Below, one piece after another: positions 1 to 45,143 of a DNA stretch of 45,143 bases (its first letter is position 1; the number at the start of each line of letters is the position of its first letter). This stretch comes from Verrucomicrobiaceae bacterium (GTDB lineage: Bacteria; Pseudomonadota; Gammaproteobacteria; Pseudomonadales; CAMLJR01). The notes beneath the pieces were generated by a model. It was not told where the DNA came from and did no database searches. It was given only the letters and a program-made list of their open reading frames with translations. The translations under genes were made by a program, and so were the position numbers. The stretch is taken from assembly GCA_028293825.1 (NCBI GenBank), contig JAQGNY010000033.1:1-45143 (forward strand). Direction: 5' to 3'.

Positions 1-804
1 GACATCGTTGTTGCGTGGTGCCGTGCCTTTAATCGGCTGCGTTAATAATTGGCCATCGATCGCGCTAATAAAGCGTTCCGGCGACAGCGATAGAAGCGCA
101 CCTTCTTCACTTTCCATAAAGGCTGAAAAAGGTGCCGCAGTGATTTCTCGCAGCCGCAAATAAGCGGCAAAGGCATCACCCCGATAAGTCGCGTTAAAAC
201 GCCGCGCCAAATTGACCTGATAGCAATCGCCCGCCTGAATATAATTTTGCAGTCGCGAGAATGCCGTTGAATATTTATCGGCGGGAAACTCATCGAGCCA
301 AGCGGAGGTGAGCGCAAAAGAGTTCGGCGTTATGTTCGTATCCGAGTTAACGCATGCCAGGATTTTTGCGCGAAGTTGCGGCGATGTTTCATCGCGCATA
401 ACCAGCGTTGTCAGTTGCCGCAGATGATCGACAACAATGGCCCAGCTATAAATCCCAATAAGCGCATCGGGGAAATTCGGAAGGGATTTCTCGCAAGGCG
501 GCATCTGCTCCAGCTGGCGGCCGATTTCATAACCGAATAAACCGATGGCGCCGCCAGTAAAGGGCAAGTCGTTGATATCGTCAGCTGTTGAAAAACAGTT
601 CGCTATCAATTGCTGTGTGGTGCTGAAAACATTGTTATTGGTGGCGTCGATCATCTGTAACGGGGCGGCGCTGATAATGTCGTAACGCCCTTGGCGACTA
701 AGCGGCCATGCACTATCAAGCCACACGGCATGCCCGAGGTCGCGCACGCGCAAAAACCACTGCGCGCTGTGCTCCGAATAGGGCAAAGATTGTCGGCTGA
801 TCAC
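1..804 (-). CDS. pabB: Aminodeoxychorismate synthase component I (PabB), N-terminal part, cut by window edge
   Basis: Makes 4-amino-4-deoxychorismate from chorismate and ammonia, the first step to p-aminobenzoate and folate, normally with the glutaminase PabA. Only 268 codons are in the window; the C-terminal catalytic half lies beyond base 1. The reading frame shows the usual N-terminal layout of the family: GGAIGLFGYEIGR, then IYSWAIVVDH, then GDCYQVNLARRF and LSLSPERFI. Near the edge it reads QPIKGTAPR. The lysine in PIKGT is the PabB hallmark (anthranilate synthase has PIAGT), so TrpE is unlikely. There is no ATG upstream of the conserved region before an in-frame TAG. I chose GTG at 804 because GAGG sits 8 bases before it. 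The gene is divergent from the carboxylase operon. Confidence 0.9.
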   Translation of the reverse strand, partial: MISRQSLPYSEHSAQWFLRVRDLGHAVWLDSAWPLSRQGRYDIISAAPLQMIDATNNNVFSTTQQLIANCFSTADDINDLPFTGGAIGLFGYEIGRQLEQMPPCEKSLPNFPDALIGIYSWAIVVDHLRQLTTLVMRDETSPQLRAKILACVNSDTNITPNSFALTSAWLDEFPADKYSTAFSRLQNYIQAGDCYQVNLARRFNATYRGDAFAAYLRLREITAAPFSAFMESEEGALLSLSPERFISAIDGQLLTQPIKGTAPRNNDV

Positions 805-1101
805 TTTTAGCGCCTCGTAATGGAGCGACGCATTGTAGCGATGCAGGCCTAATAAGAGGAGCTGCGAACGCTAACCATGCGGACCTCGCATTGGCTGTTT
901 TTCCATTGACTTTAATGGGTTATCGCATTAGTGTTACGGGCCTTTTTAGGCGCCGCTAAAACTTTTGCGTTGTAAGCGGCGCTGCACGTTTTTGAAACAG
1001 GTAGTTCGTAACTAGCGCAGTGCTTTTTTCGAAAACGGCCTACAGTTTGCTTCACCAACTCATTCGCATACCACAACGATTTCAGTCGAGACGACAACGG
1101 C
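805..1101. promoter_or_regulatory. Intergenic region between divergent pabB and carboxylase operon
   Basis: About 297 bases with no convincing gene. It must hold the promoters of both the leftward pabB and the rightward acyl-CoA carboxylase operon. I found no clear sigma-70 pair or strong inverted repeat. A longer open frame on the minus strand runs into the carboxylase gene and looks like a coincidental frame. Confidence 0.4.
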
Positions 1102-2832
1102 ATGACCACGACCCCGAGCGCGCCCTCGTTAGTTAATCCTTTCGCCGAAGCAAAAGACGTTGAATTCACCGTCCCAGGCCAGATTAATTATCAACCCGGT
1201 TTATACGAAGCTACCTTAAAGGCGGCTTATGAATTGGTTCAACGTCCGCGCAAAGCCGCGGGCGTAATCAACGTCGAAAAGCAGCACCAGAAAAAACGCA
1301 TGACGGTGTGGGAGCGGATCGAAGTATTGAAAGATCCCAACAGCGAGCCGACCTTTCTGTTTCAGAACTGGGGTCCGAATCTGGACGGCGCTTCGTTGGT
1401 CACGGCGATCATTACCGTCAACGGCCGTGAGGTTGCATTGTACGGTCACGATTTCACCGTGCGTGCCGGTTCGATGGATGCGACCAACGGCAAAAAGCTC
1501 GCACGCTTATTCGAGCTTGCCGCCAAACGTAAAATTCCGCTGGTCGGTATTAACGATTCGGCCGGCGCGTATGTGCCAGCCGGTGTCGGTGGTCTCGACG
1601 GTTACGCGGAAGCATTTACCGCATTGCGCAAAATCAGCGGCGTGGTGCCGTCGATCATGTGTATGTTCGGTTTCAACGCCGGCGGCGGCTCGTATTTGCC
1701 GCGCCAGGGCAGCTTTGTCATTCAACCGAACGATACCTTCTTCGGCCTTACCGGCCCCGGGGTTGTGAAGTCAGTGTTGGGCGAAGACGTAACGCCAGAT
1801 GAGCTCGGCGGCCCCAGCGTTCACTCGCAATCCGGCGTGACCGACTTTGTTGTACCCGATGAAGTCAGCGCATTGCAGAAAGTAAAACAGCTGCTGAATT
1901 ATCTGCCGTCCGGCAATCACGAATTAGCCCCGTTCGAGCCCACTTCCGATCCGATGGATCGCCAAACGTGGGACATCGATATTCTGCTGAAAAAAGCCTT
2001 CAATTCGCCGACCGGTTTCAATACGCCGTTCGATATCAGCATCATCATTCAGCAACTGTGCGATCACGGTGATTTCTTCGAAATTCAATCCGAGCGCGCG
2101 CGTAACACGGTCTGTGCATTAGGTCGCATCGGTGGCAACGTTGTTGGCTTCGTGGCCAATAATTCGTCGGTTGCATCGGGACAAATCGATATCGCTGCCG
2201 CGTACAAAAATGCGCGCTTTATTCGCTTCTGCAACCTGTACAACATTCCGATGATTTTCATGGAAGACACTACCGGCTTCCTACCCGGACGCGAACAGGA
2301 AGCGGGCGGTATCGTCCACGCTGGTCGTGCCATGTTGGATGCGATTATCGATCTGCGTACGCCGCGCTTCCTCGTCATTATCCGCAACGCATTTGGCGGC
2401 GCTTACGCGGCCTACAATAACTATGCGACCGGCGCCGATTTGGTTATTGCATTGCCGAGCACGCGTGCAGCGGTTATGGGCCCAGCCGGCGTTGAGTTCG
2501 TTTATAAAGATGAGTTGCGCGAAATTCGCGGAGCCGTGCCGAAACGGATCGTGACTTCCACTGCCGATAATATTCGCAGTGGCTTAGGCGAAACCGAAGC
2601 CCGTGCCGCAGCGGAAAAAGCCGCGAAACAATGGGCGAAAGAACAAGAAGCGCTACTCGCGCAACGTTACGAAAAAGAGTTGATGAACCCGAATGAAGCG
2701 TTGAGTCTTGGCTCGATTTCGCAAATCGTTTCTGCATCGGATTTGCGCAAGGTCTTGGCTAAAAATCTCACGTTCCATTTAAAACACTACACACCGGAAC
2801 CGTTGAACGCGGTCCAGCGCGAATTCCATTAA
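1102..2832 (+). CDS. Acyl-CoA (probably propionyl-CoA) carboxylase, carboxyltransferase subunit
   Basis: Carboxyltransferase half of a biotin-dependent acyl-CoA carboxylase, moving CO2 from carboxybiotin to the acyl-CoA. The 576 residues show the two crotonase-fold halves of the family. The N-terminal half has [16 protein letters not shown] and [14 protein letters not shown], followed by [13 protein letters not shown] and [16 protein letters not shown]. The C-terminal half has [21 protein letters not shown], the glycine-rich [13 protein letters not shown] and [13 protein letters not shown]. It is longer than typical PccB (about 510-540 residues) because of an N-terminal extension of about 60 residues and a charged tail, a size nearer to glutaconyl-CoA decarboxylase alpha subunits. 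Propionyl-CoA is inferred as substrate because epimerase, mutase and MeaB follow. First gene of the operon; the ATG has only a weak ribosome site. Substrate confidence is moderate, family confidence high. Confidence 0.88.
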
Positions 2833-2869
2833 TCGTTTTTTCTTCTCGCGTTATGCGCGGGATAGTGAT

Positions 2870-2895
2870 TTTAGGTGAGAGATCTCTCACCTAAA
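2870..2895. repeat. 26-bp perfect palindrome between the two carboxylase subunit genes
   Basis: A perfectly self-complementary 26-base block centred between 2882 and 2883, on the core AGAGATCTCT with arms running out to TTTAGG / CCTAAA. A GTTTTT run follows directly (2896-2901). As RNA it could fold as an 11-bp stem with a GATC loop plus U-tract, which would act as an intrinsic terminator or attenuator for the carboxyltransferase mRNA. As DNA it could be an operator for a dimeric regulator. It lies 38 bases after one gene and about 70 before the next, so it could set the ratio of the two subunits. Confidence 0.7.
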
Positions 2896-2966
2896 GTTTT
2901 TCCGCAGGGAAAGAACAAATCTGCGCTTCGTCGAAAGCGCATGCATAGTGAACCGAGGCTTTTATT

Positions 2967-5816
2967 GTGCAATCAAGCAACAATTATTATTTGAATAATC
3001 CGCTCATTCATAAAGCGCGTCGCGTCAACAGTGCTGCATCCGCATGGGTTCGCAGTTTTGGCTGTGAGGATATGAAACCGCTGATTATTTGTCGCGGGCC
3101 GATTCGCAAAGAGGCGATGGATGTCTTCGATGAAATGGGCGTTCACGGCTACGGTATTTTACTGTCGGAAAAAGATTCGATTACGTATACCAGCGCGCTC
3201 GCACCCGAGCTGCGCAAATTGACCGATCCGCACCGTGTGCACCGCGTGCCCGATTACACTGGCGCGAGTAAAGAAGAGCGCATTCAGCGTATTCGTCAGA
3301 TTATTCAGATCGCGAAAGAAAACGGCTACAACAGTATTTTCGCCGGCTACGGTTTTATGGCCGAAGACGAAGAGATGGTTAAGTCGATGGAAGAGGCGGG
3401 CCTGAAATTTATCGGTCCGTGTTCGTACACCGTGCGCGCCGCTGGTCTGAAAGACGAAGCGAAACGCACTGCGCTGCAGGTTGGCGTATCGACTACCCCG
3501 GGTGTCGATAATCTGACTTCGTTAACGCTGTTGAGTAAATACCCCGATCAAGCGGCGCTGTTGAAACTTTGCCAAGATCAAGGTTTGGCGCTCGATCAGC
3601 AGAAGTTCGATGCGGTACAAACTCTTGAAGAAAAAGCCGATGCCGTGCTATTGGCATCGTACAGAAAAGGTATCGATTTATTCAGCATTGAAGAACTCGG
3701 CGTCGAGCTGAAAAAACAATTGCTGAAAGTATTCGCGGAAAATCGAGACAACCGTTTTCGTTTAAAAGCGATCTCCGGCGGCGGCGGTAAAGGCCAGCGC
3801 ATCATGAATGCGCCGAGCAGCTATCCCGGCAGCGCAGCAGAGCAAGTTGAAGCAGCGGCGGTTAATGGCCCGGCGTTGTTGCGTGAAATTCTCGCCGAAG
3901 TGAAATGCAATGGCGTCGGTGACAACAAAAACGTGTTGATCGAACTCAATATCGAAACTACGCGTCATCAGGAAATTCAAGTCATCGGCAATGGCGAGTG
4001 GTGTATCACGCTCGGCGGTCGCGATTGTTCATTGCAAATGCATGAGCAAAAGCTGCTTGAAGTGTCGGTCACGGTTGAAGAGTTACGCGCAGCCGTAGCG
4101 AAAGCAAAAAGCGATGGCCTCCCAGAGGAAGAGCTCACACTGGCCCGCGATCTCGATATTCTTGAGAAAATGGAAAACGAAGCAGCACGCTTCGGCCAGG
4201 CAGTGAAATTGGATTCGGTGTCGACGTTCGAATGTATCGTCGATGGTCAGCGCCATTTCTTTATGGAAATGAATACGCGGATTCAAGTCGAGCACCGCGT
4301 TACCGAACTTTGCTACAAACTGCAATTTTCGAATCAGGAAAACCCGCAAGAAAATTTCGTCGTCGAATCGCTCGTCGAAGCAATGGTATTGCTGGCGCGT
4401 CACGGCAAGCGGCTGCCGAAACCTGAGCGTCTGCCGCGCGAGCACGCTTCCGTTGAAGCGCGTATGAATGCGACCAACCAAGCATTGCAACCGCATGCCG
4501 GCGGCATCATCGAATACTGGTCGAATGCAATCGAAGGTGAGATTCGCGACGACCAGGGTATCAGCATGCACAATCCGGATACGGATGTGTTCATGAAATA
4601 CCACCTCGCCGGTGCGTACGATTCCAACATCGCACTGTTGCTGACGACCGGTGTCAATCGCCTCGAAAGTTATCAGCGTCTGTCCGAAATCCTGCGCCGT
4701 ACTGAATTGCGCGGTAAAGATCTCGCCACCAATCTCGAATTCCATTACGGCTTGGTGAATTGGTTTATCGGTCACAATATTAATGCGCGTCCCACCACGC
4801 GTTTTATTGTTCCGTATCTGACCGCCGTCGGCCGCTTGAAAGAAGTCGCCAATCAAATCGATTTGAATTTTGCATACGCACAAATTCGCGCGAGCTATCT
4901 GGAAAATGCCGGTGACCATGCGAAGGCATACGCGACCGTGCTCGAACGCAAGCTCGCGTTGATCCTGCGCCCGATTGCAGAATTAATTGCGCAGCCGCAT
5001 TTGTTGTCGGGCTGGCTTGCCATTAATCGCCACAGTTTCACCAGCGCCGGTGGCCGCATTACATGGCTGCGCAACCCGATCGAAATTTTGAGCGAGCTGT
5101 ATCATTTCCTGCATATGGATTACGAGCAGGGCAAGCCTGCCGCGTACATGATTTGGGATCACGATGGCGAATTGCTGAAAGATGCGCAGGCGTTTTATGC
5201 GGCGTTGCAGCAAAAGCTCGGTATTTCCAGCTTCGCCGATGTGCAGGCTGCACTGGCCGGCGCGCGTCCAGACAGCATTTCTGAGACGCAATGGGCGGCT
5301 GCGCAAGCGGCGCATATCGGCTATCAGGCTGGCACCGAAGTGCTGTCGCTGTTGCCGATGGTGGCATTCGATACCGGCTTCTTCGATCTGAAAGTAAATG
5401 CCGATCTGGGTATTACGATTCCCGATGCGCTGCTTGAAAAAGCGTTGCAGGATCGTATGGCGAAAATACTGGTGCCGCCGCCCACTGCGAAATCGGACGA
5501 AATTCTCGCGGCTTCCGGCGGGATGTTCTATGCGCGCGAAGCGCCTGGAATGGATGCGTTCTTGAAAGAGGGCAGTCACTTCACGCGCGGCCAACCGCTG
5601 TACATCGTCGAAGTAATGAAAATGTTCAATAAAGTTTTCGCGCCATTCGCGGGAACGGTGAACAAGGTTTTGATCGATACCGACGGTGTTATCATCAAAA
5701 AAGGCCAGCCTTTGTTTAAGGTGACGCCGGACGAAATTCTGATTATTGAAACGCCCGAAGAAATCGCAGAGCGTATGCGCAAGACGACCGCGGCATTTTT
5801 GGCTCAGCTGTTGTGA
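2967..5816 (+). CDS. Divergent biotin carboxylase with C-terminal biotin carboxyl carrier domain
   Basis: Predicted alpha subunit of the acyl-CoA carboxylase: ATP-dependent carboxylation of its own biotin. 949 residues, long for the family (PccA about 660-720). Order: N-terminal biotin carboxylase domain (about 50-170, GYGFMAEDEE); ATP-grasp region with ISGGGGKG at 269-276; altered signature RDCSLQMHEQK at 352-362 (the family has RDCSxQRRHQK); FMEMNTRIQVEH from 432 with the ATP-grasp Glu/Asn; a biotin carboxylase C-terminal domain (about 480-600); a long helical linker (about 600-850) without a recognised motif; and a biotinyl domain with EVMKM, biotin lysine K885. About 70 extra residues sit in the ATP-grasp region before 269 and about 20 after 362. 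GTG start, with GAGG about ten bases upstream. Family call is firm; pairing with the upstream carboxyltransferase and the propionyl-CoA substrate are inferred from the operon. Confidence 0.85.
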   Translation: MQSSNNYYLNNPLIHKARRVNSAASAWVRSFGCEDMKPLIICRGPIRKEAMDVFDEMGVHGYGILLSEKDSITYTSALAPELRKLTDPHRVHRVPDYTGASKEERIQRIRQIIQIAKENGYNSIFAGYGFMAEDEEMVKSMEEAGLKFIGPCSYTVRAAGLKDEAKRTALQVGVSTTPGVDNLTSLTLLSKYPDQAALLKLCQDQGLALDQQKFDAVQTLEEKADAVLLASYRKGIDLFSIEELGVELKKQLLKVFAENRDNRFRLKAISGGGGKGQRIMNAPSSYPGSAAEQVEAAAVNGPALLREILAEVKCNGVGDNKNVLIELNIETTRHQEIQVIGNGEWCITLGGRDCSLQMHEQKLLEVSVTVEELRAAVAKAKSDGLPEEELTLARDLDILEKMENEAARFGQAVKLDSVSTFECIVDGQRHFFMEMNTRIQVEHRVTELCYKLQFSNQENPQENFVVESLVEAMVLLARHGKRLPKPERLPREHASVEARMNATNQALQPHAGGIIEYWSNAIEGEIRDDQGISMHNPDTDVFMKYHLAGAYDSNIALLLTTGVNRLESYQRLSEILRRTELRGKDLATNLEFHYGLVNWFIGHNINARPTTRFIVPYLTAVGRLKEVANQIDLNFAYAQIRASYLENAGDHAKAYATVLERKLALILRPIAELIAQPHLLSGWLAINRHSFTSAGGRITWLRNPIEILSELYHFLHMDYEQGKPAAYMIWDHDGELLKDAQAFYAALQQKLGISSFADVQAALAGARPDSISETQWAAAQAAHIGYQAGTEVLSLLPMVAFDTGFFDLKVNADLGITIPDALLEKALQDRMAKILVPPPTAKSDEILAASGGMFYAREAPGMDAFLKEGSHFTRGQPLYIVEVMKMFNKVFAPFAGTVNKVLIDTDGVIIKKGQPLFKVTPDEILIIETPEEIAERMRKTTAAFLAQLL

Positions 5817-5868
5817 TCGGCACTGTGAATTTGGTCAGCGTTTTAACTGTGAAATGTGAGGTGAAGCC

Positions 5869-6282
5869 GTGATTGTCGCATTGGATCACATTGCCATTGC
5901 CGTGCCCGATTTGGAGCGCGCGATCAAACGTTTCATGGAAGACTTCGGCCTGCAATTCGAAGGTACCGAAGAAGTCGAGAGCGCAAAAACAGCGACGGCA
6001 TTTTTCCCGTTGCCGGCAACCAGTATCGAGCTGGTGCATCCGCTACGCGGCGAAGGTCCGATTGCAAAATACCTGGAAAAAAAGCCCGGTGGTATTCACC
6101 ATCTGTGTTTTCGCAGCGATGACATCGAGGCCGATGTTGCACGTCTCAAAGCCAAGGGCTATACGTTTTTAAGTGAGTCGCCGACACTGGGCGCTCACGA
6201 CTGCAAAGTGATTTTTATCCACCCGAAATCCTGCGATGGCGTGCTGATCGAATTGAGTCAGCCCACGGCGGATCATCACTAA
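5869..6282 (+). CDS. mce: Methylmalonyl-CoA epimerase
   Basis: Interconverts (S)- and (R)-methylmalonyl-CoA, linking the carboxylase product to the mutase substrate. The 137 residues form one vicinal-oxygen-chelate (glyoxalase-like) protein of normal epimerase length. The start reads [14 protein letters not shown] with the metal-ligand histidine H7. GGIHHLCFR supplies a second histidine (H77/H78), and VLIELSQ near the end supplies the metal-binding E128. GTG start at 5869 with GAGG eight bases before it. It lies 52 bases after the biotin carboxylase and 16 before the mutase, so it is surely in the same operon. Glyoxalase I is an alternative for this fold, but the neighbours settle the role. 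Confidence 0.93.
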
Positions 6283-6298
6283 TTTTCGAAGGTTGGTT

Positions 6299-8485
6299 AT
6301 GGCTGACAACGGTTACAAACCCGCACCGCACTCACGCGAAGAATGGGAAAAGCTGGCAACAAAATCGCTGAAAAGCGGCTCGCTTGACGAGTTGGTTTGG
6401 CACACGGCGGAAGGCATCGACGTTAAGCCTTTGTACACGAAAGCCGATGTGGAAAATCTCCCCTTTGCGGATACCTTCCCCGGCCTTGAGCCGTTTACCC
6501 GTGGCCCGCAAGCGACGATGTACGCGGTCAAACCGTGGACCATTCGTCAATACGCGGGTTTCTCCACCGCCGAAGAATCCAATGCGTTTTATCGCAAGGC
6601 TTTAGCGGCTGGCGGTCAAGGTGTGTCGGTGGCGTTCGATTTGGCGACGCACCGCGGTTACGATTCCGATCATCCGCGCGTGACCGGCGATGTCGGTAAA
6701 GCCGGCGTGGCGATCGACTCCGTCGAAGATATGAAGATTCTTTTCGACAGCATTCCGCTCGATAAAGTATCGGTTTCGATGACGATGAATGGCGCGGTGC
6801 TGCCGATTCTCGCCGGTTACATCGTTGCGGCCGAAGAGCAGGGCGTAAATCAGGATCAATTGTCCGGCACGATTCAGAACGACATCCTGAAAGAGTTCAT
6901 GGTCCGCAATACCTATATTTATCCGCCGGCACCGTCGATGCGCATCATCGGCGACATCATTGCGTATTGCTCTGATCATCTGCCCCAATTCAACACGATT
7001 TCGATTTCCGGTTATCACATTCAAGAAGCTGGTGCCGATGCGGCGCTTGAGCTCGCGTACACGCTGGCCGATGGCAAGGAATACATTCGCACTGCGATTA
7101 GTGCTGGTTTGGATATCGATAAATTCGCCGGCCGTTTGTCCTTCTTCTGGGGCATCGGCATGAACTTCTATATGGAAGTAGCGAAACTGCGTGCAGGCCG
7201 TCAACTCTGGGCGCGCATCGTCAGCGAATTCAATCCGAAAAATCAGCGCTCGAAGATGCTGCGTACGCACTGCCAAACCTCGGGCTGGTCGCTGACCGAG
7301 CAAGATCCTTACAACAACGTGGTGCGCACCACCATCGAGGCGATGGCCGCGGTTTTCGGCGGCACGCAGTCGCTGCACACCAATGCGCTTGATGAAGCCA
7401 TTGCGTTGCCGACCGCATTTTCATCGCGTATTGCGCGCAACACGCAATTGGTGATTCAGGAAGAAACCGGCATTACCAAGGTAGTCGATCCGTGGGGCGG
7501 TTCGTACTTCATGGAATCGTTGACGCAGGAACTCGCTGATAAAGCCTGGGCGATGATCGAAGAAATCGAAGCCGCTGGCGGTATGGCGAAAGCCATTGAA
7601 ACCGGTTTGCCGAAATTGAAAATCGAAGAATCGGCTGCGCGTAAACAAGCGCGTATCGATCGCGGCACCGATGTTATTGTCGGTGTAAATAAATACCGTC
7701 TCGCGACTGAAGACGATGTCGACATTCTCGAAATCGACAACAACTCTGTGCGCGAAGGCCAAGTTAAACGTCTCGCCGACATTCGTGCGCAGCGCGACGA
7801 AAAAGCGGTTGAAGATGCATTAGAAGCTATTTATCAATGCGCTTTATCCCACCATGGCGAGGCTCCTCAAAATGGGAGCGCAGGCAATTTGCTGGATCTT
7901 GCCATTAAGGCCTCGCGTCTGCGCGCAACTGTTGGCGAAATCTCATTTGCGATGGAACGCGTATTCGGTCGTTTCAATGCGCAATCGCAAACGGTTTCCG
8001 GTGTTTACGGCAGTGCGTTTCAGGACGACGAAAACTGGCAGAATATTTCACGCGATATCGAAGCATTCGTCGAAAAACACGGCCGGCGTCCGCGCATGCT
8101 CGTGTGCAAGATGGGCCAGGACGGCCATGATCGCGGCGCGAAAGTAATCGCTACCGCGTTTGCCGACGTCGGTTTCGATATCGATTTGTCGCCGATGTTT
8201 TCGACGCCAGCGGAAGTGGCGCGGCAAGCCGTTGAAAACGATGTGCACGTGGTTGGCGCGTCGTCATTGGCTGCCGGTCACAAAACGCTGGTACCGGAAT
8301 TAATTGCCGAACTTAAGAAGCAGGGCGCCGATGACATCATCGTGATCGCCGGCGGCGTAATCCCGAAACAGGATTACGATTTCCTCGTAAAAGCCGGCGT
8401 CAAAGGTATCTTCGGACCGGGCACGCAAATTCCGATTGCGGCGCGTGATGTGCTGGATGCGATCAACAAGGCGACCGGTAAATAA
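6299..8485 (+). CDS. scpA: Methylmalonyl-CoA mutase, adenosylcobalamin-dependent, single chain
   Basis: Rearranges (R)-methylmalonyl-CoA to succinyl-CoA with adenosylcobalamin. 728 residues from the ATG at 6299, which has GAAGG six bases upstream; a TTG six bases earlier is in frame but badly placed. The N-terminal barrel domain has [21 protein letters not shown] (about 60-80), [18 protein letters not shown] and [17 protein letters not shown]. The C-terminal cobalamin-binding domain has [10 protein letters not shown] with H610 as the lower axial cobalt ligand. Both domains are in one chain, and there is no small-subunit gene next to it, so this is the homodimer type (or the catalytic large chain). 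It ends just before a strong terminator. Confidence 0.95.
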
Positions 8486-8506
8486 AACGGCGCTGAATTA
8501 GAAAGG

Positions 8507-8529
8507 GCGGGCTTTGCCCGCTTTTTTTT
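8507..8529 (+). terminator. Rho-independent terminator after the mutase gene
   Basis: Stem GCGGGC (8507-8512), 3-base loop TTT, complementary GCCCGC (8516-8521), then eight T residues. It lies 21 bases after the mutase stop codon and before meaB, so the carboxylase-epimerase-mutase transcript probably ends here. Confidence 0.9.
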
Positions 8530-8586
8530 CGATGCTATTTTTCTTGACCCACGCGTCATCAATCATCACCAAGACGAACCTCTTCT

Positions 8587-9546
8587 ATGGCTGATATCAA
8601 TCTCGATTTACTAAGACAGGGTAATCGGCGCGCACTGGCGAAAGCGATAACGCTGGTCGAAAGCAAATTGGATAGCGATCGCCAGAAAGCGCAGGAAGTG
8701 CTCGAGGCCTTATTGCCGTTCACCGGCAACAGCATGCGCGTCGGCATTACCGGCATTCCCGGCGTCGGCAAATCGACCTTTATCGAAACTTTCGGTTTGT
8801 ATTTGATAAGCCTTGGCAAGAAAGTAGCAGTGCTTGCGGTCGATCCGAGCTCGCCGATCGCGGGTGGTTCGATTCTCGGCGATAAAACACGCATGGAAGA
8901 GTTATCGCGGCGCGATGAAGCGTTTATTCGGCCGTCGCCATCCGAAGGTACACTCGGTGGCGTGGCGCAGCACACGCGCGAAACGATGCTGTTGTGCGAA
9001 GCCGCCGGCTACGACGTCATTCTGGTTGAGACCGTCGGGGTCGGGCAGAGCGAATACGAAGTTGCTGGCATGGTCGACTTTTTTATGGTGTTGATGCTGC
9101 CTAATGCGGGCGATGAGCTGCAGGGCATCAAGCGCGGCATTATGGAATTAGCCGACGCACTGGTGATTAACAAAGCCGACGGTGAAAGTCTCAACCTGGC
9201 CTTGCGCACCCGCAGTCATTATCAAAGTGCATTGAATCTGCTGCGGCACACCAGTTTCTGGACCGCGCAGGTAATGACCTGTTCGGCGCAGGAAAAGAAA
9301 AATATCGAAGCCGTGTGGGGCATGATCAGCGATTACCAAGTCGAAGCGCGCAAGAACGGTTGGCTGCTGGAGAAACGCACACGTCAGTCCAAGGAATGGA
9401 TGCATAAATTGATTCACGAAATGCTGCTGTTGCGTTTGCGCCAGAATGCCGATGTGCGTCGTAACATGCCCGAATTCGAGCGCAAGGTTATCGCCGCCTC
9501 GATGACGCCATATCATGCGGCGCGAACGCTCATCGACATGTTGTAG
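8587..9546 (+). CDS. meaB: Methylmalonyl-CoA mutase-associated GTPase MeaB
   Basis: G3E-family P-loop GTPase that guards adenosylcobalamin loading of methylmalonyl-CoA mutase and protects the enzyme from inactivation. 319 residues, normal length. Walker A is GIPGVGKST at 56-64; VDPSSP and GSILGDKTRM follow; the G3-like region is ETVGVGQSE; the guanine-specificity motif is NKAD at 195-198. A C-terminal helical dimerisation arm follows. It sits about 100 bases after the mutase but beyond a terminator, so it may have its own promoter or be expressed by read-through. The alternative family name ArgK (arginine transport kinase) is historical; the context supports MeaB. Confidence 0.95.
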   Translation: MADINLDLLRQGNRRALAKAITLVESKLDSDRQKAQEVLEALLPFTGNSMRVGITGIPGVGKSTFIETFGLYLISLGKKVAVLAVDPSSPIAGGSILGDKTRMEELSRRDEAFIRPSPSEGTLGGVAQHTRETMLLCEAAGYDVILVETVGVGQSEYEVAGMVDFFMVLMLPNAGDELQGIKRGIMELADALVINKADGESLNLALRTRSHYQSALNLLRHTSFWTAQVMTCSAQEKKNIEAVWGMISDYQVEARKNGWLLEKRTRQSKEWMHKLIHEMLLLRLRQNADVRRNMPEFERKVIAASMTPYHAARTLIDML

Positions 9547-9569
9547 CGCGCTCGGCTGCTATCATTGCG

Positions 9570-9575
9570 TATAAT
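9570..9575 (+). promoter_or_regulatory. Candidate -10 box upstream of the truncated hemoglobin
   Basis: A perfect TATAAT 61 bases before the hemoglobin start, just after meaB ends. No good -35 hexamer is at 17 +/- 1 bases, though a TG lies close to an extended -10 position. Suggestive only. Confidence 0.35.
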
Positions 9576-9636
9576 CCCGCCCCGTTTATTCCTTCTTTTC
9601 GTTTGAATTCATTGCGCGCCAGTCGCGAGGTCAATC

Positions 9637-10068
9637 ATGCAAACTCCTTATGAATTACTGGGTGGCGAAGCCGGCGTGCGTCAGTTGGCGGATGTTTTTT
9701 ACGACGTCATGGATGAAATGCCGCAGGCCGAATCGATTCGCAAAATGCATCAGGCCAGCCTGACCGATGTAAAGCAAAAGCTGTTCGAGTACCTGTCGGG
9801 TTGGATGGGCGGCCAGCCGCATTACGAAACCAAATACGGCACCGTCTGTCTGACTAAGCCGCATCAACCGTTTCGCATTGGCCCGGCTGAGCGCGATCAA
9901 TGGTTGCAGTGCATGGATGAAGCGCTGCGCCGCGTTAATGCCAGCGATGAAGTGAAGGATATGCTAAAAATTCCGATGTATATGCTTGCCGACACCGTTC
10001 GCAATAATGATGGCAATACCTGTTCGACCGACAACCTGATCGCTACCGACGCGGGCTGCGCGCATTAA
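9637..10068 (+). CDS. Group II truncated hemoglobin
   Basis: Small heme protein with the two-over-two fold, proposed in this group to bind oxygen or detoxify NO and peroxide; the physiological role here is unknown. 143 residues. Group II marks: FYD with a B10 tyrosine at Y22, LFEYLSGWMGG (50-59), proximal histidine H76 in KPHQPFRI, and the G8 tryptophan W89 that defines groups II and III. The C-terminal tail carries two cysteines (TCSTDN and GCAH). ATG with GAGG six bases upstream. It appears to be a single-gene transcript between meaB and the membrane protein gene. Confidence 0.92.
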   Translation: MQTPYELLGGEAGVRQLADVFYDVMDEMPQAESIRKMHQASLTDVKQKLFEYLSGWMGGQPHYETKYGTVCLTKPHQPFRIGPAERDQWLQCMDEALRRVNASDEVKDMLKIPMYMLADTVRNNDGNTCSTDNLIATDAGCAH

Positions 10069-10093
10069 TCAGCGTTTTATACGCACTGCATCT

Positions 10094-10121
10094 GGCCCGG
10101 TTTTACGGTAGCATCCGGGCC
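10094..10121. repeat. Inverted repeat between the hemoglobin and membrane-protein genes
   Basis: GGCCCGG (10094-10100) and CCGGGCC (10115-10121) separated by 14 bases, perfect 7-bp arms. There is no T-run, so it is not a standard intrinsic terminator. It could be a hairpin in the mRNA or an operator. Confidence 0.55.
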
Positions 10122-10148
10122 TCGTTACAGCCACGCTAGGAATCTATA

Positions 10149-11849
10149 ATGCCGACGCAAGTCGAGCCAAAATTCGCGTACGAACCTCTCGTTGCAGCGT
10201 CGTTGATGCTGTTGTTTGGCGCCTTGGTGTGCGCACCGATGTTGTGGTACGGCGCCTCCAACGGCCACAGCATTATCTATAATCTGGTTTGGTTAAAAAG
10301 TTTTGCCGCGCAAATAGGCGCGGGCGATTGGTATCCACGCTGGTTGATGGATATGAATCACGGCGCCGGCAGTCCCGCTTTTTATTTTTACGGCCCGCTG
10401 CCATTTTATGTGGCTTCGCTGCCGGCGCTGTTGCTCGGTGGCAGCAAATTAACCGTGCAGTTAGCATTCGGCGAATGGCTCCTGATTGCGCTGTCGGGGA
10501 TGGCGTTTTATCGCTATGCACGCGGTCGCTTCGATGTGTTTTCCTCGTTATTTTGCGCCGCGTTATACATGGTGCTGCCGTATCACTTCGAAATCGATTT
10601 GTGGCGTCGCCAGGATATCGGTGAACTCGCAAATTACATTTGGATGCCGCTGGTTCTTTATTACACCGACAAAATATTCGAGGGTCGCGAAGCGATTGTC
10701 GGCCTCGCCTTCAGTTATTGTTTACTGATGATGTCGCATTTGCCCTCAGCGTTTTTGTTTTCGATCGCATTGGGATGTTATGTCGCGGTGATGCTATGGC
10801 ACCGCCATTCATGGCGTTATGTCGCGCGCTTTGCCGCGGCAATTTCAATCGGCATCGCGCTGGCTGCCGTGTATTGGGTACCGGCATTGTTCAGCGAGCA
10901 ATATGTGCGCGCGGAAAAATTATGGACGCCGTATTTCGATTTTCATAAATGGTTTTTCCCAATCAACGAATCGCCGCATCACGACGGCGATAGCCGCGTT
11001 TTTGCCGACCGGTTATTTACTGTGATTGGCGTCACCACGGCGATGTTTGCGCTGTTTTGGCTGGTTGCGTTTCGCTGGCGCAAAAAATTCGTCACCAAAC
11101 GCTTGTGGGGCATTCTCGCGCTGATGGGCGTCGCCTGGTTTTTGATGTCGTCATGGTCAACATTTTTCTGGGAAGCGGTACCCGAATTATGGAAGGTGCA
11201 ATTTCCGTGGCGCATTGCGATGGTGGTCGATCTCGCAACAGCGATTGCAGCCTTACATGCTGCGCATTGTCTATATGTGCATCGCGATCGTTTTTCCGCG
11301 TTTGCGCTCGTTGCAGCGATTGTGTTGCTGACCGGTTGTTTGTTTAGCGCACACGTCAAACATAAGTTGGATGCCTTCGATAATGCGTGGTGGGTGGTCG
11401 GTCGCGACAACGCCGTCCGCAACGGGTTGGATGCACCGGAATACACCACGCGCTGGAATCCGTCGCAATCGCCCGATACGAGTATTGAAATTGCCGGCCA
11501 GCCGCAAATTTATTTCGATACCGTGGCGGGAGATATCGACGTGACACGTTGGTCGCCGCGCAAGATTGAGCTGCAAGTGAATTTGGTCGAAGACAGCAGC
11601 GTGATGGTGCGGCAATTTTATTTCCCGAATTGGCGCGCACGAATTATTCACGGTGCGGCGGTCGAAGTAGCTCCATCGCCGACCAACGGTTTAGTAACGC
11701 TGGCGTTGCCGCGCGGAACGTATCGGCTGCAATTAGCGATGGTGCCGTTGCAGCAGGAATTAATCGGCTCTGCAATTACTGCCGGCGCGGTGGCGTTGTT
11801 ATTGGCTTGGACAGGTTGGCGTCGCCGCGGGCGCAAACGTCCGGCTTGA
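10149..11849 (+). CDS. Polytopic membrane protein, GT-C glycosyltransferase-like (PTPS-related family)
   Basis: 566 residues with about ten to twelve hydrophobic segments in the first 430, then a soluble region and a last membrane segment before a basic RRRGRK tail. After the first segment it has GDWYPRWLMDMNHGAGSPAFYFYGPLPFYV-type sequence (a D-W-x-P-R-W loop), similar to the large family annotated 'PTPS-related membrane protein', which resembles GT-C lipid-phosphosugar glycosyltransferases. RRQDIGELANYIWMPLVLYY is another conserved-looking loop. The C-terminal soluble segment is probably periplasmic and beta-rich (VMVRQFYFPNWRA). AGGA upstream of the ATG supports the start. Substrate cannot be told. 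It could also be a transporter, but no transporter motif is visible. Confidence 0.6.
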   Translation: MPTQVEPKFAYEPLVAASLMLLFGALVCAPMLWYGASNGHSIIYNLVWLKSFAAQIGAGDWYPRWLMDMNHGAGSPAFYFYGPLPFYVASLPALLLGGSKLTVQLAFGEWLLIALSGMAFYRYARGRFDVFSSLFCAALYMVLPYHFEIDLWRRQDIGELANYIWMPLVLYYTDKIFEGREAIVGLAFSYCLLMMSHLPSAFLFSIALGCYVAVMLWHRHSWRYVARFAAAISIGIALAAVYWVPALFSEQYVRAEKLWTPYFDFHKWFFPINESPHHDGDSRVFADRLFTVIGVTTAMFALFWLVAFRWRKKFVTKRLWGILALMGVAWFLMSSWSTFFWEAVPELWKVQFPWRIAMVVDLATAIAALHAAHCLYVHRDRFSAFALVAAIVLLTGCLFSAHVKHKLDAFDNAWWVVGRDNAVRNGLDAPEYTTRWNPSQSPDTSIEIAGQPQIYFDTVAGDIDVTRWSPRKIELQVNLVEDSSVMVRQFYFPNWRARIIHGAAVEVAPSPTNGLVTLALPRGTYRLQLAMVPLQQELIGSAITAGAVALLLAWTGWRRRGRKRPA

Positions 11850-11915
11850 AAAGCAGTTTGATTGCAGCGCTCTATTAAAGTCATTGCCACTAAATAACAA
11901 AAAGGTGATTACCGA

Positions 11916-13190
11916 GTGGAACAGCATTCCGATAACAAAAACTCAGTGGCGATCGACCTGCGCGAGTTTAAGGTCAGTTGGCGTTTTATTATTCTCGCGC
12001 TTATCGGCGTGGCTACATCCGCTTCGGTAATACCACTCTACGGTTTTGGCGCAATGGTAAAACCGCTTGAGGAGGCCTTCGGTTGGCGCCGCAGCGATTT
12101 AATCGCCACGGCTACGTTCGCGTATCTCGGCGCGATATTTTCGTCGCAGCTCGCTGGCGTGCTAAATCGACGCTATGGCATTAAGCCGGTGACGATTATT
12201 TCGCTGGTGGCGTTATCGCTGATGTTTTTGTTGCTGTCTCAGCTCGATTTATTCGGCAACTCAATTTGGATTCTTTACGGTTTATTTTTTCTGATCACCT
12301 TCGCGGGGGTCGGCACGTTGCAGGTCACTTGGACGCAGATAATTAATCTTTGGTTCGAAAAAAACCGTGGTTTGGCACTGGCGATCATTCTCTCCGGATC
12401 GGGATTTGCCGGTTTAATTCTGCCGTCGATGGTTACTGCCGCCGTTTCGGCTTGGAGCTGGCGGGCAGGTTTCATCGTCATGGCCGCGCTGCCGTTAATC
12501 ATTACGCTGCCATTGGCTTTGCTTTGGTTGTCATCGTCAAAAACTGCGCCAGTCGTTGCGCAAAATACCGCATCCGATCAAGTAGCACTGCCCGGCGTGG
12601 CATTTCGCACGGGCGTACGTAGCTGGCGCTATTGGGTAATTAATATCTCGATGGTATTGGTGTCCGCAGCGGTGATCGTCATGGTCATCAACACGGTGCC
12701 GATGCTGCAAGATAAGGGTTATTCCGCTGCCGAAGCCAGTCGGATTTTCGGCGCCTTGGGCGCGTCTCTTGTATTCGGCCGCGTGATGGTTGGTTATTTG
12801 GTGGATCGACTGTGGGCGCCGGGCGTTGCATTCGTGACACTGACATTGCCGGGCCTGGGCTGTTTATTGTTGGTCACGATGAGTGGCAATCCATCGCTGG
12901 TCGTTTTGGGTGTTGCAATGGTGGGCATTGGTGCTGGCGCTGAATTCGATCTCGCCGCATTTCTGGTTGCGCGCTATTTTGGCATGCGCGATTACGGCCG
13001 ATTGTTCGGTTTGCAGATGGCGATTATTTCCGCCGGCGTTGCGGTTACGCCGGCGGTTTCGGCATTGTTGTATCAGGTGTTTGGCAATTACGATTTCGTA
13101 TTAATGCTGAATACGATTTTGTTTTTGGTTGGCGCCGCGATTCTGCTTTCGCTGGGTCGTTATCCGCGCTTCGTAGCGGATACTCACTGA
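11916..13190 (+). CDS. Major facilitator superfamily transporter (monocarboxylate/oxalate-formate-like)
   Basis: 424 residues with twelve predicted membrane helices and a central cytoplasmic loop near residue 210 (SSSKTAPVVAQNTAS). The N-terminal half has FGWRRSDLIATATFAYLGAI and GVLNRRYGIKPV, the loop-2/3 motif of MFS carriers. WFEKNRGLALAIILSGSGFAG resembles the carboxylate-transporting branch (oxalate:formate or monocarboxylate carriers). The second half repeats the pattern with FGRVMVGYLVDRLW. GTG start with AAAGG upstream. Substrate unknown; an organic acid is a reasonable guess. The gene faces the patatin gene tail to tail. Confidence 0.8.
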   Translation: MEQHSDNKNSVAIDLREFKVSWRFIILALIGVATSASVIPLYGFGAMVKPLEEAFGWRRSDLIATATFAYLGAIFSSQLAGVLNRRYGIKPVTIISLVALSLMFLLLSQLDLFGNSIWILYGLFFLITFAGVGTLQVTWTQIINLWFEKNRGLALAIILSGSGFAGLILPSMVTAAVSAWSWRAGFIVMAALPLIITLPLALLWLSSSKTAPVVAQNTASDQVALPGVAFRTGVRSWRYWVINISMVLVSAAVIVMVINTVPMLQDKGYSAAEASRIFGALGASLVFGRVMVGYLVDRLWAPGVAFVTLTLPGLGCLLLVTMSGNPSLVVLGVAMVGIGAGAEFDLAAFLVARYFGMRDYGRLFGLQMAIISAGVAVTPAVSALLYQVFGNYDFVLMLNTILFLVGAAILLSLGRYPRFVADTH

Positions 13191-13230
13191 ATACTCGAAC
13201 ACTGCCTTCGATTTTTTTCGCCGCGCTAAT

Positions 13231-14400
13231 CTAACGTGGCGACTCAGGCGCGCGCGCTAAAAAGCTCGCAATTTCGCTAGCCTCGCTCATACCATCGCCA
13301 TAACCGAGCTCAATCATTTGCTGCACGAAGGGTCGCGTAAATAACAGGTAACTCGCGGCGTTGACGCCGCCGCTGTATTGACCGCTGCCGGTAATGCGCA
13401 GAAAAAACCGAATGCTGCGCGGTAATTCTTTTACATGTAACTCCGCAATCGTATCGATGTCTTGCGAAGGCGAAATAATATAGCACTCGACCGGCGCCAG
13501 TTTGCGCGACAGATTTTCGCGTTGTTCGGGCGGCAATAATTCGACTAACTCATTCACGCGTTCGAGTAATTCGATATCGGTTTCGAGGCTGTCGATAAAT
13601 GCGCTATTTAATAAATGGCCGATAACCTGACCGAATGCAGGACTTTGAATTTTTCGAATCGGTTTCGAATAATTTCGTTTGTGACCATTCGGCGGTACGA
13701 TCAATACGCGTTCTGCGCCCAGGTGCAATGCCGGACTGATCGGCGTGAGCTGTCGTAACGCGCCATCGCCGTAATAATTGCCATCGATTTCCTCCGGCGG
13801 AAATATGGTCGGAATTGCGGTCGACGCCATTAAGTGGTTTAACCGCAACTGTGTAGCGATACCGCTGCGACGCCAGCGTTGCCAATTCGCGTGATCGGGC
13901 CCGCCCTGAAAAAAACTCATCGACACCGCCTGCGTGTAGTTCATCGCGGTAACGGACACTGCGCGCAGATGACCCTGCTGAATGTGCGTGTCGATGCGAT
14001 CGAAATTGAGCGATTTCCCCAACAGTTTTCGCAGCGGCATATTGTCGAGTAACGCCACCGGTCGGCCGACTGAGATACCGGCGTTAAATAATGATGACAG
14101 TAGGCGAAAGGCATTGTTGGCGATATCGAACCAGTCGGCGCGATACACATGATCAATCGCAAGTCGTAACCACAATGATTCCAACCATTCGACGGCTTTA
14201 CAAAAATCATTCGCCTGCGTCGCCAATGCAACGGCATTGAGTGCGCCGGCCGAGGTGCCGCAGAGAATTGGAAAAGGATTATTCGGGCTGTCGCGCGTAA
14301 TGTGCGCGAGCGCTTTTAATACACCGACTTGATAAGCGGCGCGTGCACCACCGCCGGGCAGTAGCAATGCGGTGTGGTTAAGTGGATTGGGATTGAGCAT
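13231..14400 (-). CDS. Patatin-like phospholipase
   Basis: Predicted acyl hydrolase of the patatin/NTE/RssA class acting on phospholipids or other lipids with a Ser-Asp dyad. 389 residues. The oxyanion-hole motif PGGGARAAYQVGVLKAL is at 15-31, the nucleophile elbow GTSAG has Ser50, and the catalytic aspartate is D212 in YGDGALRQLTP. The C-terminal 170 residues are mixed helical with no motif I recognise. No signal peptide, so probably cytosolic or peripheral. It ends 40 bases from the MFS gene stop on the other strand and starts 48 bases after ppsR. Confidence 0.88.
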   Translation of the reverse strand: MLNPNPLNHTALLLPGGGARAAYQVGVLKALAHITRDSPNNPFPILCGTSAGALNAVALATQANDFCKAVEWLESLWLRLAIDHVYRADWFDIANNAFRLLSSLFNAGISVGRPVALLDNMPLRKLLGKSLNFDRIDTHIQQGHLRAVSVTAMNYTQAVSMSFFQGGPDHANWQRWRRSGIATQLRLNHLMASTAIPTIFPPEEIDGNYYGDGALRQLTPISPALHLGAERVLIVPPNGHKRNYSKPIRKIQSPAFGQVIGHLLNSAFIDSLETDIELLERVNELVELLPPEQRENLSRKLAPVECYIISPSQDIDTIAELHVKELPRSIRFFLRITGSGQYSGGVNAASYLLFTRPFVQQMIELGYGDGMSEASEIASFLARAPESPR

Positions 14401-14448
14401 CGCTAAAAAGGGTCGCAGCCAGGCTGGCCCTTAGTATAGACAGCGCTT

Positions 14449-15267
14449 TTAACGAATATGGTCGCGCAGTCCTTTTTCGGAGAGGATTTTGGTCGCGATT
14501 TCTTCGATCGACACGTGCGTGGTGTCGATAAATGGAATGCCGTTGCGATCGAATAACGCGCGTGCCATGCGTACTTCGTCTTCGCATTTCGCAATATTCG
14601 CGTAGCGCGAATTGGGGCGGCGCTCGTTGCGAATCGCACTGAGTCGCTCTGGATCGATGGTCAGCCCATACAATTTTGGGCGATGCGCCTGCAGTGGCTT
14701 TGGCACTTGTCCTGATTCGAGATCTTCATCGGTCAGCGGATAATTTGCCGCGTACACGCCGTGCTGCATGCCCATGTATAAACAGCTCGGTGTTTTGCCG
14801 CAGCGCGACACACCGACCAAAATAATTTGCGATTGATCGTAATGATTGATGCGCGCGCCGTCGTCATTTTCCAGTGCGTAATTCACTGCATTGATGCGCT
14901 GCTGATAGCGTAATTCCGTGGTGCGGCTGTGGCCGCGTCCGACCGTGAGCGCAGATTTAGCGCCGAGTGCTTTTTCGAGCGGTGCTAAAAACGTGGAGAA
15001 AATATCCATCAATACACCATTGCTGTTGGCGATGATGTCGCGAATCTGCTGATTGATGATGGTGTCGAAAATTATCGGCGGTGCGCCATCGCGCTCGGCG
15101 GCGTCATTAATTTTACCGACGGCTTGCAATGCTTTTTCTTCGGTATCGATGAACGGCAACACTGTTTTATCGAATTCCATCGTCTCGAATTGAGCGAGCA
15201 GGCTATGCCCCAGTTTTTCTGCGGTAATACCCGTGCTATCTGAAATGAAAAACGCGCTTCTTCGCAT
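14449..15267 (-). CDS. ppsR: Phosphoenolpyruvate synthase regulatory protein (bifunctional kinase/pyrophosphorylase)
   Basis: DUF299-family protein that inactivates PEP synthase by ADP-dependent phosphorylation of a threonine near its catalytic histidine and reactivates it by Pi-dependent dephosphorylation. 272 residues from ATG 15267, close to E. coli PpsR (277). The start [16 protein letters not shown] is the conserved N-terminus, and the P-loop-like [10 protein letters not shown] lies at about 150-160. An in-frame upstream extension of 42 residues is open but has no conservation and overlaps the ppsA promoter region. Divergent from ppsA, the same pairing as in E. coli, which supports the target. 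Confidence 0.95.
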
Positions 15268-15409
15268 GATTAATCGTCGCTGGTAAACGGGAGTTTTGCC
15301 GCAATTTTGGGTATCATTACCACCCCTTCCGGCCAGGGCACTGTAGCATAAGCGCGTCCGCGGATTGGACACACCCTGACAAATTCCACGCATTGCGGAG
15401 AGTACGATT

Positions 15410-17782
15410 TTGGCTGATTACGTGATCGGGTTTGAACGCCTGGGTATGGGAGACGTGGAACTCGTCGGCGGCAAAAATGCGTCGTTGGGCGAAATGATTA
15501 GCCATTTGGCTGGCGCGGGTGTTTCGGTACCCGGCGGTTTTGCAACAACTGCACAGGCGTATCGCGATTTTCTCGCGCAGAGCGGTCTCTACGACTGGAT
15601 TCACGAACAACTCGAAACGCTCGACATTGACGATGTAGTAAAGCTTGCCGAAGTGGGCGCGGCTATTCGTCGTCGCATCGTCGAAACGCCATTGCTGCCC
15701 GAACTTGAGCGCGCAATTGGCGAAGCATTTATCGCGCTGTCTGCTGGCAACGATAAAATTGCAGTCGCGGTGCGTTCGTCGGCAACAGCCGAGGATTTAC
15801 CCGATGCATCGTTTGCCGGTCAACAGGAAACCTTCCTGAATATCAGTGGCATCGATAATGTTTTGATCGCTGTGAAAGAAGTATTTGCGTCGCTGTTTAA
15901 CGACCGCGCCATTGCTTATCGCGAACATAAAGACTTCGATCATAAATCGGTGGCGCTGTCCGCCGGTATTCAACGCATGGTGCGTTCTGAAACTGGTTCT
16001 GCCGGCGTTTTGTTTACGCTCGATACTGAATCGGGTTTCGATAAAGTCGTGTTCGTTACCGCTTCTTACGGTCTCGGCGAAACCGTCGTACAAGGCGCGG
16101 TAAATCCGGACGAATTTTACGTTCACAAAGAAACTCTGAAAGCTGGTCGCCCTGCGGTGTTGCGTCGCAACCTCGGCACTAAAGCGATCAAAATGATTTA
16201 TGCCGACAGCAACAAGGCGGGACGCTCAGTAAAAACTGTCGATGTTGCCGATGAGTTGCGCTCGCGTTTTTGTATCAACGACGCCGAAGTAGAAGAGTTG
16301 GCGCGGCAGTCGTTAATTATTGAAAAACATTACGCCCGTCCGATGGATATCGAGTGGGCGAAAGACGGTGATGACGGCAAGCTGTACATCGTGCAGGCGC
16401 GCCCGGAAACCGTAAAAAGCCGCACCTCTAATACATTGATGGAGCGTTATCTGCTCAAAGAAAAAGGCACTATTTTGTGCGAAGGCCGTTCCATCGGTCA
16501 GCGCATCGGCAGCGGTCCGGTGCGCGTGATCAGCAGCATTTCGCAAATGGAACAGGTGCGTGACGGCGAAGTATTAGTTACCGACATGACCGACCCCGAT
16601 TGGGAGCCGGTAATGAAGCGCGCTTCCGCCATCGTGACCAATCGCGGCGGTCGTACCTGTCATGCGGCGATTATTGCGCGCGAATTAGGTATTCCCGCGG
16701 TCGTCGGTTGTGGCGATGCGACTGAAGTTTTGAAAACCGGAATGGACGTCACCGTCAGCTGTGCTGAAGGCGACACTGGTTTGATTTATGCCGGCCAGCT
16801 CAAATTCGATATCACCACCAACGATTTGCAAAATCTGCCTGACCTGCCGTTCAAAATTATGATGAACGTCGGCAACCCCGATCGTGCGTTTGATTTTCAG
16901 GCTTATCCGAACGCCGGCGTCGGTTTGGCGCGTTTGGAATTCATCATCAACCGCATGATCGGCGTGCATCCAAAAGCGCTGCTTAATTTCGACACGTTGC
17001 CGCGCGATGTGCGTATCAGCGTTGAACGTCGTATCGCCGGCTACGAATCGCCGGTTGATTTTTACGTCGAAAAACTCGTCGAAGGTATCGCGACCATCGC
17101 CGGCGCGTTTTCGCCAAAACGCGTCATCGTGCGTATGTCGGATTTTAAATCGAACGAGTATGCGCATTTGATCGGCGGCAGTTTGTATGAGCCGGCCGAA
17201 GAAAACCCGATGCTCGGTTTCCGTGGTGCATCGCGTTATATCTCCGAATCGTTTCGCGAATGTTTCGAATTGGAATGTCGTGCGCTGAAAAAAGTGCGCA
17301 ATGTCATGGGCTTTACCAATATCGAAATCATGATTCCGTTCGTGCGCACCGTCGGTGAAGCGCGTCAGGTGATTGAGTTACTCGCGGCTAATGATTTGCG
17401 GCGCGGCGAGAACGGTTTGAAAGTTATCATGATGTGCGAAATTCCCGCCAACGCATTGCTGGCCGAACAATTCCTCGAATACTTCGATGGATTTTCGATT
17501 GGCTCGAACGATCTGACGCAATTGTCGCTTGGTCTCGATCGCGATTCCGGTTTGGTCGCGCATTTATTCGACGAGCGCAACGACGCAGTGAAAGTGCTGT
17601 TGAGAAGTGCAATCAGCGCATGTAAAGCGCAGGGAAAATACGTCGGTATTTGCGGTCAGGGTCCTTCCGATCACCCGGATTTTGCGCAGTGGTTGATGGA
17701 GCAGGGTATCGACAGCGTATCGTTGAGCCCAGACTCGGTATTGGAAACCTGGTTGTTCCTCGCCGAAAAGCACGGCGCGTAA
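15410..17782 (+). CDS. ppsA: Phosphoenolpyruvate synthase (pyruvate, water dikinase)
   Basis: Makes PEP from pyruvate and ATP for gluconeogenesis. 790 residues, the E. coli length, and similar to it throughout. The N-terminal ATP-grasp domain has [11 protein letters not shown] and [21 protein letters not shown]. The central swivelling domain has [12 protein letters not shown] with the phosphorylated H418 and the adjacent threonine T416 that PpsR would modify. The C-terminal barrel has [51 protein letters not shown] and the catalytic cysteine in [13 protein letters not shown] start with GGAG nine bases upstream. The Rieske gene follows after 22 bases. Confidence 0.97.
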
Positions 17783-17804
17783 TAATCCTGTTAGCGCATT
17801 CGCC

Positions 17805-18116
17805 ATGCGCTTTTATCAGCTGGAAAAGTTCATCAATCTACACGACGGTTATCGCCGCGTGTTCAAGATTGATGAACACCAGCTGCTCTTGTTACAGCAC
17901 GATGGCGAGCGCCATTTATTCGAAGCGCAGTGTCCACATCGCGGTCATTCACTCGAAACTGCTCACATCGAAAACAACTGTTTGCGTTGTCCTCTGCACG
18001 GCTATCAATTTCAATTAAATGGCGGTCACGTGCGCGTGGTTAGCGAAGAACCATGTCGTCCATTGCGTTGTTATGAATTGGTCTATCGCGATAAAGATTT
18101 GGGCGTGCTGCTGTAA
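17805..18116 (+). CDS. Small Rieske [2Fe-2S] ferredoxin-like protein
   Basis: 103-residue stand-alone Rieske domain. Cluster ligands are visible: C43-P-H45 in CPHRGH and C62-P-L-H65 in CPLHGY, i.e. two cysteines and two histidines with normal spacing. No signal peptide or membrane anchor, so a soluble electron carrier or a subunit of an unseen oxygenase or nitrite-reductase-type complex. It probably shares a transcript with ppsA (22-base gap). The partner is unknown and no oxygenase gene is in the window. Confidence 0.85.
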   Translation: MRFYQLEKFINLHDGYRRVFKIDEHQLLLLQHDGERHLFEAQCPHRGHSLETAHIENNCLRCPLHGYQFQLNGGHVRVVSEEPCRPLRCYELVYRDKDLGVLL

Positions 18117-18131
18117 TACGCAATTTAATAT

Positions 18132-18899
18132 TTAACGAGTTATTGCAGAAGGCGCTTTCGCAAGTTGCTTATCGATACGCAAATAAATTTGGCTACCGGC
18201 TTTTGCGCCGCTGCTGATGCTGCCACCTTCGGCTGTCACCGGTTGTGGTAGTAACGCAACCCAGCTACCCAATTCGCCAACCAATGTATTCCCGTACACG
18301 CGACGCTCCTGATTTTCTTCACGCGTATAACTGACAGTAACCATTGCACTGCGATTGTTTTGTAAACGGATTTGTAGCGTCAGCGAGCGAATTTCCACCG
18401 GCGTATTATTAATTTCAACCCACCAGCCATTTTGAGTGTTAGCGCCGCCGCCACTGTTGTTATTGTTAGCGTCGTTGATATTGTTATTTACGCCCGCGCC
18501 TGAAACTTGTTGCGCTACCTGACTGTAATCGATCGATACGAAGGCACCTTCAACCGAGTCGATGGTGTAAGCGCCGCTGCTATTTGACGAGTAAGTAATG
18601 ACATTGGATTTTTCGTCGGCGGGCGGTTGTTCGCGCAGTTGCAAACGCAATCGCGCCGGCATCGGATCGATACGCGCTAATAGGTTGCTGACTTCGTTGA
18701 GTTGTTGTTTGCTACCGACGACAACTAATTTTTCCTGCACTAATTCCGCGTGCAATTTATCGCCGTAACTTTCATGAATCGTATCGACCACTTCTTGTGT
18801 GTTCGGCGTGTTCAAGTTAAAAACATGCACATCCGCGATGGCTGCATTCATCATTAGACACAGTAAGCCGGCAATAGAGATTTGCAGAGTTTTTTTCAT
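18132..18899 (-). CDS. Exported protein with secretin-N-like domain and Asn/Gly-rich linker
   Basis: 255 residues from the second of two close ATGs (18899), which has GAGG eight bases before it; the ATG at 18905 is too near the ribosome site. The signal peptide is clear (MKKTLQISIAGLLCLMMNAA, cleavage probably after AIA). Next comes a secretin-N/NolW-like fold: FNLNTPNTQEVVDTI, then VVVGSKQQLNEVSNLLARID, at about 25-80. An Asn/Gly-rich linker (NNNINDANNNNSGGG) and a beta-rich C-terminal part (WWVEINNTPVEI, LRID near the end) follow. It has no secretin pore domain, so it is not a full secretin. Function unknown; possibly a periplasmic accessory of a secretion or pilus system encoded elsewhere. 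Confidence 0.6.
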   Translation of the reverse strand: MKKTLQISIAGLLCLMMNAAIADVHVFNLNTPNTQEVVDTIHESYGDKLHAELVQEKLVVVGSKQQLNEVSNLLARIDPMPARLRLQLREQPPADEKSNVITYSSNSSGAYTIDSVEGAFVSIDYSQVAQQVSGAGVNNNINDANNNNSGGGANTQNGWWVEINNTPVEIRSLTLQIRLQNNRSAMVTVSYTREENQERRVYGNTLVGELGSWVALLPQPVTAEGGSISSGAKAGSQIYLRIDKQLAKAPSAITR

Positions 18900-18971
18900 T
18901 GCCATTCCCTCGCGATGAATTGTTCAGAGGCTAGCTTTGTCCAGGTACAAAATCCATTTAAAGACCTACAT

Positions 18972-19883
18972 CTAAAGGCTTAGCAAGCGCAATTCGGGAT
19001 CGTCGATACTGCGATGCCACAACTCGTCGAACTGTGCGCTGTAATCTTCGGCCAGCGGTAAATTATTGTAGTCCGCCCAGGCTTTTTCCGGTTCTTTTAG
19101 CGAATAGCACAGCAGGCCGCGATTGTCTGCAATCAAAAAATTTTCTTTGATGGTGGCCGGTTCACAATCGGCGCGTCGCAAATGAATCGTGCTGCTGATG
19201 CGACGCTGTAACTCCACTAATTTATGGCCGCGCTCAACAATGGCATGTGCATCCAATACCAGAATGCGAATTTCGCTATAGCGACTGCGTCTGGCCAGCT
19301 GTGATAACGCATCGGCAAAAGCGCTGCTGTTGTAAAGCTCCGGGTCGAGTGTGTTGGACAAAAGTCGCAGCTGACGATGGCACTGTTGCGTTAAATCGAG
19401 CGCGATTTCGGCGCGATTGTTAACGGCGAAGCGTTCGCTGTCTTCGCCGAGCACGCGCTGAGCGCGCAACGTTAAGCGCATTGTGCGATGTGGAATGCCC
19501 GCGTCGAAAAATTCCGGGCCTTCGGCAATAAAGTCATGGCGCGCATAAAATGCGAGTGCGTGTGTTTGCGCGTGTAAATAAACTTCGCGCAATTGCGCAG
19601 CGCGCGCGGCTGCAATAACTTGTTTCAATAGCGCCGAGCCGATGCGTTGGTTGCGCGTTTGTGCAAGGACCGCCATGCGCCCGATATGGCCTGAGCGCAA
19701 CATGCGAGCTGTGCCGACCGGCTGAGCATCGATAAGCGCGAGCCAGTGTTGCGCGATTTCATCTTCGCCATCCCATTCCAGCTCGGCGGGAACGCGTTGC
19801 TCTTCGATAAAAACGCGACGACGAATTTCAGCGAGTGCATCGCTGTCGCGCAACCACGTAGCAGGGCGAATCTCAATCGTCAT
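18972..19883 (-). CDS. GNAT-family N-acetyltransferase fused to a C-terminal domain of unknown function
   Basis: 303 residues. The first 140 form a GNAT acetyltransferase like the ElaA/YjcF group: RRVFIEEQRVPAELEWDGED, then acetyl-CoA-binding QTRNQRIGSALLKQVI, then HAQTHALAFYARHDFIAEG and IPHRTM near the fold end. Residues about 150-303 form a second domain (LRLLSNTLDPELYNSSAFADAL, RILVLDAHAIVERGHKLVEL, FLIADNRGLLCY) whose pattern looks like a half phospholipase-D-like fold, without an obvious HKD motif. The target is unknown. The start overlaps the 3' end of roxA by 11 bases, so the two are translationally coupled. Confidence 0.75.
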   Translation of the reverse strand: MTIEIRPATWLRDSDALAEIRRRVFIEEQRVPAELEWDGEDEIAQHWLALIDAQPVGTARMLRSGHIGRMAVLAQTRNQRIGSALLKQVIAAARAAQLREVYLHAQTHALAFYARHDFIAEGPEFFDAGIPHRTMRLTLRAQRVLGEDSERFAVNNRAEIALDLTQQCHRQLRLLSNTLDPELYNSSAFADALSQLARRSRYSEIRILVLDAHAIVERGHKLVELQRRISSTIHLRRADCEPATIKENFLIADNRGLLCYSLKEPEKAWADYNNLPLAEDYSAQFDELWHRSIDDPELRLLSL

Positions 19884-21021
19884 CGGCGAATACCAAGCTT
19901 CCTTGATTGAATAATGCGGTGAGCAATTCGATCGTTGCCGATGAGTTCAATAAATCGGTATCGGTGGCAACGATGGTATTTGCGCACAGTGTTTCGACGA
20001 AATTGTTTAGTGCGGGTGCGAAATTTTGCGGCTCGCCATCGACAAATAATTGTATGCGATCATCGTCGCGTACAAATGCAAAACGGCTGGTCGGGTTGCG
20101 CAACAAAATCTCCCCGCGCTGCAGATGCTTCAACAGCTGCGACGTGGTCAGTGCTTTTTCGGGTTTGATATCGTCGTCGACATATTTGCGCGATGTTGAG
20201 TAACAGCCGAACCAACTGCGAAAACTATCGGCATCGAGCAGTTTATCCGCGACCATTTGCTGCAGATTTTTTAGCGCTTCGGCGGAAATCTCACCGCTGT
20301 TTTTTGCCGCGGCAAGTCCGGGGTCACTGTAGCGATCGTCGTCAGTCAATGTGCCGAGCACGTAGTCGCAGAAATTTGCCACCAAATCGCCGCGCGCGGG
20401 CGCGCGAAAGCCGACCGAGTACGTCATGCAGTCTTCGCTCACGGCTACGCCGTTGTGGGCGTAGCGCGGCGGCAGATACAGAATGTCGCCTGGCTCGAGT
20501 AACCATTCTTCAGTGGCTTTGAAGCGTGCGAGCAAGCGCAATTCGTCATGTGGTAGTAGTGGTGTGGTTTCGTCGCATAGCGCGCCGATTTGCCAGCGGC
20601 GCGTGCCCAAGCCTTGAATCAGAAAGACATCGTATTGATCGAAATGCGCACCGACGCCACCGTTCTCGGCGGCATAGCTCACCATTACGTCGTCGATGCG
20701 CCAATTGGGGATAAAGCGAAACGCGTCGAGTAAATCGGCGACGTCCGGCACGAAGTGATCGACGGCCTGCACCAGCAAGGTCCATTCGGCTTTCGGCAGA
20801 GTGGCAAAACGCGCTTCCGGGATCGGGCCGTGTTCGACCTTCCACTGCGGACGCTGCTGAATCACTAATCGCGACTCCACTTCTTCTTCGCAGGCAAGGC
20901 CAGCGAGCTCGTCGGGATCGAGCGGGTTGATCCATTCCTGCCACGGATTTTTGATCAGCAGCGGTTTTTGCTGCCAGTAATCGCGCAGAAATAATTCGAT
21001 ATCAAAGTTTTCGAGTTGCAT
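19873..21021 (-). CDS. roxA: Ribosomal protein uL16 arginine 3-hydroxylase (RoxA/YcfD), JmjC-like cupin
   Basis: Fe(II)/2-oxoglutarate oxygenase which in E. coli (YcfD) hydroxylates an arginine of ribosomal protein L16. 382 residues. The iron ligands are visible: H126 and D128 in GAHFDQYDVF and H189 in LYLPPRYAHNG. The N-terminus LENFDIELFLRDYWQQKPLLIKN is the conserved family start, and VSYAAENGGVGAHFDQYDVF surrounds the active site. A helical dimerisation and winged-helix-like region follows (about 220-382). Same length class as E. coli (373). Between purB and the GNAT gene, all leftward. Confidence 0.92.
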   Translation of the reverse strand: MQLENFDIELFLRDYWQQKPLLIKNPWQEWINPLDPDELAGLACEEEVESRLVIQQRPQWKVEHGPIPEARFATLPKAEWTLLVQAVDHFVPDVADLLDAFRFIPNWRIDDVMVSYAAENGGVGAHFDQYDVFLIQGLGTRRWQIGALCDETTPLLPHDELRLLARFKATEEWLLEPGDILYLPPRYAHNGVAVSEDCMTYSVGFRAPARGDLVANFCDYVLGTLTDDDRYSDPGLAAAKNSGEISAEALKNLQQMVADKLLDADSFRSWFGCYSTSRKYVDDDIKPEKALTTSQLLKHLQRGEILLRNPTSRFAFVRDDDRIQLFVDGEPQNFAPALNNFVETLCANTIVATDTDLLNSSATIELLTALFNQGSLVFADDD

Positions 21022-21070
21022 ACAAGGCCTTGGCGAGAAGGGAGCCAGTCATCGAGCGTTCGATTTTATC

Positions 21071-21100
21071 CACGCCGCATTTTGAAAATAACGCGGCGTG
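21071..21100 (-). terminator. Hairpin downstream of purB
   Basis: Arms CACGCCGC (21071-21078) and GCGGCGTG (21093-21100), a perfect 8-bp stem with an AT-rich loop, 39 bases after purB ends. No strong U-tract follows on the minus strand, so it is a weak terminator or mRNA-stabilising hairpin between purB and roxA. Confidence 0.5.
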
Positions 21101-21138
21101 TTCGCGAGCTCTTTCCGACGACCGGTTCGAGTGACGAA

Positions 21139-23191
<2,053 letters not shown>

Positions 23192-23195
23192 GCGG

Positions 23196-24287
23196 TCAGT
23201 GATCCAATGCCTGTTCGATAATGCCGCCGCCAAGACAGCGGTCATCGAGATAAATAACAGCCGATTGGCCTGGAGTTATCGCACGCTGCGGTTGATCGAA
23301 CTGCATCCGATAACCCTCGGTGGTGGCGCTGAGCACACAATCCTGATCGGCTTGTCGGTAGCGTGTTTTCACGGTGCAGCGCAGCGGCAGCTCCGGTTCA
23401 ACACCGGATATCCAATGAATCGAACCGAGCGTGAGCGCCGATTTATAAAGGCGCGGGTGATCGGTGCCTTGGGCTACGATCAAACGATTGCGCGCTAAAT
23501 CTTTATCGACCACGTACCACGGCGCATCGCCGCCGCCGTGAATGCCGCCGATACCGAGCCCTTGCCGCTGGCCAATGGTGTGATACATCAGGCCGTGATG
23601 TTTGCCGATGATATGTCCAGCGACGGATTCAATATCGCCGGGTTGTGCGGGCAGATAGCGTTGCAAGAAATCCTTGAAGCGGCGCTCGCCGATAAAGCAG
23701 ATGCCGGTCGAATCTTTTTTATCATGCGTGATCAGTTGATGCTCGCGCGCGATTTCGCGCACGCGCGCCTTGGGTAATTCACCAACAGGAAATAATGTTT
23801 TCGCGAATTGCGCGCCGCCGACGGCGTGCAGAAAATAGCTTTGGTCCTTGTTCGGATCGAGGCCTTTCAGTAGCTCGGCGTTATTGTCGACTGAGCGTTG
23901 CCGCGCGTAGTGTCCGGTCGCGATAAAGTCCGCGCCGAGTTCGATGGCGTAATCCAGAAACGCTTTGAATTTGATTTCTTTGTTGCAAAGAATATCGGGA
24001 TTGGGCGTGCGACCGGCACCGTATTCGGCGAGAAAATGCTCAAACACGCGATCCCAATATTCGGCAGCGAAATTCGCCGTGTGCAGGCGAATGCCAATGC
24101 GATCACACACGGCTTGGGCGTCGGCGAGATCGGTGCGCGCTGTGCAATATTCGGTGCCGTCGTCTTCGTCCCAATTCTTCATGAACAGGCCTTCGACGCG
24201 ATAACCCTGTTCGAGCAGCAATACTGCTGCTACGGACGAGTCGACGCCGCCGGACATACCGACGATGACGTGTTTGTCTGCATTCAT
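23196..24287 (-). CDS. mnmA: tRNA 2-thiouridine(34) synthase MnmA
   Basis: Puts sulfur on U34 of tRNA-Lys, -Glu and -Gln, with sulfur relayed from IscS via Tus proteins. 363 residues from ATG 24287 ([14 protein letters not shown]); an in-frame extension of 19 residues upstream is not conserved. The PP-loop SGGVDSS is at 12-18, [17 protein letters not shown] follows, the catalytic cysteines are in [11 protein letters not shown] and [11 protein letters not shown], and KDQSYFL and [16 protein letters not shown] are typical. Upstream of hflD, the E. coli and Pseudomonas arrangement. Confidence 0.96.
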
Positions 24288-24344
24288 CGTATTTCTATCA
24301 ACCAATTTTCGGTTCAACTTTTGCGGCACGATCAATCGTGGCAC

Positions 24345-24788
24345 TCAATTGTAAATAAGCGACAACGGGTAGCGATGCCCGCTGCGAAATTGCTCGATGG
24401 TTTTAATGACCATTGGGCTGCGCATGCGCGGCGCCAGCGTGAGAATCTCTTCGTAGCTCAGCCAAACTGCGCGTTCGATTCCCTCGTCCAGCGGACGCGC
24501 TGGATCGTGTTGCAATGGTTTGCCGTGAAAACTGTGACGGCAATAGGTAACGCCATTAGCGGGCGCGGTATACAGCGAAAACCCGATCAGACCAAGAATC
24601 TCGACGCTCCAGCCGGTTTCTTCCAGCGTTTCGCGCGCGGCGGCCTGAATCAAATTTTCGTCGCGCTCTAGATGTCCGGCCGGTTGGTTAAATACGAGCT
24701 TTCCTTCGGCGTATTCCTCAACCAATAAAAAGCGGCCTTGGTCTTCGACAACAGTGGCGACAGTGACGTGGGGATACCAAAAGCTCAT
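24345..24788 (-). CDS. nudJ: Nudix hydrolase, NudJ-like
   Basis: Pyrophosphohydrolase of the NudJ/YmfB type, which in E. coli acts on HMP-PP and nucleoside di- or triphosphates. 147 residues from ATG 24788 (MSFWYPHVTVATVV), chosen because GGA lies eight bases before it; two upstream in-frame ATGs are possible. The Nudix box GHLERDENLIQAAARETLEE followed by TGW has all the metal-binding glutamates. The tail SGHRYPLSLIYN resembles E. coli NudJ. Between mnmA and rluE, as in E. coli. Confidence 0.87.
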   Translation of the reverse strand: MSFWYPHVTVATVVEDQGRFLLVEEYAEGKLVFNQPAGHLERDENLIQAAARETLEETGWSVEILGLIGFSLYTAPANGVTYCRHSFHGKPLQHDPARPLDEGIERAVWLSYEEILTLAPRMRSPMVIKTIEQFRSGHRYPLSLIYN

Positions 24789-24834
24789 TGCGGACATCCG
24801 AATACAAAATCGATGCAATTTGAACGAGGCGGCA

Positions 24835-25431
24835 TTATACGCGTCGCCGCAGGTGTTTCGCCGTGCGTATTGTTGTTGGCGCTGGCTGACTCGTGATAGT
24901 TAATTCTTGCCACCTGCCCGGCTGTAAATTGTTCAGATTCCAATCGCCGATGGCGTAGCGAATTAACCGCAATGTCGGTAATCCAACGGCGGCGGTCATG
25001 CGCCGCACTTGCCGATTGCGGCCTTCGCTAATAATGATTTCGAGCCAATGTGTTGCAATCGACAGGCGCTCGCGAATTGGTGGATTGCGCGGCCACAACG
25101 CCGGCGCTTCGATCAATTTAATTTGCGCGGGTAGCGTCGGGCCGTCATTCAGCATCACGCCAGCGCGCAGTTGAGTCAGTGCATTCTCATTGGGATTACC
25201 TTCCACCTGGACCCAATAAGTTTTTGGCAATTTATGTTTTGGATGTGCAATGCGATGTTGCAGCGCGCCATCATCCGTTAACAGCAATAATCCTTCGGAA
25301 TCGTAATCGAGTCGACCCGCCGGATAAATGTTTGGGGCATCGATAAAATGCGCGAGCGTTTGTTTATCGCCGCTGGCTGAAAACTGCGACATCACGCGAA
25401 ATGGTTTGTTGAATAAAATCAGCCGGCTCAT
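24835..25431 (-). CDS. rluE: 23S rRNA pseudouridine synthase, RluE-like
   Basis: RsuA-family pseudouridine synthase. E. coli RluE makes pseudouridine 2457 of 23S rRNA. 198 residues, no S4 domain, as for RluE. It opens [17 protein letters not shown]; the catalytic aspartate is D42 in [23 protein letters not shown] and [23 protein letters not shown] follow. Position next to nudJ and icd agrees with E. coli. The site specificity is inferred from family and context. Confidence 0.9.
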
Positions 25432-25451
25432 TAATCAGTGAAATCGTTCCG

Positions 25452-25479
25452 AAAAAGAAACCCCGGCTTTCACCGGGGT
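25452..25479 (-). terminator. Rho-independent terminator after icd
   Basis: Arms CCCCGG (25461-25466) and CCGGGG (25473-25478) with a 6-base loop; read leftward, the stem is followed by TTTCTTTTTC. It lies 50 bases after the icd stop and 20 before the rluE start, so rluE needs its own promoter or read-through. Confidence 0.85.
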
Positions 25480-25531
25480 CGTTGCGATAGCGCGTAATTA
25501 ACAGCGTTTGGGGCGGCGTTTAGAGCCGCAA

Positions 25532-28298
<2,767 letters not shown>

Positions 28299-28577
28299 TT
28301 AGAGTTCTAGCGCGTGTACATTTTCTTGTTCGAGGGCTGTGGGATGCTTGGATTCAAGTTCCGGGGTTTGTTGTCCCAGCGCTTGAATCTTGCAAGCGTG
28401 CAGACCCTTGGGGCCGGCCTCTGCTTCGAACTGTACGGTTTGCCCGGCTTTGAGCGTTTTATACCCATCCATATCTATCGCGGAGTAATGAGCGAAGATA
28501 TCGCTGTCGCCATTGGCCGGTAAAATGAAGCCGTAGCCCTTAGTATTATTGAACCACTTGACGGTACCTGTTTGCAT
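28299..28577 (-). CDS. cspD: Cold-shock-domain protein, CspD-like
   Basis: Single-stranded nucleic-acid-binding protein; E. coli CspD inhibits replication in stationary phase. 92 residues from ATG 28577 (MQTGTVKWFNNTKGYGFILP), which has AGGAAGGG about eight bases upstream. The RNP motifs are KGYGFI and DIFAHYS. DGYKTLKAGQTVQFEAEAGPKG is typical of CspD rather than CspA. The cold-shock domain is about 67 residues, followed by an acidic 25-residue C-terminal tail that E. coli CspD (74) lacks. Divergent from clpS, the same placement as in E. coli. Confidence 0.92.
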   Translation of the reverse strand: MQTGTVKWFNNTKGYGFILPANGDSDIFAHYSAIDMDGYKTLKAGQTVQFEAEAGPKGLHACKIQALGQQTPELESKHPTALEQENVHALEL

Positions 28578-28778
28578 AGCAAGGCCCTTCCTAATACGCT
28601 CCCCCCGGAGCAAACTCATTGGCGCCCAGCGTCAGGGTAAATTGCGCTGGAGCTCAATGATCAAAATTCGATCTGTTTAAACATTTTTTGATCAGTAGTC
28701 AAGCGAGTTTCTAGCCGTTCCGAGGAGCGCGAAGTATGATGATGGCGTGGTTTTTGAATCCTCAGATTTAGAGGTTTG

Positions 28779-29147
28779 GTGGGAAAGGTGAAAAATCTTC
28801 GACTAACATTAGGCATGGGCGACGAATCCCATGACGAATCGGATAACGACAGTGGGCTTGCGGTTCAGGAAGCGAAGCCGCAATTAAAACCACCGTCAAT
28901 GTATCAAGTGGTATTGCTAAACGATGACTACACCCCGATGGAGTTTGTCGTAGAAATACTGGAACAGTTTTTCAGCATGGGACGCGAGCAGGCGACACAA
29001 GTAATGCTGGCTGTACACACGCAGGGGAAGGGAGTCTGTGGCATATTTACCCGAGATATCGCTGAAACCAAATCGGCTCAGGTGAATCAATATGCTAGAG
29101 ATAACCAGCATCCGTTGTTATCCGAAATCGAAGCGCTAGATGACTAG
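28779..29147 (+). CDS. clpS: ATP-dependent Clp protease adaptor ClpS
   Basis: Recognises N-degrons (N-terminal Leu, Phe, Tyr, Trp) and delivers them to ClpAP. 122 residues from GTG 28779; TTG 28776, GTG 28788 and ATG 28815 are other in-frame starts and I cannot decide firmly (GAGG lies at 28771). The N-terminal 35 residues are acidic and variable. The core runs from [25 protein letters not shown], with the N-degron-binding N-D-D cluster, to [15 protein letters not shown] with the pocket histidine. The clpA gene follows after 26 bases. Confidence 0.94.
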
Positions 29148-29173
29148 TGCAGTAGGCATGTCGAGGTAGTCGT

Positions 29174-31447
29174 ATGCTAAGCAAAGACCTTGAGGTCACC
29201 CTGAATCAGGCTTTCAAAGGTGCTCGGTTAAAGCGTCATGAATTTATGACGGTTGAGCATTTACTGTTGGCGCTGATTGACAATGAAACGGCTGCCAAAG
29301 TGTTACGCGCGTGTGGCGCTGATTTGGGAAAGTTGCGCGTTGATTTGACAGATTTTGTCGATTCAACGACGCCGTTAATTCCCGACGGCGATCCGCATCG
29401 AGAGACGCAACCTACGCTTGGGTTTCAGCGGGTGTTGCAGCGCGCGGTATTCCATGTGCAATCCTCCGGCAAAAAAGAAGTTACTGGCGCGAATGTGCTG
29501 GTTGCGATTTTTAGCGAGCAGGAAAGCCAAGCAGTTTATTTCTTGAAGCAGCAGAGCGTCGCGCGCTTAGATATCGTCAATTTCATTACACACGGTATTT
29601 CGAAAGTCGCAGACAGCGGTTCTTCCGATCACGGTCTCGATCACAGTCGCGAGCAGTCCGATGAAGAGCAAACCGGTACTGAGTCGGAGCGCAGTCCGCT
29701 TGACGCTTATGCGACCAATTTGAACGAAGAGGCACGCTCAGGCCGGATCGATCCGTTAGTCGGTCGATTGGACGAAGTTGAGCGTGTCGCACAAATTCTT
29801 ACGCGTCGGCGCAAAAATAATCCGCTGTTAGTAGGCGAGTCCGGTGTCGGTAAAACGGCTATCGCTGAAGGCTTAGCCAAGTTGATTATCGATGGCGAGG
29901 TTCCCGAGATTCTCAAAGAGAGCGTGGTTTATTCACTCGACTTAGGTTCTTTGTTGGCGGGCACTAAATATCGCGGCGATTTCGAAAAACGTTTTAAAGG
30001 CTTGTTGGCGGATTTGAAAAAGCGGCCTCACGCTATTTTGTTCATCGACGAAATTCACACGATTATCGGTGCCGGCGCTGCCTCCGGTGGTGTTATGGAT
30101 GCGTCGAATCTATTGAAGCCGTTGCTGACGTCGGGACAGATGCGTTGTATCGGTTCCACTACTTTTCAAGAGTACCGCGGTATTTTCGAGAAAGATCGCG
30201 CGTTGAGTCGCCGTTTTCAGAAGGTCGATATCTCTGAGCCGAGCGTTGACGACACGTACCACATTTTACGTGGCCTTAAAAGTCGGTTCGAAGAGCATCA
30301 CGGTTTACGTTATACCGACAAGGCGCTGCAATCGGCGGCGGAGTTATCGGCGCGTTACATCACCGATCGTTTTCTGCCGGATAAGGCTATCGACGTGATT
30401 GACGAGGCGGGTGCCTATCAACAACTGCAGCCGGTGAGCAAGCGCAAGAAGGTTATTAACGTCACCGAGATCGAAGCAGTTGTGGCTAAGATTGCTCGGA
30501 TTCCACCGAAATCTGTATCGTCGGATGATCGCGAAGCCCTGCAAAAACTTGAAGACAATCTGAAAATGGTTGTATTCGGTCAGGACGACGCGATCGCGGC
30601 CTTGGCGACGTCGATCAAGCTTGCGCGCGCCGGATTAAAACCGGTTGAGAAGCCAATCGGTTCGTTTTTACTAGCAGGTCCGACCGGCGTTGGTAAAACG
30701 GAAGTCAGCCGGCAATTGGCGAAAATTCTCGGGCTGGAGCTGATTCGTTTCGACATGTCGGAATATATGGAGCGACACACCGTTTCGCGATTGATCGGCG
30801 CACCGCCTGGATATATTGGTTTTGATCAGGGGGGGCTGTTAACTGATGCGGTGACGAAACATCCGCATAGCATTGTGCTGCTCGATGAAATCGAGAAAGC
30901 GCATCCTGAGGTGTTTAATCTGCTGTTACAGGTAATGGATCACGGCACATTGACGGATAACAATGGGCGCAAAGCGGATTTTCGCAATGTGATTCTAGTG
31001 ATGACGACGAACGCGGGTGCCGAGAATGTGAGCCGTCGCAGCATCGGTTTCTCCGAGCAGGACCATACGACCGATGCGATGGAAGTGATCAATCGTATGT
31101 TCACGCCGGAGTTTCGCAACCGACTCGACAGCATCATCACCTTCAAGCCGTTGCCGGAAATTGTCATCCTCAACGTTGTCGACAAGTTTTTGGTTGAGTT
31201 GCAGCAACAGCTTGACGATAAACGTGTGCACTTGGTGGTCGACGATGCCGCGCGGCGTTGGTTGGTACAAAAAGGCTACGATAAAAATATGGGCGCTCGA
31301 CCAATGGCGCGCGTCATTCAGGAGCATATCAAAAAGCCTTTGGCCGAAATGGTGCTATTTGGCGCATTGGCGGAGGGAGGTGGCACGGTGCATGTTGAGT
31401 TGAGTGACGACAAACTCGAATTGGTGGCCGAGCCTACTCAAAAATAA
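29174..31447 (+). CDS. clpA: ATP-dependent Clp protease ATP-binding subunit ClpA
   Basis: Hsp100 unfoldase that feeds ClpP, with ClpS as adaptor. 757 residues, E. coli length. Two Clp-N repeats (about 1-145), a short acidic linker, the first AAA+ module with [13 protein letters not shown] and Walker [10 protein letters not shown], the second with [13 protein letters not shown] and [13 protein letters not shown]. The ClpP-binding loop reads [11 protein letters not shown]: an IGF tripeptide where E. coli ClpA has IGL. C-terminal D2-small domain [19 protein letters not shown] is typical. A bidirectional terminator follows. No clpP gene is in the window. Confidence 0.97.
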
Positions 31448-31459
31448 ATCGCTGTAAAC

Positions 31460-31488
31460 AAAAAGCCCGCTTAACGGCGGGCTTTTTT
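31460..31488. terminator. Bidirectional terminator between clpA and infA
   Basis: Stem GCCCGC (31465-31470) and GCGGGC (31477-31482), loop TTAACG, flanked by an A-run on the left and a T-run (31483-31488) on the right, so it works in both directions between the convergent clpA and infA transcripts. Confidence 0.92.
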
Positions 31489-31519
31489 ATGTCGATGTTT
31501 TAGCTATTTGAGTTAAAAA

Positions 31520-31738
31520 TTAACGCGCGCGATAAGTGATGCGACCTTTGGTCAGGTCGTATGGGGTCAGTTCTACTTTCACTTTGTCCCCGGTAAGAAT
31601 TCGAATGTAGTTCTTGCGCATTTTTCCAGAAATATGAGCGGTCACTACGTGGCCGTTTTCCAGCTTGACCCGGAACGTGGTATTGGGAAGCGTGTCGATT
31701 ACTTCACCTTCCATTTCGATCTGGTCTTCTTTCGACAT
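31520..31738 (-). CDS. infA: Translation initiation factor IF-1
   Basis: Small OB-fold protein binding the 30S A site at initiation. 72 residues, exactly the E. coli length: [20 protein letters not shown], then [21 protein letters not shown] and [26 protein letters not shown] ribosome site is about ten bases upstream. Last gene of a leftward cluster trxB-aat-bpt-infA, as in Pseudomonas. Confidence 0.99.
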
Positions 31739-31850
31739 GCAGGACTTACCTCTAAATCACCCGTGCGCAGGCGATGGAAAATGGACCGGTCTAAAAAGTC
31801 GGCGCATTTTGCCCTAATCGGGGGGTTTACGCAAAAGTTCATTTTAACGA

Positions 31851-32558
31851 TCAGGTCATCGCGACCCAGCGGTTGTTAACAAGTAGCTCAATGGGGCGGT
31901 AATCGATTTTGTAGGACATCTTACGGCACTGCTTGATCCAGTAGCCTAAATAAATATGTGGCAGGCCAAGTTCCTGTGCATGTTGAATTTGCCACAGCAC
32001 CGCATACACGCCGAGGCTGCGCGCTTTAATATCGGGGTCGAAGAAACTATAAATCGCCGATAGTCCATTGCTCATTACATCAACCACGGCGACGGCGAGT
32101 AAGGTTTCTTGCTGATAAAAGCAGTAGTAATGCGTCAAATCCCATTCGCGCGTTAGGAATGAATCAAATTGCTGACGCGTCGGTGGGTACATATCGCCAT
32201 CGCGATGGCGGCCTTCAATGTAGCGCGCATACAAATCGTAATATTCATCGCCATTCAGCGCGGTGCGGTCGATCACGTGAAGATCGCTATTGCGGGTGAT
32301 TACGCGGCGCTGTCCGCGATTGGGTTTAAAGCGAGTGACTGGAATTCGCGCCGGAACACAAGAATTGCAACGTGCGCAGTGCGGGCGGTAAAGATGAGGG
32401 CCGCTGCGCCGAAAGCCCATTTCCGACAGTTGGCTGTACGCGGTGCTATCGATAGGAGCGGCGGGATCGATGAATAATGTCGTGGCTTGTTGATCGGGCA
32501 GGTAACTGCACGTATGTGGGTGCGTCGCAAAAACTTTAAGTGTCGAAAGAATCGTCAC
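31851..32558 (-). CDS. bpt: Aspartate/glutamate leucyltransferase (N-degron transferase Bpt)
   Basis: Transfers leucine from Leu-tRNA to proteins with N-terminal Asp or Glu, making a ClpS-recognised N-degron. 235 residues. Ate1/Bpt marks: CSYLPDQQATTLF, the cysteine cluster RPHCARCNSCVPARIPV, FSFFDPD-type YSFFDPDIKARSLGVYAVLWQI and LGYWIKQCRKMSYKI. GTG start with GAGG eight bases upstream. 13 bases after aat. Length and tail fit Bpt (leucyl-transferring) rather than eukaryotic arginyl-transferring Ate1. Confidence 0.95.
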   Translation of the reverse strand: MTILSTLKVFATHPHTCSYLPDQQATTLFIDPAAPIDSTAYSQLSEMGFRRSGPHLYRPHCARCNSCVPARIPVTRFKPNRGQRRVITRNSDLHVIDRTALNGDEYYDLYARYIEGRHRDGDMYPPTRQQFDSFLTREWDLTHYYCFYQQETLLAVAVVDVMSNGLSAIYSFFDPDIKARSLGVYAVLWQIQHAQELGLPHIYLGYWIKQCRKMSYKIDYRPIELLVNNRWVAMT

Positions 32559-32571
32559 CGCGAATGCCTCG

Positions 32572-33279
32572 TCATTCGATCCCTGTAAATTTCCATGTCA
32601 CTCCATTGACTGGCAGCTCTGTATCAGCGTGCTGTTCCAGTAACTGCAAATAATGGGTGCGAGTAATTTCGCGAGCGCCCATTGAGCGGAGATGATCACT
32701 GCCCAGCTGCGAGTCTATCACGGCAAAACCCCATTGCTGCAATTGCTGAGAGAGCTTAATTAATGCAATTTTCGATGCATTTTCGCTGCGGCTGAACATC
32801 GATTCGCCGCAAAAAATGCCGCCAATCGCCAGCCCATATAACCCGCCTATGAGTTTATCGTCGCGCCAAACTTCGATCGAATGTGCATGACCGAGTGCGT
32901 GAAGATCGCAATAGGCGTTGTACATGGCAGGCGTGATCCATGTTCCGGTGCGTTTTTCGGTGTAAGCGGCGCAACCGCGCATCACTGCAGCAAAATCTGA
33001 ATCCATGCGAATTTCAAAGTCAGCCTGCAGTAAAACCTTGCGCATGCTGCGCGAGATATGTAGCTGCTCGAGAAATAAAACGCCGCGCGGATCTGGAGAC
33101 CACCATAAGATCGGCTCTCCCTCCTGATACCACGGGAAAATACCGCGACGATAAGCGGCGAGAATGCGTTCGGGGCGAAGATCGCCACCGAAGGCGATTA
33201 AACCATTAGGCTCGCGCAACGCTTGCTGGATAGGCGGAAACCAAATTTCACTATCCAGCTGCGGCAGAGTAATTGGCAT
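32572..33279 (-). CDS. aat: Leucyl/phenylalanyl-tRNA-protein transferase
   Basis: Adds Leu or Phe to proteins with N-terminal Lys or Arg, marking them for ClpS-ClpAP. 235 residues, normal length. Conserved: LIAFGGDLRPERILAAYRRGIFPWY, ILWWSPDPRGVL, TWITPAMYNAYCDLHALGHAHSIEVW, LIGGLYGLAIGGIFCGESMFS and IDSQLGSDHLRSMGAREI. ATG start, 13 bases after trxB; 13 bases before bpt. Confidence 0.97.
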   Translation of the reverse strand: MPITLPQLDSEIWFPPIQQALREPNGLIAFGGDLRPERILAAYRRGIFPWYQEGEPILWWSPDPRGVLFLEQLHISRSMRKVLLQADFEIRMDSDFAAVMRGCAAYTEKRTGTWITPAMYNAYCDLHALGHAHSIEVWRDDKLIGGLYGLAIGGIFCGESMFSRSENASKIALIKLSQQLQQWGFAVIDSQLGSDHLRSMGAREITRTHYLQLLEQHADTELPVNGVTWKFTGIE

Positions 33280-33292
33280 TTTTACGGCCGGA

Positions 33293-34607
<1,315 letters not shown>

Positions 34608-36971
34608 TTGAGCAAGTCCACCAATAGCGCTGCAACCTCCGCTCGCTCTCTCGAAAAAGGGCTCGACAAAAAACGCTTGCGCCTTCGCGAGGGCGCTTTT
34701 ATCGGTTTGGTTGCCGCATGTCTTTATTTAGTGATGGCGTTGGTGAGCTATCACGTCGAAGACCCAGGCTGGTCGCGCACTGGTAGCGGAGATCGCATCC
34801 ATAACACCGGCGGTCCGGCTGGCGCATGGCTGTCCGACGTATTCCTCTCCCTCTTCGGCTACATGGCGTATTTGTTCCCAGTGCTGATCGGCTATCGCGC
34901 CTGGGTGCTCTACCGTGATCGTTACCGCGAGGACGGGTTCGATTGGCCGGGTTTTGTCGTGCGCGTGATCGGCTTAACACTGGTGATGATCGCGAGCACC
35001 GCACTGGCGAATATTGCCGAAAGTGGTCACGGCAGTTTGCCGTTCGGCGCCGGCGGCGTGTTAGGTCAGGCCGTGGGCGGTGCCGCATTGAAAGCGTTCA
35101 GCGGCGTTGGCAGTCGCTTAATCATGGTTTCGATTCTGTTGTTCGGGTTGACTGTATTCACCGATTTATCGTGGTTGAAATTGATGGACCAAACCGGCGC
35201 GTTGATTTTGCGCAGTCGCGAATTGTTCTGGGATTGGTTTCAACGTCGACAACAGCACAATGAGCGCGATCGCGGTGATCGCGACATGCAAAAGCACCGG
35301 CAAGAAGCGCTGGTTAAACAAAAAGTGCGCGAGAAAGAAAAGCCGCCGATAAAAATCACGCCACTCGCGCCAGCGCCGCAGCCAGTGCGCAGTGAGCGCA
35401 TTCAAAAAGAAAAGCAGCAATCATTGTTCGATAACAGCTCGATTACCGCGTTGCCGGCGCTTGAGTTATTGGATGAGGCCGATCATCGCCAGAAAAAGGG
35501 TTATTCGACGGAAACCCTCGAAGCGATGTCGAAGCTGCTCGAAATTAAATTGGCCGATTTCGGTGTCACCGCGGAAGTGGTCGCCGTGCTGCCCGGTCCG
35601 GTTATTACGCGCTTTGAAATTCAACCGGCGGCGGGAACTAAAGCCAGCAAGGTTTCAGGGCTGGCAAAAGATCTAGCGCGTTCGCTGGCGGTTATTAGCG
35701 TGCGAGTGGTTGAAGTTATTCCGGGCAAATCCGTTATCGGAATTGAAATTCCTAACGAAGATCGCGAGGTCGTCAATTTCCGCGAAGTGCTGTCTTCAAA
35801 ACTCTATGAAGAAGCCAAATCGCCGATTACGTTGGCGCTGGGTCACGATATCAGTGGCGAGCCGGTTATCGCCGATCTGGCGCGCATGCCGCATTTGTTA
35901 GTAGCCGGAACCACCGGCTCCGGTAAATCGGTCGGCGTCAACGCGATGTTGATCAGCATTTTGTACAAGGCAACGCCAGCAGACGTGCGCTTGCTGATGG
36001 TCGATCCAAAAATGCTGGAATTGTCGATTTACGAAGGCATTCCGCATTTACTCGCGCCAGTTATCACCGATATGAAAGATGCCGCCGCCGGCTTGCGTTG
36101 GTGCGTCGCCGAAATGGAGCGTCGCTATAAATTGATGTCGGCGATGGGCGTGCGCAATCTGGCCGGGTTTAATCGCAAAATCTCCGATGCGAAGCAAGCT
36201 GGCGAGCCGATTCTCGATCCATTCTTTAAGCCCGAAGAAAATTATCAGGCTGGCGAAGAAATTGCGAAGGCGCCGCCGCTCGACACCTTGCCAATGATCG
36301 TTGTCGTGATTGATGAGTTTGCCGACATGATGATGATCGTCGGCAAAAAGGTCGAAGAGCTGATTGCTCGTATCGCGCAAAAAGCGCGCGCGGCCGGAAT
36401 TCATTTAATTCTCGCCACGCAGCGTCCGTCGGTCGATGTGATCACCGGATTAATAAAAGCGAATATTCCGACGCGCATTGCATTTCAGGTGTCGTCGCGT
36501 ATCGATTCGCGCACGATCCTCGATCAAGGCGGTGCTGAACAACTACTCGGTCACGGCGATATGTTGTACATGCCGCCGGGCAGCGGTTTGCCGGTACGCG
36601 TGCACGGCGCTTTTGTTTCTGATGATGAAGTGCATCGCGTTGTGGCCGATTGGAAACGTCGCGGTCAACCCGATTACATCGACGGTCTGCTCGAAGAAGG
36701 CAGTAATTACGATGGCGTACCCGGGTTCAGCAGCGGCGACGGTGAAGAAGGCGGCGGCAACGATGCCGAAACCGACGAGTTATACGATGAAGCCGTACGC
36801 TTCGTTTGCGAAACACGCCGTGCCTCGATTTCATCGGTGCAGCGTAAATTGCGCATCGGCTACAACCGCGCCGCGCGTTTGATCGAAGCGATGGAAGCCG
36901 CCGGCATTGTCACCTCCATGAGCACCAACGGCAGCCGCGAAGTGCTCGCGCCACCAGCACCACGGGATTAA
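34608..36971 (+). CDS. ftsK: DNA translocase FtsK
   Basis: Divisome-anchored motor that pumps the chromosome terminus and activates XerCD at dif. About 787 residues from TTG 34608, which has GGA seven bases upstream; a frame extension to TTG 34563 adds 15 residues. Four membrane helices at about 30-48, 78-96, 113-132 and 165-185; a short charged linker (about 205-285); the RecA-like motor with Walker A GTTGSGKS at 434-441 and Walker [11 protein letters not shown] (D569/E570); and a C-terminal winged-helix gamma domain ([38 protein letters not shown]). Shorter than E. coli FtsK (1329), like Pseudomonas. lolA follows after two bases. Confidence 0.95.
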
Positions 36972-36973
36972 TT

Positions 36974-37594
36974 GTGCGTCTATTTTTCTTGGCTTTTTTA
37001 GCGTTATTTTCGCCGCTGTTGTTTGCGGACGATGTCGCTTTGCAAAAATTGAGCGTTCAGCTCGACGCACTGAAATCGATGCAGGCGCAATTCGTGCAAA
37101 CGGTCAGCGATGAAAAGGGCAAGGTGCTGCAAACCTCCCAAGGCAATTTAGCCGTCAAGCGCGGCAATCATTTGCGCTGGGAAACGACTTCGCCGTTCGC
37201 GTATTTAATCGTTACCGATGGCAGCGTGTTGTGGCGCTACGATCATGATCTCGAGCAGGCCACGCGGCAAAAATTCAAAGGCGAATTGGCCGATGCGCCG
37301 GCGCTGATTTTAAGCGGCGACATTTCGCGCATTCGTACCAACTATGAAGTGATGCGCGAGCAGGGCAGTGCCGGCGAATATTTTCATCTCACGCCGAAAC
37401 AAAAAAATGCATTGTTTCACTCGCTGGTTTTGCAATTTTCAAACGGCACTATCGTGCAATTGGTGCTGCAGGATAATCTTGATCAGCGCACCGAGATTCG
37501 CTTTAATTCCGTCGCGAATAATCCGACGTTGTCGGATGAGTTATTTCAATTCAACCCGCCTAAAGGCGTCGATGTGGTAAACGATGAGTCGTAA
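36974..37594 (+). CDS. lolA: Outer-membrane lipoprotein carrier protein LolA
   Basis: Periplasmic chaperone that carries lipoproteins from LolCDE to LolB. 206 residues with a signal peptide (RLFFLAFLALFSPLLFA, cleavage near residue 18). LolA marks: LKSMQAQFVQTVSDEKGKV, LRWETTSPFAYLIVTDGSVLWRYD and LEQATRQ, with the mature N-terminus DDVALQKL. GTG start two bases after ftsK; overlaps rarA by 11 bases, so the three genes are one operon. Confidence 0.95.
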   Translation: MRLFFLAFLALFSPLLFADDVALQKLSVQLDALKSMQAQFVQTVSDEKGKVLQTSQGNLAVKRGNHLRWETTSPFAYLIVTDGSVLWRYDHDLEQATRQKFKGELADAPALILSGDISRIRTNYEVMREQGSAGEYFHLTPKQKNALFHSLVLQFSNGTIVQLVLQDNLDQRTEIRFNSVANNPTLSDELFQFNPPKGVDVVNDES

Positions 37595-38906
37595 CTTGTT
37601 CAATCAAGATACGGCGAATTACCAGCCGCTCGCGGCGCGCATGCGACCCACCGGGCTGGATTCCTACTTCGGTCAAGAGCATTTACTGGCGCGCGGCAAA
37701 CCGCTGCGCGAAGCGCTGGATGCCGGCGTTCTGCACTCGATGATTTTGTGGGGCCCACCCGGTGTCGGCAAAACGTCGATGGCGAAGTTGATCGCCAATT
37801 TATGCGACGCGCACTTTATTGCGGTATCGGCGGTGTTATCCGGCGTTAAAGAAATTCGCGCAGCTATCGATGAAGCCAAACAGCAAGCGCAGCTCGGCCG
37901 CCAAACCATTTTATTTATCGACGAAGTACATCGCTTTAATAAATCGCAGCAAGATGCGTTTCTGCCGTTTGTCGAAGATGGCACCGTTATTTTTATCGGT
38001 GCGACTACTGAAAATCCGTCGTTCGAATTAAATAATGCGCTGTTGTCGCGCACCCGCGTTTATCGTTTGCAGGCACTGACCGATAAAGCGCTATTGCAGA
38101 TTGTCGAGCACGCTCTCGCCAAACAACCCGATGCGTTACCGATTGCCGCTGAACAGCGTCAGCGCTTAATTGAGGCGGCTGATGGCGATGCGCGCAGAGC
38201 GCTGAATTTGCTGGAGCTGGCGCTTGATATGGCCGGTATGCAAAACAAATCCAGCGTCGATGCGGCGGTAATGGATGAGGTGTTAACCGGCCTGGTGCGA
38301 CGTTTTGATAAGGGCGGCGATTTATTTTACGAACAGATTTCCGCGCTGCATAAAGCAGTGCGCGGCAGTTCGCCGGACGCGGCATTGTATTGGTATGTGC
38401 GCATGCTCGACGGCGGTTGCGATGCGCTCTATATCGCGCGTCGGGTCGTGCGAATGGCGACGGAAGATATCGGCAATGCCGATCCACGCGCGTTGCAAAT
38501 CGCGCTGAATGCCTGGGATGTGCAAGAACGCCTCGGCAGCCCGGAGGGCGAGCTGGCAATTGCGCAAGCGGTGGTTTACATGGCGTGCGCTGCGAAAAGT
38601 AATGCCGTTTACACCGCGTACAATACGATTAAAGCGGAAATTAGCGCGGCCCCGAGTTACGACGTGCCGATTCATTTGCGCAATGCGCCGACGAATTTAC
38701 TGAAGCAAAGCGGTTACGGCGCCGAATATCGCTATGCGCACGATGAGCCCAACGGATATGCCGCCGGTGAAAATTATTTTCCCGAAGAACTTAAAGACAA
38801 AGTTTATTATCATCCGGTCGAGCGCGGACTGGAAAAAAAGATCGGCGAAAAGCTCGCTTATTTACGCAGTCTGGACGACGCGAGTGCCAGCAAACGTTAC
38901 TCGTAA
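37584..38906 (+). CDS. rarA: Replication-associated recombination protein RarA (MgsA), AAA+ ATPase
   Basis: Clamp-loader-like ATPase acting at stalled replication forks. 440 residues. Opens with PLAARMRPTGLDSYFGQEHLL; Walker A GPPGVGKTSMAK; Walker B ILFIDEVHRFNKSQQD; sensor ATTENPSFELNNALLSR; then the tetramerisation region (YDVPIHLRNAPTNLLK, GYGAEYRYAHDEP). Starts inside the end of lolA (ATGAGTCGTAA), showing translational coupling. Confidence 0.96.
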   Translation: MSRNLFNQDTANYQPLAARMRPTGLDSYFGQEHLLARGKPLREALDAGVLHSMILWGPPGVGKTSMAKLIANLCDAHFIAVSAVLSGVKEIRAAIDEAKQQAQLGRQTILFIDEVHRFNKSQQDAFLPFVEDGTVIFIGATTENPSFELNNALLSRTRVYRLQALTDKALLQIVEHALAKQPDALPIAAEQRQRLIEAADGDARRALNLLELALDMAGMQNKSSVDAAVMDEVLTGLVRRFDKGGDLFYEQISALHKAVRGSSPDAALYWYVRMLDGGCDALYIARRVVRMATEDIGNADPRALQIALNAWDVQERLGSPEGELAIAQAVVYMACAAKSNAVYTAYNTIKAEISAAPSYDVPIHLRNAPTNLLKQSGYGAEYRYAHDEPNGYAAGENYFPEELKDKVYYHPVERGLEKKIGEKLAYLRSLDDASASKRYS

Positions 38907-38981
38907 AAATCGAGTTCAAACCGGTTTCAGTAAATCGTACGGCTACAAACTCACAATTAAAATTCAATAGCGGATATCCAG

Positions 38982-40277
38982 ATGCTAGACGTCAAACTTC
39001 TGCGCCAAGATCCTGAAGCGATCGCGGCCCAATTGAGCAAGAAAAAATTCACGTTCGACGTTGCGCGTTTTCACGAGTTAGATACGGAGCGCCGGACTGC
39101 GGAAACTGTGAATCAATCCTTGTTAGAACAGCGCAATCGCACATCAAAAGAAGTGGGCGAACTCATAAAGGGCGGTGCTTCGGTTGATGAGGCAAAAGCA
39201 CGTGTGAGTGAATCGCTGAAAATAATCGATAAACAACTCAACGACTACGCCGAACGAGTGAAGGTTACGCAAAAGGAAATTAACGATCTGCTATTAACAG
39301 TTCCAAATACCCCCGACGATGGCGTGCCAGAAGGCAGCGACGAAACTGGCAACATCGAAATCAGTCGCTGGGGCGAGCCGCGCAAGTTTGATTTTGCTAT
39401 TAAAGATCACGTTGACATTGGCGAGCAGCTCGGCGGTCTCGATTTCAACAGCGCCACAAAAATTACCGGCAGCCGTTTTGTCGTGCTGCGCAGTGGCATT
39501 GCCAAGCTGCATCGCGCGCTGATCCAATTTATGCTCGACGTGCACACCAACGAACACGGTTATCAAGAAGTCTACGTGCCGTATCTGGTCAACGCGGAAT
39601 CATTGCGCGGCACCGGCCAGCTGCCAAAATTTGAAGAGGATTTATTTAAACTGCAGGGCGATCAAAATTATTATTTGATTCCCACCGCGGAAGTGCCAGT
39701 CACAAATCTCGCGCGCGATGTGATTTTCGATGCGGAACAATTATCGGACGATGGTATTCGGTACGTCTGTCATACGCCGTGTTTTCGTAGCGAAGCGGGC
39801 AGCTACGGGCGCGATACGCGGGGCATGATTCGTCAACATCAATTCGAGAAAGTCGAGCTGGTGCATTTCGTGCGTCCACAAAATTCGGATGCAGCGTTGG
39901 AGCGGTTAACCACGGACGCCGAACGCATCCTGAAATTATTGAATTTGCCGTATCGAAAAATATTGCTGTGTGGCGGCGACATGGGGTTTTCGGCGCGTCG
40001 CACTTACGATCTGGAGGTGTGGTTACCGGCGCAGGATAAATACCGCGAAATTTCCTCGTGCAGCAACATGGGCGATTTTCAAGCGCGGCGAATGCAGGCG
40101 CGCTGGCGAAATGTTGAAACCGGAAAACCCGAATTACTGCACACTTTAAATGGTTCGGGTTTGGCGATTGGCCGCACGTTGGTAGCGATTTTGGAAAATT
40201 ATCAACAGGCCTACGGCAGTGTATTAGTTCCCGATGTGCTCGTGCCTTATATGGGCGGTGTCACACGGCTCAGCTAA
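38982..40277 (+). CDS. serS: Seryl-tRNA synthetase
   Basis: Charges tRNA-Ser, and tRNA-Sec if present. 431 residues, E. coli length 430. The N-terminal coiled-coil tRNA-binding arm spans about 30-105. Class II motifs: motif 2 [20 protein letters not shown] and FEKVELV, motif 3 [30 protein letters not shown] and [16 protein letters not shown] bind serine and ATP. ATG start, 75 bases after rarA. Confidence 0.98.
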
Positions 40278-40361
40278 TTCAATACGCCAGAAAATGTGTC
40301 TGAATTAATTGCACACGTAATGCCTTCGTCAATTTGCGCCACGGGCCTTGGTTAAACTGTT

Positions 40362-41750
40362 ATGGATTATTTGCCGCTGTTTACACATTTAGTCGATCGT
40401 CGCTGCGTAGTGGTAGGCGGCGGCGCCATTGCGTTGCGTAAAGCCGGACTATTGCAACGTGCTGGTGCAAAAGTATTTGTGATCGCGCCGCAAATAATGC
40501 CCGAGTTGCAAACGCTCGCCGAGCAAAGCGGCGGCTCTGCATTGTTGCGTGGTTATAAAGCCGACGATCTCGACGCAACAGCGCTAGTTATCGCGGCCAC
40601 CGATGATAACGACGTGAATACCCAGGTTTCGCGCGATGCGCAGGCGCGGCATATTCCGGTGAATGTCGTCGACGATCCCGCACTGTGCTCCGTCATCTTG
40701 CCGTCGATTATCGATCGCTCGCCGTTAATTATTGCGGTCGGCAGCGGCGGCCAGTCGCCAGTATTGGTGCGTCAGTTACGCGCGAAACTTGAATCGACAA
40801 TTCCTGCAGCGTACGGTCGGCTCGCTGAGTTGGTCGTGCGTTTTCGTGGTCCGGTGGCACAGCGCTTTCCCGATATTGATGAGCGGCGCCGCTTCTGGGA
40901 AGAAATTCTGGAAGGGCCGATTGGCGAATTTGTTTTAGCGGGGCGCGAAGATGTTGCCGAAGCCGAGCTGTTGCAGCGCATTGCTGAGACCACGCCGGTT
41001 TCGAGTGGCGGTGAAGTGTATTTAGTCGGCGCCGGCCCAGGCGATCCCGATCTGTTGACGTTTAAAGCGCTGCGTTTGATGCAGAAGGCCGATGTGGTTT
41101 TGTATGACCGTTTGGTCGCTACTGAAATTGTCGATTTAACGCGTCGCGATGCAGAAAAAATTTATGTCGGTAAAGCGCGTTCGCAACACGCAGTGCCGCA
41201 AGGCGATATCAATCAATTGTTGGTCGATCTCGCGCAGCAAGGAAAAAAAGTTTTACGTTTAAAAGGCGGCGATCCGTTTATTTTTGGTCGCGGTGGTGAG
41301 GAAATTGAAAAACTTGCCGCACACAATATTCCGTTTCAAGTTGTACCCGGAATTACCGCAGCGTCCGGCTGCGCGGCTTACGCCGGGATTCCGCTGACGC
41401 ATCGCGACTATGCGCAGTCGGTACGTTTCGTTACCGGCCATTTAAAAGACGGCACGATGGATTTGCCGTGGTCGGAGCTTGTGCATCCCAATCAAACCAC
41501 TGTGTTTTATATGGGGCTGGTTGGTCTCGCTGAAATTTGCGCGCAATTAATTGCGTTTGGGCGCGGCGCGACCACACCGATTGCTATCGTGCAGCAGGGC
41601 ACGACACGCCATCAGCGCGTGGTAACCGGCACACTCGCAACAATGCCGGATTTGGTGGCGAATGCGGGTATCAAAGCGCCGACATTAATTATTGTCGGTG
41701 AAGTCGTGCAGTTACGCGAAAAATTGAATTGGTTCGAGCCCAACGCATAA
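40362..41750 (+). CDS. cysG: Siroheme synthase CysG (uroporphyrinogen methyltransferase / precorrin-2 dehydrogenase / ferrochelatase)
   Basis: Makes siroheme for sulfite and nitrite reductases. 462 residues, full trifunctional length. N-terminal dehydrogenase/chelatase half: NAD-binding [20 protein letters not shown], then [33 protein letters not shown]-terminal SUMT half: [44 protein letters not shown] and [23 protein letters not shown] start, 84 bases after serS. In Pseudomonas serS and cysG are also adjacent. Confidence 0.97.
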
Positions 41751-41878
41751 TTAATGCTCGAATTTTTAAAGTTTTATTTATTCCTCGCATTGTCGCAGCG
41801 GTAAATTTTTACCTGAGCATCAAATTTGCTTAAAGTTTCACCATGGCGAGTCGATACTCCCTATATAGGAGGCCCCGC

Positions 41879-42115
41879 ATGGCAATTGATGTACGCAACA
41901 TACCCGCACTACCAGTGACGCAACTCGATCGGGCGCCGAAGCCTGATTCGCGCGTTGAGCCGAATTCGGTGCCGGTTACCAAACTTCGCTTCGAGGCGCC
42001 GCGCAGCGAGCGGCGTCGCAATCCCGATCGGCGTGACCGCCGCAAAGGTAAAGGGCCGATGGATCGTCGCCTGGGTGCGGATCGTCGCCGCAACGCCATT
42101 GATATCGAGGTTTAA
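41879..42115 (+). CDS. Small basic protein with DRR repeats, function unknown
   Basis: 78 residues from ATG 41879, which has a full AGGAGG ribosome site six bases upstream; an ATG at 41843 would add 12 residues but has no such site. The product is very basic in its second half, with repeated D-R-R units (NPDRRDRRKGKG, MDRRLGADRRRN), probably disordered and able to bind nucleic acid or anionic surfaces, though this is inference. The N-terminal half is proline-rich with a short DVRNIPALPVTQLD segment. No family I can name. It lies between cysG and gorA, rightward. Confidence 0.65.
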   Translation: MAIDVRNIPALPVTQLDRAPKPDSRVEPNSVPVTKLRFEAPRSERRRNPDRRDRRKGKGPMDRRLGADRRRNAIDIEV

Positions 42116-42169
42116 TCTGTACCTGCCGCTCGGTTAAGCTAGGGCCTTAATCCAAGCGGGAATGCAGCG

Positions 42170-43522
42170 GTGAGCCAATTTCAATACGATTTATTTGTTA
42201 TCGGCGCAGGCTCTGGCGGCGTGCGCGCTAGTCGCATGGCGGCGCAATACGGTGGCCGCGTAGCCATTGCGGAAGATCTTTATCTCGGTGGTACCTGCGT
42301 TAATGTCGGCTGCGTGCCGAAAAAACTCCTCGTTTATGCTTCCCATTTCTCCGAATTATTTCGCGATGCCGGCGGTTTTGGTTGGGATGTCGCGACGCCG
42401 TTGTTCGATTGGCCGACATTGATCGCGAATAAAGATAAAGAAATCGAACGACTGAATGGCGTGTACCAACGATTGTTGGAGCAAGCCGGTGTGCAACTGT
42501 ATAGCGGCCGGGCGACGCTGCTCGATGCGCATACTGTTGAAATCGATGGCGAGAAAATTACCGCGCGCAATATTTTATTGGCGACCGGTGGCTGGCCGTG
42601 GATACCGGAAATTCCCGGATGCGAATTTGCTATTTCCTCGAACGAAGTTTTTCACTTACCGCAGTTGCCGCATCGTGTTGTCGTGGTCGGTGGCGGTTAT
42701 ATCGCTGTTGAATTTGCCGGTATTTTTAATGGCATGGGCGCGGAAACCGATTTGGTTTATCGCGGCGATTTATTTCTGCGCGAATTCGATCGTGAAATGC
42801 GTTTGCAGTTAGCCGATGAAATGCGCGAAAAGGGCGTAACGTTGCGCTTCAATCAAAATGTTGCGGCCATTACTAAACACGGCGACGAGTTGAATGTTGA
42901 GCTTGATGACGGCACGCAGATCGAATGCGATTGTGTACTGTATGCGACCGGCAGAAAACCGCGTGTGAAAGAGTTGGGTTTGGATAATATCGGCGTGACT
43001 TGCACCGACAGCGGTCATATCGAGGTCAACGATTATTTCCAAACCAGCGTGCCGAATATTTACGCGATTGGCGATGTTATCGGCGGCATTGAATTAACGC
43101 CGATGGCGCTCGCGCAAGGTATGGCCGTGGCAAAAACATTATTTCGCGGTGAGCAGTCGACGGTCGAACACGAACATGTACCCACCGCGATTTTCAGTCA
43201 GCCCACTTTGGCGAGCGTCGGCTATAACGAGGAAGATGCGCGCGCATTATTTCCAGACATTGCTGTGTTCGTCAGCAAATTTAAGCAGTTGAAATACACG
43301 CTGACAGACAACACCGAAAAAACATTACTGAAATTAATCGTCGATTGCGCCTCCGATAAAGTGATTGGCGCGCATATGCTGGGGCAGGATGCTGGCGAAA
43401 TTATTCAAGGCCTTGCCGTAGCGATAAAAGCCGGTGCAACGAAGGCTGATTTCGACTCAACGTTAGGTATACATCCCACGGTCGCTGAAGAATTCGTGAC
43501 CATGAGAACGCAAACGCGCTAA
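42170..43522 (+). CDS. gorA: Glutathione-disulfide reductase
   Basis: NADPH-dependent flavoprotein reducing glutathione disulfide. 450 residues. FAD-binding FVIGAGSGGVRASRMAA; redox-active C43-V-N-V-G-C48 in GGTCVNVGCVPKK, the glutathione-reductase form; NADPH-binding VVVGGGYIAVEFAGIFNGMG; YAIGDVIGGIELTPMALAQG; C-terminal interface HPTVAEEFVTM with the catalytic histidine-glutamate pair. GTG start. Trypanothione or mercuric reductases are less likely from the motif set. Downstream, a GST gene converges on it. Confidence 0.95.
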   Translation: MSQFQYDLFVIGAGSGGVRASRMAAQYGGRVAIAEDLYLGGTCVNVGCVPKKLLVYASHFSELFRDAGGFGWDVATPLFDWPTLIANKDKEIERLNGVYQRLLEQAGVQLYSGRATLLDAHTVEIDGEKITARNILLATGGWPWIPEIPGCEFAISSNEVFHLPQLPHRVVVVGGGYIAVEFAGIFNGMGAETDLVYRGDLFLREFDREMRLQLADEMREKGVTLRFNQNVAAITKHGDELNVELDDGTQIECDCVLYATGRKPRVKELGLDNIGVTCTDSGHIEVNDYFQTSVPNIYAIGDVIGGIELTPMALAQGMAVAKTLFRGEQSTVEHEHVPTAIFSQPTLASVGYNEEDARALFPDIAVFVSKFKQLKYTLTDNTEKTLLKLIVDCASDKVIGAHMLGQDAGEIIQGLAVAIKAGATKADFDSTLGIHPTVAEEFVTMRTQTR

Positions 43523-43603
43523 AACATTGAACCAGTAAAGTGCGCTGTGTTGTTGGGCATGCTGCAAATAGGTGCCAAATAGACAGTCGTCGCACAATTC
43601 AGT

Positions 43604-43619
43604 GGCGCCTTGTGGCGCC
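43604..43619. terminator. Hairpin between convergent gorA and GST genes
   Basis: GGCGCC (43604-43609), loop TTGT, GGCGCC (43614-43619), a 6-bp stem of self-complementary halves. There is no clear T-tract on either side, so its termination role is tentative. It is placed in the 113-base space between the two stop codons. Confidence 0.4.
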
Positions 43620-43635
43620 GCTGAGAGCTTAGAGT

Positions 43636-44292
43636 TTAAAACTCGACTTCTAGTTCATCGATATCTTCAGGTTCTAATTTAGCGTCAGCAATCCATTCTT
43701 GAACTTGCGGTAACGCTAATATTTGCCGACAGTAATCGGCACTGACCGGATCGATCTTCACGTCATACGTTAAAAATCGCGTCACTACCGGCGCGTACAT
43801 AGCGTCTGCAACGGTCAAGCGCGCGCCGAATAAATAAGGGCCACCGTATTTTTTCTGGCAATCGTTCCAAATCGCAAGGATGCGATCGATGTCCGCTTGT
43901 GCACGCGACCATATTTTAAATTTGGGAAAATGCCCCTTTAAATTCATCGGTAACGCGGCGCGCAATGCACTGAAGCCAGAATGCATTTCACCGGAAATCG
44001 CGCGGCAATGCGCGCGTGCAGTGAGATCTTCGGGTAATAGGCCTGCTTGCGGCTTCAGTTCATTGAGAAATTCCGCAATCGCCAAGGTATCCCACACTTC
44101 GACGCCATCGTGATATAGGCACGGTACTAAAATCGACGATGACAATAATAAAATTTCCGCGCGAGCATTCGGATCATCGGGCGGAATAATTTTTTCTTCG
44201 AAGGGCAGGCCGGATAGTTTCGCCAATAGCCAACCGCGCATTGACCATGAGGAATAATTTTTACTGCTGATGGTGAGAGAGGTTGTTGCCAT
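43636..44292 (-). CDS. Glutathione S-transferase family protein
   Basis: Cytosolic GST-fold protein, 218 residues. Thioredoxin-like N-terminal domain with SSKNYSSWSMRGWLLAKLSGLPF (the GSH-activating serine region), the cis-proline segment ILVPCLYHDG and the GSH-binding VWDTLAIAEFLNEL. All-helical C-terminal domain with LTVADAMYAPVVTRF, the N-capping/hydrophobic-staple motif. Substrate unknown. Adjacent, convergent glutathione reductase suggests a shared thiol role. Confidence 0.88.
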   Translation of the reverse strand: MATTSLTISSKNYSSWSMRGWLLAKLSGLPFEEKIIPPDDPNARAEILLLSSSILVPCLYHDGVEVWDTLAIAEFLNELKPQAGLLPEDLTARAHCRAISGEMHSGFSALRAALPMNLKGHFPKFKIWSRAQADIDRILAIWNDCQKKYGGPYLFGARLTVADAMYAPVVTRFLTYDVKIDPVSADYCRQILALPQVQEWIADAKLEPEDIDELEVEF

Positions 44293-44576
44293 GACAAGAC
44301 CCTTTCGCTGCGTACTCTTTGCGCCGAGTACTAATGAATTAATAAGCCGCGAATTACGTATTTCAATTTATGTAGCTAGGCGGCGAACGTGTCCGCTTAG
44401 AATTCATCGGAAGCGGTGCAATTAGTACACCAAATTGACTAAGCTGCTGGCATATATGTTGCTGAATTTGTTATGACAAAAACAACCCAAGCGTCGAGAA
44501 CATAATGACATTAACATCAACTCAAGATGTGATAGAAAGCGATAGTCGCGGATTAAACTGAGATGGGCATCAAACT
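44293..44576. promoter_or_regulatory. Intergenic region between divergent GST and PHA depolymerase genes
   Basis: About 284 bases, AT-richer than its surroundings, presumably with promoters for both divergent genes. TTGACT at 44435-44440 resembles a -35 box, but there is no matching -10 box at the usual distance. No gene seen. Confidence 0.35.
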
Positions 44577-45143
44577 ATGATGAAACACCCCCTGATGTAT
44601 CAGATGTATCAGGCGTATGACGATCTCACCAGTCCTATTCGTCATGCTGCCCGTATTTCCGCACCGCTTTTCGACGAATCATCGCCACTGTGGGGCAAAA
44701 GCTCTTTAGTGCGCAATGTTGTGGGTGGCGCGCTGAAAACTACGGCATTGCTTGGATTAACGTTTAAACGCCCTCCGTTTGGAATCGATTCCGTAATTTC
44801 CGGGGGCAAAGAAATCCCAGTTACCGAAGAAGTGGCGATGATCACGCCCTTTTGTCACCTAATTCATTTCAAAAAAGAAACTGCAACACCACATCCGCGA
44901 GTGCTAGTGCTCGGGCCCATCTCTGGACACTACGCCACATTGCTGCGCGCTACAGTTCAAACATTGTTGCGCGATCACGATGTTTATATTACGGATTGGT
45001 TAAATATCCGTGATGTGCCGATGTCGGCCGGCCTTTTTGATTTGGATGAATATGTTTTAGAGGTCATCCGCTTTTTAGAGTTCATCGGGCCGGGTGCGCA
45101 TTTATTTGCGGTATGCCAGCCGACAGTGCCGGCGGTAATCGCT
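44577..45143 (+). CDS. phaZ: Intracellular polyhydroxyalkanoate depolymerase, N-terminal part, cut by window edge
   Basis: Hydrolyses stored PHB/PHA granules. The first 189 codons are present. The start MYQMYQAYDDLTSPIRHAAR and PPFGIDSVISGGKEIPVTEE resemble the intracellular short-chain-length PHB depolymerase family; TPFCHLIHF, VLGPISGHYATLLR and DVYITDWLNIRDVP follow; the nucleophile elbow region reads FAVCQPTVP with Cys180 as the likely nucleophile instead of a serine, as known for this family. Two adjacent ATGs (44577, 44580) could start it. Rest of the gene lies past the window. Confidence 0.9.
   Translation, partial: MMKHPLMYQMYQAYDDLTSPIRHAARISAPLFDESSPLWGKSSLVRNVVGGALKTTALLGLTFKRPPFGIDSVISGGKEIPVTEEVAMITPFCHLIHFKKETATPHPRVLVLGPISGHYATLLRATVQTLLRDHDVYITDWLNIRDVPMSAGLFDLDEYVLEVIRFLEFIGPGAHLFAVCQPTVPAVIA

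Follow-up and report, generated by a model that had tools for sequence, protein, structure and literature searches.

The window (the whole 45,143 nt stretch of DNA that was analysed) very probably encodes an alpha subunit with BC and BCCP domains, part of a divergent, lineage-specific propionyl-CoA-type carboxylase, which would replace the canonical PCC and feed the methylmalonyl-CoA pathway in gammaproteobacteria. We base this on the conservation of the protein, its gene neighbourhood, its co-occurrence pattern and the residues that it has kept, and from these we also infer the activity, the substrate and the roles of Glu360 and of a helical connecting domain. The enzyme would probably work like PCC.

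Domain organisation of the alpha subunit

Table 1. Positions in the window of the alpha-subunit gene, its parts and the neighbouring genes
Feature	Position	Strand	Remarks
Carboxyltransferase (CT, beta) subunit	1102..2832	+	PF01039 E 9.3e-110
BC-helical domain-BCCP alpha subunit	2967..5816	+	949 aa; the mechanical ORF begins with GTG
Biotin carboxylase (BC) domain	3063..4820	+	residues about 33-618; VIA-align match to 3g8c_A
First insert	3513..3740	+	within residues about 183-258; from alignment and DSSP of the model; predicted helical
GGGGKG ATP loop	3777..3794	+	residues 271-276; invariant in 41/41 aligned family sequences
Altered signature RDCSLQMHEQK	4020..4052	+	residues 352-362; Glu360 corresponds to E. 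coli His236
Second insert	4074..4139	+	residues about 370-391; from alignment and model; predicted helical
EMNTRIQVEH catalytic stretch	4266..4295	+	residues 434-443; invariant in the family alignment except residue 439
All-helical connecting domain	4779..5486	+	residues 605-840, folded alone; stands where PCC has the BT domain
BCCP (biotinyl) domain with EVMKM	5499..5729	+	residues about 845-921; PF00364 E 9.4e-12
Methylmalonyl-CoA epimerase	5869..6282	+	TIGR03081 142.8 bits, cut-off 114.95
Methylmalonyl-CoA mutase	6293..8485	+	NF006944 1285.7 bits, cut-off 876
MeaB mutase-associated GTPase	8587..9546	+	NF006958 467.7 bits, cut-off 329

The predicted model of the BC domain has the biotin carboxylase (ATP-grasp) fold. 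Its comparison with E. coli BC, which the sequence-only reading had proposed as a check, gave a VIA-align 2 match to 3g8c_A (E. coli BC with biotin, bicarbonate and ADP) with Z 38.4, rmsd 3.3 and 26% identity over 430 aligned residues. The Biotin_carb_C match reaches 25 bits, under its cut-off of 32.4, and the protein lies under the curated cut-offs of the NCBIfam AccC, pyruvate carboxylase and urea carboxylase equivalogs; the best score is 173.8 bits for the pyruvate carboxylase model NF009554 (cut-off 965), with 148.2 for accC (626.5) and 146.3 for urea carboxylase (1303.85). The BCCP domain with its MKM motif is on the same chain, and the motif predicts biotin on Lys885, encoded at 5619-5621. 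EVMKM was found in all 80 named loci described below.

The altered signature and the inserts

The window BC was aligned with E. coli accC (L142, from an annotated genome) and two other BCs of the same genome, and in that alignment it is 28% identical to E. coli AccC. Numbered as in E. coli, the substitutions are R234M, R235H and H236E, with Q233, Q237 and K238 kept, which confirms the earlier description of the signature, M-H-E in place of R-R-H followed by an unchanged Q-K. The same reading had put about 70 extra residues before GGGGKG; the insert is real, but the figure was somewhat high, as the alignment gives about 62 (from Gly133 to Lys159 there are 26 in E. coli, from Gly179 to Lys267 there are 88 here). 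Its estimate of about 20 extra residues past the signature agrees with the 22 counted (Lys238 to Glu276, 38 in E. coli; Lys362 to Glu422, 60 here), and EMNTR is intact as it stated. The alignment also revealed inserts of about 17 residues from the loop to Glu201, about 15 past EMNTR and about 9 farther along, plus an N-terminal extension. Both main inserts are mostly helical in the predicted model, the first one immediately preceding the strand that runs into GGGGKG, and residues 183-270 gave no Pfam match up to E 1.

Conservation of the M-H-E change

From at least 549 stretches related at E 1e-3 in genome_contigs, the best 80 were kept as named loci; being the best-scoring of a longer list, they lean to close relatives. 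All 80 read QMHEQK, 79 of them as RDCSLQMHEQK and one as RDCSVQMHEQK. At the DNA level the signature takes 75 different forms, and each of its codons varies silently apart from that of Met, which has just one codon. As the motif is shared throughout together with this synonymous variation, chance and sequencing error are excluded.

Among 52 further loci, 49 contain the signature and three are fragments without it. Counted as distinct genes, the 49 come to 43; 15 of these match one of the 80 exactly around the signature, which leaves 28 additional ones. Glu and the following Q-K are kept in every one of the 49, including the four most divergent, which read FQINEQK, AQRHEQK, IQRHEQK and VQAHEQK. 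As Glu is kept throughout while positions 234 and 235 vary, H236E is the constant change. The possibility raised at the outset, that the change was an error or a private mutation unique to this sequence, is thereby ruled out. In comparison, 35 canonical BC loci (34 genes, L004 and L176 being one gene) read RRHQK in 31 cases, RRNQK in three and RRFQK in one, with Glu in none. The RRFQK locus, L160 in genome G008, encodes a canonical-type BC of 696 aa with Phe at position 236. The homolog alignment thus shows the change to be common to the named loci, and judged by these sequences the M-H-E change is a fixed lineage variant.

Position 236 and the catalytic residues

Compared to E. coli BC, the window protein keeps K116, K159, E201, H209, K238, E276, E288, N290, R292, Q294, V295, E296 and R338, positions that we take to be essential in the E. 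coli enzyme; K238, R292, Q294, V295, E296 and R338 are presumably those that bind bicarbonate or biotin or do catalysis. The tested catalytic columns, with K116, K159, K238, E276, E288, N290, R292, E296 and R338 among them, are invariant in 41/41 family sequences. The suggestion that the signature change alters bicarbonate or biotin handling is therefore unsupported, since the checked positions are all kept.

A docking study (PMC6271951) places position 236 in the ATP site, in contact with modelled amino-oxazole inhibitors; the residue there is His, replaced by Asn in E. faecalis and S. pneumoniae. H236 is given a gamma-phosphate role in 1DV2 in an excerpt of another paper (PMC2838872); the structure match list gives 1DV2 as an E288K mutant. 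As position 236 lines the ATP site, we read H236E as a change of the nucleotide site and not of bicarbonate or biotin binding. By analogy with the published His236 contacts, Glu at this position probably retunes nucleotide binding rather than chemistry.

The helical connecting domain

A helical domain of about 220 residues, absent from the earlier note, lies between BC and BCCP. Predicted alone (residues 605-840) from 41 sequences, it gave a model with pLDDT 93.6 that is helical with one beta hairpin according to DSSP. Foldseek returned no match to this model below E 0.64, and the best VIA-align match had Z 3.3; in a fold search with the whole model BC matches fill the list, and the connecting domain is not judged there. 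Searched with the window sequence, the region had no Pfam match up to E 1, and the 41 family members gave three weak Pfam matches, each in 1/41. A PDB profile search with the domain gave one match, at E 0.37. The predicted domain has no clear match in the libraries searched, which does not by itself show a new fold.

The BT domain of PCC (PF18140), a feature of canonical PccA, has no match at E 1e-5 in any of 24 genomes that carry the gene, the window genome included, and as this feature is lacking we do not file the protein as canonical PccA. The BT domain of GCC and PCC is described as a long helix in an eight-stranded beta-barrel with a hook that contacts CT, and that of P. aeruginosa MCC as similar with one strand missing (PMC4673880). 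It seems most likely that the helical connecting domain does the job of BT and joins BC and CT through a different architecture. Subunit contacts, which the sequence-only reading had thought might be altered, are likelier affected through the connecting domain than through the signature or the inserts, if they are affected at all.

One divergent family member, L144 (G019:C57, 7909-10149; 747 aa, RDCSIQRHEQK), has a much shorter BC-BCCP connection, so not every member of the family has the helical domain. Encoded close by are a CT and a 906-aa ORF, the latter matching MeaB over its first part.

Gene cluster and CT partner

CT is upstream of BC in all 80 kept loci, and in 62 of them all five genes (CT, BC-BCCP, epimerase, mutase and MeaB) follow in the same order. 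Eight other loci end after CT-BC-epimerase-mutase, two are without the epimerase, one is rearranged and seven have CT and BC only. Among these seven, L041, L081, L092, L093 and L098 read about 8 kb downstream without a mutase, which for L093 is found elsewhere in its genome, and L040 and L070 are cut downstream.

The CT of the window scores far under the mmdA cut-off (338.1 vs 998.8 bits). A position that we take to govern substrate specificity, Asp422 in the PccB of S. coelicolor, corresponds to the residue after GGAY in CT; all 80 kept named loci have Ala there, and the canonical CT (PccB) of genome G041 has Asp. As it is Ala and not Asp, this marker does not point to propionyl-CoA; it is possible that the Ala is a change in acyl-CoA selection going with the divergent BC.

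Between CT and BC there is a perfect 26-base palindrome (window 2870-2895), followed by a T-rich stretch. The region 2830-2970 around it folds with z -4.5, and the 20-base core of the palindrome is single-copy in the window genome with up to 2 mismatches allowed. The terminator scan did not list the palindrome itself and did list an adjoining hairpin at 2844-2862. Possibly the palindrome is an operator or a partial terminator setting the ratio of CT to BC.

Distribution and co-occurrence with the mutase

The BC gene was detected at E 1e-50 in 24 genomes out of a sample of 56 relatives, in two cases as fragments. The mutase (E 1e-80) was detected in 25, the same 24 and G041, that is in 24/24 carriers vs 1/32 non-carriers. 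PCC_BT (PF18140, E 1e-5) was found in one of the 56, again G041, whose cluster holds the mutase, a CT 34.5% identical to that of the window, an alpha subunit of 663 aa with RECSIQRRHQK, and MeaB. Thus every mutase genome of the sample has the divergent enzyme or, in G041, canonical PCC; it should be noted that this co-occurrence is not a statistical test, as a single genome carries the exclusion and relatedness makes the genomes non-independent. Several carriers besides the window genome have further alpha subunits, of about 670 aa, that could contribute. Cultured carriers include Spongiibacter marinus (locus L043) and Litorivivens lipolytica (locus L039). Neither the BC gene nor the mutase was matched in G001, of the same genus as the window genome; in an assembly 89% complete this may be loss or gap.

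Three other BCs were found in the window genome. One (C21, RRHQK) scores as AccC with 750.2 bits (cut-off 626.5), and one (C55, RRNQK), adjoining a pyruvate-carboxylase-B-like ORF, as a PycA-type subunit with 937.5 bits (cut-off 768). The third (C4, RRNQK) has urea carboxylase as its best match, with 1263.5 bits vs a cut-off of 1303.85, its locus covering 812 of 1210 aa. As these three score otherwise, the window gene is the only PCC candidate seen in this assembly, which is 96% complete.

In broader sampling the gene was detected in 114/341 genomes of an order sample (E 1e-90), in 2/369 of a class sample (the window genome and G596 of a different order) and in 1/398 of a phylum sample (E 1e-50), this being the window genome itself; two candidates per genome were scored in the three samples, so misses are possible. 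We found no confirmed relative in viral_contigs and none in plasmids at E 1e-40, and a mobile or viral origin was set aside.

Proposed mechanism and alternative explanations

In the mechanism that we propose, BC would carboxylate the biotin of Lys885 from ATP and bicarbonate by means of the usual residues Lys267, Lys362, Glu422, Glu434, Asn436, Arg438, Glu442 and Arg499, and the adjacent CT subunit would transfer the carboxyl group to propionyl-CoA. The epimerase and then the B12 mutase would produce succinyl-CoA. Glu360 (position 236) would probably act on the binding of the nucleotide rather than on the chemistry, and the helical connecting domain would most likely mediate BC-CT assembly. 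Further, we speculate, with less than even confidence, that the protein belongs to a separate BC lineage outside the AccC, PYC, urea, MCC-like and PCC types sampled, which has replaced PCC in much of the order and combines a helical BC-CT coupler of new fold and a new holoenzyme architecture with an ATP-site Glu that retunes nucleotide use.

The substrate could be another one. An acyl-CoA carboxylase that accepts a wider range of substrates or prefers another one (acetyl-, butyryl- or other acyl-CoA), placed beside the mutase genes for other reasons, would fit the Ala at the CT position discussed above. It would also agree with acyl-CoA carboxylases being commonly promiscuous, as the part of a survey consulted has it (PMC3199775). 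The pairing of carriers with the mutase, together with the absence of PCC_BT from all 24 of them, makes this unlikely in our opinion. Degeneration of BC or an assembly error is far less credible still: the signature is otherwise nearly constant and the scores against BC models are low (25 bits for Biotin_carb_C, at most 173.8 against NCBIfam models where canonical BCs reach 646-1263), but the tested catalytic columns are invariant and the frames open in many genomes, and the same motif in independent assemblies refutes an error.

Neutral drift has a better, though still rather doubtful, standing. It would make the protein a PCC-type alpha subunit on a fast branch, with a signature change and inserts without functional meaning, and it is compatible with the divergent propionyl-CoA-type carboxylase that we prefer, as it denies only a role of the changes. 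Position 236 does vary elsewhere, being Asn in two other BCs of the window genome, Phe in L160 and Asn in two Gram-positive BCs (PMC6271951), and positions 234-235 vary in divergent members of the family while the catalytic residues are kept. Drift does not readily account for a Met-His-Glu that is constant in 80/80 loci while all codons but that of Met vary silently, for the Glu in all 49 further motif-holding loci, the most divergent included, or for a connecting domain of another predicted fold class.

Significance and comparison with known systems

A 2011 survey (PMC3199775) reported PCC alpha and beta as absent from the 69 gammaproteobacteria that it included, with MCC and unassigned acyl-CoA carboxylases (XCC) in some. 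The divergent family probably shows how part of the gammaproteobacteria carboxylates propionyl-CoA. The variant was described in no title or abstract start among the open-licence literature searched. An annotation that relies on BC equivalog models or looks for RRHQK would overlook the family. It offers a natural test of the role of the near-constant R-R-H residues and, as a carboxylase without a recognisable BT domain, a new structural target.

The other BCs sampled stand apart from it. A known structure with the same signature, which the earlier reading had named as counter-evidence, did not appear among the top PDB alignments; the best PDB sequence match (103.5 bits) is a BC reading Q-R-R-H-Q-K. 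The best NCBIfam scores of four canonical BCs are 646-1263 bits, and the PccA of G041 scores 501-647 bits against eleven BC models, compared to a best of 173.8 for the window protein. In a tree of 54 hand-chosen BC-domain rows, 20 family rows are split from 34 canonical rows with SH-aLRT 100, and the two halves of the dividing branch measure 4.73 and 5.22 changes per column, lengths that are rough, as the method was a quick one and some rows are long. Those canonical rows of the tree that are alpha subunits of about 660-720 aa, which appear to be MCC-like, are all on the non-family side.

The window protein resembles E. coli AccC (3g8c) in fold and in the checked catalytic positions, and differs from it by the inserts of about 62 and 22 residues and by H236E. 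With the alpha subunits of MCC and GCC (BC-BT-BCCP) it shares the two-subunit layout of acyl-CoA carboxylases; their BT is a helix in a beta-barrel, as far as the consulted part of PMC4673880 goes, whereas the same region is helical here. With canonical PccA (BC-BT-BCCP; for example human PCC and that of G041), a subunit of an alpha6beta6 holoenzyme, the window protein agrees in the roles of its domains, in the BC fold and BCCP, and in having a CT partner and the same pathway neighbours. The window protein is without a PCC_BT match and has the helical connecting domain instead, and with its 949 aa and M-H-E it is set against the 663 aa and R-R-H of the G041 PccA, from whose BC its own is parted by a very long branch.
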